Notes under the pieces: generated by a model
What the model was told of the DNA's origin: nothing
Databases searched by the model: none
Seen by the model: the letters and a program-made list of their open reading frames with translations, nothing else
Program-made: the position numbers and the translations under genes
Part shown: positions 1-64,000 of the stretch, one piece after another
Layout of the letters: each line of letters begins with the position of its first letter
Position numbering within the stretch: the stretch's first letter is position 1
Source of the DNA: Leptodontidium sp. MPI-SDFR-AT-0119
Taxonomy: Eukaryota > Ascomycota > Leotiomycetes > Helotiales > Leptodontidiaceae
Direction: 5' to 3'
Assembly: GCA_020726505.1 (NCBI GenBank)
Contig: JAHLEZ010000020.1
Coordinates: forward strand, 992,001-1,056,000
DNA: 64,000 nucleotides

Positions 1-560
1 TGGCCTTAACAATTCGGCACTAACAACCACTTATCAAACTCAACTTCGAGCCCCTCATCTTCAACTCCAACCTGCCTTCACCCCACTTCAGCAACGCCTG
101 ATAGTCTTTTTCCAAGAGAGATCACTTTTCTTCTCCAGACCCAAAGGAATAGTGCTTCCTGTTCAGCTCAGGTCTATTCGTGCACTGCGAGCCTTGCTTT
201 GGATTCTCCCTAGTCACCCAGTCGCCCGCAAATGCAGTCGGTCTGAATCTTGTCAATAAAGGGACATGGACAGGCAGGCGGTAAGGGAGAGAGAGGACGG
301 CCTGACCTGTCTGTAACTGGCATCGCTGCAGAATCCAAAGACGAGACCTTCACATGCGCTGATGGCGCACCATCTTGGGTCGGAGCTAGTGCAGTTAATT
401 TAATTGGTCTTTCGTTCGTACAGAGAGAGCAGATGGGTCTAATGCTTTGCTAAAGGGGGTTTCTTGACGGGTGAGTGAGGAAGTGGACATACGCGAGTTG
501 ATTTTTGCCAAAGAATTTGTTGAAATTGGCATGGACTTTTCTGAAGCCGTTGTGACCTGT
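1..560. other. No gene seen
   Basis: I see no convincing coding region here. The only open frame of note is a 67-codon one at 250-453 with a non-ATG start and low-complexity Gly/Arg composition, which I do not accept. The stretch probably contains the 3' flank of the minus-strand membrane-protein gene that ends at 561. Confidence 0.4.
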
Positions 561-1361
561 TTAGTTGTTAGTGATATTATTGCGGTTGGGAGAGGATGGA
601 AGTACTAGGTCCTCCACCGGTGGCACAAATCCAATCGACACCTGCTGCAGGCTTGCTGAGGATCGCCGCCGTGTACGGCAGGATTCAGCGATGTAGGCCA
701 GAATCATTATTTCTAACCTAACTTTAATCGGCTCGATCACTGGGATAACCTTCAAGGCGCTGTTGTCGATATAAAAGAATAAGAATGTTAATGCGACTGA
801 CGCTATCTGAAGTGTAATCACCATCATATTAACGGCAATGACATATCTGATATGGATAACATCTGAAAAGTTTTTTCGAGCCACCATGACAAAAAAGACA
901 TTAATGATGACGTCTTGCACCATCAATATGACTATTCCTGTCAATTGCAAAATGTAAGCAACGCGATAGAAATGCTGATCCTTTGTCAAGGCGAATTTCG
1001 TTTGATAAATGCCTAACACCAACCACAGAATGCCCTGTAGCATAGGCGCGCATAGAACAAGTGGACGCAGGTGATGTATAAGCCGCAGTCGTAACAAGAT
1101 CATTGTCGGGTAGCTCACGACCATGAGGATTTCGACTATTGTGTTGATGGTGTAAAGTGGCACTATCTCCACCGCTGGTGTGAAATAGGCATACGCAGAT
1201 ATGCCGTTGAAGAAGGCGCTTGACAAGATAGCCAATTGGCACACGTAGAAAAACAAAGTTTGCCGTCGTTGGAATAATCTCCATGCAGAATATTCAGACT
1301 CAAGAAAGATGACTATCCCCGCACCAACCGAGGCAGCGGCATAGTTGTCCAAGAACTCCAT
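561..1361 (-). CDS. Multi-pass membrane protein, unknown function
   Basis: A single-exon frame encodes 266 residues with about seven hydrophobic segments (roughly residues 9-20, 35-60, 68-95, 100-118, 132-158, 170-195 and 213-225), followed by a short Ser/Pro/Asn-rich hydrophilic tail. The layout, with an N-terminal region starting in the membrane, short loops and a cytoplasmic-looking tail, resembles the many small seven-TM proteins of filamentous fungi, but I recognise no family-defining motif. The start ATG at 1361 is the first in frame and directly precedes the first hydrophobic stretch. There is no in-frame stop and no need for an intron, so the gene looks intact. It could be an orphan receptor-like protein; transport is equally possible. 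Confidence 0.7.
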   Translation of the reverse strand: MEFLDNYAAASVGAGIVIFLESEYSAWRLFQRRQTLFFYVCQLAILSSAFFNGISAYAYFTPAVEIVPLYTINTIVEILMVVSYPTMILLRLRLIHHLRPLVLCAPMLQGILWLVLGIYQTKFALTKDQHFYRVAYILQLTGIVILMVQDVIINVFFVMVARKNFSDVIHIRYVIAVNMMVITLQIASVALTFLFFYIDNSALKVIPVIEPIKVRLEIMILAYIAESCRTRRRSSASLQQVSIGFVPPVEDLVLPSSPNRNNITNN

Positions 1362-3170
1362 TGCAGCAGTCAGTTATGTGCGTCAACGTTCCCTTTTCAA
1401 TTTTCAAAAGATCAGCTCAAGTTTTTATGCTCTGGGGAGCTTCGATGGCAACTGCCGTTGTTAGCGTTGTAGTCTCTTTCTATTATGGTTCGTCATTTCG
1501 GAACTGGGTTGTGCACATTTCGCTCTTTGAGACAAGAAACAATCAATGCCGCCCTCGTCGCCGCCCAAGTCGCTCCAGTCGCCACCGCAGCCTCCCTCCG
1601 GCTCACCCGCGAGTTTCGGGGATTGCCATAAGCCACAGCAAGATCCCAGCGAATTAGCTTCGCGGTTGTGGTGGTGTGATCGAGGTGTGGAATAGTCGCT
1701 CCCACCCACCCCTTTAAGGGCGTTACTAACAGTAATATTAGAGTTTAAATCAGGGGGTGCCACGTTTAGTACCGACCCCAAGGCTCTCCGAATTTCTCTC
1801 ACTCGACGATATCTGCGGGTTAATCCGCAGTACTGGGATAAATTGGAGTTGAACCTTGACTTCGCGGAATATATTACCAGACGAGGACACCGTTAAGGAA
1901 TAACTACTTCCTACTTCCGTAAAGACCGTTGAGAAGAATTCATGGATCATGTTTTGAGCAGATTTGGGGCGGTGGGGCTGACGAAAAGCGGGGGAAAATG
2001 AACCAGACATACTTTGGTACGTCCGTACATGCCCGAATAATCTGACCTTTTTTGTCTGTGCGCAGTACTAGAAGATTCCACTTTGCAAGGGAAATCAACC
2101 AATGAGCCAATTCGCTTTATTCTTCCCCGTCTGTAACTGGTAAAATCTGGGTCATGTAGCACAGACGAAAAAGGTAAGATTATTACCCTTGATTGATTGA
2201 TTGATTGATTGATTCCTTTTAACGTGCTGTGTAAGTCGATGACTATAGTAGCACGGCTAGGACCCTCAGGCCTAGCGATCCGGTGAGGTGGGGTCTTATA
2301 TACAAAGTCTCAGAGTAAAAAATAAGGAAGGCAGGAGCACAAAGTGCCCTGAAGGGACTGTACTAGCCAAGCCCTAACATACTTCCCCTAAAAACCTCTT
2401 ATGTATTCCCGGGGACATTGGGGATCAGGTCCCAAGCAGGCCCTTCCACCTGCTGCATAACCGAAGTAGACATCTGTTCTCCTCTCCCTTCTCTCCTACT
2501 GCCCCTACTCCGCAAGCAGCCCTTTCCCCTAACCCCCTCAACCCCTTTCCTTCAGAATATACCGTATTTTCCCTACTTAACCCTCTGCCAACCCCACATA
2601 AGACTTTCCTCCTCGGTGGTGTCCCTTCCACTTTCGGGTATGTATATGTCGATATAGCCGGGCGCACCAAGACAGGCGGGAGAGGTAGTATGATATATAG
2701 AGAACCGAAGGTCGAGAGAGCCACAGGAAAGAGCGCCTTTTGTCGTACACGTAGTAGATTCGAACCGAACTGAAAAACTCTGCGTCGCTACCCCAGAGGG
2801 CTCCGACCGATCGATCGTACTAGGCAATCAGTTCCACTGAACACCTCGGTGTGGTCCTGTTCCCTATACAGGTAGTCGGTTTCGATCTTTCGTTGATTCT
2901 GTGCTTTGTCGTGGTGGCTGCCTCTGTTTTGTGGCCACGGTGGCCACAACTCCAACCGATTGTGACTCAATCTTGGCTCTGCAGATACTCAAAAGAGTAC
3001 TGGAGGTTCGTAGGATGCACCGCGTACAGGTGTTGAGTCGTCGCATCCCTATTACCCTTGATACGAAGTACGGAAGTACCTCCGCAACATCATTCGTTCA
3101 ACGAATGCGACGAGAAACAGAAACCTGTCAACTCTCCCCCCCTCCCCCTGCTAAGATCATGCATGCATAA
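1362..3170. other. Intergenic, no convincing gene
   Basis: Several short overlapping frames occur on both strands (for example 1461-1802 minus and 2418-2724), but none carries a recognisable domain, a signal peptide or a good splice pattern. The stretch includes a tetranucleotide repeat near 2190. It is probably a mixture of promoter sequence and old repeat debris leading into the transposon-rich block that starts at about 3.2 kb. Confidence 0.4.
2191..2214. repeat. Tetranucleotide microsatellite (GATT)6
   Basis: Six perfect copies of GATT run in tandem. It is a simple repeat with no visible coding role. Confidence 0.9.
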
Positions 3171-3392
3171 TTGCTAGAATATTCTTCTGCAGAAGGCATA
3201 CCTACTTCTCATCAAGGCCCAGAATATCAGCAGCTCAGCGAACAAGCTGTTCAGGAAACTAGGCCATCCGCTGTGGACCCCAAGGATAACCAGTTCGAAG
3301 TTGAGCGAGTTATAGATGATCAAGTTGTCCCGGTTGGTCGAGGGAGGCGGAAGAAGATGATTACCCAATACTGGGTCATGTGGAAAGGGTAA
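3171..3392 (+). pseudogene. Chromodomain fragment, transposon-derived
   Basis: The frame ends with a recognisable beginning of a chromodomain: residues ~43-73 contain FEVERVIDD, then a basic linker, then QYWVMWKG, matching the FxVExIL...YxVKWKG pattern. It stops exactly where a GTAAGT donor-like site follows (about 3390), so the second half of the chromodomain (the Y-x(5)-TWEP part) is missing or lies in an unseen exon. Such chromodomains sit at the integrase C-terminus of Ty3/gypsy chromoviruses and in domesticated relatives. The neighbours are transposase relics, so I read this as a fragment of a mobile element. No reverse transcriptase or integrase is found next to it. Confidence 0.6.
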
Positions 3393-4245
3393 GTCCCCAC
3401 CCCACCATTCCGGCCACCCCGCTTAATTCCACCATTTTCCAATCAACACTTAATAACTCTACAACGCACCTACTTCTATACAAGCTTCTGTAGAGTCTGA
3501 ATCTTCTACTGAATCTGAATCTATCGCTATAATTTCTTGGTCTCCAGCCAAAATTTGAGCTTCTTGAAGAGCCGAACTTGGAATTTGGGCTAGTCTGGAC
3601 TTTCCTCCGTTTCCGCGGCTGTAACTGGTCCAACTTGGCTTCCAATTGTTGTATTCGTATCTCTACTTGCCCTAATGCGAAATCCTTTTGATCAAAAGCT
3701 TTGATAGCTTTCCTGAAAAGCAGTCGTCGTGTTGGAAGATCGTCATGTCCTAATCGACCCATAGTATCCACTTGTATACGTAAATCTTTGCCGGCTTTTG
3801 GCGTAGACCAGTCAAACGACGATATGCTTGTATTCCAACTAGTCGTAAGGTCTTCTGGAATAGTATTTTCCAGATCCTTATTACTATTTTCCAATAGTAA
3901 TCGGCTCATAAGGGGTTTATTCATGAGTACCGGCCATTGACCAGTAGCTTTCCAACCAGCTTTGATATTCTCACCAGTTATACTAGCTTCTCGTGCCTTA
4001 TAATAGAAAATCAAGAAATTCCTCTTTCCAATTGGTGTAGAATCTGTCAAGGATGCCAAAAGATTCAGGTGTTTTCGGTAAGCTATCTAGAGAGGAGAGA
4101 AACTTGACAAATCCAAAGGTTGTATGACGTGTGACGTATGTGGAGGTAAGAACAATAGAAATATATTGTATTCCAAGCATTTACGCATAAATTCGGTGGT
4201 CTCATGGCTTCCGTGGCCGTCTAAGACGAGTAAACCAGTACCTTT
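3376..4245 (-). pseudogene. Pogo/Fot1-like DDE transposase, 3' fragment
   Basis: Read on the minus strand, the segment starts with LLVLDGHGSH and continues with LFLPPHTSHVIQPLDLSSF, the signature of the DDE_1 domain of pogo/Fot1 transposases (the second catalytic Asp lies in LDGHGSH). After at least one frame change near 4090-4060 it continues as GKRNFLIFYYKAREASITGENIKAGWKATGQWPV, the usual C-terminal end of fungal Fot1-type transposases, and then a basic coiled-coil-like tail. The N-terminal CENP-B/HTH part and the first catalytic Asp are absent because at about 4240 the sequence changes into a hAT transposase running the other way. The frame changes and missing half make it non-functional. 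Confidence 0.85.
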
Positions 4246-5965
4246 TGTTAATCGCCATACCTTTGATCGATACGCCCAGAAACGATTCAACGAAGTGCGA
4301 ATTGAGCAAGCTAAATTGTTGGAGGAGACGTGCGAATCTTGTGCCCTTACTTTCGACGGTTGGGGGTCACCAAACCACAAGAACATAATCGCTGGACAAA
4401 TTCATTGGATTGGGAAGAATGATTGGGCCCGATACATCATAAACGCCGAATTTACAGAGGCAGTTTATGGTAAAACCGGAGATGGGATGGCAGAAGTATT
4501 TACTGTGTCTCTTGGCGATGATATTAAAGAGATAGAGACGGTTGAAACAGGTGGAGGCTCTATGATTCAAACTACGATATCTGTTGGTTTAAAGGTTGCT
4601 CACAAAGTATTCGCAGTTGTAGGGGACAATGCTACCAACAACGACACCTTTTGTGATCACTTTTTGCGCAGATTACAGCTCCGGTACGACCCTGATCCCC
4701 GACAACTTCTCAATCTCCCTCGCTGCAGATTCCAAGGCCGATCGAGTCGAATTAGGTGCCAGGCCCATATAAACGACCTCGTCTGTAAATCAATTTACAA
4801 GACCTTGAGATGTGGCACCCGCGCAGACGCAGAAGCGCTAGTCAATCAAACTGTGGAGGGAAATGCGGTCTTTCCACCTATTCTTGCTACTCTTAGCGTT
4901 ATCATGAAAGTACGGACTTTTGTGTTGTTTATTATGGGCAGTGACGAGCGTCGGAAATGGTGGACTGATATTTGCTCTACTTTTATTCCTCTTGACGTTG
5001 ATACTCGGTGGAATTCCTTGTATTTAATGATGAAGGTAGCCCGACAACACAAGGCAAATATCTCCCGATATGGTCAACTTCACGCCGCGTGTAAACACCT
5101 TATACCTTTGGAGTCAGATTGGGAGCTTTCCGAGCAAGTTGAACGTTGTATGTGGCCATTCTATGAGCGTACGCTTACAGTCTCAAAGATAGCTCCAAAT
5201 CTTGACGGCTATATTGGAAGGATGTGGAATATGGCCGACCTTTTAGAAGACGTTTCTTCTGGTGGAGAGACCTTTGGAGATATTTGTATTGACCTCCGAC
5301 GAGCCTTCGACGCCGCTAAAGAGACCTTAAAGAAGTGGACTGATGAAATGTTTGAATGCGACCTCTATTTTGCGGCCCACGTGCTCAATCCTCGATACAA
5401 ATTCTCCCTACTTCGAGCACAATATGGCGAGGACGCAGAAGATTTGATTCTACGAATCAAAGCATGGTTTAAAGAGAACTACCCTTATACAGCAACCTTT
5501 GTTGTAGCGGCACCATTGAATCAAAGAGAGCGGCCTTCGCATATTGATCAACATGAGTGGCTTCTTTTACAACGAGCTAGAGAACTCAATGTTGTGCCTA
5601 ATCAATCTGATCTTATCACTGATTTTGATCGATATTTCAATGATCCCGTAGTCGTTGATTGGGACTCAAGCGTGGAGGACTTCAATTTAAAGTGGTGGAA
5701 AGCTTCCGAATTCCAGTATCCTTTAGTCGCTAAAGCCGCCCGAGATCTGCTAGCTATTCCTAGCGCTGAAGTCGATATTGAACGCTTGTTTTCCGAAGGT
5801 CGAGATGTAATAGGGATTCGCCGCATGACTATGGACGCCGATACAATGAGGATTTTGCGCCTGCTGAAGAGCCACTTTGATGCCCAAGATACGGAAATCA
5901 GGAAGCGAGCTAGAGCTCAATTAGAAGAGAAACAACGTACGCATGGAGTGAGAAAAATCGACTAA
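4124..5965 (+). CDS. hAT-family transposase, 5'-truncated
   Basis: From about 4240 the frame shows hAT hallmarks. An early block reads VPFVNRHTFDRY. The first catalytic region is LTFDGWGSPNHKN, the second VVGDNATNND. The C-terminal dimerisation domain LVAKAARDLLAIPSAEVDIERLFSEGRDVIG is followed by a helix ending near residue 595. The frame is open for 613 codons, but the first ~38 codons (4124-4240) are antisense to the pogo transposase and cannot be native hAT sequence, so the BED zinc finger expected at the N-terminus is missing. The body has no premature stop, suggesting a relatively young insertion. A GGCCACACCTAG sequence at 6257-6268 resembles a hAT 3' terminal repeat; I found no matching 5' end near 4240. 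Without the BED domain it is unlikely to be autonomous. Confidence 0.8.
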   Translation: MTCDVCGGKNNRNILYSKHLRINSVVSWLPWPSKTSKPVPFVNRHTFDRYAQKRFNEVRIEQAKLLEETCESCALTFDGWGSPNHKNIIAGQIHWIGKNDWARYIINAEFTEAVYGKTGDGMAEVFTVSLGDDIKEIETVETGGGSMIQTTISVGLKVAHKVFAVVGDNATNNDTFCDHFLRRLQLRYDPDPRQLLNLPRCRFQGRSSRIRCQAHINDLVCKSIYKTLRCGTRADAEALVNQTVEGNAVFPPILATLSVIMKVRTFVLFIMGSDERRKWWTDICSTFIPLDVDTRWNSLYLMMKVARQHKANISRYGQLHAACKHLIPLESDWELSEQVERCMWPFYERTLTVSKIAPNLDGYIGRMWNMADLLEDVSSGGETFGDICIDLRRAFDAAKETLKKWTDEMFECDLYFAAHVLNPRYKFSLLRAQYGEDAEDLILRIKAWFKENYPYTATFVVAAPLNQRERPSHIDQHEWLLLQRARELNVVPNQSDLITDFDRYFNDPVVVDWDSSVEDFNLKWWKASEFQYPLVAKAARDLLAIPSAEVDIERLFSEGRDVIGIRRMTMDADTMRILRLLKSHFDAQDTEIRKRARAQLEEKQRTHGVRKID

Positions 5966-6088
5966 AGAGCCAATCAGGAGCCTCAGAATTGAGCTTGATC
6001 AGCAAGTCAGAGCTTTCATTAAGTTGTGGAAATCATGTAATTTCGGGTGGGAAAGTGGATAAATATCTAAGGATCCGAGGCATGGACA

Positions 6089-6110
6089 CCCCCCCCCCCC
6101 CCCCCCCCCC
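6089..6110. repeat. Homopolymer run of 22 C
   Basis: An uninterrupted run of C between the hAT coding region and its presumed 3' end. A similar run of 23 C occurs at 63579-63601. Confidence 0.9.
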
Positions 6111-6256
6111 AAAATTACATATAAATAGACCTATTTTCAATGAATTGGACCCTCTTTTCATTGTTCGCCACCCCCAAGTTCAGCGTTCAATTCAGCCACC
6201 CCTAATTCAGCTGAATGGATGAAAATTCAGCGAATTTTCACGTTCATTTATTCATT

Positions 6257-6268
6257 GGCCACACCTAG
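6257..6268 (+). repeat. Candidate hAT 3' terminal inverted repeat
   Basis: GGCCACACCTAG follows an AT-rich subterminal stretch about 290 bp after the hAT stop codon. hAT ends typically are short and have a C/TA-start with a G-rich core when read from outside (here CTAGGTGTGGCC). The 5' partner was not found, as expected if the 5' end is truncated. Confidence 0.4.
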
Positions 6269-6341
6269 ATGTGTTCTAAGCGCTGGTGAGGGTCTTGCCC
6301 TATTTGTACAAAAGAATGGTTGGTGTTTTAACAGTCTCTAG

Positions 6342-7688
6342 TCATGTGACTAGTCGCCATCCTCCTCCTCCTCCTCCTCCTCCTCCTCCTCCTCCCAGGT
6401 GCCACGCTCTCGTGGCTACCTTCGTGGTCTTTAGGAATTCAACTGTGGCAGCGATTCCTTTCGTTGTATGCATGAGAATTCGTTGAGAGAGGGGCGTTTT
6501 GAGCCGTAAGGTGTCTCTTACGTACTTCCTGGCTAGACCCGTTTCTGGGCAGCTGAGTAGTAGGTGTTCAGCAGTCTCTTTCGCACCGCATCTGCACCTG
6601 TCGTTGGACGCATGGCCGAGCTTGTGGAGGTATGATTTGATGTAGCCGTGGCCGATTTTGAGCTGGTAGAAGGCGCTGGCAATCTCTCGCGGAGTACCGG
6701 GGGTTATTCTGAGCTTGCCTGATATGCTCCATGGGAAGATCTTGCGGTAGGAGTGTGAGTTGTTGTACAAAAGGCTACTTCTGCGGTCCGTAGCTATGGC
6801 TTGCTTCCATTCCGTTGATCTCATGCCTTTGATTTTCATCCCCAGCATGGCGAAGCTCGTGTCGTGTGAGTTTGGTTGTTGGGAGGTGGCTAGCTTTGCC
6901 AGTTCGTCAGCTTTGTCGTTGCCGTTGATGTCTGCATGGCCTGGAACCCATTTCAGGTTGATTTTTGCGCCTTTTGCTGTCGCTTGTTTTGCTGCGCTAA
7001 TAGCTCTGATTTGGCAGCTCTGGCCGGGGTTGTCGGACGGTGTTTTGAGCCGCCAGAGGCCGGCTTGGTTGTCTGAGTATATGTTGAAAGTGAGGCCTGG
7101 TTTGGCAGTTCTGTTTGCGTATTCAACGGCTTGCGTGACGCCTTCTAGCTCTCCGTTGTAAACCAGTTGATCTTTGCCTAGGTTGTGGGTTTTTTGATGT
7201 TGAATAAGTGTAGAAGGAGGTACGAGTACGACCAGTCCGACACCTATTCCAGTAGTTGTTCTCTCGGTAGTCTGTGAAGCGTCGGTATATACAAATATAT
7301 CCTTTGCGGGGTTGTTCAGGGTACGTTCCTCATGTACTTTGGCCTCTTCTTCCTTTGGGAGCTTGCTGATCTCTACGTTAAAGTAGGTTTGCCGCTTCCA
7401 CGGAGGGAAGTGATGGTGGGAGAGTTTTTCCAAAGAGTTATTGTCGTACAGGTGCCGTATGGAATCATAGATGCGCTTAAGTTGTAAGGGCGCTTTTGTT
7501 TTCTCTCTAGGAGGGGGCTCTGCCGGCGCTACAATCGCTTGTGTAGCTTTGTTGATTGGGTGGTCAGGTGACAGTTTGAGCATACGAAAGGCGTACATTC
7601 TGTTGCTATGGTTTAAGCGGATTTTGGGAGGTGGGGTAGCTGATTCTACTTCCATTGGTAGTCGAGCGTTGATAGCTCTGTCCGACAT
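6342..7688 (-). mobile_element. LINE 3' fragment: RNase H and zinc knuckle (Tad1/I-like)
   Basis: A 448-codon open frame holds an RNase H domain with all four acidic residues visible: VYTDASQ, YNGELEGV, IYSDNQAG and WVPGHADINGNDKADELAK (about residues 135-270). A C-terminal CRCGAKETAEHLLLSCP motif (about 385) follows, the Cys/His knuckle typical of the end of ORF2 in Tad1/I-clade non-LTR retrotransposons. The reverse transcriptase and endonuclease are absent and the frame breaks just upstream of 7688, so the copy is 5'-truncated, as is normal for LINE insertions. The frame runs straight into a (GGA)n tract (minus strand; 6361-6395), which looks like the 3' tail at the insertion end. The lack of stops shows little RIP damage. 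Confidence 0.85.
6361..6395. repeat. (CCT)n microsatellite, LINE 3' tail
   Basis: About twelve perfect CCT repeats (GGA on the LINE strand) lie at the 3' end of the LINE fragment and are translated as a poly-Gly run in its frame. Simple-sequence tails of this kind are common at LINE 3' ends. Confidence 0.85.
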
Positions 7689-7694
7689 TGTGAA

Positions 7695-8149
7695 GCTCTG
7701 GTCAAGACATCGACGACCATATGAGCGATGGGTAGGTTTCCACCACAGAAAGACTGACTCTGAGGGAGAACAATGTTGATTTCGCAGCAGAGTATTGGAT
7801 TAGTGGGATATAGAGTATTTGGGGAAGCCATAGAGTTTGTTTCAATGTTTCTGGTTGTTGGCAACCCCGCTATCGATTAAATTATGTGGGGTCGTCGGTG
7901 TTGCACGTGGATGCCTACTACTACTACAGTCTGCCTCGGAATTTGTCAAATTCGAGCAACTGAGAGAAGAGAGTCTACGGAAATTGTATGGCAAAGAACA
8001 TTGCTGCCAACTGGTATCCATACTTGGAATGGGGTGCCTGTCCAGTGTTGTACGCGAACAGCGGCACCCAAGCATTGAAAATAAAAGCGAAAGTCTCAAC
8101 GACCGTAATGGATCAGACGATGTTCTTGACTGAACGAGCAGGCCTCATT
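7695..8149. other. No gene seen
   Basis: The sequence between the LINE fragment and the MFS pseudogene contains only short overlapping frames on both strands without recognisable motifs. The first part may be further frame-shifted LINE sequence. Confidence 0.3.
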
Positions 8150-9260
8150 AATCTAAGTGATGAACAAAGCCCCCGCACCATTCTCGCAGAACGTAAGTAA
8201 CCATCCAGCCATCATAGCGGCGATGTTGAGCTCCGGGTATACGGAGAGGATAATGCATCCGGTCAGGGCAACAAGGCAGGAGAAAATGATGACAGGCCAG
8301 CGCATTCGAATAGCGTCGCTAGTCCATGCATAAAAAACAGTGAAGAATATCTGTATTCCATACCCAGCGGTAGGAATCAAGTTGACTTCTTCCGCGCTCC
8401 ATCTCTTGGTAGACTTGAGCTAGACATTGAAGTAGGAATATATCCTGATACCTAGGAAATGGCGAATGAATGTAAGGGTGAAGATGTATACGGGCCAGGC
8501 GGTGAAGATTGCTTTGAAAGTTCTCAGAGTGACAGGCTTTGCTGGCTTCCGTCCCACAACCTTCATGCGAGCAATTGCCGGGTCCTTCTGAGCGGGTTTG
8601 AGCCATCTGCTGCGCGACGTTGTCGGCGCATCAGGAATTGCCCAGGATCCATACATGGCGATCGGGATGACGATGATACTGTCGAAGAGGAACAGCCATT
8701 TCCACGCTGGGAGGCCTGCTTTTCAATTCATACCGCTGTAGAGCGCAGCTTGGAGGTAGCCGAAAAACATCTGGACTGCACTTGAAGAAGTTTGGAAAAT
8801 ACAGGCACTCTTGCTGAGCTTAGAGGGTTGATACCAATTTCACAAGAGAGTCATGATACCCGCATATGTGGATGCTTCGAATAGTCCGATGAAAAAAGGG
8901 AGCCTGAAAAAGTTAGCACTGAAATCCTGGCATTGTCACTTTATAGAGTACGTACGCATAGAGCGATTTCCATTGCCGGAAGCCAGATGGACGGCGGAAT
9001 CTTCGTCTGGGTACTTGGCGAAGTAGGCAACGCAGACATAGCTCAGATAGACCAGTCGAGCTTGGCGATCAAAGCTCTCTCTTCAGGTGTTTTATTCAGT
9101 GAATCCCAATACACTGCCAGAATTCGCTTACTCAAAGGCGATTTGGCTGATCTGGTGGAATTGACATTTCGTCCAGATTCCGAGGAGTCTGTCGCATCGA
9201 CATCGACATCCGTCAGAGGCCTATCACAGGTTGAGATATTCATGATTGAAGAAAAGCTTG
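8150..9260 (-). pseudogene. MFS anion:cation symporter (allantoate/pantothenate type), decayed
   Basis: Minus-strand pieces in several frames add up to a Dal5/Liz1-type major facilitator. The N-terminal cytosolic part contains LAVYWDSLNKTPEERALIAKLD. After a frame change comes YVCVAYFAKYPDEDSA (TM1 region), then IGLFEASTYAGIMTLL. A central part runs QMFFGYLQAALYSG, KWLFLFDSIIVIPIAMYGSW, then the cytosolic loop and FKAIFTAWPVYIFTLTF. The latter half includes IPTAGYGIQIFFTVFYAWTSDAIRMRWPVI. In-frame stops (for example at MTLL* and SGMN*), frame changes and missing transmembrane segments show it is dead. ACS-family members carry organic anions or vitamins; the substrate cannot be told. Confidence 0.8.
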
Positions 9261-9289
9261 AAACAAAACAAACAATGAAGTTCAGATAA

Positions 9290-11876
9290 GAGACACTTGC
9301 GGCATCTTATATATGGCTGCAAACCACCTTGAGCAGAGTTTGATAACAGCTTTGCAACTTTTCAGGCGCATCATCTGGACAAAGTTTTCGCCATTGCTCT
9401 CCAACTCTTATTGTGGATGATGAAGTGCTCCATGAATGATAAATAGGGCGATTTAGTAATAGAGTTTACGTACTTCTAGTTTAGAAATATTGCCTATTAA
9501 AATTGCCAAGAGACCTCGGTGGCTAGAGTAAAGGGTGCCTATTGTCACCCTCTGAAATCCGCAGTAAAAGCACCTCCTTTTTGAAATTCAAAGGTCAAGT
9601 TACGAAATATTGGTCATGTCCTTCTTCATATTTCGTAAGACTGAGTCAAGGGCAAAGTATATTTCAACTAATTAAAGAATGAGGTCAATTCATATGATCA
9701 TTAAACAAGAGATTAAACTTCAATACTTCCAAATCTTAAACTTTCAGTATCCCTCCGACTTCTGAATGTCCGAATATAAGGAAGATTATAAGGTTTGCGA
9801 GACAGCTGAAAGGGGTATAGTGGCAAAGTCAAATGGTATGAACTGAAGAGTCCAGGTGATGCGGGAATTGAACTTCAAAATTTACAGTCTCGGTCAAGTG
9901 TCATTTTGAGAGTGGGTTGATCCACTTCAGCCATCCCACTTCTCGATTGATTCTTGTAGGGAAAGATTATCAAACGTACTGTGTCAAGACCCGCTTTGGT
10001 GTGGATATTCGTCCAAATAGTCTTGGGGAAATTTCAATACATTTCCAAGATTATGACGAAATGCTGAAAAGTGGAGGCATGCTGGTGGAATTCTGATGGA
10101 ATTGATGGATTTCCACTGGAGGTGGAGATGCGGGAAGCTACTGTACCATTCCTCCCCGTCGGTAACTTAGTCATAGAACCAGATTTGTATAGTTCTCGTC
10201 CAGTCTTCATGATGTGCTAGCTTCTTGGAACAACCTAGGAGTATTTGTCTGTCTTGGCTTGTTGAGTTCTTAACGAGGGGTAGCTAGACGACTTGTGGTG
10301 TTTCAAGGATGATCCAGAGCACCTTGGAAATCTTGGTGCAAGGTTGTACACATCGTACACACCATCGATTGAAAGTTCGTCTGAAAGTCAGCCAGGAGTC
10401 TTGCAAGTCTGACAAGAATACCAAGTTCAACTTTCCCTCCTTGACATAGTCGTCGACATCGTCAGTCCGAAAGAATCGAAACATGGAGTCCCTCTGAGAC
10501 TTTGTAGCGCAAGAAAGAAGGGCAGCTAGACAGTCCTGGTAAAGAAAGTTCTGATCGCCGGCTGAATTGGGGAGACTGAAACATGGACCAGGTCTGAATG
10601 GAATGCTAGTCTGACAACGTGGATACCATGACGAATAATAGACTGGGAGCGCCGTGCAGATCTTAGGCAGATCCGAATATAAACTTCAATGCACATCCTT
10701 GACCGACCTCCTTGACTTTGAGCTCCTCTTCTTTGTGCACTACACAGGTGTTCCTTGCGGTCCCTGCTCTTGTTTTACAGAAGTCGGTGCAGAAAAGGGG
10801 ATGCAGATGGTGCAGGGCGAATGACAGGTCGAATTGGTGTCTGCTTGTACGCACAGACGGGGCACGAGATCTACCCCTCGTGAATGAATGGGGAAAGCGA
10901 TCCACTATCCCGCAATCTGATGTCTTGGTACTGGAACAACACATCATTCGACTCTTCGACCCCAAACCCACAAATTGCAGCTCCTCGGGTTCGCCAGGAT
11001 ACAGGACAGAGGAGTCAAGACTCCAGGAGACAGGCTGTGGAGAAGTTGGAGAACCCCAGTCACACCCGGCGTGTCAGTATTCCCCTGGAACAGCCCAACC
11101 AGCCTCTCCCGGCCATAATTCCAGCGATCCGCTGTAGCTGCAAAATACAACAAGGTTTGAAATTGACAAGACTCGGGACTACCGCTTGTCAGTTACATCG
11201 AGAGTTCGAGACTCCGACGAGCCCGACAGTGCCGCACAACTGGCTGTTGTACCTCTGGGCGCTGTGTAGTTACAGATCGACGGATACGAAAGCCGAGAGG
11301 CGTTGCTGTCGCTTGGAGAATTATCCACGAGGCGTGGAGGGCAGCAAACGTTGTGGCAGACCCTAGTGGGTGACAGGCATGTCGGACTGAAGGCATAACA
11401 TGAAGCGAATATTTCCCAATGACGCCGTCTCATCTCATTCATCCTGGGAACCCCAGATCCAGGAGTTCCTTCCTCTTCAGGATGGATCTCCCCGTTTCCA
11501 CAATTTAGGAGACATGACAATCTCAGCTAGTGTAGATCCTGGTATCTGCTTACCCCGGGTCCGAGATGTTAAAGAGGGCCGGTCGTCTCGTGAAAGTTTA
11601 CAAGACGTCTTCGACCTGGACGCCGAAAGCTCGTTGCCTGCTTTCTCAAAGGCTATCATCCACTCTCTCAGATTCTATCGGGATTGTTTGCACCTATAGA
11701 CCGTGCATATCTTCAGACGAAGGCAGGTCATTACTCGGTCCAGGACTCGGTCGAGGTCACGGTCATTTTCCATCCACCAGCCGCCTCAGCTATATTCGTC
11801 TTATCGTTGATCATCGACTCTCTGCCTCTCTTTCCATTTCAACATCAAAGGAACATCCAACTCGATAGTTACTTCG
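9290..11876. other. Intergenic, no convincing gene
   Basis: About 2.6 kb without a supportable gene. Between 10.7 and 11.7 kb there are overlapping plus-strand frames (10712-11137, 10884-11366, 11400-11699) with no recognisable domain and inconsistent phases. They may be 5' untranslated sequence or promoter of the receptor gene starting at 11877. The 9.3-10.6 kb part is AT-richer and looks like ordinary non-coding sequence. Confidence 0.35.
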
Positions 11877-13201
11877 ATGGCAGAAATTCACACGAATCTA
11901 GACCCGCTCCCTCGAGAGATTCGCGATGGAATGATATCTATGGGGGTATTTGGGCTTCTGTCCAGTGCCTCCACTCTCAGTTTGATGGTATTCATCACGT
12001 ATCGGATGATCTTCTGGCGCCGATACTATGACCATCCCATTGCAACGAATCAGATCTTCGTCTTGATCTACAACCTTCTCCTCGCGGACTTTCAACAGGC
12101 GCTGAGCTTTGTCTTCTCCTTCTACTGGATATCACAGAATAAATTGGTTGGACCGTCGCCTGCTTGTTTTGCTCAGGGCTGGCTTATTCAGATCGGAGAT
12201 GTCTCATCGGGTCTCTGGGTGCTGGCTATTGCTGTCCACACATTCATCAACCTCGTTGGACAGAGGACGATAAAGCACAGAACATTCGTCATTGCTGTGG
12301 TTGCTCTCTGGGTATTTTGTTTGGTCCTTACAGCAATTGGCCCAATTCTTAGCAAAGACGACTTCTTCATTCCCGCAGGTGCATGGGTATGTTCATATAT
12401 CAAGTCACTCAAGACAGAGCTAATATTTGCTAGTGTTGGATGAATGAAACCCACGAGGCGGATCGATTGTACCTCCATTACCTATGGATTTTCATTTCGC
12501 AACTCGGATCTCTAGTCATCTATATTTCCGTCTTCTTCTTCCTTCGCGGCCGACTCGCCAATTCTAGTAAGCTTCAGACTGCAGCATTGTCGTCTGTATC
12601 AGACGAGGGACGGACCGGTCCCTACAAAGGAAATCCAACGACTACCACAACAATCATGAGCAATGGACACGATACTTTCGCTGTTTCAAGGCAACGGATC
12701 TTACGGACAGCACGATATATGGTTGTCTACCCCTTCGCCTATGTGTTCTTAACGCTGCCCCTCGCTACAGGTAGAATTTCGTCGATGGCTGGGAAGCGAC
12801 CTCCTTTGGTGTTCTTCCCCATTGCTGGTACGTTGATGGCAAGTTGTGGAATCATCGATGTCATCCTGTACCTCACGACACGAAAAGCACTCGTCCGGAG
12901 TAGTGTAGGAGCAAGAGGGCAAGGACATGGCAACGGACTCACGATATTCCGAACGAACGAGTCAACAGGGAGAGGAGCACGAGGGCAGTCTTTCCGGTTA
13001 GGAGGGATGCGAAACGAGGAAGATGGTGATCAAATCCCAGTAGGAAACGGAGCACCATTAGGCGGGACCATCGTGGTGTCGAAATCCATTGTCATGAGCG
13101 CAGATTCATTCGAGGGTTCAGGAAGGTCGCAAAGGTCTGATTCGCTGCAAAGTCTCGTTATCAACAAGGAGGAGGTACCTCACAATTCATGGCTGAAGTA
13201 G
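11877..13201 (+). CDS. Seven-TM receptor, Git3/cAMP-receptor-like GPCR
   Basis: Two exons (11877-12386 and 12434-13201; 47-bp intron GTATGT...TAG, phase 0) encode 425 residues. Seven hydrophobic segments are clear: ~20-48, 58-82, 92-125, 133-158, 188-215, 265-290 and 300-325. A long third cytoplasmic loop of about 50 residues lies between TM5 and TM6, and a ~90-residue Gly/Ser-rich cytosolic tail follows. The LLADFQQALSF stretch in TM2 and the overall plan match fungal Git3/Gpr1-type or cAMP-receptor-like GPCRs, which sense nutrients and signal through a G-alpha protein. The intron is confirmed by phase: splicing replaces a stop with GAWCWMNE. The gene looks intact. The ligand cannot be inferred. 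Confidence 0.8.
12387..12433 (+). other. Intron of the GPCR gene
   Basis: GTATGT donor and CTAG acceptor; removing these 47 bp keeps frame and restores a continuous transmembrane protein. Confidence 0.8.
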
Positions 13202-14609
13202 GGGGATATCCGGGAAAGGGGCAACTTGTTTATTTGGATATTTAGCCGGCGAAGCAATCTTCTTGTGTACATATGATACCCAACCAACAAAACTTACTTT
13301 AATACTATTTCAATGCCCATATTACACTCATTTAGTCTACTTTACGTAGGTGCTATCGAAGTCTTGGGCTGCATCTTACATCTGTGCCGCCTCCTTGTAT
13401 CCAGGTACGCACAGTGAGTGAGATCTTAGCCCCGTCTCGCGATCTCGCAGATCTCGGACCAGGCTCCGAGGTTCGAGAATTCGAGAATCCCCCTCTTTCA
13501 CCATCTAAACCATCAGAAACAATTCTTCCGTTTCTAGAAACGGCACTTAGAAGCGGGATAAAGGCGTGGGCGCTGAGATCATGGAATGCGATGATGGGGG
13601 TAGGCGATGCCAGAAGTGCATGTTTTCAGATATTAGAGTTTTGCCCAAGTTGCCGTCCCCTAGTTTTTGGGATTGATGGATTGATCTAGATCTAGCCTCT
13701 TAGTGAGTGACCTCTGGTCTAGCCAGCCACCCCAGCTATAGCCTAGGTAGGTGATATAGCCTCACGTGCAGCACCACTGCAGGTGTTGAAACGTTCTGAC
13801 AGCTGCACTGCGCCTCTGGTGTCTGTCTTCTCAATCGGTACTTACGATATCGACCAACGACTGAAAGCGCCAACATTTACTGGCAGCCTTGCTTATTAGG
13901 GCAGGTCGGTCCGAACCTGTTACCAACGTTTGCATGTGGGGTTTAGGCTTGATGTTATGGTTGCCAAATGCCAACTGAGGCTATGTCACCTGCAACAGTT
14001 GCTAAGAAATAACTCTGTTGGTCTAGAATCGGCTTGTATGGATGGTGGGAGGCATTTCTTGTGCAGCCTAGTCGTTGTTGGTGCTGGGTGCAACCCTGAA
14101 GCAGCAGCAAAGGCGGGAAGTGAGGAAAGTAAAAAGGGGAAAGCCTACCAATGTTTCATGGATATAACTCAATATCATGAAGTGCAGCCCCAAAAACAGG
14201 AGCTTTCCACTGTATTTGGATAGTTGTTGTCTTGAGGCATTTTCCCCTGACAGTCAAGGGTACTTTGGCTCTCATTTGCCGAATTCTTGGACGTCCAGAG
14301 ACAGCAAAGTCTAAATCTGCTTCGAATTGGTGGAAATTTCTAAAGGTTTCGCTAGATACATGACAGTTTCTTGGCTTCTTGGCTTGTAGAATTCGTTCGA
14401 AGGCTTGGGAACTACTGTTCGTTATGCATCCAATTGCTTGATAACATCATTAGGTGCAGCACGGCCATACAGAGACTGGGAATCCAAGGAGGCTGTCTCG
14501 ACTTGAACGCCCTGTAATCCTTAGGCGACACCCATCAAGAACATATCCGAATTCTCCCAGAATGTCCTGCTCGGTGCATTAAATAGATGTTCTACCCAAG
14601 CAAACTGCG
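13202..14609. other. Intergenic, no convincing gene
   Basis: This holds the 3' flank of the receptor gene, then sequence in which short frames (13384-13689, 13930-14223) have no recognisable features. Confidence 0.4.
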
Positions 14610-15608
14610 TTACGATCGCTTTCGCTTCTTCCCACTGCAAAGTTGGCGAGTCAGTACAAAGTCAATAATCCAGGGGCAAAATAAAATCTGGGAGCCTGGA
14701 TCTTCACTTACACTTTCAAGACCCATAATCCCTCTCAACTTCCCCAGGATCTGCAACAACCACATTTTATCTCCCGAGGTATCTCCACCATACACCGGAA
14801 GTTGTCCAACTCCGCTCTCCGCAACCCCCACTATACACAGTACCCACAGCAAGAACGGTTTGGGGAACGACACCCACAGTTCGGTCTCGCTTAATATCCT
14901 CAGCGAATACTTTACTCTCGTGGCCACTTTCGAGATGATGATACTTTTGGGGCCAGTATGAGCTCGACGGAGGAAAAGGTGGATGTAGAGAAGGCAAGTG
15001 CCATGCCATGTCCGCGTACATGACCTGACGGAATCATCAGCTCGGGGTTGAGACGTGGAGCCATGTTGGCGAACGTTGTTACGAGCTAGTGACCAGATCG
15101 ATGCATTGATTTGACCTTCTAGCAGTACCATTCCTTGGGTATACTGCTGTCTGACTTCTTCTGTTGCTTCGCTTTTGGGGTTCGAGGCATGAATTTGTGA
15201 GGCAAGAGAGGAGAGTTGGCGGACTCGGTGGAATATGTAGGCTGTTATGTCGTCCATGCCTTCGTAGACTACAATGGGAGAGAAAGGGAAGCTGTCTGGC
15301 CATTGCGAGTTCAGCGCTCTGAACAGGCTTATTTCTTCGTCGAGTGTTGGTTTCGAAGGGGTGGGAATCTTTGCTTGAATGGAGAGGAAGCGAGGAGGGG
15401 TCAAGTTTGCTGAAGCATGGGAGACGTCGACCCTGAAAGCGTAAGCATTCTTCGCCCTCGTGAATGAGATCTCCTCACATGCAAAAAGGTTTGGATGGGG
15501 GTGCCGAAGAAAATGGAAACGTACTCTGTGCATGCTTTGCTGCCTGCTCCAGTAAACCTTCATAGGAGATCCGGGAAATTGGCTCGCCGCGAAAGCACTA
15601 ATATGCAT
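14610..15608 (-). pseudogene. Fungal transcription-factor C-terminal domain, decayed
   Basis: The minus-strand frame contains ALNSQWPDSFPFSPIVVYEGMDDITAYIFHRVR, then TWHGTCLLYIHLFLRR, then a shifted stretch FPKPFLLWVLCIVGVAESG. This order and wording (WxxACLLYLHxFLR ... PxLLLWVLxVGG) match the C-terminal regulatory domain of Zn2Cys6 regulators of the Fungal_trans_2/DUF3468 type. No Zn2Cys6 domain is seen upstream (15.6-15.8 kb), and parts of the domain lie in another frame (14767-15021), so I regard it as a frame-shifted, 5'-truncated relic beside the RIP-damaged transposon. An alternative is a still-expressed gene with unrecognised introns. Confidence 0.55.
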
Positions 15609-15849
15609 CGCGGAGTGCCCGATCTTTTAATATCCTCCGATCTATATTTTACGTTTCCATGTGCAACAATCCCTTTCGAAAATCTCGAAAATCTGAAGCA
15701 TTATGAAAGTAATACTACAGTGCTGAAGATATCTAACTAGTAGGAACGTCGAAAAGGCAACGTAAAAAATTCTCAATGTTTTATATAGATATCATCCAGA
15801 GGAAAGAAGAATCGAACCTAGAAAGATAAAAGGTCAACGCTCATAAATA

Positions 15850-15874
15850 CAGTCGGACCGCCTCAAAACCGACA
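15850..15874 (+). repeat. Left terminal inverted repeat
   Basis: A 25-bp repeat, perfect inverted match to 20350-20374, preceded by the TA target duplication. Confidence 0.95.
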
Positions 15875-15984
15875 AAAATTTAAACTTTAAAAAAGTGGAG
15901 ATATTTTCTTATAAGATACTACGTTTATATATTTAAAGCCATTTGGCCTCTTAGCTTTTTTTATTTTACTATGTAATTAAAAAG

Positions 15985-16135
15985 TTATATCCAAATATAA
16001 AATAAAAAAACGACATTTCAAAAAAAATGATCCCTTTTTCTTGGCGACGATATAACTTTATAAAACTAAGCCCGATTTGGATAAAAGTGGGTCCGTTAGA
16101 AAGCTAGCAATTAGACGTATAAGATGGATTAGATA
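15985..16135 (+). repeat. Subterminal direct repeat, left copy
   Basis: About 150 bp (AAATATAAAATAAA..., AAATGATCCC, GCCCGAT, AAAAGTGGGTCC, GCTAGCAATT, GATGGATTA) recurs in the same orientation at about 20165-20320, just inside the right end. Confidence 0.75.
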
Positions 16136-16290
16136 GTTCTTTGAAATGTGGAGGTTTAATAATATATTATTATTGAAGTTCCTTAGCTTTATAATTAAGC
16201 GAGCTGAAATATCTTTAACTTTCAACGTCAACTCTACTTAATATTACTACTACACCGGCTATTTCAACCACCACTCTCACAACACTTATT

Positions 16291-19212
16291 ATGGCTCCTT
16301 CGAAGCGTAATAGAGGCGCTACTCTTGCTAAATCACCTCCTGGATCGCCTATTCGGCCAATCACAAAGCGTCCTCGTCAACAAACACCTGAAGCCTCTGG
16401 TTCTTTACCTCTACCTTTACGCCCTACAAAGCTTATTGTTACCACTACACCTACTGCTTTTAATAGTAGTCAAGTCGACGAATCAGAGTTTAAGGAGGAA
16501 AAGAGAGCTCAAGTGATTAGCGAATCAGAGAGCGAAGAAGAAGAAGATGATAATATTACTCGTACCAATGAGTTTTTAGATCAAGATCTTAAAGAGCTAG
16601 GCCGGGATAAGCTAGACAGGGAGGAAATTAACAAATCAGATATTGAGAAGGAAGTTACCGAAGAGTTTAAAATCTCTAAGTACTTTCGTCAGTCAATAAT
16701 CGATTTAGAAGGCAAAGTGGTATTACCTTCTAAAGAAGTATTCAACGTATTAACGTTTAGTTAATATCTTCTTATTCTTTTAATAAATATAATAACTAAT
16801 TTATATATTAGTTCCTAAAGGCCCTCATAAGAGTAAATTAGCTCCTCTTTCAGAAAAGGGATCAGCCACTCAAAAGAGAGCTAAAGTAGCTCAACGAGAA
16901 TTAAATCGTCAAAATTCTCTCCACAAGTCTAAAACTCCCGCACATAATCAGCCTACCCTATAATAACCTCTCACTGGTTTCTTTAAACCAAAACCTCTTA
17001 TAATAGAGCCTCCCGACGACGATCTTTTTGAAGATATCGACGATTTAAGCGACGAAGAAGACGAAGAGTTCGATCAACAAGTAGAGGAAGAACTTCGGGC
17101 CGAAGATAACTCTATTAAGTTAGACGATTTCAACGATATCGAATTTACAGATGATCGCAACGAGCTCTTATTGGATTCGCTTATTGGAGATGCTATTAAC
17201 TTTGGCTTTACCGAAATTACTTCTACGCCAAAGACTTATCGAGAGGTTCTTACCGATATTAAGAAGCAAATCAACAACAAGAAGGTTAAGCTTCTCCCTC
17301 GGGTACAGTTCGAATATTCGCTTATTTAACAATATATTCAAAATCTCTTAAAAAAGAGTCCTTATAGAGGTCGAATCGAAGCCTCTCTCCTTATTGCCGA
17401 GAGCAATCACCTTACTAGTAAAGGAATAACTCTTGCCCGCAAAATAAGAGCTCTATTTCTTTATTATCGAACGCATAAATCGCTACCCCTTAAAACACGT
17501 GGAAGAACTCGAAAAAATCGATCTTATTTAGACAACGAAGACGTCTTTCAAGCTTATAGAACTTGGTTATTAGCTCAAAAGCTAGCTATAGTTACACTAA
17601 AAGGATTTCACTACGCTCTTAATATACAAATTATGCCTCGATTATTAGCTTCGGCTAACAATAACAAGAAGCCCTTATTAAGTAAAACTACTAGGGGAAA
17701 GTCAATAAAACCTTAGAAAGCTCTCGGTAAAACAGCTACTTATAAGTGGCTAAATCGTCTTAGATTTTACACTACCGAAGAAAAGAAAGGGGTATATGTT
17801 AATAGCCATAAGAGAGCCGACGTTATCGAGTATCGTCAAAATGAGTTTCTACTAAAAATAACTCTCTACTAATCGTTTACTACTAATTACGAAAAAGACG
17901 AGAATAAGGTTCTTTAGCCAATTACTCCAACTCTACCACCGGGGGAGAAAGAGCACGTTATTTATTACTATAACGAGAGTTACTTTCACGGCAAAGAGTA
18001 TTCTAAGCAAATCTAGCTTTACGAAGATTAATAAAAAATGCCTTCTAAAAGTAAAGGAGGCCTTATTCACGTTTCAGACTTTATAAGTCTTAAAGGGAGG
18101 CTTACTATTAGTCAAAAAGATACTCGGGAAATCATTTATCCGGGGGGCGACGTTAAATATTAGAATACAAAGGCTCTCTTAAAGCAAGTAAAGAGAGCTA
18201 TTGATATATTCGAAGAAAAGCACCCTAATAAAGTAGCTGTCTTTATTTTCGACCAATCAAGTGCTCACGCTAGCAAAGGGGAAGGTGCTTTAAACGCCTT
18301 TAATATGAATCTTAGTAAGGGTGGAGCTCCTTTACCACAAAAGGTTAGTTTTTCAGTTATACCTGCCTATTTAGGAAGTACTTACTAATTAACTTACTTT
18401 TCAGGATACTTACTTTCCCCCTGATATTTCTGAAGCTAAGCGAGCTCGCGGGTTAGAGGGTACTATTCAAGAGCTTAATTATAAGGTTAAGAAGGTTATT
18501 AAGGTGCCAGTTGAAGGCTACCCTAACAAAAAGAGAGTCAAGAAGACTATTATGGAAGAAACGCCAAAAGGACTTAAATAAATCCTTGCCGAGAGAGGTT
18601 GTTTACCTTTAAGTAAGTATTATTCTTTAAATTTAAAGTAATATATTAATAACTTATAGGGAAAAAGCTACCAAAGGCTAAGTGCACTAGAGACAGCAAA
18701 TGCACTAATATTCTTTCTTGGCCTTCAAAAAAGGTTACTACTTATTACTTAGCGAGGATTTTAGCTAATTACAAAGACTTCTTTGAACAAAAGTCGGCTC
18801 TTGAAGAGCTACTCTTGTCTAGGGGTTATAAGTGTCTCTTTTTACCGAAGTTTCACTGCGAGCTAAACCTGATTAAGATGTATTAGGCGTTTTACAAGAA
18901 CTTATATCGACAGGTTTAGAAAGAGACTTTTCTAGAAGTAAGTTATTAACTTATTTTAAAATTTAATAACTAATAAACCTTTAGGCTAAAGAAGTAACTT
19001 TAAAAGCTTTAAACTCTTGTCCTCTTAATACGCTACGCAGATATATTAATAGAGCTTCACGCTTTATAAATGCTTACCAAAAGGGGCTTAGCTTTAAGCA
19101 AACTGCGTAGTATGTAAAGAAACAAAGTGGCCATAGAACTATCTCTGAGATTATAATGAAAGAGTTTAATATAGTCCCAAAGAACCAAGTAGAAGTTGAC
19201 GAGTTAGCTTGA
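16291..19212 (+). pseudogene. DDE transposase of the TIR element, inactivated
   Basis: The start ATG at 16291 opens a charged N-terminal region. Successive blocks follow: QAYRTWLLAQKLAIVTLKGFHY, KGVYVNSHKRADVIEYR, PPGEKEHVIYYYNESYFHGK, GGLIHVSDFISLKGRL, VAVFIFDQSSAHASKGEG, KAKCTRDSKCTNILSWPSKK, KCLFLPKFHCELNLIKMY and ISEIIMKEFNI. At least three short introns are evident by phase (about 18340-18404, 18612-18659 and 18939-18988). Many in-frame TAG/TAA stops occur where Trp or Gln would be expected. From family memory the first acidic residue (17972-17974) is Asn instead of Asp, and the third (18875-18877) is Lys instead of Glu. Only the middle Asp (18251-18253) remains. The protein cannot be active. 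Confidence 0.85.
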
Positions 19213-20164
19213 TTTTATTAGTTGGATTTTGTATTTATTTACTAGCGCGGTAGCTAGTTTAGTAGTTATAAAAGTGCTTTATTTAGAATCCTCTTAAGAA
19301 TCAGGTATCTCTCTCTCTGACTCTGTCTTAGAACCTTTGTCTAACTCTATTATCTCAAAGGTTATAACTCCTCTAAACTAACGACAAGATACGCCAAAAT
19401 CGTTATTTATAGTCCACTTTTAACCTCCCCTAATAACAGTAGCCCTAACCCTCTTATTCTTTTGTAATAAAGCTTTAATTAGTTCTTTAGAAGCTTCTGT
19501 AACTCAACTAACGTGTATCTCAATTGTTATATTAACTTCGTTTAAAGAGAGATAATATAAAGATAGACCTATAAATTAAGTTAATTATATATTATAATAT
19601 CAAATAGATTAAATTAAACATACCTCTACCTCCAGGGAAGCGACTTAATTGAGAAGTAATCGTTCGATATTTAATATTGTAGCTCTCTCTAATAGAGAAT
19701 CGTCGAGAGTTATAAAAGTCTCCTGATACGACTAGCGTAAAATATACTATTAATAATGCTCTTTCAAATAGATTAATTACCTATAGATAATTGTCGCTTA
19801 ATTAGCTATAATTATTAAGTATTAAGGTAAGCGAAGTTATTAATATTTAAGGAAGAAGAAATTCTGTGAATAAAGAAAGACTCTTATGCTATAACACAGT
19901 AACATATACGCTAATGACTAAGCATTAGCACTTATTAAGATACTACTTAATTAATAAGAATATATTATATCATTATATTATACTTTTATATATTATTTAA
20001 TCATTTAAAAAATAATAATACTTAAAACGTTACTAGAAAAAAATATTATAATAATTAAGTGGGTCCTACTAATAATACTAACTTCTTTTTCTTATAGAAT
20101 GCTATAATACAATTAATAACAAATTTAGAAGCAAAAAGAATTACATAATATTCATTATAACTTT

Positions 20165-20320
20165 TAAAAAACATATAAATATAAAATAAAAATCTCAAAA
20201 AAAAAATGATCCCGCCAAGACCTTACTTATATAAGTATAACTTCTTTACCGCTAGCCCGATTAGGCTAAAAGTGGGTCCATTCGAACGCTAGCAATTTAT
20301 TGCATCTGATGGATTAAACA
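20165..20320 (+). repeat. Subterminal direct repeat, right copy
   Basis: Same-orientation partner of 15985-16135, diverged by substitutions and small indels. Confidence 0.75.
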
Positions 20321-20349
20321 GATATATTATATTACTTAATTCTTAAAAT

Positions 20350-20374
20350 TGTCGGTTTTGAGGCGGTCCGACTG
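20350..20374 (-). repeat. Right terminal inverted repeat
   Basis: Perfect inverted copy of the left end, followed by TA. Confidence 0.95.
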
Positions 20375-20570
20375 TAGTGATAGCGCAAATACAAGTAAAA
20401 AGGTTATTGCCCATCAAGTTTTCTCTTGAGAGAAAAAAATGTCACTTGATGATTTGTTTTATGTTCTCCATTTTGGATCTCGGCTCCGTGGCAACGGTCG
20501 CAGAGTCTAACGCGTTATGATCGAGGATGTGATCTCCGAGACTGGCTTCTTGGTCGACCTTGTCCCCTTT

Positions 20571-21548
20571 CTAATCGACGTCCATTCGGCCTCCTTCGTC
20601 GGTCACGAATAGGCTGATGATTGCTCCGACGACAGCAATGATTGCACTGCACCACCATGCTAGGCCGGAGTAGCCTAGCCCAAGGCCAGCAGAGAACAGA
20701 AATCCGGAGACAGTGGGCCCGAAGGCTCGGGATAAAGAGGCGGTAGATGCTGCGACACCGTTGATAGTTCCGAGCATAAGGAGGGAGGGTGCGGAATTGG
20801 TGAGGAGGATGGCGTTGCTAGGGTAAGCTAGGGTTGCGAATGTGCATTTCCAGACTACCAATGCATAGACTCCGGCTGTCAGTTGGCGGGATTGTGAGCA
20901 GTAAACAGTATTCGATTGATTAATTAAGACTACAGCCGTAGATGCTTTATATAAGCCATCTGAACGATAGGCAGCCATAGGCTCCAATACTATAAGCTAG
21001 GTAGAAATGATACTCATGACTCATCACATGACTCATACCAATCAACACCGGCCATTCGCATGGACTCAGGAAAGAGCACGAAGTACGGTGTCGAGAGGTA
21101 GAGAATGGGATAAGAGAGTGTGATTAATCTGAATAGATCCAACACACTCAAGGCAGGTTCCATTCTGGATTTTTCGGAGGCGGCGTACTTAGGAGAATCG
21201 GAAGCAAGGCATCAAAAGTCATGGTGTGGCTGCGAATCACGAGTCAGTTTTGTCTGACCTGCAGGAGAAACAACTCATAACTTACTAAGCTAGGATACTA
21301 TAACCGACGATGTTCAGAACAACCTGGTTCGTAAAAGCTTTTGCTGCAGTTGGCTTTGACTTCGGCGTAATGTGCGGGGCATTGAGATCTAGAGCTTTCT
21401 GCGGTTCGGGCGATGGAGTGGGAGGCAGATTGGGTGATCCTGTAGAGGTGCGATATCCTGGTGGTTGTTTATTGCCCCCACACCAAGAGATCCTCCTCAC
21501 CCTGTCTGCCCTTGCCGTCCCCGAATATATTTCTCCACCCACCCCCAC
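20571..21548 (-). pseudogene. MFS transporter, C-terminal half only
   Basis: On the minus strand a loop rich in Pro/Lys leads to TNQVVLNIVGYSILA. A 56-bp intron (21285-21230, phase-consistent) follows, then YHTMTFDALLPILLSTPPP. After a gap comes LFRLITLSYPILYLSTPYFVLFPE, and finally VYALVVWKCTFATLAYPSNAILLTNSAPSLLMLGTINGVAASTASLSRAFGPTVSGFL with the last two transmembrane segments. This is the second half (TM7-12) of a YCR023C/ZIFL-like major facilitator. TM1-6 are missing, one segment after EWNLP appears deleted, and the join near 20990-21060 is disturbed, so I call it a pseudogene. Its position just outside the TIR transposon may explain decay by spreading RIP. Confidence 0.75.
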
Positions 21549-21727
21549 GAGAGCGCTTGGCGCATTGCCAGATGACTACGGCGCAAGGCATGTGAACATG
21601 TCCACCCACCTTTTCGTTGAAAAAGCAACCACTCAGGCTCGTAAATTGGCTGGTTGTGGTACGTAATGAACCCCCGCAACGCCAGATGGTTATCTCTTCC
21701 CGAAGGACATGGGTGGGCGGGTGCATC

Positions 21728-21734
21728 TATTTAA
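21728..21734 (+). promoter_or_regulatory. TATA-like box of the metallothionein-like gene
   Basis: TATTTAA lies 131 bp upstream of the ATG at 21859. The intervening sequence is pyrimidine/CAA-rich, with an ACAAACAAACG stretch directly before CTAAAATG, as in highly expressed fungal small genes. Confidence 0.4.
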
Positions 21735-21858
21735 CCCTGAGCTGCATCCCATTCACCAGAGGTTACCACCACATTCCAAAACATCCATCTGCTACTTCAC
21801 AAGACCACCAAATCGAACAACCTGAAGTTCCCTCAACAAACAAACGCCATCTGCTAAA

Positions 21859-22072
21859 ATGTCTCCCTGGTTCGTCCTTGCTAGCTTCTCCTCTTACTAT
21901 TGCAACTTTCACCACTTTCGCCATTCTAATACGTCCGTTTGAACTAGTGATTGCTCAGCTCTTGCTCCGGCAACTGCTCAAGCTGCTCCTGCAGCTCTTG
22001 CGGAGTAAGTTCTAGTTATCTTTCAAGTCATTCTTCCGAGCAACCCGCTAACTTCCGCTGCCGCAGCACTAA
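21859..22072 (+). CDS. Metallothionein-like 20-residue Cys-rich protein
   Basis: Three tiny exons fit by phase: 21859-21869, 21959-22004 and 22067-22072. The introns are 89 bp (GTTCGT...CAG) and 62 bp (GTAAGT...CAG, with a GCTAAC branch site 14 bp from its end). The product starts MSPCSCSGNC and ends SCSCSSCGH: six Cys in 20 residues, spaced C-x-C-x3-C-x2-C-x-C-x2-C, with no aromatic residue. This is the plan of the small copper metallothioneins of filamentous fungi, which bind Cu(I) in the cytosol. The adjacent ZIP relic and two ferric reductases elsewhere in the window are also metal genes. The first donor is weak, and another acceptor (TAG at 21945-21947) would give a Cys-poor product, so transcript proof matters. 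Confidence 0.6.
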
Positions 22073-22433
22073 ATCTCTCGCCGTCCGCACATTGAGCACG
22101 GAGAGATGTCTCAAGACCGAAATCTGTTGTTCCGACCAGGATGTGTGCACTTTTGATGAAGTGGGGAAGGCGAAAGCAAGGGACTGAGACGCTGCTGGCG
22201 GGCTGTGGTCGAAGCTGTCACTCATTTGTCTTCTGTTATTGTCTAAGGAAGAGTTAGCTCAACCCAATTAACTGAGTCATAGATGTCGGCATTCTCAATG
22301 TGATCGCCCGAGCCAGCCAGTGAAACTGTCTTATACATCAAGTTATCCTTCGATTTCAAGCATTGTGACTTTGGTATCATGGATGTTGATTCTTTAGACT
22401 TTTATGCTACAGGAACCATCACTTGCTCGCCGA

Positions 22434-23090
22434 TCACGCCCACTTCCCAAGCAGAGCCATCAACCCAGCTCCAAGAGACATCATGTCAAAGGCACTAAGC
22501 ACAACAGACAATTTCGCCTTCCGCATTGAGTTGCTGAACATGAATTCACAAGCTATCAGCTCCACTAATCCGGTGTAGATTAAGATGCCAGCACTGATCG
22601 AATCGAAAACGCCATTCACGATCAGGGTTGTCTGGTGTGACGGTACAAGAGCATGAACGAGGTCGAATGCGACTTGGGTAAAATGATTGTTTACAAGGAA
22701 GAAAGAGATTCGTAAGGAAATCTCTGACTTAAGCTATTTACTCAATATTCATAAAGTGAGACTATTCACAAAATATGAACGTCACCTGATCATTCCCTCA
22801 CATCTGGGAGCCTGGAGGATAGGTATTTCGTACTCCTAAGCTTATGGCAATAGCTATGGGCGTGGAGAAGCTGTACGCAACGCCGAGAATGTACGGCATC
22901 CATTTCCTCGACTTGGGCCATGGAGTCACTGCTAATCTCGATTCGAGACCCAATCCTTCGAAGGTTTGATGGAAGACGATGACTGCATAGAGCGTGTTGA
23001 ACTCTTCACCGGACACTGCAAGTGTCAAGCCGATGAAAATCGAATGGAAAATCACACCAAACTCGAGGATGAATATTGCCGTCATCTGAG
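22434..23090 (-). pseudogene. ZIP zinc/iron transporter, C-terminal half
   Basis: Two minus-strand segments make the latter half of a ZIP permease. At 23090-22799, after a TTTGCAG acceptor, lies ILEFGVIFHSIFIGLTLAVSG (TM4 with the metal-binding His), then FHQTFEGLGL (TM5 with the HQxxEG motif). At 22631-22434, after a CACCAG acceptor, lies TTLIVNGVFDSISAGILIYTGLVELIACEF, ending LGAGLMALLGKWA, a normal ZIP C-terminus. TM1-3 and the His-rich loop are not found upstream, where a low-complexity Ser/Pro-rich stretch lies instead. The join between the two segments has a TGA and no clean in-phase donor. I therefore consider it truncated and probably dead, although the conserved residues that remain are intact. 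Confidence 0.75.
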
Positions 23091-24648
23091 CTGCAAAGTC
23101 ATCAGTAGATTGGAAAATGCTATTTTGAAGTATGCTGGATTGTCTTGAATCGGCAACTGGCTGCTGATCGAGGGAGTGGACTTTTTCTCTTTCGTGGGTT
23201 GATGTAGGTGGGGAGGTGAATTGATTTGGGTAGGGAGGTCGACGGAGCTGAGGGGGGTGGTTTGTTTTGGACCTGTGAGTTGAGGCACCTGGGGAAATGA
23301 ATCGACTTGGAGAGGGAAGTTGATGCAGCTAGAGAGGTTGTATTTCTTTCCTTTTGTTGCGGAGTTGATGTAGTACAGAAGCTCGGTGCTTCCTGCTGAG
23401 GTTTAGAATCTCGATCAACGTCTTTGGCTGTGACGGAATTTGAGGTTGGTTGTGAAGGAGAGTTGTAGAGAAGTTGGAGAGATGTCGGAGAAAAGTGAAC
23501 TCGACTTGGCGCCAAACGCGTCAGAGGCGTCGAATCAACTCCGCAGATCTCCAAACTCCCGAAATGAGGTATTTGGGCCCTTTTGAATCGATATAAAATC
23601 TGCGACGCGAATCTGGAGTTGTGGTGGAGGTTGACAATTGTAAAAGAGAAAGCTGCAGCGAAAGCTCAGTGGGTTGGGCGCATGCACATATGCGCTAGTA
23701 CAGCTACAGTAGCTCCCGCTTCTAGCTTGAATGCGTGCACCGTTGCTGCTACTCGGTAAACTCTTATCAGGAAATGGATACCGTTCAGTGGTAGAAAACA
23801 ATAGAAAAGGCTACAATGGCTGCAGGCACCACGGCATACGGCGAGAATTTCAATCAGGTTTCTGCGAACTTACACAACGTACACTCCTCGTCTCATCTCT
23901 TATGGCAGACCCATCAGCATTTGTGCCCTGTCATCAAGCTCGTCCTCCTCAGCGCGGCACCATCCACTACTATCAGTAGCAGTTGTCATATCATCAACAA
24001 ACAGAGTCTCTTCCTCCACTTCACCCGCTTCTTGCGTCGTAACCTCCGTCCCGGCCTCAAGCAGCCGCAGGTTCGGGATCGGTAGCTTGTCCGGAGGATG
24101 AGCTCTGCCAGCAGAAGCTATCAGCTTGTTAAACGCACAACACCCCGAAAGAGACATATACGGTATGTCAGGATACGTATCGCCGGATATCCCTCCAGCA
24201 GATCCTCCAGGGCCCAAATTAGTACGTCCATGACCTTGTCCCTGTTTCAACTTCCTCCGCCCTTTGAAGGTCGAGAGGTTCTAAAATGGGTGTTGGGGAG
24301 TTTTATAACCAACAATACAATTAACACTGAGGCGCGGTATTGATTGGCGTGGCAGGACTAACAAGCGTGATCCCAACGAACAACGTCCCTCTCGGCGGCC
24401 CATGTGACCATCTAGGACCAATCTTCACTGAAGTTGACAAATATAAAGAGCGGGAACTGCATTTGAAGGAAGAATTATGGGTTCCTATATTGCAGATGAT
24501 CTACGGGCTGCCATCTACAAGTCAACGGCATACAAATCTGAGAGGAGGGCGCTGATACATAATCTACTAATATCTACACCGGTGGATTTAGTTTCCTTTT
24601 CGAAATATCTCTGATTTTCTATCCATTTACAAATAGTCATCTTCCTTG
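23091..24648. other. Non-coding with low-complexity stretch
   Basis: From 23120 to 23554 the minus strand is open but Ser/Pro/Thr-rich with a repeated TSLxKSIHxP-like unit and no domain. The ferric-reductase start relic is at 23715-23895. The rest (23.9-24.65 kb) shows only short frames without recognisable motifs. Confidence 0.4.
23715..23895 (+). pseudogene. Relic of ferric-reductase promoter and first exon
   Basis: The stretch is alignable by eye to the promoter and start of the intact ferric reductase at 34.1 kb. Shared words include GCTTGAATGCGT, CTGCTACTCGGTA/CTGCTCGGTACA, GGAAATGGATACC(G/A)TTCAGTGGTA, and ATCAGGTTTCTGC...ACTTACA..ACGTAC. A stop appears eight codons after the ATG and the remainder is deleted, so only about 180 bp survive. 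Confidence 0.7.
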
Positions 24649-25216
24649 TTATTCCTCTTCAACAATCTCTTTTCTCTTGTTTGAGAGGCGCTTTTCGACG
24701 TCTTCCGGCAGCAGATTTTTTGGGAGAGGATAGGCAGTTTGCTAGATGACTATCAGTACTGTCGTATATTTCAAGCAAGCAATCGCTTTACTTACTATCT
24801 CTGCCATAGACGGTAGCCGTGATGCATAACCCTTGGAGCTATATGTAGTATATCGGCCATGCTTGCAAATGATCAGAGCTACATCGATACCATCGAATTC
24901 TCCTAATTCATAGGCTTTCTTAATCAAGGTTTCCTTCCTCCTGTTTATCCCCTCGTTCTTTCTCTTTCTTCTTTTCCCCTCTTCATTTCGTTTGACGTTT
25001 ACACTATCCATTAATGCCAAAAGTGATCTGCTCAGGTTAGTTTTGATGCACTTCGAGCGTTAAGCCTGAGACTTTGAAGAGTCGCTATTCTGAGCCGTGT
25101 CTCACAGTACAAAGTTGAACAATTTTGAGTGATTATTATTCATGCGCACATAATTGGAGTCTGGCCGGAAACAGAGCGGCCAAATACATCGGACAGCCAT
25201 ATCCTGGAGGAGCCAT
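24649..25216 (-). CDS. MADS-box-like small protein, copy 1
   Basis: The middle exon (25027-24796) encodes a stretch very like the MADS/SRF core: RRKETLIKKAYELGEFDGID and then VALIICKHGRYTTYSS, corresponding to the DNA-contact helix and first strand. A GTAAGT...TAG intron of 54 bp leads to a last exon (24741-24649) ending in a Lys/Glu-rich tail. The upstream exon (25216-25146) is less sure. It fits phase only with a GC-AG intron of 118 bp where the paralogue at 33.5-34.0 kb has GTATGA in the same place. The model gives 131 residues. The N-terminal arm lacks the usual MGRxKI. Function as a sequence-specific DNA binder is inferred from the motif only. Confidence 0.6.
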
Positions 25217-25493
25217 TTCTGGAGGCTGCCATTTTTGAAGCCCAATCGCTACTACAACGACGGAAGAAGGGTTACCTATCTTATCGCCGCCTGAACTAGA
25301 TCTCACCACGTACAAACCTACCAACCTACCAACCTTTAGAGACCTGCAGAGGTCGGGACTTTTCAAGCTTCCATCTACGATACGGCAAACACTTTCGATA
25401 CAGCAGCCCTTGCAACGAGCACATCGTGGCCACCGAGAAATTATAATATTGCGTAACGTCGCATCTAGGGTGACGCTAAGCAGTTTAAATACA

Positions 25494-27542
25494 ATGTACA
25501 ATCCAAGGCACTCAGCAACGACACCACAAGGTCCATGTAGCACTGTCTGCTCGCCGAACTCTCCTATGCTGGCACCAACCACTGCTCAGGGGCGAATGAT
25601 CAAAGTTTCACGCAAAATGATGATCGATGAAATTGAGGAGGTCCAGTTCGAAAGCAAAAAAGTTCTCTCGCTTGAAGTCGAAGCTGCTGGCTATGGCAAA
25701 GAGATCGCTAGCTATAGTAGCATGTTGCAAGATGCTGTGGCGATTTACCTCCAAGCCGCTATGGGTATGGATACTATCCTGGCCTTGACGATAGTCGAGC
25801 CAAGACTGTCGGGTCTTCACATGAGCCTAGTGTCGGAACACGACCGACACTCCATGCTTAGGACTGTGCTTTCACGACTGCCGGATCATGTCTCAAAACT
25901 TGAGGACAAAATACTACTCGTAAAGGGCATGGCTGATGAATACACTGCAGCTATCAAAGCCCAACTTCCTTTCGAAACGGCAGACTTTGAAATGCCGATC
26001 ATCGACTTACCATTCTGGTCAGAGCTAGATCGGCTATGGGAACTTTATTTCGACGTACGCGAGGAGATTGACGATTGCAAAAGAAAATCGATAGATGCAC
26101 AACCTGCCATACTTGTTACACACTTATCGCTTGATGAACTTTTGAGCAAACTTGAAATGGAAAGAGGATTTATGGGAAACGACGAGGGTTTCTCAAACGC
26201 ATATGCACAAGACAGAGACTACAATGTTACACTGTCAGCTGCGATACAGAACCATGCGCCTCTACCTTGTTTAGAATGGCGTCTAGCACAGGCATCCGAT
26301 AATACGCTGGCCACTGAAGAGTCAACCCCGACGTCCCAGAGTTGCCCGGTGGTAGGTTCCCTCGCCCCCACACACCTAGTCCCTCTGCAGAGCGCTTGGG
26401 GTCGACAAGAGCGCCTGTCGACATCAAGATCGTCCACATCTCTCGATCCTGCCTCCTCCAACCATGCCATTACCCCTGCGATCCCGGCTTTTGCCGCTAG
26501 GCTAGACTGTAGCAATCTAGCCACAGGCCAGAGCTGTGGCACGCATCGAGGTGAGCCCCAACATCTTCATTCGGACAGATAACTGACTGTTTGGTTCGAA
26601 GCCTCCTCTTTGACTAAGCCGCCTCGGATTCATACGCAAGAACAACAACAAGAACAAGCAACACGCCTAGGAGAATCGGTCAGCAAGACATGCGGATCCA
26701 CGATCCCTCCAGACATAGTACTCAAGATCCAGAGGATTGCTAGCCACGAAATCATGCCGACGTTGTGGCGCTACCTCCGTACACAGAGGACATCACTCCT
26801 AGAGACAGGTGTGGACCAAAAACCTGCGACCACAGCACCGCTAGATACAGTAGAGGACAGAATAAAAAGGCTATTATCAAGGTATCAAACGCAGTACGAA
26901 GCGTTCTCAGATGATGATGCTTACTTCCCTGAATTCCATCGTCGACTATATCTGGCACACATATGCGGCCTGTACAACCAGGAGAAAATGACCCGAAGGC
27001 AAAACTGACGCCAGAGGAAGAGGGAGAGGCGAACGGAGAGGCGAACAGCAGCTAACGGCAGAGCAGCAAACAGATCTTTGAATGATATCTTTATTGACTT
27101 TCTTCTCCCACAGCTGCAAAAGGAGGATGGTACACGTCAAAATACCAAGAAAAGGTTTGAAAACTGGATGGCACTGGGAAGGATATGCGCAAAATTGGTG
27201 GAGCACTTTGGTGAAGCTATCTTGGTCCTCCTGCCTCCGGACCTGTCAAATGAGTCGTAAGTTGCAAGGAAGCAGGTTCATCCTCCGCTGAATAGCTAAT
27301 TTGATCGTCGTAGTCTTCGGACCCTTACAGTACGCCAAGAAGATGCCATTATAACATATCTACGCCAACTTAAACCGGGTCTGAAGTCTGACATTCAGAA
27401 CCTGACGACTTTTCTATTGCAAGTCGTCGAAGCACAGCGCCCGCCAATTATAAAACTAAAGCTTGAGTTGTTGTCTGAGAACGAGATAGGGTCCGGTGGG
27501 CACGCAAGGAGGTCGCTGAAAGAGTTGTTTGAATTACTCTGA
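25494..27542 (+). CDS. Conserved-looking protein of unknown function
   Basis: Four exons fit by phase: 25494-26550, 26602-26971, 27062-27256 and 27314-27542. Introns are 51 bp GTGAGC...AAG, 90 bp GTACAA...CAG (least certain; without it a TGA at 27006 interrupts the same frame), and 57 bp GTAAGT...TAG. They give 616 residues. The protein starts with a Ser/Pro-rich region, then a long helical, acidic part (about residues 50-260), a second Ser/Thr-rich linker, and a C-terminal helical region with SLNDIFIDFLLPQLQ and LRTLTVRQEDAIITYLRQLK. I recognise no domain. It lies head-to-head with MADS-like copy 1 (25216), so the two may share a promoter region. Confidence 0.55.
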
Positions 27543-27907
27543 TAAGGTAGACTAAGCGTTGTTGCTGACGGAGGAGGCGCTCTCGCAACGCTCTCCACCT
27601 AGCACTGCAGCGTAACACTTGCCAAACACCCGATTGGAACCCAGGTCGTTTTAATATCAATCAGCACGTTCTCTCTCTACCCCCAGCCCCGACGCGTGGA
27701 CCAGAAAGGTTAAAAACCACACAAGACTGTTGGCTTTAGATTTTTCCTTAATTGACGAATACATTACTACCTCCTTCTCTTGGGGCTGTTTCAACCTTGT
27801 TCACGCAGAGTCTATGAATGTAGGCCCACAAGTATCGAACCTCTTCTCAGGCTTTAACTTAGCTAATCCGAACCCCACCAGTTCTCTTCTGCCACACGAT
27901 CCCACAA
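27543..27907. other. No gene seen
   Basis: Short spacer between two plus-strand genes. An open stretch at 27730-27993 has no recognisable features. Confidence 0.35.
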
Positions 27908-28725
27908 ATGACTCCTACTCCTTCCAACCACGACGACCCTTCAAGTGCGCCTTCGCATCTGATGTTCACATTATTCAATCGACTGCCGATTGAACTACGG
28001 CTGAAGATCTGGAAGGATGCTCTGCCCGATCCAAAGAGGTTGAGGAAAACAAGACGTGACCATGATAAGGTGGCAGTGACGTCGGACACCAAGGGCCCAT
28101 CTGTGCTCTTTGCCTGTCCAGAGTCCTACTCTGTCGCATCGAAATTCTATATCCCAAGTTTTGCCGTGGGGGTTTCGACCCCAGAAACATACTTCGACCA
28201 CCAGAGAGATATTTATATCGTCGTTTCGACACATTTACTCTGTTCCACGAAAATGATTGGTACAGCGAAACCATGGACGAATTGGAGTGCCTCTATGACT
28301 CTGCAAACCTCAAGCGCGTTCAGAATCTTGCGGTGTTGTTAAATCCGGATCCGGAAGAGATCACGAATATGGCGAGGCCTGATAGGTTGGCCAACATCCT
28401 ATTCCTTTTTGGCCATGTCAAAAACCTCACACTTATACTCGGCCATTTCGATCAGGAGGGCGACGACCAGGGAGATATCCTACTTATGGAGCCAATTGAT
28501 GTTGCAAAGACCTGTCATAATTACGAGACCTCTTCGGAACCCATCCCAGCGCCGGGACGTACTGGATGTGCCTTTGAACACAAACTTCGTGTCTACGGCC
28601 GAGCTTGGAACGAGCCTCGGAGATTGGAAGCGCTAGAAGAAGACAATGGCAAGGGTGAGGAGCATAGCGTAGAAAGCTTTAATGAAGCGGGTGACGGATT
28701 CTTTGGGACGGTTTTGACATTCTAA
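27908..28725 (+). pseudogene. 2EXR-domain protein with a frame change
   Basis: The first frame starts with a Pro/Ser-rich head followed by LFNRLPIELRLKIWKDALP, the defining start of the fungal 2EXR domain, and continues to FDHQRDIYI at about 28220. The continuation of the domain (RRFDTFTLFHENDW..., then LKRVQNLAVLLNPDP and FLFGHVKNLTLILG) is in another frame through to the stop at 28725. No intron of suitable phase is visible at the break. Either one base was lost near 28222 (pseudogene or sequence error), or the gene uses an unusual splice. 2EXR proteins are numerous in Pezizomycotina and have no assigned biochemical role. Confidence 0.6.
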
Positions 28726-29229
28726 AAAGTACTGTAACTAAGGAAACATCTGTGAGGGTGATTAGTTGGACAATTAGGATTATATCAACACCAAGTGGTG
28801 GGGTCGAAGTTCTGGATAAACTCTGACGTGCGCGAGTGTGTGAGCGCGGTTCAGGTGAAAGTCATATCCTTCGTGGGAGTTACTTTCTTTCCCCTGCTCG
28901 ATTATGATCAGTAACTTTTTCTGTCCACTCTTGAACCGTCGGCAGCCTTCTCATCCATCTGTAAATTGATCCTACTATCATTTGTCACAAGCAAGGGAGA
29001 AAATTTTCAAAGTTCACAATTAGGTTGACAGCTGGGTTGAATTCTATTATGCAAATACTTTACGTTCAAATATGAAGATTTATTAAACATCACTCCCAAA
29101 AGAGAAAAGGCCCTATACAATGTGCTGAGTAGGTGACTAGAGATACTGTTCGAGTTGTTTCGACATAGTATGGTTATCCTTTCCATTGTCTATTTCAGCA
29201 AGCTTAATTCTGCAGGATCCAACTACGCT
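28726..29229. other. No gene seen
   Basis: Non-coding by inspection; AT-richer towards 29.1 kb. Nothing recognisable. Confidence 0.35.
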
Positions 29230-29560
29230 GGCTGAAACGCCCGACTCTGTCTAGATCACGTTCATGGTTCGTGAACGAGACATGTGGAGGACTGCTCAAA
29301 GTCTTCTGGTTTCTTCGTCCGATCCATCCGAGATCGAGCGGATAGCCGTGAATTACATGAGGAAGCAGGAACAAATGAAGGTATATAATACTGACTTGAA
29401 TATACTGACCCCGCAAATGTGTTTCCAAGCTGCGATCGCCAACGGAAGCAACATGCTGCTTTTGAGTTCCGGAGAGGGAGATTAATATTAATGAAGAGCT
29501 GGAGGCTTCCGTCTCTCATTTATTATCCAGATCAGGCTCACAGATGGAGGTTGATATCGA
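29230..29560 (+). pseudogene. Relic of a DUF3723 protein C-terminus
   Basis: The frame 29264-29485 contains SDPSEIERIAVNYMRK, then LTPQMCFQAAIANGSNMLLL. This matches the C-terminal module of the intact DUF3723 gene downstream (DDPSEVKRVAAKYVRKH..LTPERCYDAVVSDGTYTV). Past the stop the similarity continues one frame over (INEELEASVSHL), so a frameshift is present. Nothing of the main DUF3723 domain is left here. Confidence 0.65.
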
Positions 29561-30601
29561 ATGAGGTCGTTGATGATACACCTGGCTGCCAGACACTGTA
29601 CTATATTGACGATAAGGAGCTGCGCAGATCACTCTTCCAGCATAAAACTTTGTAATTGCTGTTGGGTAGACATTCAGAATCGTGAAGACTCGATGAATCC
29701 CTGACCTCCAAATTGGTAGATTCTGTAAAAATGAATATAATTTTGATGCTGGATTTGAGAAATGGTTATTTGGGTCCCAGATTCTAACGTTGAGGAAATG
29801 CTGGGCCAAATCTGGGGATTCAACGCCGTCTATGGTCAGGTCACCCTCACCGCCTACTAAGGGTTGACGCTGATTTCTTGCAAACCCGTTTCCTACTTAC
29901 GGTACCTTGCAGAGACGATTTCATCATCATCAGCAATCATGCACGGCCCCAGGGTGAGGTTTTCGGACACCACACTTCGATAGATACCCTTGTGGCCGCT
30001 TTTGATCAAACGTGCATTTGTGGCCAAACAGGTGGTACGATAAAGTGGACACGGTGACGGCTGGTTTCTACCTACCATCGAAAAGTGGCGACACCCCACA
30101 TGTGGAAGTAACTTTGCGATCTTCATTTTAAGTTACTGTATATTAATCGGTGAAAATTAATTCATTCCGGGCTTTCGGCGCCAAATATGACCTCACCTTG
30201 CGCGTGCAAGATCTGGTGGGCCATTTTCGGCTGCTGAATAGGGGCTCGCTTCTGACGCCAAGTCAAAATAGAGCTAGTTTGTTCCCGTTGCGAAAGATCA
30301 CGTGATCTATGGAATTGTTAATTTATGTGAAAAACATAGGCCTACAGTCGCTTGTAGGAATCGGCTTCGCCTCCTTTAGTTTAAAAGAATTCTGAGCACA
30401 AACCACATTGGCCACTTTTGGCGCTGACACTGTACGGTTTTTCTTATGGTTGCTTATAAAATCGGCTTCAACCCTTTCTCGGATAACCGAATTGTGAGCA
30501 CAGACTATAGCTGTTGTAGCACCTCAATAACGCCCCAAAGGACTTTTTGGAGGTCTAACATCTCTATATACGTCTGGGTGGTGTGAAACGGTAATTCCAA
30601 G
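29561..30601. other. Intergenic, no convincing gene
   Basis: Short frames only. Around 30350-30510 two ~50-bp segments resemble each other (ATCGGCTTC...GA(A)TT(C/G)TGAGCACA), an old imperfect direct duplication in the promoter of the following gene. Confidence 0.4.
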
Positions 30602-31834
30602 ATGCCTCGGGCGAAACGAAGCTTTGCCGCAACGGACGCGAACGCAGCTCCACTACATACCAGACCAACCAAGTCCACCAAAGTCTCCGATACTTCTAAC
30701 ACGCCCACTGCTAGAACTTCTAGCATACCAGAATGTCCTATCAAGTTTGTTTGCGTGCCTCGCCCATTCTGGGACTTTAGGCTCGAGTACAAAGGCGAAA
30801 TTGAAGACGACGAAGATGAGGGCGTGGATAGCCTACAGGAGAAGAGGTCTGAGACATTGAAAGAAGCGAGAAAGACTTGGCTGAAGCCTGCTGCGGAGTT
30901 CCCGGGTTACGCTTGGGCAGTAAGTTGGACTTACTGTTACGCACTTTATAAAATACTAATTCAATACGCTATAGCTATCCTTAAAGGCGCGAAAGCTGAT
31001 CAAGAAATACGACCTACAGACTCAGAAGAGAGACCAAGACTCCCTTGGAATGTTCATTTACAACGACTTTACAGGATACGGACTACAGGAGGTCGTTCAG
31101 AACCAGCTATCTGCATTCAATAAAGGATTCTTGTCCGATAATCCAAATCCCTTCGCATTATGGTACATGATGGAGTCTTTAGCGTGGTGGTTTAACAGCA
31201 CTGATACGACGCTCTGGTATAGTATGAGCACTTCAATTTGTCGATTATTCTACTAGCTAATCCGATTATAGTGATTGACGATAGCATGAGGGTCTCTGAT
31301 ACGCTTCAGATAGTTGGCCTTGCCATTCTGTCTACTCTTAATATACTAGAGCAAGCCGATCTACTCAAGAACGACTCGATTATCCCAAATATCCCTCTGA
31401 TTCTATCTTTGTTCCTAGGTTTGTTGGGGGACTTTGCTAACGCTATGAGCTTAAGAGACGAAGATCAAGACTGGCCGAATGCGATCACGGCTTACGCTGA
31501 GAAGCATAACATCGAGATTAAGGGCAAGTACAGTGTTACCAAGAAGTATTATCCTGCTCATAGTCTGCCCTCTAAGAAGCTTGCTCTTGTTAGGGTGGTG
31601 GCATCTACAGACAAATGGAAGTTTAAGCAGCGCTACAGGGTGTACTCAGCTACATATGGAAACGGAGGCGTAGAGTTCGACATCACGAAGATGTCTAAGG
31701 CTGAGCGTAGGGCAAAGGCTTTCGATCATAAGGATCCTTTAGATGAGATGCCTCCGATACCTAGCGAAGACCAGCCAACAGACGCCGATGAGCCTTTTCC
31801 AGAGGTAGATAGCGAGGAGGACGAGGAAGATTGA
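30602..31834 (+). CDS. Conserved fungal protein of unknown function
   Basis: Three exons fit by phase: 30602-30919, 30975-31221 and 31272-31834. Introns are 55 and 50 bp, with GTAAGT/GTATGA donors and CTAAT branch sites. They encode 375 residues. A basic Ser/Thr-rich head is followed by a globular part with FIYNDFTGYGLQEVVQNQ, MMESLAWWFN, a hydrophobic helical stretch around 190-240, and EFDITKMSKAERRAKAFDHKDPLDEM near the C-terminus, then an acidic tail. I know this wording (YNDWxGxGLQE ... YDITKMSRAERxxxxFxxKDPL) from a widespread uncharacterised family in leotiomycetes and relatives, some members of which carry an N-terminal SAP motif that I do not see here. No stop or frame problem is present, so it is probably functional. 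Confidence 0.7.
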
Positions 31835-31989
31835 GTCCTGATTCTTTATGATTTACTAGTGATTAGGGATATCCTCCGAAAGAGGTAAAGGACGTCGAGG
31901 AAGGCCAGGGTCGGCATCAAAAAGGGCGAAGCCCATTTTACAAGCGACTGTACACCATTCGTACACTCTAGATAGCAATATTGTCGATT

Positions 31990-32640
31990 GAGATCCTTGC
32001 AACTGACTTTGTATCGTCACGCATATGGCTGGTCGACTAGAGAGATCTAACTCGACTGTGACGCAGTTTGCAGACCCTGTTTCATTTGAGAAATAAGACG
32101 GACCTAAAATCTCATACTATCACACCGCCAAAGAGGAACTAACATGACGACCATCAGCGCCCCCAGTTACGGAAGAGGATCCATCTTGAAGTGCAATCCG
32201 ACTCCAACACCACAAATGACGATGATGGCAATCTATTAATGGCATGCGTTCACGTCGACTTCCACCAAAACTTAGTCCAATTGACTCTCTTTTTGTACAA
32301 GCCATCTGCCCTAAAGGACAACACGACCACCACGGAGACTCGCAAAGTGAATATTAGCGCTTCTGAACGCTGGGTACCACAAGAAATCCGTAGCGTAGAA
32401 GAGCCACCGTTGGATCTATTGCCGCTGAGAATAGCGTCACCATGGCACTACTATACCAGGGTATACCGCCGCGAGCTGGGGGGTCCAGTAGTTGTTGCGA
32501 GCAAGGTTCCGGCGAGATTGAAGCTTTTCAGCTGTATCGAAGGTTAATGACCCAGCACAGACGCTCCGACAGATTAGACATGAAAATTTTCTCACCTGCA
32601 TTGAAATATTTGCGTATGAAGCTGCATGTAGACATCTAAG
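31990..32640 (+). pseudogene. Truncated copy of the kinase-like gene at 39.9 kb
   Basis: From GAGATCCTTGCAACTGACTT onward the sequence matches 39815-40400 nearly base for base, including the ATG and MAGRLERSNST start. It has a TAA in codon 25, several substitutions and small indels, and a ~77-bp insertion at about 32300-32376 that is absent from the intact copy. Similarity ends near 32635, in the middle of the kinase-like domain. Same orientation as the intact copy, 7.8 kb upstream of it. Confidence 0.85.
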
Positions 32641-33333
32641 TCCTTACTATATCAATCCGCTCTACGCCTACACTGCCTGCAATTGGATTATTACCACGCA
32701 TGCTCGACCCCATGCTCTGCATCGTAGTATTTTTTAGCATAAAAGGGTGTGATGGTGTGTCTATAAATATTCCAGGCCAGGCCATCCGCAGCATATAGCC
32801 GCCCACGACGACACCATACGAGAAATATGCACAGGCATCCTCAAAAGTCCCGCTGAATGACCAGGTTCTTGCCGCAGTGGCTCGCTGAGCAATGTCATTA
32901 AGAACTTCGCATCAATTCCCTCTAGTTTTGGTGAAGACTAAGTAGGAGTATCGTCTGCACCCCACGACTGAATAGAAATAATCCGCTGGCTTGAAGAGCC
33001 AGATTGGCCATAAATAAAATGTCAGCGCGGCACACCACTGCGGCCGTATCACTCTGCTGAATATTTTGTTAGGGATGAACTGCAATGGTCCGAAGAGGCC
33101 TAATATAACGAAAAGCCAACATATTCCTTGGATGACCATGTTCCGTCCAGACTTCGCAGACGGCTTCCTTGGGGCAGACTTGGTGTTACAGAAGAGATAG
33201 GGAAAGCAGTGAGAGGGAGGAGGCTGGTATTGCTAGAGCAGCGAGACCCAGAGATGGTGGTAAGAGAGGAGTTGGAAGCAGTCTCGACAACCGGCCAAGG
33301 ATTTGTCATGAGAATTCTTTCTGATAACTCCAT
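32641..33333 (-). pseudogene. Membrane-protein relic with premature stop
   Basis: Minus-strand sequence encodes a Ser/Thr-rich start (33333-33100) and, in another frame, hydrophobic segments QGICWLFVILGLFGPLQFI and AALTFYLWPIWLF ending VVGCRRYSYLVFTKTRGN. A single TGA (where CGA would encode Arg) interrupts the frame, which then stays open for about 80 codons (CEVLNDIAQRATAARTWSF..., ACAYFSYGVVVGGYMLRMAW) to a TAG near 32640. One frame change plus one stop indicate a pseudogene. I do not recognise the family. Confidence 0.45.
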
Positions 33334-33474
33334 GATTTCTGTATCAATAGGAGAGTGGCAGATCGCTGAGTTTTGCTTAGGAAATCTCTCAGAGAGGCAT
33401 ACAAAGTCTAAGTCTGTGCTCTAGCGGCCGACTCAGGTATATGATCTCCAAAGCCAGTATTCCTTCACATCGCC

Positions 33475-33964
33475 TTATCCTCCTTTGATAATCCCAATGT
33501 CATGTTCCTAAGAGTTTGTTGGTACAATCTTGAGATGGCAGTAGGCGAGACTCACGAGCTCCTCCTTTGTTGGCGGCCAGTCCAGCTCTTCTCTCGAGTT
33601 ATACCCATAGTATTTGCCTTTCTTTCGAATTACCAAGAAGACATCTGCCCCGAAGAGGCGGTGGAGATCGTCTGCTTTACTAATGAGACTTATTTTTCTT
33701 CGTCGAAAGTTTTCCTGAGTATTCGTTCTGGTCTTTCTGTTTTGCAATTGCCCAGACATGTTTGCCCTGGGATCAACCTCGCAGTTTGAGAACTTGATTG
33801 GATCTGTATAAGCCATATACTATAAAGCTGAATGACTTTAACTGGATATATTTCATACGCACATAATCAAAACCTGGGCGGAAACGAAACAGCGCATTAC
33901 AGTCATGTCCCGGTGGAGCCATTTCTAGAGGAGCCGTTTCTAGAGAAGCCATTTCTGGAGGCAT
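33475..33964 (-). CDS. MADS-box-like small protein, copy 2
   Basis: Three exons fit by phase: 33964-33859, 33803-33556 and 33507-33475. Introns are 55 and 48 bp, with GTATGA and GTGAGT donors. They give 128 residues. The N-terminus is Pro/Glu/Met-rich (MPPEMASLETAPLEMAPPG). The core NFRRRKISLISKADDLHRLF then GADVFLVIRKKGKYYGYNS aligns with the MADS/SRF core and with copy 1 at 24.6-25.2 kb. The last exon is short and its acceptor is the least certain part. It lies head-to-head with the ferric reductase starting at 34170, about 200 bp apart, so shared regulation is possible. DNA binding is inferred only. Confidence 0.6.
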
Positions 33965-34169
33965 CGCTTCAAAAGGCGTTGCTCCTGGAGGCGCATTGTT
34001 AGAACACAACCTCCGATCCAATTAATGTGCGCAGCATGCTGAACATGAGGGCAACTTTTGGCTTCTGGCTTGAATGCGTTCCCATAAACCGATCTATCGG
34101 GACCTGCATCGTTTCTGCTGCTCGGTACACTCGGTCTTCATATGCCAATCTCATCAAGCCCTCCCGGAA

Positions 34170-35882
34170 ATGGATACCATTCAGTGGTATGCCGTGGCGC
34201 TTGCAGCCATTGCAGCCCTTTCTATTATTTTCTACACGACGAGACTATCAGTCAGGTTTCTGCATACTTACATGACGTACCATTTTCTTAAGCATGTTTT
34301 TTATCCGCGAGTCCACAAGCATGTAGGAGGTACTACTCGATATCATGCGCTTTTGATCCTTGCTCTCTTTGTGGGCAATATTCCTTGCCTCACAGATGAT
34401 CATACAACGCTCGTGCAGCGAACAGGACGGTTAACTGTCGTGAATCTTGTCCCTCTCGCTCTTGGAAGTCATATGAACTCCATCGTCAGTTGCTGCGGAC
34501 TTGGATACGAGACTTACAATGCCATCCACCGTTGGTTAGGGAGACTGGTCGTGATCGAAGGAGTGATTCATGTGATTGCTGTTGTTGTATCACAGAAGCC
34601 AAACCTACACTTATCAACGCAAGTACCGGCATTGGTAGTGAGTATCCCCGTCGCCGAAGCGAGAAGTACTGACGACATTAACTAGGCTGCTTCGGCGATG
34701 GCCGCCATTCTGATCACCTCCTTTTCAATCGTGCGGCGTCACTTCTATGAGATCTTCTTAAGTATCCATCGGGTTCTAGCAGTGATGATTGTGATTGCCA
34801 CCTGGATCCATGTTCCGGGAAAGCTAGTCAGCATACCAACGATATATCTCCTTGTTGCATGCTGTCTCTGGGCATCTTTGCACCTTCTCCGAACGTGTCA
34901 AATCCTCTACCGGAACGTCCGCAACTGGGAATCCTCATGCACAGTCTCCATTGAATCCCTACCGGATGCTTATCAGGTCCGTGCCAAGATTTCGAGACCC
35001 TGGAAGTACCGAGCGGGTCAATACGTATACCTTTGCGTCCCAAGAGCGAGCTACAGCTCTTTCTTCCAGTCGCACCCATACATGGTCGCGTGGTGGTACC
35101 CGTATGATAAAGACCAGGATATCATTGTCTTCATCATTCAGCGACAGAAAGGATTCTCGCAAAGTCTTCCTTCTAGCAGCAACTCATCCCAATCCACCGA
35201 ATTGAGAGCCATGATTGAAGGACCTTACGGCAAGGAGATCCATCTCGATGAGTACGGAACGGTCTTGCTGTTTGCCACTGGTATTGGCATAGCTGGCCAG
35301 CTGCCTTACGTGAGGCAGCTCCTTGAGAACTTTCACAATTATGATGCAAAGGCAAGGAGAATCGTTCTGTTTTGGCAGGTGGATTCTGAAGGTAGGCCGT
35401 GGTTAACACTAGAAGAAAGTTTGCTGACAGCCACCCCAAAGAACACTTGCAATGGGTCGGACAATGGATGACGGATCTACTAGAGCAAGACTCTGAATAT
35501 GTAAGTTTGTTCAAGGCGACCGTCAGAGCATCCCCTGAACCATTCTGTCTAGGTGCTTGACATACGTCTCTTTGTCACCGGAAATTACATCACCAACGGC
35601 GCGGAACACGGTAAGGTTGGTCGAGTTGGTAGACATGACCGTATTATAGTGAATTACCGAGGTCTCGACGTCGAGAATCTGATTAGATCTGAAATTGAAG
35701 GGAGAAAGGGTCGAAGTGTGATCTCGCGTAAGTCTGTCTCCGCGGAGATGCCGAACCACAGACTGACGGCTTCACATAAAGTTTGCGTGAACAGTTATGT
35801 AGGAGAACAAGTCCGAGAAGCCGTAAGGCAGATGCTGGACAAGGATATTTATTTGAAGGAGTTGCCATTCCATCCATTGTAA
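34170..35882 (+). CDS. Ferric/metalloreductase, membrane (FRE family), copy 1
   Basis: Five exons fit by phase: 34170-34637, 34686-35391, 35442-35500, 35553-35727 and 35782-35882, giving 502 residues. Introns are 48-54 bp. The ferric-reductase-like transmembrane domain has paired haem-ligand His in IHRWLGRLVVIEGVIHV and IHRVLAVMIVIATWIHV. An FAD-binding domain contains HPYMVAWW and the NAD(P)H domain contains FATGIGIAGQ. The end LKELPFHPL is the usual C-terminus. The enzyme would pass electrons from NADPH through FAD and two haems across the plasma membrane to reduce Fe(III) or Cu(II) chelates. It is shorter than secreted-domain FREs because it starts close to the first transmembrane segment. 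All required motifs are present, so it looks functional. A paralogue is at 49.3 kb and a relic of its first exon at 23.7 kb. Confidence 0.85.
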
Positions 35883-36223
35883 TGCCAACAAGCAGCGTTG
35901 GGATGATTGGAAGTCAGGAATTACATCACGATAGATACATTTTCCTACATTCCTCTTAGTAAAATCGAGAATGTTTCAGTATCTTTGCTTGAACTTCACG
36001 TGTACCCGAACTTTACTGGTTGTTTGCTCATTTGTATATTTTGTCCCTGCACATCCATAGATATCCGTTGGATGAAATGTGATAATAGGAAGCTTGGCGT
36101 TGGTGTTCCAATTCGGCGACACCTGGCTCCACGCTTCTCGGCGTAGTTGCTGATTAAGCGATGGGAACAGAGCATGACAGAATCAAATTGGTGAACCTCA
36201 ACAGCGCTTCATCTTCTAGAACC
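35883..36223. other. No gene seen
   Basis: Spacer between the ferric reductase stop and the minisatellite; no recognisable element. Confidence 0.35.
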
Positions 36224-36806
36224 AAGGCTGGTAGAAGCACACAGGTTAGTGGGAGCAGATTCTGTCGTACGAGAATTTGAGCTGGTATGAGCTCACATGC
36301 TAGCATGATTGTCATGTCTCGCACGAGAAGCAAGTCTAGCACGAGAACTAAGTCCAGGACGAGAATCATGGGCAGTACGAGAATCAAGTCTAGCACGAGA
36401 ACTATGTCCAGGACGAGAATCATGGGCAGTACGAGAATCAAGTCTCGCACGAGAACTAAGTCCAGGACGAGAATCATGGGCAGTACGAGAATCAAGTCTA
36501 GCACGAGAATTAAGTCCAGGACGAGAATCATGGGCAGTACGAGAATCAAGTCTAGCACGAGAATCAAGGTCTCGCACGAGAATCATGGGCATTACGAGAA
36601 TCAAGTCTCGCACGAGAATCATGGCCAGTACGAGAATCAAGTCTAGCACGAGAATCAAGGTCTCGCACGAGAATCATGGGCATTACGAGAATCAAGTCTC
36701 GCACGAGAATCATGGCCAGTACGAGAATCAAGCCTCACACAAGAATCAAGGCTAGTAGAAGCACACAGGTTAGTGGGAGCAGATACTGTCGTACGAGACT
36801 TTGAGG
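36224..36806. repeat. 18-bp-based minisatellite inside a 59-bp direct repeat
   Basis: The core (about 36310-36745) is made of 18-bp units of the form N(5-8)-GTACGAGAATCA or GCACGAGAA, often grouped into 54-bp triplets (CAAGTCTAGCACGAGAA, TAAGTCCAGGACGAGAAT, CATGGGCAGTACGAGAAT). The flanks 36224-36282 and 36748-36806 are near-identical direct repeats containing AGAAGCACACAGGTTAGTGG and CTGTCGTACGAGA. The array ends 11 bp beyond the DUF3723 stop. Long open frames on both strands across the array are a by-product of the unit length being divisible by three. Confidence 0.85.
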
Positions 36807-36816
36807 AAATCAAGAT

Positions 36817-39293
36817 TCATCTTTCTGTGATCATTCTTGGCTCGAGTATTGGCCGTGGCTCGTTTCTTGCAACACCCACTCCAGAAGCGATCAATAATTT
36901 ATTGATCTCACCCCCATCTCTTGGGACGACTTTTACAGTGTATGTACCATCGCTAACTACTGCGTCGTAGCACCTCTCTGGGGTGAGGCCACGGCCTGTC
37001 ACCGTCATTAAATGGTAATGTTTTCGAACATACTTGGCAGCTACTCGCTTCACCTCAGAGGGATCATCATATGACATGGAGCTCTGGTCTTGGCGACCTC
37101 CGCTCTCATATACCTGGAAGGTTATTCGGTGCCGAGGGGTGTTTGTGTTGCCTCCATTAATATCCTGGGCAACCTCCTACGTCAATCTTAGTTTTCTGAT
37201 GTGCACAATCCTGGAAAGATGAATACATACCATCTCGCTCGTTTGCGAGGTGGCAACCAATGCTATCCGGTCCCGGCTCGACGGCGGCGGTGGTGTTGGG
37301 CGGTCTCTCGGTGCTCCTCGCTGCGCTGAACGCTCGTCTGCTAGGCCTTGGGTTGGGGCTGACCCGGAAACCGCATTATGGGGAGATGACCTGGTCATGA
37401 TGCCTTCCGGTGTCTGTGGTGGACGCCCTCGTGGTGCCTGATCCGTTGCGTTTGGCAGCCGTTTACCGAAGAACGCAAAGTATATTGACCTCCGAACAAA
37501 TATTGATGTGATGCCCTTCCCCCTCGCATTGGTACCATCATAGAGAACGTCTAAGTAAAGATAGTTCCGCTCGTACTCGTACGCCGTCTGGAAGAACCGA
37601 CCACATCGTCGTGGAAGAGACTCACCGGGCCCATCTACCACCGACGGGGGCGTGATGTACTGTCGTGGCTTCTCGACCACTTCTGTACGTACTCTCGCTA
37701 GGTGCTCCACGCATTTCTCAAATAGCTCTGGATCGACGTCGTACCGCTCAGGAGGGTTGTGCTTTAGGACGAAGTTACGAACCTCGGCCCTGAATGGATC
37801 ATCAGTTATCAGCTTCCGGATGATTTCCGAATCGAAGCCCAGCCGATCGGCCAAGAGGGCAAACCGGTGCCAAGTAACAGGATCAGGCTCTTCGATCATT
37901 GGCTTCGGGCGATCTTTCTCCTTCTTCGCGCACTCTCCGATCATGCGAGCAAAATGTCGCAGTGCAAATAGATAGAGCTGTCGGTAGCCGAATTCAAACT
38001 GATCCGTTACACTCCCTGCACGTGTGCTGAACATAGTTTCGGTGTCTTGCGTGACGATCTCACCAGGCGTCTGGTTCGTGCCAGAGAATTGCTGCTTCAT
38101 CATCTCATGCAATGATCCCTTGAATGGCGGGTCAATTAGAGCCTTGACGATCTTTACACATGGGCTGAGCAACTTCAGGTCTTCAAAAAGGGTGTATAGT
38201 GACGGGATGAGGTAAGCTACTGTGGCAATGTTATTCCAGATAGACCGCCGCTTTTCCTCTTCTCTAATTCTGGGAAAGACCTTGCCCGAATCGAAGAGTG
38301 ATTTCAGGTAACTGAAGTCGTCTTCCGATGCCTGCGGGGCTCTCAGCTGCAAAGCTTCCACGGTGAATCGGTCGGTCTTGGACATGAGATCCATGTCTCC
38401 ACCCAAGATGAAAGACCACATCTGGAAGATGTGATCAAGGTAGTGTAGGATCTCCTACACAAGAGGTCAGTTCACAGGTTGCGATGAGAGTTGTCTAGCA
38501 GACCTCGTCAAATCGCATGGCGAGAAGTTCCTGCATATTGCCAAGGGAGAATCCAGGCCCTAGCCAGAGACCACGAACGACCAGCAAGGCATCGAAAGCA
38601 TCCTTGTACCGTCCTCGCTTTAGAAGCTGGCCCAGACCTGTCTGCTTGCTCTTGGACAAGTATGCCCGCCACCGTCTCTCAGCGAAGGGCTTGTCTCGCC
38701 GTTGGTAATCCCGAATCTTTCCATAGATTTCGCCGTCAGCAAATTCCAACGAGTTGGAGTAGTCCTCGCCTAAGGCAGCTTGGGCCTCCGGACCCATTGC
38801 TAGAAGGGAATAACATTAGCTACTCGCTAAGAAATATAGAGTGTTTCACAGTCAAACTTGATAGATATAAATCCACTGTCCACCATTCATCTTTTGGGGT
38901 CAAGATTTCCAGAGCAGCTAGGATCCTATGTTGGCCATGGAGGCACTCAAGCATGTACTTCGGAGGTAATGTCAGCTTCGGCGGGGCATCTTGCGCACTG
39001 TGAAGTAGATCTTTGAGCGTCTTCCCTGAATGTTGGAGCGCAACATTCAGGTCTTGCTCAATAATGATTGCTGGCACATGGTTAGGTGGTGATAGCCGCA
39101 GACAGCCTTGTTTCGCGAAGATTCTCTTTAGCCTTTCAATATTCTTCCTGTCTACGCCTCTCGAGTACTCGGGTTTGAAGACGAGCCTTCTTAGACTGAC
39201 ACAAGCTGTCCCTCGAAAATTCTCTTCTCGATCTTCGACAAGCTTCCTCTCTTGCTCCATGGCGTGATACTGGATATCGTATCGCACGTTCAT
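36817..39293 (-). CDS. DUF3723 protein
   Basis: Four exons fit by phase: 39293-38858, 38799-38504, 38454-37231 and 37176-36817, giving 771 residues. Introns are 49-58 bp. The DUF3723 signature runs through the first ~450 residues. It includes FKPEYSRGVDRKNIERLKRIF, LECLHGQHRILAA, EWWTVDLYL, then EDYSNSLEFADGEIYGKIR, DAFDALLVVRGLW, RFDEEILHYLDHIFQMW and LIPSLYTLFEDLKLLSPC. A Pro/Ser/Arg-rich linker (about 600-650) precedes a small C-terminal module with DDPSEVKRVAAKYVRK and LTPERCYDAVVSDG. Biochemical function is unknown. DUF3723 genes are scattered in Pezizomycotina, often in accessory regions, and are one of the recurrent cargo families of Starship elements. The gene is intact and divergent from the pseudokinase at 39855. 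Confidence 0.85.
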
Positions 39294-39854
39294 CGTCTCA
39301 TTTCAGAGAGGAGAAAAGGAAGAAACAAGCGACAAAGAATAAGAGAGGGGGCGTGAGAATAGCCTTGGTCTATAGAATTACGGTGCGAGGACTAAGGGGC
39401 TCATTTTAAGCAAAGGCAAAATTGGAACTAGTTGAATATGTCCACTTCTACCGCCTTAAGGCATTTCAGAGGTAACCGTTTAATTTTGGCTCCTGAGGCC
39501 TGTTTTGGATACTAATATTCTCTGGCGGTCTGTATTCGTGCTCTCTAGATAGTAATGTTGTCAATTGAGGCGCTTTCTGTCCCAACTTCTCATGTGGCTC
39601 CAGTTTCGGCGTTGACAATCCAACAACTCCAGTTTTAGCCAGTCGCTTTTTCAAACATCGTGACAGCCGCCTCACACCTAAGTAGATTGCGAGAAGTCGA
39701 GATATACTGTAGTATAGTATTGTACTGTACTAAACTCTCCGAGGCAATTTTTTGTGAAGGATTTTGAGCCCATTAAGCCGGCTGTGTTTACGAAAGTCTC
39801 AAACTCACAACCTGCTCTCGAGATCCTTGCAACTGACTTTGTATCGTTACACAT
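39294..39854. promoter_or_regulatory. Intergenic between two divergent genes
   Basis: This 561-bp interval separates the start codons of the DUF3723 gene and the kinase-like gene. Part of it (39530-39570 and 39815-39854) is shared with the relic copy near 31.95-32.03 kb. No specific operator can be named. Confidence 0.35.
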
Positions 39855-41035
39855 ATGGCTGGTCGACTAGAGAGATCTAACTCGACTGCGACGCAGTTTC
39901 CAGGCCCTGTTTCATTTGAGAAGCAAGAGGACCTAGAATCTCATGCTATCACACCGCCAAAGAGGAACCAACATGACGACCATCAGCGCCCCCAGTCACG
40001 GAAGAGGACCCATCGTGAAGTGCAATCCGACTCCGACACAGCAAATAACGATGATAGCAAGTTTATTGATGACATGCGTTCACATCGACTTCCACCAAAA
40101 CTTAGTCCAATTGACTCTCTTTTTGTACCACAAGAAATCCGTAGCGTAGAAGAGCCGTCGCCGGATCTGTTGCCGCTGAGAAGAGCGTCACCATGGCACT
40201 ACTATACCAAGGTATACCGCCGTGAGCTGGGGGGTCCAGTAGTTGTTGCGAGCAAGGTTCCGGCGACATTTGAGCTTTTCGCTGTGAAGTGCGCAGCTGG
40301 ATCGAAGGTTAATGACCAAGCACAGACGCTCCGACAAATTAGACATGAAAATTTCCTCACCTGCATTGAAATATTTGCGTATGAAGGTGCGGTCTTTACC
40401 GTTTCCGAATACATGGCTATCTCTCTGACAGATCTCAATGGATCTGCCGTACCACCGAACGAGATTCAGGTAGCGACAATCGCACATGAGGTGAGCTGTT
40501 GCTATCAAAACTCTTTAGGCTTTGATGTTAAAGTTGTAGGTACTGACGGGACTTAATTTCCTCGCCTCTCGAGACATGATGCATGGAGATATTACATGTT
40601 CTACTATACTCCTATCTCTTCGCGGAGATGTCAAAATTGGTAAGTCCTCGGCCTAAGCACTGCTTGCTTTACTAATCTGTCATCTAAGCCAATCCTGAAG
40701 GCTGCTTTAACATTGATCTGCGAAGTCACGGGCTACGCAAAGACACCGAAGCATTAGGCCTCGTGATGCTCCAACTTATGGAGCGGGGTAGCTACCCCCC
40801 TGGAAGAGTGGCTTTGAAGCATCCCGACAGGTGGTCTCAACAAGCAGACGAGTTTCTGCATTTAACAGCATCGAGTTCGGTTAAAGAACTTCTATTGGCG
40901 AGTTACTTGAATCCTCACTTTCTATTTGTTCTGATTGTTCTAGCATGCTTTCTTAAAGAACTCACCACGAAAGGAGGAGCTTGTGAGCCTGGTTGGTTGC
41001 GCTCAGATATCCTCGTATATCCCATTCTGTCTTGA
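39855..41035 (+). CDS. Protein-kinase-fold protein, probable pseudokinase
   Basis: Three exons fit by phase: 39855-40490, 40540-40639 and 40689-41035 (two 49-bp introns), giving 360 residues. A basic, disordered-looking N-terminus (1-115) leads into a kinase fold. It contains WHYYTKVYRRELGGPVVVASK in place of the Gly loop, ELFAVKCA with the ATP-contact Lys, a helix RQIRHENFLTCIEIF, the hinge region VSEYMAISL, and the catalytic-loop position HGDITCSTILL (HGD for HRD, no Lys/Asn pair). The metal-binding DFG is replaced by ANPEGC. Missing the DFG Asp and the loop Asn argues against normal catalysis. The C-lobe is short. It neighbours DUF3723 and a truncated duplicate lies at 32.0 kb. Confidence 0.7.
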
Positions 41036-41462
41036 AGGGCCGTGACGGCGCGTCTGAGATCTGGAGAAGACACCTCAGCAGCGCCGACCCAACTACATGC
41101 AGGAAAAGAAAAGATTCGTCCTAAATACGCGTCACTGAGAACTGTAGGAAGAAATATTTCTGGCGGCAGGGGTTGAAGGGCTTCCGTAGAGGAGTACATA
41201 TGTTGTTAAATTAATACCTCTGAGACTACACTAGAAGGCGAATCGAGTGTCGCTAATTTTATATAACTTTTTTAAGCGGGCTCCACTTCCTGACACTTGT
41301 GGCTGTGCACCCTTGCTTGTTGTACCCCAAGGTATAGGTGTTATCAGCGGAGCTAATTCTTGCCCGTTCTGGTCGCTAACTTTTGATAATTTTTAATTTT
41401 TAATTTACATTTTATACAGCTTACGATATGCCATTAACACACATAGAGGCATACTTTGACTA
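41036..41462. other. No gene seen
   Basis: Spacer between the pseudokinase and the left end of the inverted-repeat unit; AT-rich towards its end. Nothing recognisable. Confidence 0.35.
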
Positions 41463-41915
41463 ACGTCCATCCCTGCGTGCCGGAAAACCCTACGTGCCGG
41501 AAAAAATGATAGGTACTTTGACTTCAAGCATCGTAAAGTCGGTGCACAGCTTAATGTCTCGTACATTTTTTTTTCAAATTAGATTCCATAGTCAATCCTT
41601 AACACCCTGAATCCCTCCTATTAGAATTATTATGTTCGCATTGTCGCCCTCACGCTTGACTTACAAAGGGTCTCTTTCATAGCGTAACAAACATCCTCTA
41701 CCACAGCTGTACCACAGAGCTTATATTATCCTTGCGACGTATAAAAAGGTCTTTGCTAGGTTTCTTAAGCCTCCCCACTTTGCGGGAGATCGTCAATAGT
41801 CTTGTGGCGGCTGCAGCGTGCAGATTTGTGTAGCATTGCCACGCGGGCCGATACCTCGGATCGAAGCGAGTGACGATCTTGGTGGGGAAGGGCCCCGCAC
41901 GCCCTCCATAGTATT
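41463..41915 (+). repeat. Left long inverted repeat
   Basis: Pairs with 47390-47830 on the opposite strand. Beyond the near-identical terminal ~95 bp the arms share shorter words and a decayed coding stretch (VALTLDLQRVSF here, VALTPDLQRVSF in the right arm), plus CGAGATCGTCAA-like and CTCGGATCGAAGCGA words. Confidence 0.75.
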
Positions 41916-42195
41916 TAAACATCCTCTCGCCTTAGGCATAAAGGCCAACAGTGACTGGAGCGGCTGACGCCGCATCAAGCTTAGTCAATGCCTGGGTGAA
42001 GTTACCCGGCTCCGGACTTCCAATTGCCAAGGCCCTGCTCCGGATGCTCACGTGAAATTTTGCCTGAGACTAGTCGATGCCGGCAGAGGTGCCTCACTCG
42101 AAAGCTCAAGTACTCACGCTGAGTACTTACAAAGTACAAATCATCACCTCTATTACACATATTTATGATACTATGGTACGCTTTATATATTAAAC

Positions 42196-44974
42196 TTAGC
42201 CATCTTCAGCACTTTGGATTGATAATACAACATCCTCTTGCTCAGCCTTCCATGCATCTAAAGCTATGCAGGATGAAATGTAATGTGGATGATCAAGTCC
42301 TAAGACACGTTTCCCAAATCGTACACATTCTTCCATAAGTCTTACAGCTTCGGTTTCTTTGCCGTTTCCTTTCCACGTAAACGCTAGGTTGGCCATGCTG
42401 GACAGCGTGTCTGGATGGTCCACTCCGAGCTTCGTCTTGCTCGTCTCCATCACTTGCACCAACAGCTCTTCAGCAGCGTCCCACCGGCCTTGATTCCGGT
42501 ACGTCGACGCTAGGTTGGCCATGCTAGACAGCGTAGAAGGATGGTCGGCGCCGAGTTTCTTCTTGCGAGTCTCCATCACGTGCACCTCCAGCTCTTCAGC
42601 AGCGTCCCACCGGCCTTGGTTCCTGTACGTCGATGCCAGGTTGGCCATGCTCATCAGCGTGGAAGGGTGGTCCACTCCGAGCTTCGTCTTGCTCATCTCC
42701 ATGACTTGCACAAACAGCTCTTCAGCAGCGTCCCACCGGCCTTGATCCAAGAACGTCGCCGCTAGGTTGGCTATGCTGGTCAGCGTGTGTGGATGGTCGG
42801 CGCCGAGTTTCTTCTTGGTCGTCTCCATCACTTGCACAAACAGCTCTTCAGCAGCGTCCCACCGGCCTTGATTCCGGTACGTCGACGCTAGGTTGGCCAT
42901 GCTGATTAGCGTAGAAGGATGGTTGGCGCCGAGTTTCTTCTTGGTCGTCTCCATCACTTGCATCTCCAGCTTTTTAGCATCATCCCACCGGCCTTGGTTC
43001 CTGTACGTCGATGCCAGGTTGGCCATGCTCATCAGCGTGGAAGGGTGGTCCACTCCGAGCTTCGTCTTGCTCGTCTCCATGACTTGCACAAACAGCTTTT
43101 CAGCATCATCCCACCGGCCTTGGTTCCTGTACGTCGATGCCAGGTTGGCCATGCTCGTCAGCGTGGAAGGGTGGTCCGCTCCGAGCTTCGTCTTGCTTGT
43201 CTCCATCACTTGCACAAACAGCTTTTCGGCAGCGTCCCACCGGCCATTCAGGTTATATGCCAAGCCCACCATTCCCATCCCATCTAGAGTATCACTGTGC
43301 TCATCACCGAGAATCTTCTTTCGAACTTTCATTGCGTGAACTGACATGTTCTCCGCCTCTACGCCTTTTCCCATTCTCCATGCGTACCATGCTGCTTTAT
43401 ATAGTACTGAAGCCCAGTCTGTTAAAGAGTCTGATTCCTTTGGCTTCTGTGATGCTGCCGATTGCGCGTGTGGGAAAAGTGCCTGACAACTTTCCCAGTT
43501 CTCAAAGTCTCCCGTCGGAAGCTCTGCGTCAAGATTCTTGAGAAACGCATGTTTCCACTGCTCTTGCTGCTTATTAGCTTTCAGCCACTCTCGCGTGGCT
43601 AGTTGCACTAGCCCATGCATTTCGAAGGTCGTGCCGTCCATACTCATAGAGATGAATGAATAATTTCGTAAGGCCAAGAGATCGTTTTCAAACCCGTCAT
43701 TCACGCTAGACCGTGATCCCCTATCTTCATCGTCATCACTATACTCAACGTCGATATCAGGACGGGTGTCATCGTTCTTCTTTTCCTGGTTGTGCTGCGA
43801 CTGCTCGGCTCGACTTCGAAGTAGAGCCTCGGGGATTCCTTGCCGGTCAAAAAAGCTCATAAGCGACAATAAATCAGCAGCTGTTGGCCGTATTTCACGG
43901 ATGTGCTCGAAAGATATCTGCCATGTAATGATGATGGAGTTTTTCGCCTCCTGATCGCGACGGAGCTGTTCGCCATCGCAATTAAGGAGGCTAGTTTTCT
44001 TAGAATCGCTCTTTCGAAAGTCCTGGAGATATCGTCCAACGGAATAGCGCGGTACCCTTTGGGAGACATATGCAGCAGCCTGAACAATGGCGAGAGGCAT
44101 ATACTCGAGGACCGCAGCGAGCTCTTCGACATCGTCGGCATCGTCATGCCATCCTAGCTTCTTCTCAAAGAGGGCCAGCCCATCTTCCCTACTCATTGGA
44201 TCAACTGTAATGATGTCGCGCGGTTCAACTACCTTCAGAGCAGCGATTTTGGTTCGTGTTGTTATGAGAATCGATCCGTGCGGACACTGCGGCAGGTATG
44301 ATATGAGCGACCGTGTGTTCCCGCTCTCTATGCCGCTTGTTTGCCCATCCTGCCCGGTCCTTCGAGCCTCGACGAGGAAGCTAGCATCATCCACATTATC
44401 AAGTATAAGAACCCACTTCCCCTTCTTATCATCGCGCAGCCAGTCGCGCACGAGCTGGAAGATATCGGCTTGTGGATTCTTTCGTCCAGAGATCTTCACG
44501 CAGTTTGCAATATCTCGAAAGCTCTGCTCAAACCGGGCAGCATTGCTTGCGTGGACCCAGAACACCCATGTCTCCGGCAAGCGGTCTCGAGTTCGATAGG
44601 CGTATTCGATGGCGAGTTGCGACTTGCTTCAAAACAGTCAGCAATCTATATTAACAAAAGCGTTTGCGCTTACCCGACGCCGCCCAAGCCAACGAGCGCG
44701 GTCCGAGATCCTAAGACAGCGCATTTCTGGTGAATCTGATCAAGTATCCCTCGCTCGACGAAGTCTGTGTCGCGACTGAAGGGTATGACGATCGACGGGT
44801 TCAGTGGAGTCTCTGGTCGTTCTGCGGGTGGGGACGTCGTTAGCGCGGGGTCAGCTTGGACCTTTGCGACTTACCAGGAGGGGCATGGTGATGGAACTGA
44901 GTATTGACGAGACCGTTGAATATTCCACCTTGGAGGCCGGAGTTGGCGGGACCAAAAGATATCGCGGATGCCAT
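42196..44974 (-). CDS. NLR (STAND) protein: amyloid-type motif, NB-ARC, TPR repeats
   Basis: Three exons fit by phase: 44974-44875, 44821-44674 and 44626-42196, giving 892 residues. Introns of 53 and 47 bp are confirmed because splicing rebuilds the P-loop VGLGGVGKSQLA. Domains in order: residues 3-27 AISFGPANSGLQGG...NGLVNTQF, a prion-like signalling motif; PFSRDTDFVERG linker; NB-ARC with P-loop (~75-85), WVLILDNVDD Walker B (~153) and ITTRT sensor (~205); a winged-helix region; an acidic insert; then seven near-identical 42-residue TPRs of the GRWDxAExLxVQVMET...SMANLASTYRNQ type between two degenerate ones (about residues 500-870). Such proteins sense non-self or pathogen cues through the repeats and trigger cell death. 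It is transcribed away from the effector at 45156, whose C-terminus carries the same motif. Confidence 0.9.
42365..43250 (-). repeat. 126-bp tandem repeats encoding TPRs
   Basis: Seven 126-bp units, highly similar at DNA level, encode the 42-residue TPRs. The same words (CAGGTTGGCCATGCTCATCA, ACCGGCCTTG) recur each 126 bp. Differences cluster at a few codons (for example residues 9-14 of the unit: LFVQ/LEMQ/LEVH/LLVQ, SKTK/TKKK/RKKK). Confidence 0.9.
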
Positions 44975-45155
44975 TACAGCAGAGGATTTGCGACGAAGTG
45001 GTAGTAGCAGCTGCTTGTCTCGATGTCGTTGGCCATTCTTCAGCCGCAACGACTTGTGGCTACCTCCAATCAGAATACTCGGCGCTTCCAACACCTCAGC
45101 CTCAGCTCAGGTTTAGATCTTCGTTGACCTCTGCTCCTCTTATCAACAAACACAA
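44975..45155. promoter_or_regulatory. Bidirectional promoter of the NLR/effector pair
   Basis: Only 181 bp separate the two start codons, which face away from each other. Both genes must use this interval, which favours coordinated expression. No individual element can be named with confidence. Confidence 0.6.
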
Positions 45156-46040
45156 ATGGCTGATCCTCTCAGCATTGGTGCGAGTGTCGTCAGTATTATT
45201 GTACCGGCCTTGCACGGCACACGACTACTACTGGGAGATCTGCAGCAGCTCAACGATGCACCTAGAACCATCAAACGTCTGACTGATGACGTCCACTCAG
45301 TTCATACAACACTGGAATTGCTCCAAGGAGTAGAAGACGGAGATTGGAAGTCACTTGGCCAAAACGTAGCGGGGCAGTCAAAGGCGACAATCAGCAGCTA
45401 CACGCAAGCTTGCGACCTTTTCAGAGCCGATCTACAGAAGTGGACGAGACACTCAGAAGATGGAAAGCTAACTTGGGTGGACCGAGTAAATGTGGGATTC
45501 TTCAAGAAAGACCAAGCCAAGGCCATGTCAGAGCAGCTTCAAAGCTGTAAGCTTGCCATTAATCTTATCGTTGGTGTTGCAACCTTGTAAGTAGTTCTGG
45601 TTCTGCCTTTTTTGTTACAGGACTGACCTTCCAGCAGGTATAGTTCTGTCCGTAATAGTCATGTCACGGAGGAGATAAAGAAAACGATATCTACAAAACA
45701 GGATGAAGTTAATAATGCCATTGCTACGGCAGATCGACAGCTGGTATTGTTAGAGAACAAGCTGGAAGAGCTGAACCTCAGCAGCGATGATGACAACGCG
45801 ACTGGATCCAGTCAAGGCAAAGCTGAGGTATTGCGACAACTTGAGGAGGAACTAGAAGGGGCGAAAGCGTCGCAGAAGCTACTGAATGAGCTACTGTCCA
45901 AGTCTCAGGAAGAAGCTATTACGAAAGCCGCGGGGAACCAGACCGATTCGATTACAGTGAGCTTCGGTGCTCAGAACTCGGGCTTTCAAGCTGGGAACAT
46001 CAACGGGGGAGTTAGTGGAATAAATTTTGGAGGAAAGTAA
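45156..46040 (+). CDS. HeLo-like-domain effector with C-terminal amyloid-type motif
   Basis: Two exons fit by phase (45156-45586 and 45638-46040; 51-bp intron GTAAGT...CAG), giving 277 residues. The N-terminal ~190 residues are helical and match the fungal HeLo-like N-terminal domain of STAND proteins. They begin MADPLSIGASVVSIIVPALH, where the hydrophobic first helix is the expected membrane-inserting element, and later include GFFKKDQAKAMSEQLQSCK and EEIKKTISTKQ. A coiled coil of about 60 residues follows, then a C-terminal tail ITVSFGAQNSGFQAGN...NGGVSGINFGG. The tail repeats the NLR N-terminal motif (SFG--NSG-Q-G--NG-V). The predicted role is a cell-death execution protein: amyloid seeding by the NLR folds the tail and drives the HeLo-like domain into the membrane. 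No start or frame problem. Confidence 0.85.
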
Positions 46041-47139
46041 GCGACCCCAGATCTACTTTTGCCTGGTTCTGACACGCAATCAATGTTGTGAGGGAGTAAC
46101 TTTGGGTGTAAGAACCTCTTCCGGCTTCGCCTATTTGCGTATATGCCCCTCCTTGTGTTGACTTGTTGCTCTTGATCGATCTGCTCCTCATTCTCTCTTG
46201 CAGGTTTCTGTTCTGCCCCACCTTGCTGCAACTTAGCTCTTCTCCGATCGTCATGCCTTTCCATTCCCCCTTCACCCAAATCGGTGTCCTCCGGTTATCA
46301 GGCTCCATGCTCCCTTGACTCCTCGTCTCTGGGCCTTTATATCCAATTCTTCGCTGTACGCATCTCGTAATTGTCGCAGATCATCTCGAACTTTTCGAAG
46401 AATCCTACAGCTGTTAGGCTTCCGTAGCATAAGTATAGCACGCTGCAGAGATGCTATGGGCAAGCCCATCCAAGGCTTGTTGCACCATATTCAATAGGAC
46501 CGGGTTGAAACGGAGCATGTCAGGGATCTGAGGGAGAAACTCGTGTATAAAGCCAACCCAACCCAGCACCGATGTCTTTGGTGATCTTGATATGTTTGTG
46601 CAGTAGGACGCAACCGCGACGGAGTTGTGCCAGTGCGACGACCAAGTTCTCGTCGACTTCGCCGATCTTGTCGCTCGTAGTTGAGGAAATGGTTCAGATC
46701 GGTTGGTAAGAAGAATTAGGGATTATAGACAAAATCAGAATTCGTTTGGAAGGTATCGCAGAGTGCCATTGCGTTCTTGGGGGTTTGGTTTATCTTGGAA
46801 ATCGATCAGACCATCTGCAAGGGCGTCGTGGAACTGGGATGAATTCAGATTTAGCCGCCGCCGAACTCATGCTACTTACAGTGTTATCTTGCAGCTAATT
46901 AAATAGCAGACATCCGCGGGACTCGCTCCACAATTTCAGCATGTGTTGTTGTACTGCTCCCTTACCTGCTTCTGGGAAGACGGCTTGTGGTAGTGGAGGG
47001 TAGATTGTAAGACGTCCTAGACGGGGTGAGACAGCGCGCGAAATGCCTCGTTGGAAGAATCCATTGGTGTCGGTTATGTATTTGACTGTCGATGTTGACG
47101 TGAAGCGTAATGATGTCGGAAGGGAGGCTGTACGTAAGG
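46041..47139. other. No gene seen inside the right part of the unit
   Basis: About 1.1 kb downstream of the effector with only short frames on both strands (for example 46012-46308 minus, 46703-46906 plus). It may be decayed sequence; no recognisable domain or second motif copy is found. Confidence 0.4.
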
Positions 47140-47281
47140 GGGTTGACAGTGGGTCTCGTCCACCCTAAACCCTGCCTTCACATTTGAGGAAATTTATGGA
47201 GAATTTTCTAGAATTCTAGACTGATGATTGGAAGGATAACCTTATTACCTTACAAGGGTGGACGAGACCCACTGTCCACCC
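47140..47281. repeat. MITE-like hairpin of ~142 bp
   Basis: The ends are inverted repeats of about 22 bp perfect (GACAGTGGGTCTCGTCCACC at 47145) that extend imperfectly to ~31 bp. The centre is AT-rich (GAATTTTCTAGAATTCTAGA). No coding capacity. It lies inside the right part of the NLR unit. Confidence 0.8.
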
Positions 47282-47389
47282 CTTCCGTACCTGCTGAATA
47301 CCTTGCTGATGACTAATAATAACCAGGCAACCACCTGAACAGCTTTTTCTGCCCGGTGATTACATAAGCGAGCCGACAGCGTAAATAAT

Positions 47390-47830
47390 GTGGGGTGTGT
47401 GGGCTGCTCCCCACCAAGATCGCCTTTCGCTTCGATCCGAGGTACCGACCCGCGTTGTGATCTTGCATGAATCTGCATGCCACAGCCGCCACAACGCTGT
47501 TGACGATCTCCTGCATAGCGGGGAGGCCTAAGAACTCGGCTCAGACCCTTCTATATATTTTAGAGGTGGTACAAGCTCGGTGGTGCAGCTGTAGGAGAAG
47601 AATTCTGTTCCGCTATAAAAGGAGACTCTTTGCAAATCAGGCGTGAGGGCGACGACGCGAACGTGATTTTTCAGTCGGAAGGATCTAGGGTGTCGGGAGT
47701 GGCTACGGAATATAACTGACAGAGAATAATAAGACATGTTACGGTGTGTACGGATTTTAAGATGCTTGAAGTCAATGTACCTATCATTTTTTCCGGCACG
47801 TAGGGTTTTCCGGCACGCAGGGATGGACGT
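47390..47830 (-). repeat. Right long inverted repeat
   Basis: Inverted partner of 41463-41915. The minus-strand frame 47528-47737 across it (VRVVALTPDLQRVSFYSG) seems to be the better preserved remnant of whatever the repeat once encoded. Confidence 0.75.
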
Positions 47831-48046
47831 TAACTTAGAGAATCAATATTTAAAGATGACCTTGGGCTTCTATGTAGATATAGCTAAATTACCTGGTCCA
47901 AATCCATCCTTTAGCAAGATATTAAGCATCTAATCCTGTCCTCCCTTCGTCTCTCCTTTCATCTCTCCTCAATGGCGTCTCCTCGTTAATTCTTCCTTCT
48001 ATATCCCATCTTTCTATAGCTTCTCCTCGGGGATGGACGTTAAGAT

Positions 48047-48361
48047 TTATCCAACTTCCTTGTTCCGACAATGGCGATATTCGACATGCGCATTTAAAGA
48101 ATCCAGACCCTTTACTGTAGTACCACAGCGAAAGTAAGGGCATTCAAGAATCTCACTTGATTCATCTGGTCTATGCATTTGATTGTAATGTTTTCTAGCT
48201 TCCTTCCAGGTTAAGAATTTCTTATCTTCGCAGCCACGCATTTTGCATTCAAATAGCGGGGGAGGGCTGTCTCGGATCTTCTGCTTCCTCGATTTCTTGA
48301 CCCCGGAGGGATTTAGAAGAGTTCGAAACCAAGTGGCCTTTCTCAATTGCTTGGAGTGCAT
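48047..48361 (-). CDS. C2H2-type zinc-finger protein fragment
   Basis: A 104-residue frame contains two Cys/His clusters: FECKMRGCEDKKFLTWKEAR with HYNQMH, and LECPYFRCG with LNAHVEYRHC. Each has C-x(4)-C followed by H-x(4)-H, a divergent C2H2 arrangement seen in fungal DNA-binding proteins. The N-terminus is basic. No partner exons were found, and the gene starts a few bases from a solitary end of the ACGTCCATCCC repeat family (48040), so it may be a fragment. Confidence 0.45.
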   Translation of the reverse strand: MHSKQLRKATWFRTLLNPSGVKKSRKQKIRDSPPPLFECKMRGCEDKKFLTWKEARKHYNQMHRPDESSEILECPYFRCGTTVKGLDSLNAHVEYRHCRNKEVG

Positions 48362-49291
48362 CTTTGAATCTTGTAAAAAATCGTACTAGAAGAGAATTTA
48401 AATTTTAAGGACCTTTGGACTTTTTAAATAGAGCTGCTCTTAAAGTACAGTATGATAGATAGAGAGCCAAATTTGGTTCATAGCAATTTTGACTCTTTTG
48501 TTCCTAGGGCTAAAACTTTGGATCCTCATATAGTAAAGTATATACACAGTACATGCGGGAGACAAACAAAATTGGCTGACACGGTACCATGTAGGAGCAA
48601 GTAATGGCAAAGAAGCATCGCAGCCAAACCTCGCTCCCAAAGAAGAAGTTGCTTATAGCCTTGCAGTTTGCTTTGAAAAGTCAACGATATACAGCAAAAC
48701 CGGTACCTTGGAGTATAACTGGTAGGGGTTGTACAGCCACAAGCATCTGGAATTGGAGCCCACTTAAAAGAGTTAACTAAAGGAATTAGCGACGCGCAAT
48801 TCGCCTTTTACTGTACGTTAGGGGCGATAGAAATAATGCGAAGGTTATTGATAGTCTTTATATTTCGGCTCAAGAATCAGGACTTCTTGAAACCGACGTC
48901 AGGGAAACGAGCTTGGTAAGCGCAGGGTTGATAAGCCCCCAACACGACCATTCAGCCTCAGGGCCGGTCCGCGCCGCACATCTTTCGATCTAACAAGAAA
49001 TTTTACCATGCTAGCTCAACAGTCACTTCCAGACAATCTTGATGGCTTTTGGGGGCAGGGGACGCCTCCTATTCTGGCTCCCACACCTGCCACAGTGTTC
49101 ACCCACCTCAGCCCCCACGTCTGTGATGACCATCACTTCAATTTGGGGTATGCTCACAGTAAATAGTCCATCCATTATCTGCTCTTCCCTCTCCTTTCAC
49201 AGGGTTCATTCCTTCCCTTTTCTGCCCCATCCGCGCATATTTCACTCCTTCCCTCTCGAATGGTCTCGTCATTCATATCCGCATTCTTGTC
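48362..49291. other. Intergenic, no convincing gene
   Basis: No supportable gene. Contains the promoter of the ferric reductase that starts at 49292; no iron-regulatory GATA-type pair could be singled out with confidence. Confidence 0.4.
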
Positions 49292-51028
49292 ATGGACACC
49301 GTTGAAATATATGCAATCTGCATTGGCAGCATCTTTGCCATATTCTTCGTCCTTACCTTTCGTCCATACATCTGGCAATTTGCAGAATATGTCGTTCTCT
49401 TCCTCTGCAAGGCCCTGACCTATCCCCGGATCCTCGACCGTCACTCATTACTTGGGCCATGGATGCCAGCAGGTCTCATTGTGCAGACAGCATATATCTC
49501 CGCTAATGTCTGCTGCCTCGAGTTTTGGAAGTTGACTGCCACGAAGGTAGGCCTCCGCGCCGCGAATCTGGCCTTGGTCAATATGATGCCGCTCTTCCTT
49601 GGAACTCATCTTAGCTTCCTTGCAGATCGATTTGGTGTCTCCCTGAAGACGTTTCGGATGGTTCATCGATCGACAGGAGTAATGTCGTTCGCCCTTGTGC
49701 TCTGCCACGTCCTTGTCGTGGCCGCTCGTGGAGCTGGGACTTTCTCTTCAAGCGTGCCAGAGAGCCTCTATGGACTGATCGTAATGTTTCTGATCCCCTA
49801 ATAAATCACAATACAAACGACTAACACTCACAGGGTGGTTCATCCTTGTGTTTGCTCCTCCTCCTCTCGATACCTATCGTCCGCCGCCCGTCGTACGAGT
49901 TGTTCCTCCGTATTCATCAAAGTCTGGCTCTACTTGTGATGTACTCCACCTTGCGGCATCTCATGCTCACATCCAAGTTTCCTTGGTTGTTCGTATATAT
50001 TTTTGCTGGTATATGCGCAGCCCTATTCGTCTTTCAACTGGGTACCGCTGTCTTTCGGAACAAGGCCTGGGGCCATTCTTTTTCGCAAGCCTACATCACT
50101 CGCGTTAACGATACCGTCAGGATTCGGATCGTGGCGTCTCGGCCGGTAGAGGTTAAAGCAGGTCAGTACATCAACATTTGGATCCCCTACGTCAGCTGGT
50201 ACATCCTGCAGAGTCATCCCTTTGTAGTGACCAATTGGGTCGAGGGCAAGCAAGGCACTCTGGACCTCTTCATCCAACCACGGAGAGGCTTTACGCGTGA
50301 TCTATTCAGACACGGGACCACCGATGAGCGAGACATCATACCCCGTCTTGTGTTATTCAGCGGACCACACGGCATCAGCATACCAGTCGTGAAGTACGAG
50401 ACCGTTCTCATGGTCGCGACTGGCTTCGGCATTGCTGCGCTATTGTCATACCTCCGCAAACTGATCCATGGCTATCAAACTTGCAAAACTCGCACAAGAC
50501 GAGTTCATTTGGTGTGGCAACTTCAAAGTCTTGGTAGAATCCTTTTTTCAACGCATGATAGGAGCTAACGACCTTAGACATTGGCTTGGCTGGGGAGTCC
50601 CTCTGGAAAGACGCTGTGGACGAAGTTACTCTAGACGACAGTTATGTGAGTAAAGCAGCTTCTCGAACGCTTACCCAACTGAACTTGGTATAGTTCCTCA
50701 GTATCTCGATTTACGTGGATTCTCCGGGTGTGTTCAAAGCGCCCTTTGGCAAGCGTGCAAGTATCTATCCAGGTACGGCGGATATTGAACGGATCCTGCA
50801 AGACGAGGTGACGGGGACCTATATTCAGAAACTGCACGTAGCGCCAGAGGAACGAGGCAAGATACTTGTTATGGGTAAAGACATCCATCCTACTTCATTG
50901 CAGTTAAGTAGATACTGATACCTGTAGTTTCCGGGACCGGCGAGCTCCGAGATCAGCTTCGGGCTCTTGTTCGTCCGCACCTAGATCATGGAGTTCAATT
51001 ACAGGAGCTGGAATTCCAACCGGAGTAA
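49292..51028 (+). CDS. Ferric/metalloreductase, membrane (FRE family), copy 2
   Basis: Five exons fit by phase: 49292-49780, 49834-50533, 50578-50645, 50694-50874 and 50928-51028 (introns 53, 44, 48 and 53 bp), giving 512 residues. Haem-ligand His pairs lie in VHRSTGVMSFALVLCHV and IHQSLALLVMYSTLRHL. FAD-binding HPFVVTNW, NAD(P)H-binding VATGFGIAALLSYL and the C-terminal VSGTGELRDQLRALV...LEFQPE are all present. The order and intron positions parallel copy 1 (34170-35882) but the sequences are clearly diverged, so duplication is not recent. Both start only 15-20 residues before the first transmembrane segment. Plasma-membrane reduction of Fe(III) or Cu(II) is the expected role. Confidence 0.88.
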
Positions 51029-51885
51029 CTAATGAATGATTTATAGTTGTGTGGGGACTATTTACTTGGATTGCTGCCGATAACTATGTCGGCGATGTCA
51101 CTCGAGCATCTCTTATTTGTGATTAGGTCCCTTCTTAAACCATGTGATATATCAGAATTTGCAGCATACACTCTTGGGCTTCGACTGGAAGGACGAGGAT
51201 CTGAATGGATGATGCACAGTTTACTGCTCGCTGATGTTTACGTTATACTGTAGACATGTCTAAACCTTCTATTAGTTCCTAGCTTTGCATTGTATCCTTC
51301 TCAAATGACATGGTTGAGAGATGAAATGTTCAGGCCATCTCAAACATTATACAGCGCTGAGTGTTTATACAGCTTGTGGGAGTTCTAGAGACATGCAACG
51401 CTTACCACCTTTGAACTCTAAGGAAATTTGAGCTTGATGACCGTTGTGTCTTCGGGGCACCAGTGACATGATATGCCTCTCTGGATCATGCGAAGCTCCC
51501 ACACTACGGTATCTGATGGTGCAGCACCGTACGTGTTACGGCGCGGTAAAAACGACGCAAATTGTAAGAGGGGCTCCGATGCCGGTGAGTCATTGCCCTT
51601 TTGTTATTGACGGCTGCGATCTCGAAATCCACCCCATACCCCTCACTTGATCGCTTAGAGGGTACATAACTCACCCTACTCGCAGACGGCGAGGCCACTA
51701 TAAAATGGTACAGTAGAATAGGGATCCCTATCGCTTGGATTTGAAATGGACAGAGTCAGAGAGTTAGGGTTTGATCCTGTACTATAGCTGCTGGGCTGTT
51801 ACGACTTTGGATTCTCCTCCCTCTCGCCTGCTCCTAACAAACTCAGGATAAATCACCAATGAATAAGTTAACTACAAGATAATTA
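51029..51885. other. No gene seen
   Basis: The 3' flank of the ferric reductase. A 28-bp stretch at 51149-51176 (ATCAGAATTTGCAGCATACA) recurs at 52068-52095 beside a small transposon. Short frames here have no recognisable content. Confidence 0.4.
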
Positions 51886-52065
51886 ACGTCCGTCCCTGCA
51901 TAGCGAGAAACTGTTGGATCCCAGATCACATGTGGCTGCCTACTAGGCAGCTACGGTCTCTTGTCTATATAAGAATACCTAGACAGCCAGCTTCTACAAT
52001 CAAGCATGCTACTATCACTTCTTCTTCCGATCTCCAACTGTTTCTCGCTACGTAGGGACGGACGT
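51886..52065. mobile_element. 180-bp MITE with TA target duplication
   Basis: The ends are inverted repeats of about 32 bp (ACGTCCGTCCCTGCATAGCG... and complement), each flanked by TA (51884-51885 and 52066-52067). No coding capacity. The first 14 bp match the ends of the NLR unit (ACGTCC(A/G)TCCCTGC), so the same transposase may once have mobilised both. Confidence 0.85.
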
Positions 52066-52340
52066 TATCAGAATTTGCAGCATCCACTCTTTCTAGCATA
52101 AGATGACACAGTAGATTATGTCTCCCTACCACCTGTATCATAAATGGGCAAATTTAGATAGCTAGGGTTTGATCCTGGGACTTTGAACTTTTAACAAATA
52201 AGATAACTTAACCATTTATATTATTTGACATACTAAGCTGTATATTGATCCTAGATAATGTTGTACTCCGTCTCTGTTTTCAATAGAAAGTATCATAAGC
52301 TAGCTCTGCCCTCGTGGATTCATGCATTTGTTCTCGCTCC
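52066..52340. other. No gene seen
   Basis: Short AT-rich flank between the MITE and the secreted-protein gene. Confidence 0.4.
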
Positions 52341-52808
52341 TTACACGACACCTGGCCCTAGGGTCATAACTGGTTGAGTCATCGTAGACGGCTGACAAAC
52401 TCTATAATCTCCATTACACGGGTCCAGCAAAATCTCTTCGTAATTTGTTGACATAGCGGGCGTAATTGAAGATGACGTTGGAATAGTGGTAGAAGTGCCT
52501 GTTCGACTGACCGTGGTCAAGCAGCCCATGTCCCAATATGTTTGTGGCCCCTTCTCTTGTAATTTGTAAGATATCGGATTGGAAAACAGAAAACAATATT
52601 TTCCTGGTAAGTCGCAAGCGAAGCCCTTACAGGCATGGTCATTGTTGCAATTCATGGCACATTGCGGAATATCAGCGTATGTAGCTGTAAAGTTCTTTAT
52701 GGAAGTGGTGTTGATGTTGATCGTTTCTCCACAGACTAAGGAGGACGAGACATTGTAAGAGGCATGGGAGCAATGCAGAAGAGCTCCTAGAATCCACAGT
52801 TTGTTCAT
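52341..52808 (-). CDS. Secreted Cys-rich protein, PAN/apple-like
   Basis: Starting at the ATG at 52808 gives 155 residues with a signal peptide (MNKLWILGALLHCSHAS). A compact Cys-rich part follows: CGETININ..., PQCAMNCNNDHACKGFACD, KYCFLF and a C-terminal pair of Cys. The CxxxCxxxxxCxxFxxD...CxLF wording is that of PAN/apple domains in fungal secreted proteins, which bind carbohydrates or proteins. The upstream in-frame ATG at 52868 would put a hydrophilic stretch before the signal peptide and is less likely. The C-terminal half is Thr/Ser-rich. It lies next to two other secreted-protein genes. Confidence 0.6.
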   Translation of the reverse strand: MNKLWILGALLHCSHASYNVSSSLVCGETININTTSIKNFTATYADIPQCAMNCNNDHACKGFACDLPGKYCFLFSNPISYKLQEKGPQTYWDMGCLTTVSRTGTSTTIPTSSSITPAMSTNYEEILLDPCNGDYRVCQPSTMTQPVMTLGPGVV

Positions 52809-53175
52809 TGTCTCCGAATTTTTCCTTTGATCACCGACGAACAGTCGAGGCTGAGGTTTACATAACAAACACTATCCAGGGGGAGTATCGTAGTTATACG
52901 ATGCCGTAGATGAGCCAGAAGCGAATGAGCCTCGTCTGCAACCGCTTGTGGCTGGATCTGACGACGTATATTTATGGCACCATTCTTCTTGCAAAGAGAG
53001 AGAGGCCAAAAAGGGCTCATCTAAAAAGTCGTCAGTTATAGGAGGCCTATACTTCTGAAGTCCAAAACCGGCTCCAGCCAAATTCTCGAGAACCTGTCAT
53101 GGTCGAGGAGACATGATATAAGTGTGCATGTTTTATGGCGACGTAACACAATCCTAACTTCTCGATCACACTTCA

Positions 53176-54067
53176 TTGAAAACCAACATGCCTTGGAAGT
53201 TATTTTTATTTTTGCTTAGCAGTGCCAGTTGCCACCTATTCGTGGGAAACCCGCCTCCTCTTCGTTGGCACCAAGACATTACTCTCCTCATAATGCCACT
53301 GAATGGGGACCCTAATGCGTTTCCACCGATTGGTCAGCAGCCATTCCCCTGTAAGGGTTTCCACACGGATCTTGATGGACCGGGAGGAGATCCAGTGGCA
53401 AGCTGGACTGCAGGGCAAAATGTGACTTTCTCGTACGTTGTACAGTGTAATCGTGTTCTGACGCTGACTGTGAAAGACTCTTCGATAGCACGAATACCAC
53501 AGGCGTTACTATGCACAATCCAGGAGCAGCTCACTCTGGAGGCTCATGCCAAGTAGCTCTCTCCTACGATAAGGGCAAAACCTGGGTCGTTGTTCAGACG
53601 TGGGAAGGAAATTGCCCTCGTGTCCAAACCCCCGGTACGGTCACAAATATCTATGATGTATACCAAAACTATACATTCTCAATTCCGGAAGATTTCCCGA
53701 CTGGACATCGCGTGATATTTGCCTGGTAAGTCACGGTAACTTGTTATACTCCAGACTTACTCAACTATATAGGGTATGGATAAATGCAACTGGAAACCGT
53801 GAATACTACATGTCTTGTAGCTCGGTTAACATTTCAGGATCTGGTCCCGTAACAACAACCACACCAGCAGGCCCTCCTCTCCTTGTCGCGAATCTTGACC
53901 CTATGAAAAAAGAGTGCTATACAAAAGAGGAGACTTCAGTGATATATCCTCAAAAATATGTCGCAGGAACACCTGTATATCAGGCAGCTGTCGCTTTAGG
54001 ATTAGAATGTTTTGCCGTCCCCAATCCGGATGCATGTGGCTCAGATAGCATGACATTTGTAGGGTGA
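53176..54067 (+). CDS. AA11-like lytic polysaccharide monooxygenase
   Basis: Three exons fit by phase (53176-53432, 53477-53725 and 53773-54067; introns 44 and 47 bp), giving 266 residues. The signal peptide ends at SSASC, so the mature protein would begin with His (HLFVGNPPP), the first ligand of the copper His-brace. The second His is in GAAHSGGSCQVALSYD. AA11-like words continue: FPCKG, KTWVVVQTWEGNCP, YTFSIPEDFPTGHRVIFAW and NREYYMSCSSVNI. The removed introns are supported because splicing restores the HSGGSCQ region. LPMOs cleave polysaccharides oxidatively outside the cell; AA11 members described so far act on chitin. A C-terminal extension of ~70 residues contains four Cys and no recognised binding module. 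Intact. Confidence 0.8.
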
Positions 54068-54318
54068 TCAAGAAATGCACTACCCACAAATTTGATATCT
54101 TGAACAAAATTGTCTTTCACTCGTCGTTTGATTCGAGTTGGAAATGAGTGAGACTTGATGAACTTATTGACTGACCAGGACTGTAAGTTAGTCGGCAAAA
54201 TGGCTGGCAGCTCCAATTGGAGCCCAGAGTTTGCACTCACTCCACTGGCCGAGATACGCACAAGTAAAATCAATCTAGGCCTCCACACGGCAATATAACT
54301 TAAGCAAAACTCCACTTT
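54068..54318. other. No gene seen
   Basis: 3' flank of the LPMO gene up to the repeat end at 54319. Confidence 0.4.
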
Positions 54319-54320
54319 TA

Positions 54321-54415
54321 ATGTCCATCCCTGCGTAGCAGAAAACCCTACGTGCCGGAAAATTTAACAGGTACATTGACTTCAAGCATCTTAAAATCTA
54401 TACACAACGTAATAA
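54321..54415 (+). repeat. Solitary end of the ACGTCCATCCC repeat family
   Basis: About 95 bp match the outer end of the NLR unit (ATGTCCATCCCTGCGTAGC, AAAACCCTACGTGCCGGAAAA, ATTGACTTCAAGCATC), preceded by TA at 54319-54320. Similarity stops after about 95 bp, so this is either a truncated copy or an element with a different interior whose other end is not in view. Confidence 0.75.
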
Positions 54416-54553
54416 CTTATTGGATTTCGCTGCTGGGCAATGTTCAACTACTTTCCTAGGATAATTGCCAGCTTACCTGTGCACTGGTGAAGTCAATTTG
54501 CATTCATCAATCTTCCAATTATCTACATCTTGATCAATCTTTTCATGAATTGT

Positions 54554-55240
54554 TTATATGAAATACCAACTGGCTTTAGTGCGACCAACACTGAGATCGG
54601 CTAGGTTGAGGAAGGCAGCTATAGACAGATCGAGAGAGAAGCCCTCGCAGCCCTCACACTTGTCTGCAACAATTGCTGAGGTGGTCCTACCTGTCGTCAT
54701 ACAGGTAATCATGATCGTCCTGTTGCAATATGGGTTATCGTTGGCTTTGGTGCCAATGAGGCTGGGCGCAAGGGCCACCACATTCTGAGTATAGCCATCA
54801 CTGGTCATCCCGCACGCCCCGAGACCAGCTTCAAACCAAGTCATGTCACCCTCACAGGGTCTTTCCAGCGTGCACTGCTCGCTAGAGGTGGTATCTGGCC
54901 GCGAAGATGAAGTAGCCTCTGAGGCGAATATGACGTCCGCCGATACGGAATTGATTGGGGCTAGGTCTTGTATAGGATTACTCGGGATTGTTGAAAATTT
55001 GGCCACAGGGGCAGACCAGGAAAGCGAAGAGGAAGGAAGTGAAGCCAAGGAAGACGATGAATTCTTAGAGGCCTGGAAAATAGTCAGATCATGTAATATC
55101 ATCAGAAATACCCCTTATACCCAGATTGTGCCTGTAGTTCCCCCACAAGTGTGATTGATCGAGATATTCCGCGATTGTCGATCAGGGTATGCTCTGCTGA
55201 AGGCGAGGGAGATAATGAGGATCAGTGAAGTGGACCGCAT
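54554..55240 (-). CDS. Secreted double-psi beta-barrel (expansin-like) protein
   Basis: Two exons fit by phase (55240-55121 and 55072-54554; 48-bp intron GTATAA...CAG with a CTGAC branch site), giving 212 residues. Exon 1 supplies a signal peptide (MRSTSLILIISLAFSRA). A Ser-rich linker leads to the barrel: GDMTWFEAGLGACGMTSDGY, VVALAPSLIG, CNRTIMITCMTTGRTTSAIVADKCEGC, then SLDLSIAAFLNLADLSVGRTKASWYFI. The GACG...T...NPYC...VVDxCxGC...DLS order is typical of RlpA-like/barwin-fold small secreted fungal proteins, related to expansins and thought to loosen cell-wall polysaccharides. No C-terminal expansin domain is present, which is normal for this fungal group. Confidence 0.8.
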
Positions 55241-55887
55241 CTTCTAAGTGTTACGTGACCGTCGAGGTTTCGGTATTGCAGTACCGGGCTAGTCTGTTTG
55301 AATTTTGTTGCAATGATCTGACGGATGTCGGACAGTAGAAGGCGAATTGGGGTGCGGCCAGGTATTTTAGGTGACTTACTTATCTTTACTGAGGTCCATT
55401 TCTGGACACTTACGGCTGGGCATCTTGCGCGGTCAAATCCTCAAAGATGCCGCTGCCGACTGTCATCATACAGTGAAGCCAATTCTTGCCTGTTTTGCGG
55501 CTCACGAGAGGACGAAGAATTAAGAGTCTACAGACCAGGAACAAGTCATGTAACAGAGCCGTTCCCGTGTGGCAACTAATGGTAGCCCTCAATCATCAGG
55601 TTCCGTAGCAAGACAGGCCGAGAAAGGATAATATGTTGAAGTAATGTAGACCGATCTCATCATGATTGTCCCTGCTGCCAATGATATTTCTCCTCATCAA
55701 CGAATTAAGGAAACAAAATCTGAACTCGATAAAGTTCGAGATATATCGCCAGCGTCTATCTACACCACCACGGAATGGCAATAAGAAATGTCATCCCTCC
55801 ACCCCTCTATATTGATTCACTCAGATTTCTCATTATCCAAACGCCTAGTACTCAGATAGCTGAGACGTCGCCATCAACCTTGACATA
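55241..55887. other. No gene seen
   Basis: Promoter side of the barrel-protein gene, then a stretch with short frames only (for example 55325-55579 plus, 55596-55781 minus) without recognisable content. Confidence 0.4.
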
Positions 55888-56268
55888 CTAGAGCTGCCCC
55901 AGCTTTGATTTTTCAGTCAGGGCAAATGTGACCGCTTCTTCTTTCGAAGGAAAGGCACCGACGCGATAGAGTACTATGAAATATCCATCCTCTGACTTCC
56001 CCCGTACTTCTTTCCATTCGCTCTGCTGGTTGAGTCGTTTTTCGAGGCACTTGAGTGAATGCTCGATAAGGTCGCGAGCTGATTGAAAACCAGCACCACT
56101 GGGCATTGGAACAAAGACAACGTCGCGGTCATCAGTGAAAACACACGGAGAGTGTCCTTTTTCTAGCATCCTTGCGAGATCGAGAAAACATTGTTTGGCA
56201 GTATCGTAAACACCGGGAGTCTTTGCAGTCACTGCAGTCACGGTCGTTGGAGGGTTTTGGCTAGCCAT
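55888..56268 (-). CDS. Small protein of unknown function
   Basis: A single exon encodes 126 residues, without a signal peptide or transmembrane segment. After a short Thr/Ala-rich start it is a compact mixed helix/strand composition (AKQCFLDLARMLEKGHSPCVF, KCLEKRLNQQSEWKEVR, YFIVLYRVGAFPSKEEAVTFA). No family is recognised. The balanced composition and lack of low complexity suggest a real globular protein. Confidence 0.55.
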   Translation of the reverse strand: MASQNPPTTVTAVTAKTPGVYDTAKQCFLDLARMLEKGHSPCVFTDDRDVVFVPMPSGAGFQSARDLIEHSLKCLEKRLNQQSEWKEVRGKSEDGYFIVLYRVGAFPSKEEAVTFALTEKSKLGQL

Positions 56269-57286
56269 AGGTATAGGTCGATTTATGAGACGCTAAAGAA
56301 CGTTAAGATTGGTTCTCGATAGGTCAATTAACTGGCTTTTAGGGGTCGTGTAGCTACCTGCAAAACTGTGCAACGGAGGTGGAACTGGCGTGGGGAGGAG
56401 AATAGAGGAGGGAAAGATTGATAGGTGGCAGGATGGTGGAACTGTCGTGGTGAGGAGTGAAAGATTGATGGGTGCCAGGATGGTGGGGTAAATCGCCAAT
56501 TCTGCCTCGGTGGCCCCTAGCAGCTACCAGGGGTGCTTCCGAAACAGGATGCATAGCCACGAGGGTCTGGAAATGGACCCCACTAACAACAAGCATCTGA
56601 AAACGGGCGACATCCAATTCACCTCCTCCTGTGACTTGACTACGAAAAAATCCTTCGCTTTGCAGTAGTACTGTAAGCGGAGCATTTTTTTTATGGTCAG
56701 CCAGCAGCTCTAATCCCTATCCTTCGCATATGGCGAAGCCAGAAAGAGTCGCCCCAACAGCTCCAGTCAGTATCGGCTACTGTGAACTAGTCCAATTTAT
56801 GCCGAAGGCTCCGCTTTGTAATCGTTTCGGTATCTTTCAACATAGTTGGGTGGAAAGTGAATCACAACTGACATCTTCTCTTTCCAATGGAGCATCACAG
56901 CTCTTACAGTACGGTATGACGCAATTTCAGAGGGGATTTTGATAGCGTAACAGGAAGAGGGGTGCAGGGTTTCCACATCCGGCACGTTGCCTGCATGCAG
57001 AATAGAGTGTAGGTGCACTCCAGAAATGGCTACCTACGACACTGCCTAAAGATGCTTAGAAGTCATGAATGGAAGGGGACACGGTTTTTCTTCTTGGCAA
57101 TGAGTACTGTACCCGAAGGCTTTTTCGGCACTAACTTAAATTCGCAATATCATTTCTACCGATATGTACTGTACCGCAAGAACGTGCTTATTATCTCACT
57201 GTACCCTATATATCGAAGCTGACGACAAAGACTCTGGGAACTTTGTACCATTGGAGAGAGAGGCTGACGTTGCCTAGCCATTTACG
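56269..57286. other. No gene seen
   Basis: Contains the promoter of the small protein and of the acidic protein. Between 56.38 and 56.48 kb two ~60-bp segments resemble each other (GTGG(A)ACTG(G/T)CGTGG(G/T)GAGGAG..., AAAGATTGAT(A/G)GGTG(G/C)CAGGATGGTGG), a small tandem duplication. Confidence 0.4.
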
Positions 57287-57553
57287 ATGACAATGTCTGG
57301 GAAAAGTGAGAGGAGCAAGAGCCTGGAGAGACGCGAGACCGCCTATCAGGATATCCTTGGTACCAAATTATCCGATGAAGTACTCTCGTTTGATTTTGAA
57401 AATGAATCCGATGGGGGATCTTCGTCTATTGTAGGGTATATATCTAGTGAAGAGTATGGGGACAACGAAGAAGAAGCCGAAGAAGAAGCCGAAGAAGAGG
57501 ACGAAGGAGAGGACGAAGGAGAGGACGAAGGAGAGGACGAAGAAGAGGAGGAA

Positions 57554-57588
<35 letters not shown>

Positions 57589-58180
57589 CGAAGAAGAGGA
57601 CCAAGGAGAGGGCGAAGAAGATAATAAAGAAGAATATGAAGGAGAATATGACGAAGAGGACGAAGGAGAGGACGAAGAAAAAGAAGAACAGGAGGACGAA
57701 GAAGAGGACGAAGAAGAGGAGGATGAGGAGGATGAGGAGGAAGAAGAGGAAGAAGAAGAGGAAGAAGAGGACGAAGAAGAGGACCAAGGAGAGGACGAAG
57801 AAGAATATGAAGAAGAGGACGAAGAAGAAGAAGAACAGGAGGACGAAGAAGAGGACCAAGGAGAGGATGAAGAGGATAACAAAGAAGAATATGAAGAAGA
57901 GGAGGAAGAAGAGGGCGAAGAAGATGACGAAGACGATAAAGATGATGAAGACGACGACGAAGACGGAAGAGATGAAGACTATGAAGACCAAGAAGACGAA
58001 GACGATGAATACGATCTTTATGAGAATCTCGAACATTATGAAAGCTATGGAGAAATATATTGTGACAATTGCGAAGGATGTCGAGAATGTCAGAGCTATG
58101 ATGAGCGCCAGAGGTTTGATGCCAATGCGGCCGGGAAAGGCGAGGATAGCGAGGAATACCAGGATGATAATGATAACTAG
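57287..58180 (+). CDS. Extremely acidic low-complexity protein
   Basis: The frame encodes 297 residues. The first ~60 are ordinary (a basic start, then DILGTKLSDEVLSFDFENESDGG). About residues 63-240 are almost solely Glu and Asp in imperfect GAGGACGAA-type hexanucleotide repeats, with scattered Gly, Gln and Asn. The last ~55 residues are again complex, with a CDNCEGCRECQSY Cys cluster. The stops at both sides and a complex head and tail suggest a real gene whose middle has expanded by repeat slippage. Acidic tracts of this kind occur in chromatin and histone-binding proteins, but no function can be assigned. The long Ser-rich frames on the minus strand are mirror images of the repeat. Confidence 0.5.
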
Positions 58181-59947
58181 GATGAGATCCTAACTTCAAT
58201 GAAAATTATATATGTATCTAAAGTTTTTGACAGGTTCTGAATGCATTGACTGAACTGCTGCTCATCGTATGGACAGATCTCCATATAAATACAGTCTATC
58301 CGTAGTCATGTGCGTTGCACATGACTCATCTCACACTAACCTCTAGGCTTCCACACCCCTTCAACAAAAGTGTAGTGATGAAAGGAGAACTAGAGCCTCT
58401 TACTAACTCTGATCACATAGGAGCTATCACCAGAAGTCGGGCAGGGTCGTCGAGTTTCAGCACTTCTCAATCTCAAAACAGTGAAGCTCAGCAGCTCTCT
58501 CCCTGTTGTTGGTTGCGGGGTTCGGAGACCAGTTTCCATCGACATGCGCATCTGCGGAAGCATTGAGACCCTTGAAGGATAGGCTTCATTCTGATACCTG
58601 CTTGTACATGTCACCATCTCACAAGAATGATCCAAGAAGGGACTTGACACCAACTTGCCGGAGTACGTGTCACTGCGTGGCAGCAGCACCTAACTTAGAA
58701 AGGTACCGCGGCGTTCAGGGTAACTCAAGGTGAATCTGAGGCCAGAATCGCACGGAGCGAATGGGCAGTTGGAGGAAGAACTCAGATGCTTGAATTTACT
58801 GTAGGGTGCCATTGGTATTCGGAAGGCAGCCCGCCAAAAGCAGATGCCAGTAAGAGTCTTCTCTCAATGGCTGAAAAGAGTTGGTCCTGCAAGGGCAAGA
58901 TGAGAATAATCATGGCAACCTACTGTGCGATAAGCGATGATACCACACGATATTTCAAAGACGGGATGAGTGCCCACGCCTTGTTCGATTCAGACACTAC
59001 CGGGTTTCAACCTATAACTATTTCGGAATAATTTAGCGAGAGATGATGTAGTGCAAAATCCTTCCAAACTTACAGCAAAACGAGGCGCCCGGACTCGATG
59101 ACGGATCCGTCAGTTGCGGCAAGGATTGTATGCTTCCTTGGCGCCCTGACAGATGTATGCAGGAGATCGGCGTCGGTGTGTACGCCTTGCGCCTGTCCGA
59201 CAAGGAGCGGAGCTTCGTCCGAAGTATCGAACTAGCAAATGCGGTGTTGGGGTTCATTACACTCCTCTCTCTACACTTTTCTGGAAAGGGCGATATGCTG
59301 CTGTACCGTAACAAGAACTCTTTTTAAGGGCTACGATTCTCTCATAGTAACTTACTGCATAGTGAGAATATCGGTCTAGTTCCACCACCTCTACCCCGCA
59401 CCTCTCCTTTACAAATAAATCGATTCCTCCAGCACCACCGCACCCATGATCCCCGCATCCCCTCCTTCAAAGATAAGCCGTTACCGGGTTCAACACTAAA
59501 ACACTATCCATGATCCCTGCACCGCTACCACCACTCATGAACCCCTCTTGGGGAAGCATGTGTAACTTTAATCGACGATTATCTTTTGGTTTATACTAAA
59601 CGTGCTAACCAGGAGGGGTTAGATACCTCAATTCTTAAGGCAATGTTGCGGGATTCACTTCTATCAATCAGATGGCGCTACCTGGCGATAGTACCTTAAT
59701 AAGTAAAGTCTCATATCACATGCGACAACCGAGACCAACAGATAAACGGTTTGACTCCATGTCAGTCCCCGACCGGATACTACCTTATTAAGTCTGGCTC
59801 GAACGGTACAATTTATATTTCTGACTGTATTCAACCCCCGAAATGTGACGATGCATTTACAAGCTGGCTTTTTCGACCACTACATCCGCATTCCCTCAGC
59901 TATCTGCCCGTTCCTGGTTGGGCACCCGCACCTACTGCTTGTCGGTG
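58181..59947. other. No convincing gene
   Basis: About 1.8 kb with short frames on both strands (58315-58566, 58390-58689, 58786-59031 and 59033-59314) lacking recognisable motifs or splice consistency. Decayed genes cannot be ruled out. Confidence 0.35.
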
Positions 59948-60677
59948 CTAGTCTAGCGTAATTCTTGAGTGCTCCTCCAAAGCTTTTCGCGCCAAAGCTG
60001 CATGCCAAATATATAGGAGCAGACTGTTGACTGCAGTGCAAGTCGTCAAGGCCACATTAGCAATAGATGTGAGAACCCAAAACCCCCTTTCCGCTGTGTA
60101 GACGGGCATCAGTGTCAGAGCCAAACCGAGCCCAGAGTTGAGTGTGATAGGCCTGGACGTGTTTAGATTTGACTACATATGTGATCTCATGAACTCACAA
60201 GAAGATATGATCCGCTAACCAAATGTGATTAGAGCGATTTTTGTGCCAAAGCCAACAAAAGCCAGATAGTCCTATGGCGTAGCAAGTAGCTGCAAACCAG
60301 AGGAGCGGGGTGGTGTGGTATTCCGGCCCCTGACGACCTTTTCCAGGGCTGATGAATGCCTGCTTACAAATTGAGTTCGGTAAGACTACGAAGGTGGTAA
60401 GGAGAAGACAACTGAAGATAAGTGCGAGCACGCTACTCGAAGCAGGTGTTGGCGATTCAATCTTCATCTCCATCCACGGCGTCACGTGCACGGACCGTTG
60501 CTGACATGAGTTTGGCGGGCGCGGAGCCTCTGCCGGCGTCGGGCTTGCCGTTGTCGTATCTCTGGTCCAGATTAGTGGCGACGAAGAGTCAACTACATAG
60601 ATATGCGTTCGCTCAGGACTGGGTAGCTCGAGAGACGAGATGGCAGAGAGACTCGAAGGGCTCTCGGGATGTGCCAT
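59948..60677 (-). CDS. Membrane protein of unknown function
   Basis: Two exons fit by phase (60677-60199 and 60152-59948; 46-bp intron GTGAGT...CAG), giving 227 residues. A hydrophilic Ser/Pro-rich N-terminus (1-75) is followed by four hydrophobic segments: VLALIFSCLLLTTFVVL, LLWFAATCYAIGLSGFCWLW, LGLALTLMPV and WVLTSIANVALTTCTAV, then a short basic/acidic tail. Splicing joins an open frame to another that adds ~65 sensible residues, so the intron is credible. An alternative start at 60752 would add 25 residues. No family is recognised. Confidence 0.6.
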
Positions 60678-60752
60678 GATGTTAAGAAGAAACTTAAATC
60701 TTGGGCGGAAGATTTTCAAAGTTCTATTTTCAATTGTTCGGAAGGTCAGCAA

Positions 60753-61100
60753 CCCTGAAAAAGTGAAGCTTTACGGATCTGTCTCAACCAACATCCAACT
60801 TCGGCCTCGTCGAGGCCTGAAATGTTTCCTTGAAAGTGATGACTTAATGGATAAATCCCGAATCATGACAATATCACTGCACTATACGGTCCAGGTTGCT
60901 GCTCTTTGTCTGAAGGTGGCGCCCGTCAGAACGACCGATTGCGGCTGTTTCCAGATCCAGTTCCTCAACACTCGAGTAGAACCAACAGCCATTTTTGCCT
61001 CCTTAGGGGGATCCAATTCTGTCCCAACCAATCTATGTCTTCTATAAAAGTCAGTTCTGGGTGTATTCGCGGTAGCCACCGCACGCAAAAGCATCCTAGA
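60753..61100. other. Intergenic between divergent genes
   Basis: Promoter interval between the minus-strand membrane protein and the plus-strand F-box-like gene; open on the plus strand from 60906 but with unconvincing content before the ATG at 61101. Confidence 0.35.
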
Positions 61101-62045
61101 ATGGATGTCGCCCTCCCTACAATGCCTCCAGAGATCTGGGGCCAAATCGCGCAATATTTGTCGCCGATTTCGCTCTTGGCTGCAGCAGAGTCATTCGGAT
61201 TCAACATTGCTGAAGAAAGAGCAAAGCATGCCAGATTATGGTCAACGATCTTTCGGGACGACTCATGGGCAGACCTGATTTGCGAGAACTTTAATCTGCA
61301 TCTGATTCTCGTCGGGTCCAACCTCGGAAGCCTCGACTCAGACGTCGATGCGACGACGCCACGGAATCTAGGCCTTATTGTGAGGTACGCGTCCGATGAC
61401 AGACCAGGAAACCGAACGGAGCTGTGGAAACATGCTGCCCATTTTTACCGATCGCTGAGAGAATATCAGATTCAACCTGGTGGGATCAGATTCGTCCAGC
61501 AGGACATCATACTCCATTGTGCGGGAGAGATTATTGAAGATCCAGGGGAGGAGAACTTAAGGGTCCCAAGTCCCGCCTCTTTCTTCAAGGAAACTGATCA
61601 CTCATTGACGTGCTCTTTTACTTGTTGGCATCGTCTTGGGGGATACAAGTTCAATATTCTAGGGGTTGACCACATTGCAGGCAGCTCTGGAAAATCCCGC
61701 GAGGCTTCAGATGTACAAGATATAGTCGCAGTCGGACTTGGTCCTTGGCTAGATGCCCATCTTTTTGTGGAACAGATCGCGTTCACTAATATCGGCCGTT
61801 TCCATGCTCTGTGCTCTTTCAGCCGCGCCTGGAAACATCTACCGAAGTACTGCAAGTCGTCGTGGGCACGAGATGAAGAGGTCGGCGACGCTTCTCAGGG
61901 CATTGGCCCTGGGGATGCCTGGATCGAGTATTTAAATCCTGGTTTTCCTGCAGACTCACCAGAGCTACAAGACTTTCAGCAGTCTTTCTTGCGTTCGTTT
62001 CTGGACCATATCCCTTGTGGGCTTGTAAGGGCAAATTCGGAATAA
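61101..62045 (+). CDS. F-box-like protein
   Basis: From the ATG at 61101 a single exon encodes 314 residues. The start MDVALPTMPPEIWGQIAQYLSPISLLAAAE is F-box-like (LPxEIxxxIxxYL...LL), the Skp1-binding motif of SCF ubiquitin ligases. The rest is a globular part with paired blocks HFYRSLREYQIQPGG and CSFTCWHRLGGYKFN, ending LDHIPCGLVRAN. Large families of such proteins with variable C-terminal domains are common in Pezizomycotina. The frame is open upstream to 60906, but that stretch looks like leader sequence rather than protein. The substrate is unknown. Confidence 0.6.
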   Translation: MDVALPTMPPEIWGQIAQYLSPISLLAAAESFGFNIAEERAKHARLWSTIFRDDSWADLICENFNLHLILVGSNLGSLDSDVDATTPRNLGLIVRYASDDRPGNRTELWKHAAHFYRSLREYQIQPGGIRFVQQDIILHCAGEIIEDPGEENLRVPSPASFFKETDHSLTCSFTCWHRLGGYKFNILGVDHIAGSSGKSREASDVQDIVAVGLGPWLDAHLFVEQIAFTNIGRFHALCSFSRAWKHLPKYCKSSWARDEEVGDASQGIGPGDAWIEYLNPGFPADSPELQDFQQSFLRSFLDHIPCGLVRANSE

Positions 62046-62188
62046 ATTCATTGATATGTCTGTACATATATTCGTATCAATACTAGGGAAATCTACATAA
62101 CACCAATGCCAGGCACCTGATCCGATCGTGAGATTGCTACTGTAGTCTATATAGAAGGACAAAGTACCAAAAGAGCCAGAGAAAACAC

Positions 62189-63237
62189 TCAAATGACATT
62201 TCCATGTATACTAGCGTTTCTCATGTGAGAATAGACAGGCTGAAAAGGGGTGCCAAGTCGAGGCGGCGCTTGGATGTCCGGTGAGGGGAGGTGAGAGGTG
62301 TCCAAATGGTGGACGCCTTGTTCGGGAGGGCGAAAGTACGGATGGATCTCAGCAACGTGTTCGGCTGGGAGCTGACTGTGGAGGCGTCCCTGCCCATCAT
62401 GAGCCGCAGGGTTATTGATCGGTTTGTCGGCAAAACGTATCTCCTCAACACTTCGAGTGTCGTAATTCCCCACGTCTCCAAGAGCCAACCCAATGTCTAA
62501 CTGAGGAATTGTATCGGTTCTTGAACCTTGGCCCATGGCTCGTGGACTGGGTACGGTGACTGAATCAACGTCGCGCAGAACACCGGTTGGGCTCGTCGAT
62601 GCCGAGAAGCCAGACACTGGCTCTGGAACTCTTTCGCTGACATTGTCAAAGGAGCCCCAGGCCCATTCGGTATCCTGACCCCTTGGTCTCTCGTGCGATA
62701 TGTCTGGGTGCAAATTTTCGGATGGAGGTGGAGCCCGAGGAGCGGGAAAGCCGACCCTAGCATGAACTGCAGGAACCTGACCAGCTTCCATAGTCAGGAG
62801 CCGACCGCGGTCCTGCTCATTCTCTCCTTCCTCTGGAGTAGACCACTTCACGGCTTTCGGCAGTAAGAAGATTAAGAGCGCTGTGAGATCGCAGCATGTC
62901 ACAAGCGCGAACAGCAAGATGCTGTGCGACTCTCTCATCGGCTCGTACCAGAGGAATGCCAGAACACTGCTACAAAGCAGTCAGCAGAAGTCTGTTTAGC
63001 ACGAATAGATACTTACCTAAAGCAAAAATAGGCCACGAGGGATGGGGATGAGAGGGGTTTCGACATAGATATGTGAACAATTACATGGAATAGAGGTACC
63101 ACAGCTAAGGGTGTGGCCACAGCTGCAATGTACGGGATTGACGTTGATGTTGAATGCGCTCGCCAAATGAACCATGTGCTCGATTGAGAGCCCAGTTTCG
63201 CAAAGTAGAATAGATATAGTAATGTAAATGAATCCAT
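62189..63237 (-). CDS. Membrane protein with long disordered tail
   Basis: Two exons fit by phase (63237-63017 and 62969-62189; 47-bp intron GTAAGT...TAG), giving 333 residues. The N-terminal part has four hydrophobic segments (FTLLYLFYFAKLG, IPYIAAVATPLAVVPLFHVIVHI, LVAYFCF..VLAFLWY across the splice, and SILLFALVTCCDLTALLIFLLP). It is followed by about 210 residues rich in Pro, Ser, Glu and Gly. The splice joins the third hydrophobic segment, which supports the model. A start at 63273 is also possible. No family is recognised. Confidence 0.6.
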
Positions 63238-63681
63238 GTTGGGATGAAGATGGCTGTGAGAAGTGATGTCCACTGAGTATGCACATCTATGGCAGGAGAG
63301 GAAGGAGATATAAGAATCTCTCGTTCCTGTTGCAGGCTACGCAGTTGACCGTGAGCATTGATACAGCCCTCAGTGGCCTGGCCTCCACAGTCTCGTAACT
63401 TGGCTAGCATTCTGCAACCGCGATCTGCGCCTCCTGCGAGCGCGTTTTGATCACGCCGGCGCGAAGACCACGAATCAGATATCCCTCGATATCCGGGGAA
63501 CCTTGCTAGATCGGCAGTCCAAGCCACTGCGAACACTGGTCGCTTAACGAATAAGTTAAGCGAACATAGGCACGAGAACCCCCCCCCCCCCCCCCCCCCC
63601 CTTTCCGCTGCACGAGCAATCAAATCCTCCGGAAACCCGGTCAAAGCCCTCCAGCAGAAAATTGATATCAACAAGGACTAG
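63238..63681. other. No gene seen
   Basis: Spacer containing the 23-C run; the minus strand is open across it, but the frame is interrupted in meaning by a poly-Gly run and has no recognisable content. Confidence 0.35.
63579..63601. repeat. Homopolymer run of 23 C
   Basis: Uninterrupted C run, the second in the window. Confidence 0.9.
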
Positions 63682-64000
63682 CTATGTCGTAGGATAATAT
63701 TGCACAGCATCTTTACCGCCGTGAATGACCTCCCAGTTCACAATCGTTGCATTCCCGATGTCCGAGAATGTTGGAAAAGGAGCGACCGGGGGCACGGTGC
63801 AGAGGCTTGGATCGGAAAACTCTACCTTCAAGCCGGCCCCGATGAAGACCTCACTGTGTTGAGGCACAGTATACTCCACTCTGGTCGCAGAGGTTGCATT
63901 GACGGCCGCAGGACAGTCTCGATCAGGCTGATTTTGATCACATGCGAGCTTGGGATGGGATCTGCCTCATTCCTCTAGGGATATGCCCACTTCAGGCCAT
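63682..64000 (-). CDS. Partial gene running off the window, unknown
   Basis: The minus-strand frame ends at 63682 and is open to beyond 63930 with sensible wording (DCPAAVNATSATRVEYTVPQ, SEVFIGAGLKVEFSDPSLC, DIGNATIVNWEVIHGG). Its 5' part lies outside the window. Two Cys and an Asn-glycosylation-like NAT could suit an extracellular protein. No family is recognised. Confidence 0.45.

What the first reader, a model, noticed from the sequence alone, without database searches (positions are those of the whole stretch)
44875..46040. Divergent NLR and HeLo-like effector share one amyloid-type motif
Seen directly: NLR residues 5-22 (SFGPANSGLQGG..NGLV) and the effector C-terminus (SFGAQNSGFQAG..NGGV) match as SFGxxNSGxQxGxxNGxV. 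The genes are head-to-head with 181 bp between starts. Known for the NWD2/HET-S class: an activated NLR nucleates a short motif that templates the same fold in a HeLo effector, which then perforates membranes. This looks like a complete two-gene programmed-cell-death or allorecognition module, of a motif subtype I cannot name.
Basis: partly seen in the sequence, partly recalled or inferred. Interest (0 to 1): 0.9.

Follow-up and report, generated by a model that had tools for sequence, protein, structure and literature searches.

The report
Fungal amyloid death-switch gene pair
Two back-to-back genes of a mould encode a receptor-like protein and a helical partner that carry the same short motif, and they most likely form a cell-suicide switch of an already described type, in which the receptor is predicted to pass an amyloid shape to the partner, which would then attack the cell's own membrane.

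Summary
An NB-ARC-TPR receptor (892 aa, minus strand) and a HeLo-like protein (277 aa, plus strand) start 181 bp apart and share SFGxxNSGxQxGxxNGxV at the receptor's N terminus and the effector's C terminus. The match beats all 4000 shuffles; motif profiles of 16 receptors and 18 effectors align at 98.5% probability. The effector equals a deposited Leptodontidium protein. In this 77 Mb genome the probes found the motif only at five receptor first exons and three effector ends: three head-to-head pairs keep both (one in variant form), one has lost the effector's motif end, and one receptor is a relic. The motif is a side branch: it misses two printed PP consensus patterns and the Pfam cut-off. 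Pair-private co-variation was not found. New member of a known kind; amyloid formation and killing are untested here.

The parts
44875..44974 (-). NLR exon 1: codons 1-33 plus one base, i.e. the motif-bearing N terminus
   Evidence: ATG at 44974, GT donor at 44874; same exon in four other genome copies
44906..44959 (-). NLR copy of the shared motif, SFGPANSGLQGGIFNGLV (residues 6-23)
   Evidence: profile match to effector motif 98.5%
44674..44821 (-). NLR exon 2 (ERPETP... to the P-loop GLGGVG)
   Evidence: intron 1 is 44822-44874, intron 2 is 44627-44673
42196..44626 (-). NLR exon 3: rest of NB-ARC, DUF7779, TPR repeats, stop
44383..44699 (-). NB-ARC match (residues 75-164, split by intron 2)
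   Evidence: PF00931 26.3 bits, cut-off 23.5
42381..43245 (-). TPR array: 6.9 copies of a 126-bp (42-aa) unit; six central repeats 75-93% identical in DNA
   Evidence: PF13374 nine stretches
44975..45155 (.). 181-bp intergenic stretch between the two start codons
   Evidence: 129, 180 and 196 bp in the three other pairs; alignable
45156..45586 (+). Effector exon 1: most of the HeLo-like domain; PF17111 covers residues 2-188 and so runs on into exon 2
   Evidence: PF17111 62.3 bits, cut-off 27.2; identical to NCBI model
45587..45637 (+). Effector intron (GT-AG, 51 bp)
   Evidence: gives exactly the 277-aa deposited protein
45638..46040 (+). Effector exon 2: helical stalk and C-terminal tail, stop included
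45960..46013 (+). Effector copy of the shared motif, SFGAQNSGFQAGNINGGV (residues 252-269), inside a predicted disordered tail (242-277)

Best explanation
This is a head-to-head gene pair, an NB-ARC-TPR receptor with a short motif at its N terminus and a HeLo-like protein with the same motif at its C terminus, and it most likely works as a cell-death switch of the PNT1/HELLP kind, in which the receptor is predicted to seed an amyloid fold in the partner, which would then damage the cell's membrane. Proposed steps: the TPR array would bind an unknown ligand; the NB-ARC domain would oligomerise; the clustered N-terminal motifs would nucleate a PP-type cross-beta fold; this would template the disordered tail of the effector; the HeLo-like domain would rearrange and expose its N-terminal hydrophobic helix to the membrane. 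Shown here: the genes, domains, shared motif, its conservation, its restriction in this genome to these loci within the reach of the probes, and the predicted disorder of the tail. Inferred from published Podospora and Chaetomium work: every mechanistic step.
For: Motif match far above chance and by profile. PF17111 in the effector, NB-ARC and TPR in the receptor. Motif columns F253, G254, N257, G259, Q261, G263, G267, F274 are invariant or nearly so in the 44-row alignment. Over 111 homologues the motif region (mean majority frequency 0.73) is as conserved as the HeLo-like domain (0.72), above the two linkers (0.49, 0.59) and the other stretches (0.65-0.67). Tail 242-277 has pLDDT under 50. 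Pfam Ses_B, which PMC8086366 uses as the PP model, matches 13 of 16 receptor exon-1 peptides (one other family matches 2) and 14 of 18 effector tails (no other family), at E up to 1 and mostly under its cut-off. A Podospora appendiculata protein, 36% identical to the effector over 251 columns, passes the cut-off (24.7 against 23.2). Four head-to-head pairs in one genome. Receptor and effector homologues share a contig in 17 further non-redundant cases from 15 named genera plus one unnamed contig, judged by equal contig length or consecutive locus tags. Published proof for the same architecture: PNT1(1-31) and HELLP(214-271) form prions, co-localise, and send full-length HELLP to the membrane with cell death (PMC7885112 sections 5 part 1 and 9).
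Confidence: 0.85

Rival explanations
1. The shared motif is a non-amyloid docking peptide: the receptor recruits or holds the effector through a one-to-one contact, without templated polymerisation.
For: Short, Gly/Asn-rich, disordered in the model. Natural effectors exist in which the central Gln is Asn, Ala or Val (P0018, P0019, P0036, P0038, P0047, P0079), which an amyloid ladder might not tolerate.
Against: The same architecture forms prions and cross-seeds in Podospora (PMC7885112). The motif is self-similar on both partners, as templating needs, rather than complementary.
Confidence: 0.08
2. The pair is an allorecognition (heterokaryon incompatibility) locus, with effector alleles that act as natural prions.
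For: HET-s is such an exaptation of a receptor/effector pair (PMC7885112 section 14); the TPR array is highly self-similar, as in polymorphic fungal NLRs (PMC4986451 passages).
Against: No allele or strain data here; of the three Podospora systems only NWD2/HET-S is described as exapted (PMC7885112 section 14; PMC7889193 passages).
Confidence: 0.04
3. The pair is a decaying copy of an expanded family and no longer signals.
For: One sister pair (C15) lost the effector's motif end and one receptor (C69) is broken.
Against: In the window all exons are open, splice sites are intact, and both motifs and the P-loop are kept; the effector is 84-88% identical to proteins of Cadophora, Rhexocercosporidium and Calycina.
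Confidence: 0.03

Closest known systems
PNT1/HELLP of Podospora anserina (PP motif, prion [pi])
   Same: Two adjacent genes; NB-ARC-TPR receptor with the motif within its first 31-33 residues; HeLo-like effector of near-equal length (published construct ends at residue 271; here 277) with the motif at its C terminus; within-pair motif identity 48% over 23 columns, published range 32-48%.
   Different: Motif spacing and the residue after Q differ from the printed patterns; here several pairs coexist in one genome; no experiment done. The Podospora anserina sequences were not retrieved, so orthology to HELLP itself was not tested.
PNT1/HELLP/SBP of Chaetomium globosum
   Same: PP motif, NB-ARC-TPR receptor, HeLo-like effector (PMC5485727, PMC7885112 as read).
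   Different: That locus has a third gene, the lipase SBP. Here no motif-bearing end beyond the three HeLo-like ones was found by peptide search, within that search's sensitivity.
NWD2/HET-S and FNT1/HELLF of P. anserina (HRAM motifs)
   Same: Receptor plus pore-forming effector joined by an N-/C-terminal amyloid motif.
   Different: Different motif family (two repeats in the effector, beta-solenoid); NWD2 is NACHT-WD40 (PMC7885112 section 4).
Mammalian RHIM (RIPK1/RIPK3) and MLKL
   Different: RHIM sits on kinases; MLKL is activated by phosphorylation; the receptor motif here has Gly at Q+1.

Membership tests
Fungal NLR/effector amyloid-signalling gene pairs | Adjacent genes: receptor with short N-terminal motif, effector with homologous C-terminal motif | tested here: met
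Fungal NLR/effector amyloid-signalling gene pairs | Receptor has a nucleotide-binding domain and repeats | tested here: met
   PF00931 26.3 bits (cut-off 23.5); PF13374 nine stretches
Fungal NLR/effector amyloid-signalling gene pairs | Effector carries a HeLo or HeLo-like domain | tested here: met
   PF17111 62.3 bits, cut-off 27.2; PF17111 is called HeLo-like in PMC9815663
Fungal NLR/effector amyloid-signalling gene pairs | Motifs form amyloid and cross-seed; effector kills | not testable with these tools
   needs fibril, foci and death assays
PP motif class | Motif centred on a conserved Q with a GxQxG segment (PMC5485727, PMC7885112) | tested here: met
   GxQxG in both window motifs, in 93 of 114 effector tails and 94 of 120 receptor heads
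PP motif class | Most lie at positions 5-9 of the receptor (PMC9815663) | tested here: met
   begins at residue 6
PP motif class | Printed core NxGxQxGxN (PMC9815663) | tested here: not met
   right-hand Asn at Q+5, not Q+4; only 8 of 114 effector tails and 4 of 120 receptor heads match it
PP motif class | 2012 consensus FxGx(x)NxGLQLxGxNxGxL (PMC3321046) | tested here: not met
   0 of 114 and 0 of 120; Asn at Q+5 agrees, QLxG does not
PP motif class | G-hydrophobic-Q-hydrophobic-G (PMC7885112) | tested here: inconclusive
   effector GFQAG passes only if Ala counts as hydrophobic; receptor GLQGG fails
PP motif class | Pfam Ses_B (PF17046) over its curated cut-off | tested here: not met
   window effector tail 15.1 bits, cut-off 23.2; receptor exon no match; homologue P0293 passes with 24.7
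MLKL 4HB / HeLo fold | Effector domain folds as the four-helix executioner bundle | tested here: inconclusive
NWD2/HET-S (HRAM) | NACHT-WD40 receptor | tested here: not met
   NB-ARC and TPR instead; neither NACHT nor WD40 is among the 25 families shown of 26

The most novel reading that the evidence does not exclude
The window motif belongs to a separate, widespread branch of RHIM-like signalling amyloids (NxG-phi-Q-Ala/Gly-G-xx-N-G) in which a small residue replaces the second hydrophobic residue of the core and even the central Gln can be lost on the effector side. In this fungus it would link three receptor/effector pairs that keep both motifs, plus one receptor orphaned from its effector's tail, into one cross-seeding network rather than private pathways.
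Probability: 0.25. Interest if true: 0.5.

Novelty: new member of a known kind. Interest (0 to 1): 0.32.

Why it matters
The natural variants (Gly after Q; Asn, Ala or Val in place of the central Gln; a sister effector without its tail) are ready-made probes of which residues of a PP/RHIM-type core are needed for seeding, and of whether paralogous pairs cross-talk.

Full report
WHAT IS THERE. On the minus strand a three-exon gene starts at 44974 and stops at 42196 (exons 44974-44875, 44821-44674, 44626-42196), coding 892 residues. Pfam finds NB-ARC (26.3 bits, cut-off 23.5), DUF7779 and many TPRs. On the plus strand a two-exon gene starts at 45156 and stops at 46040 (intron 45587-45637), coding 277 residues with PF17111, the HeLo-like domain (62.3 bits, cut-off 27.2). 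181 bp lie between the start codons. The receptor's residues 6-23 read SFGPANSGLQGGIFNGLV and the effector's residues 252-269 read SFGAQNSGFQAGNINGGV.

ORGANISM AND GENE MODELS. The window is C13:992001-1056000 of a 77 Mb, 69-contig assembly. The effector is identical to BKA61DRAFT_636080 of Leptodontidium sp. MPI-SDFR-AT-0119, whose contig length equals that of C13; Leptodontidium is in Helotiales, Leotiomycetes. The deposited effector therefore agrees with the splice sites used here. No identical deposited receptor is among the 120 listed of 1035 hits.

IS THE MATCH MORE THAN CHANCE? The best ungapped score of the two ends is 54; 4000 shuffles average 19.5 and never exceed 40. Profiles of 16 receptor exon-1 peptides and 18 effector tails align over 23 columns with probability 98.5% and E 3.3e-15. 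Of the 120 listed receptor homologues 101 have a loose form of the motif in the first 75 residues, 87 a strict form, 105 at least one; of the 114 listed effectors of at least 255 residues (180 listed in all) 95 have NxGxQ in the last 60 and 74 the strict form. The strict effector pattern occurs 0 times in 25,039 residues outside the tails, and the strict receptor pattern once in 80,347 residues outside the heads. In the alignment of 111 effectors (of 180 listed, kept by length 255-300) the motif region has mean majority frequency 0.73, as the HeLo-like domain (0.72), against 0.49 and 0.59 in the two linkers and 0.65-0.67 in the other stretches. So part of an otherwise more variable, predicted disordered tail is held fixed.

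THE REST OF THE GENOME. A 33-residue receptor probe found five places, an effector-tail probe three, and a composite consensus probe the same eight and nothing else; these are lower bounds because the first look is word-based. They form: the window pair; a second pair 37 kb away on the same contig (C13b, effector 85% identical); a pair on C10; a pair on C15; and a lone receptor relic on C69. The four pairs are all head to head, with 181, 129, 196 and 180 bp between starts. On C15 the homology to the window stops at window position 45836, inside effector exon 2, so the motif end is gone while the receptor's exon 1 is intact. On C69 no effector turned up beside the receptor and its frame is interrupted. 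On C10 the effector has Asn in place of the central Gln (FGDNSSGFNAGIINGG), as do two relatives from other genomes, P0018 and P0019, while their receptors keep Gln. For comparison, PF17111 itself has 45 matches in this genome at E up to 0.001, counted exon by exon, so most HeLo-like stretches here were not found to carry the motif.

LINKED PAIRS ELSEWHERE. By equal contig length or consecutive locus tags, receptor and effector homologues share a contig in many genera; consecutive tags, which show adjacency, are seen in Cadophora (IFR05_014029/014030), Coleophoma (BP6252_09459/09458), Trapelia (MMC30_009216/009217) and Leptodophora (ACEPPN_000486/000485). Equal contig length shows linkage, not adjacency. 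Motifs of 20 non-redundant pairs (three from this genome) share 10.45 of 17 columns, against 10.27 when partners are shuffled (P 0.17): no pair-private code is visible, so paralogous pairs might cross-talk. Some receptor relatives carry a SesA or HET domain at the N terminus and lack the motif there (P0185, P0217, P0236; P0204, P0221), the all-in-one form known from fungal NLRs (PMC3321046 passages).

WHICH KNOWN KIND? Papers were read as follows: PMC7885112 sections 4 (part 1 of 2), 5 (part 1 of 4), 9, 11, 14 and passages; PMC9815663 sections 19, 24 and passages; passages only of PMC5485727, PMC7889193, PMC3321046, PMC12881547, PMC8086366, PMC12261475, PMC12258605, PMC12222747, PMC4986451. 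The PP motif is pseudo-palindromic around a Gln, shares GxQxG with RHIM, and joins an NB-ARC-TPR receptor, PNT1, with a HeLo-like protein, HELLP. In P. anserina HELLP(214-271) and PNT1(1-31) form the [pi] prion, convert each other, and move full-length HELLP to the membrane with cell death. The window pair has the same domains, gene count, near-equal effector length and motif position, and its within-pair identity (48%) is at the top of the published range of 32-48%. PMC8086366 uses Pfam Ses_B as the PP model; Ses_B matches 13 of 16 receptor exon peptides, 14 of 18 tails and 28 of 44 effectors at permissive E-values, and passes its cut-off in a homologous Podospora appendiculata protein (24.7 bits; 36% identity to the window effector over 251 columns).

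WHERE IT DIFFERS. The window motifs do not reach the Ses_B cut-off, and the literal printed patterns fail: the Asn of the right arm is at Q+5, not Q+4, and the receptor has Gly at Q+1. The published shorthands disagree with each other on that spacing (the 2012 consensus has Asn at Q+5 but Gly at Q+3). In the family here Q+1 is mostly Ala (63 of 95 effectors and 84 of 103 receptors that have NxGxQ). I therefore file the pair as a new member of the NLR/HeLo-like amyloid-pair kind that works like PNT1/HELLP, with a motif on a side branch of PP, and do not certify the window motif itself as a PP member.

SENSOR. The TPR array has 6.9 units of 126 bp; the six central ones are 75-93% identical in DNA. 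Self-similar TPR arrays with repeat-number polymorphism are reported for fungal NLRs, including P. anserina Pa_5_8060 (PMC4986451), which PMC7885112 names as PNT1.

VERDICT. Observation confirmed; interpretation right in kind, wrong in the comparison class, unsupported on allorecognition. Shown: genes, domains, shared and conserved motif, multi-copy head-to-head arrangement. Inferred: ligand sensing, amyloid nucleation, templating, membrane damage, death.

Noticed in passing
L036/L017 (G000:C15:84001-88500): A sister pair whose effector stops inside exon 2, after the helical part, so the motif tail is missing while the receptor's motif exon is intact: a possible receptor without its own effector.
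   Followed up: partly
L013/L016 (G000:C10, about 111200-112400): Pair with a variant motif: Asn replaces the central Gln on the effector side only, the same in two other genomes (P0018, P0019).
   Followed up: partly
P0036, P0038, P0047, P0079: Four listed effectors, two of them named Chaetothyriales sp. and one Exophiala, have Ala or Val in place of the central Gln (GFAAA, GFAAG, GLVVG), with Met for the leading Phe.
   Followed up: no
L012/L037 (G000:C69:1371001-1375500): Relic of the receptor, with stops and no effector found, beside an unrelated reading frame.
   Followed up: partly
window 44975-45155: The shared intergenic stretch is alignable across all four pairs, best on the receptor side (75% mean column identity).
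   Followed up: partly
P0185, P0217, P0236, P0204, P0221: Receptor relatives with a SesA or HET domain at the N terminus and no motif there, i.e. the all-in-one architecture.
   Followed up: no
L016 400-1329, minus strand: Two open frames that look like a Tc1/mariner-type DDE transposase (judged by eye) next to the C10 pair.
   Followed up: no
window 49163-50568: Open frames that look like a ferric reductase (judged by eye), not part of the module.
   Followed up: no
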